Notes under the pieces: generated by a model | Seen by the model: only the letters and a program-made list of their open reading frames with translations | Database searches by the model: none | Told to the model about the DNA's origin: nothing | NCBI GenBank assembly: GCA_900319655.1 | Contig: ONPH01000062.1 | Location: forward strand, 1-11,857 | DNA from: an uncultured Eubacteriales bacterium | Lineage (GTDB): Bacteria; Bacillota; Clostridia; Oscillospirales; Acutalibacteraceae | Direction: 5' to 3' | DNA: 11,857 nt | Program-made: the position numbers and the translations under genes | In this document: piece by piece, positions 1 to 11,857 of the stretch | Layout: each line of letters opens with the position of its first letter | Numbering within the stretch: the first letter of the stretch is position 1

Positions 1-531
1 TTGCTCGACAAAAACAATAACTTCTACTTTATGGAGATGAACACACGTCTGCAGGTTGAGCACGGCGTTACCGAGATGGTAACAGGTCTCGACATCGTTC
101 AGTGGCAAATCAGAATTGCCGCAGGCGCAAGGCTCACCAGAACTCAGGACAGCATTTTCACCCACGGCAACGTTATTGAGTGCCGTATCAACGCTGAAAA
201 TCCCGACAAAAACTACCGACCGAGCTGCGGCGTTATCAAGCGTCTGCACACTCCCGGCGGCTCGTTTGTACGCTTTGACACCGCGATTTATCAGGACTAT
301 ATGGTGCCGCCGTACTACGACTCGATGATAGGCAAGCTGATTGTTCAGGCTCGTACCCGCGCCGAGGCAATCAGAAAGATGAAAATGGCTCTTTCGGAGC
401 TGACAATCGACGGAATTGAAATCAACCGCGACGTACTCGCTGAAATCCTCTCGGATGAGCAGTTTGTGAGCGGAGAATACACCACCGACTTTATGGCAGG
501 CTTTGAGGAAAGACGTAACAACAACAAGTAA
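1..531 (+). CDS. accC: Biotin carboxylase subunit of acetyl-CoA carboxylase (3' part, cut by window edge)
   Basis: This is the C-terminal part (176 codons visible) of biotin carboxylase, which uses ATP and bicarbonate to carboxylate the biotin on AccB (BCCP) in the first half-reaction of acetyl-CoA carboxylase in the cytoplasm. The visible part begins inside the ATP-grasp domain. The motif MEMNTRLQVEH (residues 11-21) carries the Glu, Asn and Arg that bind metal/ATP and the catalytic Glu. It is followed by the family segment VPPYYDSMIGKL (around 102-113) of the biotin carboxylase C-terminal domain. The TTG at position 1 is an internal Leu codon, not a start; about 270 residues lie outside the window. 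The usual HPVTE is HGVTE here, a minor change. It is followed after 23 bp by accD, so it is very likely in the same operon. The family call is secure; a pyruvate or propionyl-CoA carboxylase homologue is less likely because accD and accA follow. Confidence 0.95.
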   Translation: MLDKNNNFYFMEMNTRLQVEHGVTEMVTGLDIVQWQIRIAAGARLTRTQDSIFTHGNVIECRINAENPDKNYRPSCGVIKRLHTPGGSFVRFDTAIYQDYMVPPYYDSMIGKLIVQARTRAEAIRKMKMALSELTIDGIEINRDVLAEILSDEQFVSGEYTTDFMAGFEERRNNNK

Positions 532-554
532 TTCACATATTGAAAGGACAAATT

Positions 555-1412
555 ATGGATTTGTTTGCCTTTGTAAAACCAAAAAACGAGCTTGAAGCCT
601 CGGCAGAAAAGCAGCAGAATGTGCCGTTTGTGCCCGAGGAAATGTGGATAAAGTGCCCCAACTGCAACACCATGCTCCTCACTACCGATATGGAGGAGAA
701 CCTGCACGTTTGCACGCACTGCGACCACCACTTCCGCGTAAGCGCAAGACAGAGAATTGCCCTGCTCGCTGACAAGCACACCTTTAAGGAGCAGGACGGA
801 GAGCTCACAAGTAAAAATATTCTCGAATTCCCGGGCTACGATAAAAAGCTCGAGAAAGCAAAGAAAAAGTCAAATGAATCCGTGATTTGCGGCGAATGTA
901 AAATAGGCGGAATCAAAACCGAGCTCTGCGTTATGGACGCCGAGTTTATGATGGGCAGTATGGGCACGGTCACGGGTGAAAAAATCACACGCGCGTTTGA
1001 GTACGCCACCGACAACAGACTGCCGATTGTAGTCTGCACCGTTTCGGGCGGAGCGCGTATGCAGGAGGGTATTTTGTCGCTTATGCAGATGGCAAAGACT
1101 TCAGGCGCGGTTAAACGCCACAGCGACGCAGGACTTTTGTACATCACCGTACTCACCGACCCCACCACGGGCGGCGTAACGGCGTCGTTTGCGATGGAAG
1201 GCGATATCATTATCGCTGAGCCGAACGCCCTTGTAGCGTTCGCGGGACCTCGCGTAATTGAGCAGACAATGCGCCAAAAGCTGCCCAGGGACTTCCAGAC
1301 GTCCGAATTTGTAATGCAAAAGGGCTTTATCGACGCGGTTGTAACGCGCGGAAAGCTCAAAAAGACGATATCAAAGCTGCTTAAAATGCACGGCTATAAG
1401 GAGGCGGAATAA
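555..1412 (+). CDS. accD: Acetyl-CoA carboxylase carboxyltransferase subunit beta
   Basis: AccD is the beta subunit of the carboxyltransferase that, with AccA, moves the carboxyl group from carboxybiotin-AccB to acetyl-CoA to form malonyl-CoA for fatty-acid synthesis. The 285-residue protein has the typical length of Gram-positive AccD. An N-terminal four-cysteine zinc ribbon is visible (C34, C37, C53, C56; CPNC and CTHC), followed by the crotonase-like carboxyltransferase core with [20 protein letters not shown] and [13 protein letters not shown] chose the ATG at 555 because GAAAGGA (542-548) lies 6 nt upstream; the in-frame TTG at 540 has no ribosome binding site and adds five residues not expected in the family. 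The stop overlaps the accA start by one base (TAATG), so the two subunits are probably translationally coupled, which suits a complex with equal numbers of alpha and beta subunits. Confidence 0.97.
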
Positions 1413-2221
1413 TGGCTGAGAAAACCGCACAGACAAACACCGCCTACGAAAAGGTCATGGCCGCACGCGACGCCAACAAGCTGACGGCGGTTGACTATAT
1501 TGCGAATATGTTTGGCGACAGCTTTATTGAGCTGCACGGCGACAGAAGATACTCCGACGACAAGGCGATTGTCGCAGGTCTCGGAATGCTCTACGACACT
1601 CCGGTGACCGTAATCGGAATTGAAAAGGGAAGAAACACCAAGGAGAGAATGGAGCGCAACTTCGGTCAGGCTCATCCCGAGGGCTACCGCAAGGCGCTCA
1701 GGCTGATGAAGCAGGCGGAAAAGTTCCGCCGTCCGGTGCTCTGCTTGGTTGACACAAGCGGCGCTTACCCGGGAATCGGCGCTGAGGAACGCGGTCAGGG
1801 ACAGGCTATTGCCGAAAACCTGATGGAAATGATGGCGCTCAAAACCCCGATACTCACCATCTTGATCGGTGAGGGCGGCAGCGGCGGCGCGCTTGCGCTG
1901 GCGGTTGCCGACGAGGTTTGGATGCTCGAAAACTCGGTTTACTCGGTTATCTCGCCCGAGGGCTGCGCGTCAATCCTCTGGAAGGACAGCGCAAAAGCGC
2001 CCGAGGCAGCAGAGGCGCTAAAAATGACCGCTCAGGATTTGTTCGGCTTCGGCGTAATCGAGCGTATTATCCGTCAGCCCAAGGCTGAGGACAAGGCGAT
2101 GTTCGAGAGCTTAAAGCTCCTTGTCAGCCGTACCTTTGAGAAAAACCTCGCGCTCAGCGACGAAGAACTGACCGAGAAAAGATATCAGCGTTTCAGAAAA
2201 ATCGGAAATCAGCAAAATTAA
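1412..2221 (+). CDS. accA: Acetyl-CoA carboxylase carboxyltransferase subunit alpha
   Basis: AccA is the alpha subunit of carboxyltransferase and works with AccD in malonyl-CoA synthesis. The 269-residue protein carries the family core: [15 protein letters not shown] (around 43-57), the [18 protein letters not shown] segment, [16 protein letters not shown], the oxyanion-type [10 protein letters not shown] and [12 protein letters not shown]. It lacks most of the longer N-terminal helical extension of the E. coli protein (about 319 aa), which is common in clostridial AccA. The ATG at 1412 is preceded by a perfect AAGGAGG (1398-1404), 7 nt away, inside the end of accD. It is the last gene of the acc run: a hairpin terminator begins 7 bp after the stop. 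No fabK/fabD-type neighbours follow on this side. Confidence 0.97.
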
Positions 2222-2227
2222 TATATC

Positions 2228-2258
2228 ACCTGTCACGGCACTGCCGCGGCAGGTTTTT
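2228..2258 (+). terminator. Intrinsic terminator of the acc operon
   Basis: ACCTGTC (2228-2234) pairs with GGCAGGT (2248-2254), and CGGC (2236-2239) with GCCG (2243-2246), separated by one A/C mismatch and closed by a 3-nt loop. The resulting stem of about 11 pairs runs directly into TTTTT (2254-2258). It starts 7 bp after the accA stop, so it ends the acc transcript and insulates the metal-resistance unit. Confidence 0.85.
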
Positions 2259-2280
2259 GCTTTTAAATATTCTATTTATA

Positions 2281-2309
2281 TTGACAAGCGATTATATAAG
2301 TGGTATACT
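2281..2309 (+). promoter_or_regulatory. Sigma-A promoter of the arsR-type regulator/ATPase operon
   Basis: A consensus -35 TTGACA (2281-2286) is separated by exactly 17 bp from the -10 TATACT (2304-2309). The TGG just before the -10 gives an extended -10 (TGn). Transcription should start near 2316. This is among the strongest-looking promoters in the window, as expected for a unit held down by a repressor. Confidence 0.88.
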
Positions 2310-2317
2310 CAAATTAA

Positions 2318-2343
2318 CATATGAGCATTTATTCATATGAACA
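2318..2343 (+). promoter_or_regulatory. ArsR/SmtB-type palindromic operator over the transcription start
   Basis: ATATGAGCA (2319-2327), TT, TATTCATAT (2330-2338) form an imperfect 9-2-9 inverted repeat, extended to 10-2-10 by the C2318-G2339 pair, with 7 of 9 half-site positions symmetrical. The layout and half-site resemble the operators known for zinc-type ArsR/SmtB regulators (core of the type TGAACA...TGTTCA). A third half-site, ATATGAACA (2335-2343), overlaps the right arm, 16 bp from the first. The palindrome lies just downstream of the -10 and covers the predicted +1, so a bound dimer would block transcription. The binding protein is inferred to be the product of the gene at 2371. Confidence 0.8.
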
Positions 2344-2370
2344 GGTATAAAATTGATTAGGGTGATATAA

Positions 2371-2676
2371 ATGGATAACAAAAATGCGAGCCTGCCCGAC
2401 AATGAGGTTTTGTTTGACCTCGCTGATTTGTTCAAGGTTTTCGGAGACTCAACAAGGCTTAGGATAATGTACACGCTGTCCGAGGGTGAGGCGAATGTTC
2501 AAACAATTGCCGAAACGCTCGGAATGGAGCAGAGCACAATCTCGCACCAGCTGAGAATTCTCCGCGACAACAAGCTTGCGCGCGCAAGGCGCGACGGCAA
2601 GCAGATTTACTACTCGCTCGACGACGACCACGTTAAAAAGATAATCGAGATGGGACTCGACCACGTTTTGGAGTGA
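2371..2676 (+). CDS. ArsR/SmtB-family zinc-type metalloregulatory repressor
   Basis: This is a 101-residue winged-helix repressor of the ArsR/SmtB family. The DNA-recognition helix-turn-helix is at about residues 43-69 (AETLGMEQSTISHQLRILR), followed by the beta-wing RRDGKQIYYSL. The last helix contains D85, H87, H98 and E101, an exact DxH-x10-HxxE alpha-5 site like the zinc site of SmtB (CzrA has a closely similar one). The protein has no cysteine, so the CadC/ArsR-type thiolate site for Cd/Pb/As is absent. From family knowledge it should bind its operator as an apo-dimer and release on Zn(II), possibly also Co(II). The start has AGGGTGA (2359-2365) at normal spacing. It lies 4 bp upstream of the metal ATPase gene and behind a promoter with a matching palindrome, so autoregulation is likely. 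The metal assignment is inference; czrA/smtB-like would be a fair label. Confidence 0.93.
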   Translation: MDNKNASLPDNEVLFDLADLFKVFGDSTRLRIMYTLSEGEANVQTIAETLGMEQSTISHQLRILRDNKLARARRDGKQIYYSLDDDHVKKIIEMGLDHVLE

Positions 2677-2680
2677 TATT

Positions 2681-4744
2681 ATGAAGTACAGCTACACTCT
2701 TGAAAATCTCAACTGCGCCCACTGCGCGCAGAAAATAGAAACTAAAATCTCTGAGACAGACGGTTTTGACAGCGTTAGCTTTAACTTCGCGACCAAAAAG
2801 CTGAACTTTGAGAGCGAGAAGAAAAATCCGCTGCCCGAAATTCAGCAGATTTGCGACGATATCGAGGACGGCGTGACCGTTAAGGACAACAACGAAAAAT
2901 CCGATGGCGACACCCCGTCAAAAGTCGAAAAAATCCTGCTGATTATCGGCATTATCCTCGGAATTGCGGCGCTGATAACCGATTTGTTTTTCAAAACTCC
3001 GCTCACGAAATACATCATTCTCGGACTGAGCGCGGCGGCAACGCTGCTCGCAGGCTGGAAGGTCTTTGTAAAGGGCATTAAAAACCTGCTCAAATTCAGA
3101 ATTGAGGAAACCGTTTTGATGATGGTTGCGGTTATCGCGGCGTTTATTCTCGGCGAGTACGTCGAAGGCGCGATGGTAACGCTGCTGTTCACCATCGGTG
3201 AGCTGATTGAGGACTATGCTGTTGACAAATCGCGCAAGAGCATTGAGCAGCTAAGCCAAATCCGTCCCGACACCGCAACGCTCTACCTCGACGGCGAGGA
3301 AAAAACCGTCCCTGCCGAGAGCGTAAAGGTCGGCTCTATCATAACCGTTAAGCCGCACGAAAGGATACCGCTCGACGGCATAATCGTTGACGGAATTTCC
3401 ACCGTTGACAACTCCGCTCTCACAGGCGAAAGCCTGCCCGAAAACGTTGCGGAATACTCCGAGGTGCTCAGCGGCGGCATAAACGGCGACGGACTTATCA
3501 AAATTGAAACCACCAAGGAATTTTCGCAGAGCACCGCGGCGCGAATTCTCAGCCTTGTTGAGGACGCGGCGGCTAACAAAGGCAAGCAGGAAAAGTTTAT
3601 TTCGCGCTTTGCCGCTGTATACACCCCCGTTGTAATCGGGCTCGCGCTGTTAATCGCGGTACTTCCGCCGCTGTTCGGAATGGGCAGCTTTAGCCAGTGG
3701 ATTTACAACGCCCTCGTTGTTCTCGTGGCGTCCTGCCCCTGCGCGATTGTAATTTCCGTTCCCCTCTCCTACTACTCGGGAATCGGCGCGGCTTCGGCAA
3801 ATGGCGTGCTGATTAAGGGCGGCAACTACCTTGAAGCTCTCGCTAAGGCGGATGTTTTCGCCTTTGACAAAACGGGAACTCTCACCAAGGGCGAGCTAAC
3901 CGTCAGCCGGGTTTACACCTACGGAAGCTACGGCGAGGACGAGGTTTTATCCCTCGCGGCAGCGTGCGAAAAATACTCTGTTCACCCGATTGCCGAGGCT
4001 ATAAAGCAAAGCGCTCAAACCTCTGTAAAGGGCTTGAGCGACTATAAGGAAATTGCAGGCCGCGGAACATTCGCAAAATACAACGGCAAGGAGCTTGCCT
4101 GCGGCAACAAGCGGCTGTTGAGCGAATCCGTACCCGACGAGCTAAAGGACAGACCTGCGGTATATTTGGTATATTACGGCGAGCTTATCGGCGCGATTGA
4201 GCTCAGCGACACCGTCAGAGAGGAGTCAAAGAGCGTAATTTCCAAGCTCAAAAAGCTCGGTATTGCCAAGACGGTTATGCTGACGGGAGATAAAAAATCC
4301 GCCGCGCACAGCGTGGCTAAAAAGCTCGGAATCGACACCTACCACTCCGAGCTGCTACCCGACAAAAAGCTTGAAATTATAAACGATTTGAAGCGCGAAG
4401 GCCACACGGTCTGCTTTGTTGGCGACGGCATAAACGACGCGCCTGTGCTAAGCGCGAGCAACTGCGGAGCTGCGATGGGGCTCGGCAGCGAGGCGGCGAT
4501 TGAATCGAGCGATATGGTTCTGTCCTCCGGCAACCTCACTCAGCTGCCTAAGGCGGTAAAAATCGCGCGTTCGGTAATGCGCACAATCAAGGGCAACATC
4601 CTCTTCGCGCTCGCGGTAAAGGCGCTTGTAATAATCCTCGCCTGCCTCGGACTTGCGGCAATTTGGATGTCGGTAATCGCAGACACCGGCGTATGCGTAA
4701 TCTGTGTTTTAATCTCGGCAAGGCTGCTAAAGAAAAAGTACTGA
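2681..4744 (+). CDS. cadA: P1B-type (Zn/Cd/Pb) heavy-metal-translocating ATPase
   Basis: This 687-residue membrane ATPase should export Zn(II), and probably Cd(II)/Pb(II), using ATP. Domains in order: an N-terminal heavy-metal-associated domain with NCAHC (C12, C15); four N-terminal membrane helices between about residues 85 and 185; the actuator loop with TGE (248-250); a membrane helix with the CPC metal site (C352-P-C354); the phosphorylation motif DKTGT (D396); the SVHPIAEA nucleotide-binding motif; MLTGDK; GDGINDAP (581-588); and two last helices with K647 and D668. The Lys/Asp pair in the last helices is the Zn/Cd/Pb-type (ZntA/CadA) signature and argues against a copper pump. GGAG (2670-2673), overlapping the end of the regulator gene, is 7 nt from the ATG. 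Every catalytic motif is intact. An extra CVIC (672-675) in the last helix is noted without a known role. zntA would be an equally good name. Confidence 0.96.
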   Translation: MKYSYTLENLNCAHCAQKIETKISETDGFDSVSFNFATKKLNFESEKKNPLPEIQQICDDIEDGVTVKDNNEKSDGDTPSKVEKILLIIGIILGIAALITDLFFKTPLTKYIILGLSAAATLLAGWKVFVKGIKNLLKFRIEETVLMMVAVIAAFILGEYVEGAMVTLLFTIGELIEDYAVDKSRKSIEQLSQIRPDTATLYLDGEEKTVPAESVKVGSIITVKPHERIPLDGIIVDGISTVDNSALTGESLPENVAEYSEVLSGGINGDGLIKIETTKEFSQSTAARILSLVEDAAANKGKQEKFISRFAAVYTPVVIGLALLIAVLPPLFGMGSFSQWIYNALVVLVASCPCAIVISVPLSYYSGIGAASANGVLIKGGNYLEALAKADVFAFDKTGTLTKGELTVSRVYTYGSYGEDEVLSLAAACEKYSVHPIAEAIKQSAQTSVKGLSDYKEIAGRGTFAKYNGKELACGNKRLLSESVPDELKDRPAVYLVYYGELIGAIELSDTVREESKSVISKLKKLGIAKTVMLTGDKKSAAHSVAKKLGIDTYHSELLPDKKLEIINDLKREGHTVCFVGDGINDAPVLSASNCGAAMGLGSEAAIESSDMVLSSGNLTQLPKAVKIARSVMRTIKGNILFALAVKALVIILACLGLAAIWMSVIADTGVCVICVLISARLLKKKY

Positions 4745-4752
4745 TAACTAAA

Positions 4753-4789
4753 AAGAAGTGAGCAAAATAACTGCTCACTTCTTCTTTTT
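4753..4789 (+). terminator. Bidirectional intrinsic terminator between cadA and ynzC
   Basis: AAGAAGTGAGCA (4753-4764) and TGCTCACTTCTT (4772-4783) form a perfect 12-bp stem with a 7-nt loop. It is followed on + by CTTTTT and, read on the minus strand, by CTTTTTAG. It starts 8 bp after the cadA stop. Its symmetry means it can also stop transcripts arriving from ynzC on the minus strand. Repeat copy 1 begins directly at its right edge. Confidence 0.9.
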
Positions 4790-4947
4790 ATACTAATCTC
4801 AGATAAAAAGCGGACAAAAATTTGCGAGGATGATTTTTGCAAGACGAGGCGAAAGACGCCGCAAGGCTGACGCCTTGCAAGGATGACAACAAAGTATTGC
4901 GAAAATCAGACCGCAAAGATTGTCTGTTTTTTATTTGAGTTTAGTAT
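4790..4947 (+). repeat. 158-bp dispersed fold-back repeat, copy 1
   Basis: This copy aligns to copy 2 at 8615-8773 in the same orientation with about 80% identity (counted by hand, one 1-bp indel). The ends are terminal inverted repeats: positions 1-28 from the left pair with 1-28 from the right, with one U-U mismatch (4797/4940) and three G-U pairs if read as + strand RNA. Inside are smaller hairpins: TTGCGA/TTGCAA near 4821-4840, GCAAGGC-TGAC-GCCTTGC (4861-4878), and TTGCG/CGCAA near 4899-4917. The right end overlaps the last five codons and stop of the small gene on the minus strand. No protein is encoded. It is either a non-autonomous MITE-like element or a family of structured RNA; the sequence alone does not decide. 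Confidence 0.85.
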
Positions 4948-5149
4948 TAAATGCGTCCTTAAACGGAACTACGCTGCCGTCCTTGTTCTTTACACTTACG
5001 TTGTCGAGCGTTTTGTCGAACTGGGTGCGGATTTCATCGAGGTAAATTTTATACAGCTTTTTCTGCTCTGCCAATTCGTCGGCGGTAAGTCCAACAGTCT
5101 TTTTCTTTTTGGCAAGCTCGTTAATGCGCTGCAAAAGTTTGTTTTCCAT
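4931..5149 (-). CDS. ynzC: DUF896 (YnzC-like) small cytoplasmic protein
   Basis: This 72-residue protein has the DUF896 pattern: an N-terminal helical hairpin, RINELAKKKKTVGLTADELAEQ, then KLYKIYLDEIR and a polar tail containing DGSVVP. B. subtilis YnzC, a two-helix protein, has the same layout and similar length (about 77 aa). The molecular role of the family is not established; a link to the SOS response has been noted for some B. subtilis members, and no function is claimed here. The minus-strand sequence AAGGTG about 5 nt upstream of the ATG supports the start. The last residues N-T-K-L-K and the stop are written by the terminal sequence of repeat copy 1, so the native C-terminus may have been replaced. 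No separate promoter is obvious: a terminator hairpin ends about 17 nt before the start codon. Confidence 0.85.
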   Translation of the reverse strand: MENKLLQRINELAKKKKTVGLTADELAEQKKLYKIYLDEIRTQFDKTLDNVSVKNKDGSVVPFKDAFNTKLK

Positions 5150-5166
5150 ATTTTCACCTTTTTTAC

Positions 5167-5205
5167 AAAAAAGGCTCCCTCGAAGCCAAAGCGTTAAGGG
5201 AGCCT
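5167..5205 (-). terminator. Intrinsic terminator after ilvC, directly upstream of ynzC
   Basis: AGGCTCCCT (5172-5180) pairs perfectly with AGGGAGCCT (5197-5205) across a 16-nt loop. Read on the minus strand the stem is followed by TTTTTTGT, so it terminates transcripts from ilvC, whose stop is about 68 bp upstream. There is no T-run on the + side. It ends only about 17 nt before the ynzC start and overlaps the place where a ynzC leader would be. Confidence 0.85.
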
Positions 5206-5240
5206 CTGATTTAAGTTAAACGTTAAAAGAGAAAATCATT

Positions 5241-5268
5241 AAACTCTTAACTCTAAACTCTTAACTCT
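5241..5268 (-). repeat. Heptamer array A (AGAGTTW x4) after ilvC
   Basis: Four head-to-tail heptamers, AAACTCT-TAACTCT-AAACTCT-TAACTCT on the + strand (a 14-bp unit twice, perfect), begin 5 bp beyond the ilvC stop. On the minus strand they read AGAGTTW. The same heptamer recurs at 8593-8613, 10596-10616 and 10762-10789. Confidence 0.85.
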
Positions 5269-5273
5269 AAAAA

Positions 5274-6350
<1,077 letters not shown>

Positions 6351-6842
6351 TTAAACAGATACCGCCGTGTTGCCTTTGTCTATTGCGACTGTGCCTGTTC
6401 TTACAATCTCACGAATTCCGTAGGGCCTGAGCAAATCAATAAGCGTCTCTACCCTGCCCGCGGTCTCGCAGTACTCAACGGTAACGCAGCTCGGCGCAAC
6501 GTCAACGATTTTCGCCTGCATAATCTCGGCGGTTTTGATAATTTCCGCACGCTTTGAAGCCGCGCAGTGAACCTTGATCAGGATAAGCTCGCGGCTGATA
6601 AAGTCGCCGTCGTTAAGCCTTTTTACCTTGATAACGGGAATCACCTTGTTAAGCTGTTTTTCGAGCTGTTCAATCACATATTCGTCGCCGTTTGCGACGA
6701 TGGTTATTCTCGACACCCTCGGGTCGTTGGTCACGCCTACCGCCAAGGAGTCGATGTTGAAGCCTCTGCGCGAGAAAAGTCCCGAAATTTTCGAGAGCAC
6801 GCCGGCTTGGTTTTCTACAAGAATTGACAAAGTATACTGCAT
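6351..6842 (-). CDS. ilvN: Acetolactate synthase regulatory (small) subunit
   Basis: This 163-residue subunit activates the catalytic IlvB and makes it sensitive to feedback by branched-chain amino acids. An N-terminal ACT domain (about 1-76) is clear: it begins TLSILVENQAGVLSKISGLF and includes RGFNIDSLAVG and SRITIVA. N11 and G14, which match the valine-binding positions of E. coli IlvH, are conserved. The second domain (about 80-160) has REL-ILIKV and the DVAPSCVTVE segment of the ALS small-subunit C-terminal fold. The length equals that of IlvH. AAAGGAG lies 7 nt before the ATG. It follows ilvB after 22 bp, in the usual order ilvB-ilvN-ilvC. It is intact even though the catalytic partner beside it appears damaged. 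ilvH is an alternative name. Confidence 0.96.
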   Translation of the reverse strand: MQYTLSILVENQAGVLSKISGLFSRRGFNIDSLAVGVTNDPRVSRITIVANGDEYVIEQLEKQLNKVIPVIKVKRLNDGDFISRELILIKVHCAASKRAEIIKTAEIMQAKIVDVAPSCVTVEYCETAGRVETLIDLLRPYGIREIVRTGTVAIDKGNTAVSV

Positions 6843-6864
6843 TTTATCGCTCCTTTACATCAAC

Positions 6865-8427
6865 TCATATCGACGGTGTGTCGGGATAAACGTTGCACAC
6901 CAGAATAAACGGCTTGTCCGACTTTACAACGTCCTTCAAAATCTCCTCAGCCTCGGCGTTGGAGCTTACCTCGGCGTGGTCGATTCCGTAAGCCTCCGCG
7001 ATTTTAAGAAAATCGGGATCGCCCTGGAGCACCGTTTCCGAATGACGGCAGTCGTAGTAGTTATCCTGAAGCTCGCGCACCATGCCGAGCCTGTGATTGC
7101 GCATAATGATAATCTTAATGCCAAGGTCGTTGCCTCTGATTGTAGCAAGCTCGTTCATGCTCGCGCCGACAGCCGCCGGGATTGAATAACCCATCGTGCC
7201 CATACCGCCTGTGGTTAAGAACCTGCCGTCGCGAATTCTGAAGTTATTTGCGCACCAAATCTGGTTTTGTCCGACGTCGGCAACAAGAATCGCTTTTGAG
7301 CGGAGCATTGAGCTCAGGTGGGCGATAAGCGTTCTCGGCTCAACAAAGCCGTCGAACACGGGCGGAACCCTGAGGAAGTCCTTTTTCCAGGTCTTGACAG
7401 TCTCCTGCCACTGGTTGGGAACAACGTAATCACCGATATTTTCAATCAGCATATTCATAACGTTCTTCATATCGCCTACAATCGGGATTTCGGTCTTAAC
7501 GTTTTTGCCGATTTCAGCCGGGTCGATGTCGATATGAATCACAAGCGTGTTTTCGCTCATCTGGTGCGGAGAGGCAACCGCTCTGTCGCCGAGCCTTGCG
7601 CCGCAAACAATAACCAAGTCCGCGTCGTGAAGTGCGCGGTTTGCGACGGTCTTGCCGTGAGTTCCGAGCATACCGAGGTAAAGCTCGTGCTCGCTGGGCA
7701 TTACGCCGATTCCCATCATCGTTGAAATTACGGGAATAGAGGTTTTCTCCGCAAATTTTCTGAATTTGGGCTTAACGCCCGAGAGCAGCACTCCGCCGCC
7801 CGAAACAATAACGGGGCGTTTGCTGTTCTTTATAGCCTCAACAGCTCGCCTTACCTGAATTGTATGACCTTTTGTGTTGGGCTTGTAGCCGATTATGTTT
7901 ACGCTTTCGGGGTACTCAAAGGACTCGAGCTCGTTAATCTGAATATCCATGGGAATATCAATCAAAACAGGGCCTTTACGTCCGGTAGATGCGATGTAAA
8001 ACGCCTCTTTAAATACCCTCGGCAAATCCTCGGTCTTTTTAACAATGTAACTGTGTTTTACAAACGGCTCGCACGCGCCGGTGATGTCCGCCTCCTGAAA
8101 AACGTCTCTGCCGAGAAGATCGCTGCGAACCTGTCCGGTAATCGCGATAAGCGGAATAGAGTCGGTATACGCCGTGGCGATACCCGTAATCAGGTTTGTA
8201 GCGCCCGGGCCCGAGGTTGCGACGCATACGCCGGGCTTGTTGCTGCACCTTGCGTAGCCGCTCGCCATATGAGCCGCGTTCTGCTCCTGACGAACCAAAA
8301 TGTGCTTAATCTGCGAATCGTATATTTTATCGTAAAAGGGGCAAATAGTAGCGCCGGGATAGCCAAAGACGACCTCAACGCCCTCTGCTTCCAGACATTT
8401 TACCATTATTTCGGCACCGCTAATCAT
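6865..8427 (-). CDS. ilvB: Acetolactate synthase catalytic (large) subunit, GDG cofactor motif missing
   Basis: IlvB condenses two pyruvates, or pyruvate and 2-ketobutyrate, using thiamine diphosphate, Mg2+ and FAD. The 520-residue protein has the N-terminal ThDP domain with the catalytic Glu in VRQEQNAAHMASGYAR (E48) and SGPGATNL. The central FAD domain has GMLGTHGKTVANRAL and CGARLGDR, and the C-terminal domain has VADVGQNQIW, GGMGTMGYSIPAAVGA and LGMVREL. The reading goes from A422 straight to S423-MNELAT. In the family about 20 residues stand between these blocks and include GDGxFQM, the first half of the GDG-x(24-30)-N ThDP/Mg motif. Their in-frame absence also explains a length below the usual 540-570. 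Catalysis should be lost. AAGGAGG (9 nt spacing) and a strong promoter precede the start. The family assignment is secure; whether the gap is real or an assembly fault is open. Confidence 0.95.
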   Translation of the reverse strand: MISGAEIMVKCLEAEGVEVVFGYPGATICPFYDKIYDSQIKHILVRQEQNAAHMASGYARCSNKPGVCVATSGPGATNLITGIATAYTDSIPLIAITGQVRSDLLGRDVFQEADITGACEPFVKHSYIVKKTEDLPRVFKEAFYIASTGRKGPVLIDIPMDIQINELESFEYPESVNIIGYKPNTKGHTIQVRRAVEAIKNSKRPVIVSGGGVLLSGVKPKFRKFAEKTSIPVISTMMGIGVMPSEHELYLGMLGTHGKTVANRALHDADLVIVCGARLGDRAVASPHQMSENTLVIHIDIDPAEIGKNVKTEIPIVGDMKNVMNMLIENIGDYVVPNQWQETVKTWKKDFLRVPPVFDGFVEPRTLIAHLSSMLRSKAILVADVGQNQIWCANNFRIRDGRFLTTGGMGTMGYSIPAAVGASMNELATIRGNDLGIKIIIMRNHRLGMVRELQDNYYDCRHSETVLQGDPDFLKIAEAYGIDHAEVSSNAEAEEILKDVVKSDKPFILVCNVYPDTPSI

Positions 8428-8488
8428 GCTGTTTGTCCCTCCTTGTGTTTTTTCTTCGTAAAAATGCTAATAACCCATATTCACGATT

Positions 8489-8524
8489 AAATTATATTAT
8501 ACATCAAACGGCATAAAATGTAAA
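8489..8524 (-). promoter_or_regulatory. Sigma-A promoter of ilvBNC
   Basis: On the minus strand a -35 TTTACA (8519-8524) is followed after exactly 17 bp by a consensus -10 TATAAT (8496-8501). Transcription should start near 8489, leaving an untranslated leader of about 61 nt, too short for a T-box or a peptide-coding attenuator. Two AAAACTCT octamers (8524-8531 and 8535-8542) spaced 11 bp apart lie just upstream of the -35 and could act as an A-tract UP-like region. Confidence 0.85.
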
Positions 8525-8544
8525 GAGTTTTATTAGAGTTTTGA

Positions 8545-8580
8545 GGTGTTGTCCAAATCTTTGATTTGGGTAACAACACC
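8545..8580. repeat. 15-bp interrupted palindrome upstream of the ilvB promoter
   Basis: GGTGTTGT (8545-8552) pairs with ACAACACC (8573-8580), and CCAAATC (8553-8559) with GATTTGG (8563-8569), with a TTT loop and a 3-nt bulge GTA. No T-run follows on either strand, so it is not a standard terminator. It ends about 20 bp upstream of the ilvB -35 and lies in the path of any rqcH read-through. Its role is unknown. Confidence 0.7.
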
Positions 8581-8592
8581 CATGCGTCAGCT

Positions 8593-8613
8593 AGAGTTGA
8601 GAGTTTAGAGTTT
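8593..8613 (+). repeat. Heptamer array B (AGAGTTK x3)
   Basis: AGAGTTG-AGAGTTT-AGAGTTT runs head to tail and ends 1 bp before the left end of repeat copy 2. The orientation is opposite to arrays A and D. Two more isolated AGAGTTT units are at 8524-8530 and 8535-8541. Confidence 0.75.
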
Positions 8614-8614
8614 A

Positions 8615-8773
8615 ATACTAATTCCTGATAGAAAGTAGACTTATATTTTGCGAGGATATTTTTCGCAAGACAAGGCGGAGGACGCGGCAAGGCTGGCGCC
8701 TTGCAAGGACGACAACGCAGTATTGCGGAAAATAGACCGCAAAGATTGGCTGCTTTTTATTAGGTATTAGTAT
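8615..8773 (+). repeat. 159-bp dispersed fold-back repeat, copy 2
   Basis: This is the second copy of the element at 4790-4947, in the same orientation. The outer 8 bp are a perfect inverted repeat (ATACTAAT / ATTAGTAT), and the outer 26 positions pair as + strand RNA except for a U-U (8623/8765) and an A-G (8639/8749), with G-U or U-G at three positions. Internal hairpins repeat those of copy 1: TTGCGA/TCGCAA, GCAAGGC-TGGC-GCCTTGC (8687-8704) and TTGCGG/CCGCAA. The most conserved core is around 8687-8718. If the element is taken as CTAAT...ATTAG it is flanked by TA on both sides, as with TA-targeting transposons, but that is weak evidence. Confidence 0.85.
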
Positions 8774-8790
8774 AATTACTGATTGGAGAA

Positions 8791-8823
8791 CAATATAATA
8801 AACGGCAGCCGTGAGGACTGCCG
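8791..8823 (-). terminator. Possible weak terminator of rqcH
   Basis: Read on the minus strand, CGGCAG and CTGCCG (8818-8823 with 8803-8808) form a 6-bp GC-rich stem with a 9-nt loop, followed by TTTATTATATTG. It lies 14 bp after the rqcH stop. The stem is short and the T-run is broken, so termination may be incomplete. Confidence 0.5.
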
Positions 8824-8837
8824 AAAATTCTTATATT

Positions 8838-10574
8838 TTACTCAATGCTTTCCTTCGGCGTGACGTACACCGTGCGGTTGTTTACGTAGATTACCATGCC
8901 GGGCTTTGCGCCGTTTGGCTTGCTGACGTGCTTTACGAGCGTGAAGTCGACGGGGACTTTGCTGCTGTTTTGCGCCTTGCTGTGGTACGCTGCGAGCGAC
9001 GCCGCCTGCATAATCGCCTCGTCGCTTATCTCCCTGCCGTCGGCGCGGATGATTACGTGCGAGCCGTGGATGTCCTTGGTGTGGAGCCACATATCGTTTT
9101 TAGCGGCGGTTTTAAGCGTGAGCTTATCATTTTGCAGGTTGTTCCTGCCCACAAGGATTTTAAAACCATCGGTTGATTCAAACTCCAAAAACGGAAGCGC
9201 CGACTGCTTCGGGCGTTTTCCGCTTGGCTTGCGCAGATATCCCTGCTGTTCGAGCTCCTCGCGGATTTGCGAAAGCTCGCGTTCGGTCTGCGCCCTGCTG
9301 ACCTCGTCGATGACGGACTCGAAGTATTCAAGCTCCGCCGTGCCCTTTTCTATCTGCTCCGCCAAGTAAATTTCTGCGTTCTTTTCCTTTTGATATTCCT
9401 TGTAGTACTTCTGCGCGTTCGCGGCAGGCGACATTGCCGGATTCAGCGTAATGCGCAGGGTTTTGCCCTCGGGGTCGTAGTAATTTTCCACGTCGGCAAA
9501 CTGTGCTCCGCGCTCAATGCGGTAAAGGTTTGCCTGTAGCAAATCGCCGCGTATTCTGAGCTGTTCGCGGTCGGCGCAGCGCGCAAGCTCGGTCTGCTGC
9601 TTTTGAAGCTTCCTTGCGGTGCGGTCGCGCAAATTAACAAGCAATTTGTTAAGGCTCTGGGTTTTTACCCTCATTCTGTCGCGCGTGTCGCGTTCGTCGT
9701 AAAAATAATCGACCGCGGCGTTGAAGCCTTCCTGCTGTTCAACGCGCAGGAAATTGCCGTACTGCTTTATTTCTAAAAAAGAAATATCCATCGGCTTTTT
9801 ATCCTCACGGTAGACGATGTTCGGCTTGCCGAGGCAGTTTTCCGTGATATTTTTAAGCTCCGCAAGCTCGTCAATCAGCTTGGCGTACAGCTCGCCGTCA
9901 AGGCGGTTTGTCGCGCCCTCGCACACGCGATACTCAATTTCGCGGCTGATAACAGGAGAAATACCCTGAACCGAACTCAAAACCGCCCTGTTAAGCGGCA
10001 TTTCCGCAGGCAGGTTTTTTATTCTCTGAGCGATTTCCTCGGGCGTACTTTCCAAAATATTGAGCTTATCCTGCGAATCGGGCAGCTCGTACTTGATATT
10101 CGGCAGTACAAAGCGCTTGCTGCTTACGGTCAAATCAACCCTTTTCAGCGCGTCGACAATCACGCCCGTGTCGCGGTTTACGAGGATGATGTTGCTGTAC
10201 ATTCCCATAATTTCGCAGACGATTGTGAGCCCTACGACGTCACCGAGCTCGTTTACGCATTCAAAATCCAAAAATAAAACTCTGTCGCAGTCGAGCTGGC
10301 GCACCGCAACCAGCTTTCCGCCGCCGAGGCGCTTGCGCATAAGCATACAGAACATAGGCGGCTGCGCAGGATTTTCGGGAGTTTTTTCGCAAAAATTCAC
10401 CCTCGGAGAATTTGCCCTTGCCGAAAGCAGGAGCTTTTTTGCTCCGCCGTAGGTGCGCAGAACCAAAACAAGCTCGTCGCGGTTGGGCTGGTAAATTTGG
10501 TTAACCCTCGCGCCGAGCGATTCTTTCTCTATTTCATTTTTAATATGACGTAAATAAATTCCATCTAAAGCCAT
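8838..10574 (-). CDS. rqcH: Ribosome quality-control factor RqcH (NFACT family, FbpA/YloA-like)
   Basis: RqcH binds 50S subunits carrying a stalled peptidyl-tRNA and, with alanyl-tRNA, adds C-terminal alanine tails that mark the chain for proteolysis. The 578-residue protein is close to B. subtilis YloA/RqcH (about 570). The NFACT-N domain begins MALDGIYLRHI and contains D97-R98, the pair needed for alanine tailing in B. subtilis. A long coiled-coil middle region spans roughly 290-440, rich in K/E/Q/R with DRTARKLQKQQTELA. The NFACT-R domain near the end has VGRNNLQNDKLT and NDMWLHTKDIHGSHVIIR. Only a weak ribosome binding site (AAGTGA) precedes the ATG, but the start matches the family. The older fibronectin-binding label (FbpA) refers to the same proteins. 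It lies between rlmH and ilvB on one strand, separated by repeat-rich gaps. Confidence 0.95.
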   Translation of the reverse strand: MALDGIYLRHIKNEIEKESLGARVNQIYQPNRDELVLVLRTYGGAKKLLLSARANSPRVNFCEKTPENPAQPPMFCMLMRKRLGGGKLVAVRQLDCDRVLFLDFECVNELGDVVGLTIVCEIMGMYSNIILVNRDTGVIVDALKRVDLTVSSKRFVLPNIKYELPDSQDKLNILESTPEEIAQRIKNLPAEMPLNRAVLSSVQGISPVISREIEYRVCEGATNRLDGELYAKLIDELAELKNITENCLGKPNIVYREDKKPMDISFLEIKQYGNFLRVEQQEGFNAAVDYFYDERDTRDRMRVKTQSLNKLLVNLRDRTARKLQKQQTELARCADREQLRIRGDLLQANLYRIERGAQFADVENYYDPEGKTLRITLNPAMSPAANAQKYYKEYQKEKNAEIYLAEQIEKGTAELEYFESVIDEVSRAQTERELSQIREELEQQGYLRKPSGKRPKQSALPFLEFESTDGFKILVGRNNLQNDKLTLKTAAKNDMWLHTKDIHGSHVIIRADGREISDEAIMQAASLAAYHSKAQNSSKVPVDFTLVKHVSKPNGAKPGMVIYVNNRTVYVTPKESIE

Positions 10575-10595
10575 TTATTTCACTTCGATTCATAA

Positions 10596-10616
10596 AGAGT
10601 TTAATGTTTAGAGTTT
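10596..10616 (+). repeat. Heptamer array C (AGAGTTT, one degenerate unit)
   Basis: AGAGTTT-AATGTTT-AGAGTTT lies 21 bp upstream of rqcH. It is in inverted orientation to array D at 10762-10789, so the two arrays bracket the 145-bp sequence between them like terminal inverted repeats. Confidence 0.65.
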
Positions 10617-10704
10617 AGTTAAGGGTCGCTTCGCTCCGAATTTAAATAGTGCAGAGTGTTTGGATAAGTTTAGCTCTCTTTAATATAATAGCTGCTACCA
10701 CAAA

Positions 10705-10744
10705 CGTTATAGGCAAGGGCAAGCCTTGCCACTACAATATAACG
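10705..10744. repeat. Compound hairpin between rlmH and rqcH
   Basis: GGCAAGG (10712-10718) and CCTTGCC (10724-10730) form a 7-bp stem with a 5-nt loop. Outside it, CGTTATA (10705-10711) pairs with TATAACG (10738-10744), leaving a 7-nt one-sided bulge. There is no T-run on either side. The GGCAAGG/CCTTGCC core resembles the GCAAGGC/GCCTTGC hairpin in the 158-bp repeats. The rest of the 213-bp gap holds heptamer arrays C and D and no clear promoter. Confidence 0.65.
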
Positions 10745-10761
10745 AATAGATTTAAAAAATT

Positions 10762-10789
10762 AAACTCTAAACTCTCAACTCTTAACTCT
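10762..10789 (-). repeat. Heptamer array D (AGAGTTN x4) at the end of rlmH
   Basis: AAACTCT-AAACTCT-CAACTCT-TAACTCT on the + strand runs into the rlmH stop codon (TAG on the minus strand, 10788-10790), so the array begins within the stop itself. This is the same placement and orientation relative to the gene as array A after ilvC. Confidence 0.8.
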
Positions 10790-11273
10790 ACTTGTGGTAT
10801 TTTCCGTTCGTCGAGATTTCGAACGCGCGGTAGATTTGCTCGCTTAAAATAACCCTCGCGAGTTGGTGGGGAAAGGTCATCTTACTCATTGACAGGCGCA
10901 AATCCGCACGTCTTTTTACCTCATCGCTCAGGCCGTAGCTGCCGCCGATTATAAAGTCAACAGTGCTTTTTCCGCTGAGAGCCGCCTTGTCGAGCGTTTC
11001 GGAGAGCTCCTCGCTCGAGAGCAGCTTGCCCTCAATGCACATTGCGGCTACGTAATCCGAGGCGCCGATTTTTTGCAGAATTCTCCTGCCCTCGGCTTCA
11101 ATAACCTCGGCGATTTGCGCCTCATTCGGCGTGTTGCTCCTGATACGCTCCTCGTTAAGCTCGACAACCGAAAATTTACAGAACGCAGTCAGCCGTTTTG
11201 CGTACTCGCCTACAGCGTCGGTAAAGTATTTTTCCTTGATTTTTCCGATACAAATTATGTTGATTTTAAGCAT
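10788..11273 (-). CDS. rlmH: 23S rRNA (pseudouridine1915-N3)-methyltransferase RlmH
   Basis: RlmH is an SPOUT-class methyltransferase that uses S-adenosylmethionine to methylate N3 of pseudouridine 1915 in helix 69 of 23S rRNA on assembled 70S ribosomes. The 161 residues match the usual 155-160. The family start LKINIICIGKIKEKYF is present. So are IEGKLLSSEELSE, the knot-forming SAM loop FIIGGSYGLSDEVKRRAD, the block SKMTFPHQLARVILSEQIYRAF, and the terminal YHK. Its ATG overlaps the stop of the upstream yycJ-like gene by one base (TAATG on the minus strand), and the Shine-Dalgarno sequence is poor, so translation is probably coupled. The yycJ-rlmH pairing is common in Firmicutes. Confidence 0.97.
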   Translation of the reverse strand: MLKINIICIGKIKEKYFTDAVGEYAKRLTAFCKFSVVELNEERIRSNTPNEAQIAEVIEAEGRRILQKIGASDYVAAMCIEGKLLSSEELSETLDKAALSGKSTVDFIIGGSYGLSDEVKRRADLRLSMSKMTFPHQLARVILSEQIYRAFEISTNGKYHK

Positions 11274-11857
11274 TAAAAAATCACGCTCTTTACTGTTGCT
11301 TCCGCAGGCGCTACGTCAAGCGTGTAGTCGCTGTTGTACTTCAACCCTGCGCGTTCAAGCTCCGCCGCCGAGGTGCGGATTGCAATTCCCGGGGTATTGT
11401 TTTGCTCGCTGAGGTGTCCGAGCATAAGCCTGAGCGTTCCGCCCTTTACCAGCTCCGCAAGCTCCACGGCGCAGGCTTCGTTAGAGAGATGTCCCCTGTC
11501 GGACAAAATCCTGCGCTTTAAGGGATATGGATACGGCCCTGTCTTTAGCATTTCGATGTCGTGGTTTGACTCAATCACCGCAAAGTCGCTCATAGCCGCC
11601 GCGGCACGGACGCCGTCGGTCATATAGCCCATATCGGTTGCGATTAGCGCCGACTTTCCGTCGGGAGAAATCACTCTGTAACAGCAGCTTTCAGCCGCGT
11701 CGTGCGGTGTGTCAATACGGTTGACGAGAATATCTCCGACAACCGCTTCGCGCTCGATGATGTGAAGCTTTGTTTCGCTCTCGACCTTATGACTGTTAAT
11801 CAGCGCGTCCATCGTACCCTTGCTGGCATATACGTCGAGCTTGTACTTCTTTGCGAG
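11273..11857 (-). CDS. walJ: YycJ/WalJ-like metallo-beta-lactamase-fold hydrolase (3' part, cut by window edge)
   Basis: The frame is open to the window edge; 194 residues of the C-terminal part are visible, starting LAKKYKLDVYASKGTMDAL. An internal Met at 11812 is not the start. The features are those of YycJ/WalJ: LIATDMGYMTDGVRAA, with the metal-binding Asp; VIESNHDIEML; YPLKRRILSDRGHLSNE; and LGHLSEQNNTP, with a late metal-binding His. The N-terminal HxHxDH metal motif must lie outside the window. From family knowledge this is a two-metal hydrolase with nuclease-type activity, linked to cell-wall or DNA metabolism in B. subtilis; the exact substrate is uncertain. It overlaps rlmH by one base. 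The subfamily is fairly sure, the symbol less so (yycJ is the older name). Confidence 0.88.
   Translation of the reverse strand, partial: LAKKYKLDVYASKGTMDALINSHKVESETKLHIIEREAVVGDILVNRIDTPHDAAESCCYRVISPDGKSALIATDMGYMTDGVRAAAAMSDFAVIESNHDIEMLKTGPYPYPLKRRILSDRGHLSNEACAVELAELVKGGTLRLMLGHLSEQNNTPGIAIRTSAAELERAGLKYNSDYTLDVAPAEATVKSVIF

Follow-up and report, generated by a model that had tools for sequence, protein, structure and literature searches.

Known acetolactate synthases

The gene considered here belongs to valine, leucine and isoleucine biosynthesis, and its closest described relatives are the large subunits (IlvB) of biosynthetic acetolactate synthase that make up the family TIGR00118. 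Excerpts of a survey of the wider superfamily (PMC3534367) describe a GDG-X24-27-N motif that binds Mg and thiamine diphosphate (ThDP), number the active-site glutamate E51, and give glycine at G443 in 98% and aspartate at D444 in 91% of the superfamily. A natural case of an inactive large subunit is also on record: excerpts of another paper (PMC6483228) describe ilvG (AHAS II) of Escherichia coli K-12 as naturally inactive, with other isozymes present. The ilvB gene described below is like ilvG in being, as assembled, a large-subunit gene unable to yield active enzyme while isozymes exist, but ilvG is frameshifted, whereas the ilvB loss is in frame and is probably absent from the organism.

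The ilvB gene and its 60-bp gap

The window, which is the whole 11,857-nucleotide stretch of DNA that we analyzed, is contig C41 of G000, a draft genome that comprises 1,598,845 bp spread over 226 contigs and is 80.67% complete. Its ilvB gene lies on the minus strand at 6865..8427, running from an ATG at 8427 to a TGA at 6865, and as read it encodes 520 amino acids. The product scores 610.6 bits against TIGR00118, above the NCBIfam cut-off of 538.35, and contains all three TPP-enzyme domains. Alignment to the closest IlvB protein, P0001 (540 amino acids, 664.7 bits, found on 85 contigs), shows 20 residues absent between A422 (codon 7164-7162) and S423 (codon 7161-7159), so that the break falls at 7161..7162 on the minus strand. 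The absent residues, 423-442 of P0001, are KFARPNRDVVVVCGDGSFQM; their codons end in CGDGSFQM, the ThDP/Mg motif, and the GDG of GDG-X24-27-N is therefore missing from IlvB as assembled. Outside the gap there is a single difference between the two proteins, A484E in P0001 numbering. At the DNA level we compared the gene with locus L033 of genome G059 (a bin from run SRR873598), which has 95–96% identity to the window over ilvC, ilvN and ilvB, and the loss relative to it is exactly 60 bp. The initial annotation had reported an in-frame loss of the GDG half of the motif near 7161, and in both place and size it was correct.

It had also described the flanking blocks, E48 and the partner gene as intact, and this agrees with our comparisons. 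E48, which we take to be the catalytic glutamate, is retained and is invariant across 12 aligned kin. The gene for the small regulatory subunit, ilvN (6351..6842, minus strand; PRK11895, 207.7 bits), adjoins ilvB and is intact, with 99% identity to its L033 counterpart over 163 amino acids. By profile match and comparison with kin, ilvC (ketol-acid reductoisomerase; 5274..6314, minus strand) is likewise intact, and the gene order is ilvB-ilvN-ilvC. The window's IlvB thus shares its domains, E48 and gene order with P0001 and the L033 protein, and differs from this family in the 20 residues, GDGSF included, that its assembled sequence lacks. Outside the gap, ilvB and L033 differ at 54 codons synonymously and at 6 nonsynonymously, so the gene has been constrained until very recently or still is, and purifying selection appears to be acting on what remains of it. 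An enzyme made from the sequence as assembled, were that sequence real, would presumably have no activity. AlphaFold models of the window's IlvB and of P0001 reached mean pLDDT values of only 46.7 and 37.7, for which shallow alignments are the probable cause, and were left unused.

Distribution of the gap among relatives

An ilvB-like ORF is present in 112 loci, 101 of them at ≥70% identity, one of which (L001) is the window's own copy. GDG is kept in all 100 of the remaining fetched loci at ≥70% identity, which are not 100 independent genomes since some contigs were fetched from two collections; the GDG pattern was unmatched in the distant locus L030 (37.5%). Among the 167 proteins listed (the 120 best of 7997 IlvB matches together with the 120 best of 1161 matches to a 40-residue query spanning the junction), not one carries the joined sequence; these listings are folded at 90% clusters whose members may be hidden. 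A protein sharing the junction would match the 40-residue query nearly fully, and the best 120 of its 1161 matches are all ≤67% identical and lack the junction.

These distributions bear on the suggestion in the initial annotation that the gene is a decoy or regulatory paralogue, taken here as an IlvB from which selection has shed the cofactor motif. Such a protein would retain its other domains, as this one does, and ilvN is indeed adjacent, but the gene is the orthologous ilvB, one residue off P0001 outside the gap and in its usual place beside ilvN and ilvC. With GDG in every one of the 100 further loci fetched at ≥70% and the gap in no other protein listed, we find a decoy scarcely credible. 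The idea that the motif is dispensable and that active homologues share the gap fares equally poorly. It could draw on P0099, a 526-amino acid protein from one contig that lacks VCGDGSF, but this is the sole GDG-less protein among the 167 relatives listed, it stands beside P0068, P0141, P0144 and P0158 with other one-contig gaps that resemble assembly noise, and the 98% and 91% conservation of G443 and D444 given in the excerpted superfamily survey (PMC3534367) also argues against it. Our literature search found no paper on an in-frame deletion of GDG in acetolactate synthase.

We also note that 5 of the 167 relatives listed (P0068, P0099, P0141, P0144 and P0158, each from one contig) have in-frame interior gaps of ≥4 amino acids. 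All five gaps differ, and that of P0144 removes the catalytic glutamate (E48). They are probably similar assembly noise, and they would fit the view that in-frame losses from assembly occur at some background level among public metagenome proteins.

The breakpoint

Microhomology at the ilvB breakpoint amounts to 2 bp (GA), which is at chance level when 60-bp deletions are placed along the L033 gene (P = 0.18). In L033 there are no direct or inverted repeats of ≥8 bp around the break and, given this and the short microhomology, repeat-driven collapse or slippage was rejected. Hairpin-driven deletion was likewise unsupported, with fold z values around the break of 0.02 and 0.36 in L033 and 0.56 in L034, and a weak –1.70 in L035. 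A loss targeted at the motif was rejected as well. A loss of this size would remove the whole GDG in 18 of the 521 codon-aligned 20-codon windows, and each of these 18 contains at least 7 residues invariant in the 12 kin, so any such loss would appear damaging. A DNA search of the whole assembly for the missing 60 bp returned only a diverged paralogue on contig C94 (discussed below) and short matches, and thus no stray fragment that would prove a join.

Other interior losses in the same assembly

How often the draft genome lacks interior pieces of genes was measured by comparing the window and 60 other G000 contigs (549,763 bp, 34% of the assembly) with 1,473,876 bp of a genome of the same genus, G021. 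ORFs were called mechanically and some contigs were cut at 20 kb. The ilvB pair (the window and G021 locus L005) was entered deliberately, so that the ilvB gap is there by construction, and all else was blind. Among 201 G021 ORFs with a G000 match of ≥65%, there were five G000 gaps of ≥8 amino acids, and two of these have conserved flanks, ilvB (20 amino acids) and alaS (28 amino acids). The three low-flank gaps were left uncounted; two are in one ORF matching L140 and one is in the low-complexity tail of a protein (match L239) that we take to be branching-enzyme-like. Six matches are split by frame breaks in G000, with net changes of –89, –76, –41, –7, –1 and +7 nt.

There are thus six G000 losses of ≥7 bp: 60 in ilvB, 84 in alaS, 41 in pgk, 76 in trkH, 89 in a CNNM/GldE-like gene and 7 in tsaD. 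The frame is broken in four of the six and kept in two, which is the chance expectation. The alaS gene (L240, contig C58, 3616-6180) lacks 28 residues (84 bp) in frame relative to G021 and a second relative, G059, and pgk (L254, contig C72, 7910-9074), intact in both of those genomes, is split by its frame-breaking 41-bp loss. On L131 (contig C97), 4743-5737 and 12425-13884, lie tsaD (–7 nt, frame-broken, confirmed in G059) and a second frame-broken gene (–1 nt relative to G021), presumably amylase-like. The –76 nt change in trkH (L130, contig C96, 1137-2377) is confirmed in G059, and the –89 nt change in the CNNM/GldE-like gene (L140, contig C106, 10022-11063) is seen relative to G021. The gene with a net +7 nt, split relative to G021, is at 7206-8154 of L246 (contig C64) and is, we presume, glycosyltransferase-like. 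As to gene identity, tsaD and alaS score above the cut-offs of their NCBIfam families. The names trkH and GldE/CNNM-like come from best matches that fall short of the cut-off, and the match of pgk, to the phosphoglycerate-kinase portion of PRK13962, falls short as well.

In the mirror control, 180 G000 ORFs compared with G021, there were three G021 gaps, whose flanks all reach at most 10/20 identity, and two splits. One of the splits is independent (–1), and the second is the pgk event viewed from the opposite side. G059 carries intact the stretches missing from pgk (41 bp), alaS (84), trkH (76) and tsaD (7), so that four of the five non-ilvB losses are confirmed by a second relative; the CNNM/GldE-like gene has no match in G059, and its loss is seen against G021 only. 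The identity of G059 to G000 is 95–96% at pgk and ilvB and 78–88% at alaS, trkH and tsaD, so it is a close relative and not the same strain. Microhomology at the breaks is 2 bp in ilvB, 1 in pgk and 0 in alaS, trkH and tsaD, the last three values being rough at 78–88% identity. Searches of G000, an 81% complete assembly from which further copies could be missing, turned up pgk and alaS in their damaged versions only, with no second copy of either.

Origin of the gap

Hardly any bacteria can do without alanine-tRNA ligase, phosphoglycerate kinase or TsaD. That one organism has lost interior parts of alaS, pgk, tsaD and ilvB is most unlikely, and the simplest cause is one shared assembly defect by which pieces were joined across unfilled stretches. 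With clean gaps of this kind in several genes, among them genes that are normally indispensable, assembly error is the most likely explanation, and we consider it highly likely that the ilvB motif loss would prove to be an unfilled or dropped assembly gap and not a real feature. In the living organism ilvB is very probably of the ordinary 540-amino acid kind, the 60 bp being missing from the draft assembly and not from the cell. The headline of the initial annotation, in which losing precisely the cofactor motif has left a stable but catalytically dead subunit, is not supported, given the similar losses in alaS, pgk, tsaD, trkH and the CNNM/GldE-like gene; the assembly or consensus error that it listed as an option gains support from these same interior losses.

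The pipeline may have bridged a thinly covered stretch by uniting the pieces on its two sides without filling it, through a forced join or a dropped gap, or the contig may have been built on chimeric reads; under either route the motif would have been lost by chance. Which assembly step was responsible is a guess on our part. Since 60 is divisible by three, the reading frame came through undisturbed, and ilvB is conspicuous only for this and for the famous motif that its missing stretch includes. Two points stand against an assembly origin: a de Bruijn assembler normally requires reads that span a junction, and the ilvB break has no repeat that would explain a collapse.

The alternative is that the 60-bp in-frame deletion is genuine and of recent date in a single strain or subpopulation, whose cells would make a dead IlvB and survive by means of another synthase or external branched-chain amino acids. 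A second acetolactate synthase large subunit is in fact encoded on contig C94 (L002, 1102-2802); it is intact, has 566 amino acids and an unbroken GDG, and scores 676.6 bits against TIGR00118. The initial annotation had raised the possibility of such a second enzyme, and its existence is borne out, but not a compensatory role. Of 35 same-genus genomes searched, 22 have an ilvB orthologue at ≥70% and 21 of these 22 have the paralogue too (G007 partial), so the paralogue is normal in the genus and the C94 copy is no sign of compensation. The intact frame and flanks of ilvB and an intact ilvD in G000 also suit a genuine deletion, as does, weakly, the finding of no leuA above its curated cut-off in the 81% complete G000, a test that only 9 of 14 control genomes pass. 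Microhomology of 2 bp could go with an ordinary deletion, but it is no more than chance provides. Against a genuine deletion are also its junction, seen in 0 of 167 relatives listed, and above all the comparable losses in alaS, pgk, tsaD and trkH, since it is most unlikely that all of these would be tolerated. We therefore judge a genuine deletion improbable, and slightly more so its fuller form, in which a wild Ruminococcus-like strain makes a true GDG-less IlvB that pairs with IlvN while the second, conserved synthase supplies the pathway.

Taken as an assembly gap, the ilvB case is less a discovery than a warning. Blunt interior losses of 7–89 bp occur in this draft metagenome genome, and an assembly loss that happens to keep the frame mimics a precise loss of function. 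Such losses come to light without reads once the remainder of the assembly is set against a close relative.

Other genes in the window

Seven other genes of the window have comparable kin, and relative to the closest of these their gaps are ≤2 amino acids; accC, accD and accA were left out of this check because their kin are absent from the comparison set. The cadA gene has gaps of up to 25 amino acids around residues 68-84 relative to kin at 60–64% identity, and against its closest kin, L034, there is just a 1-amino acid difference in this region, which we take to be a variable linker.
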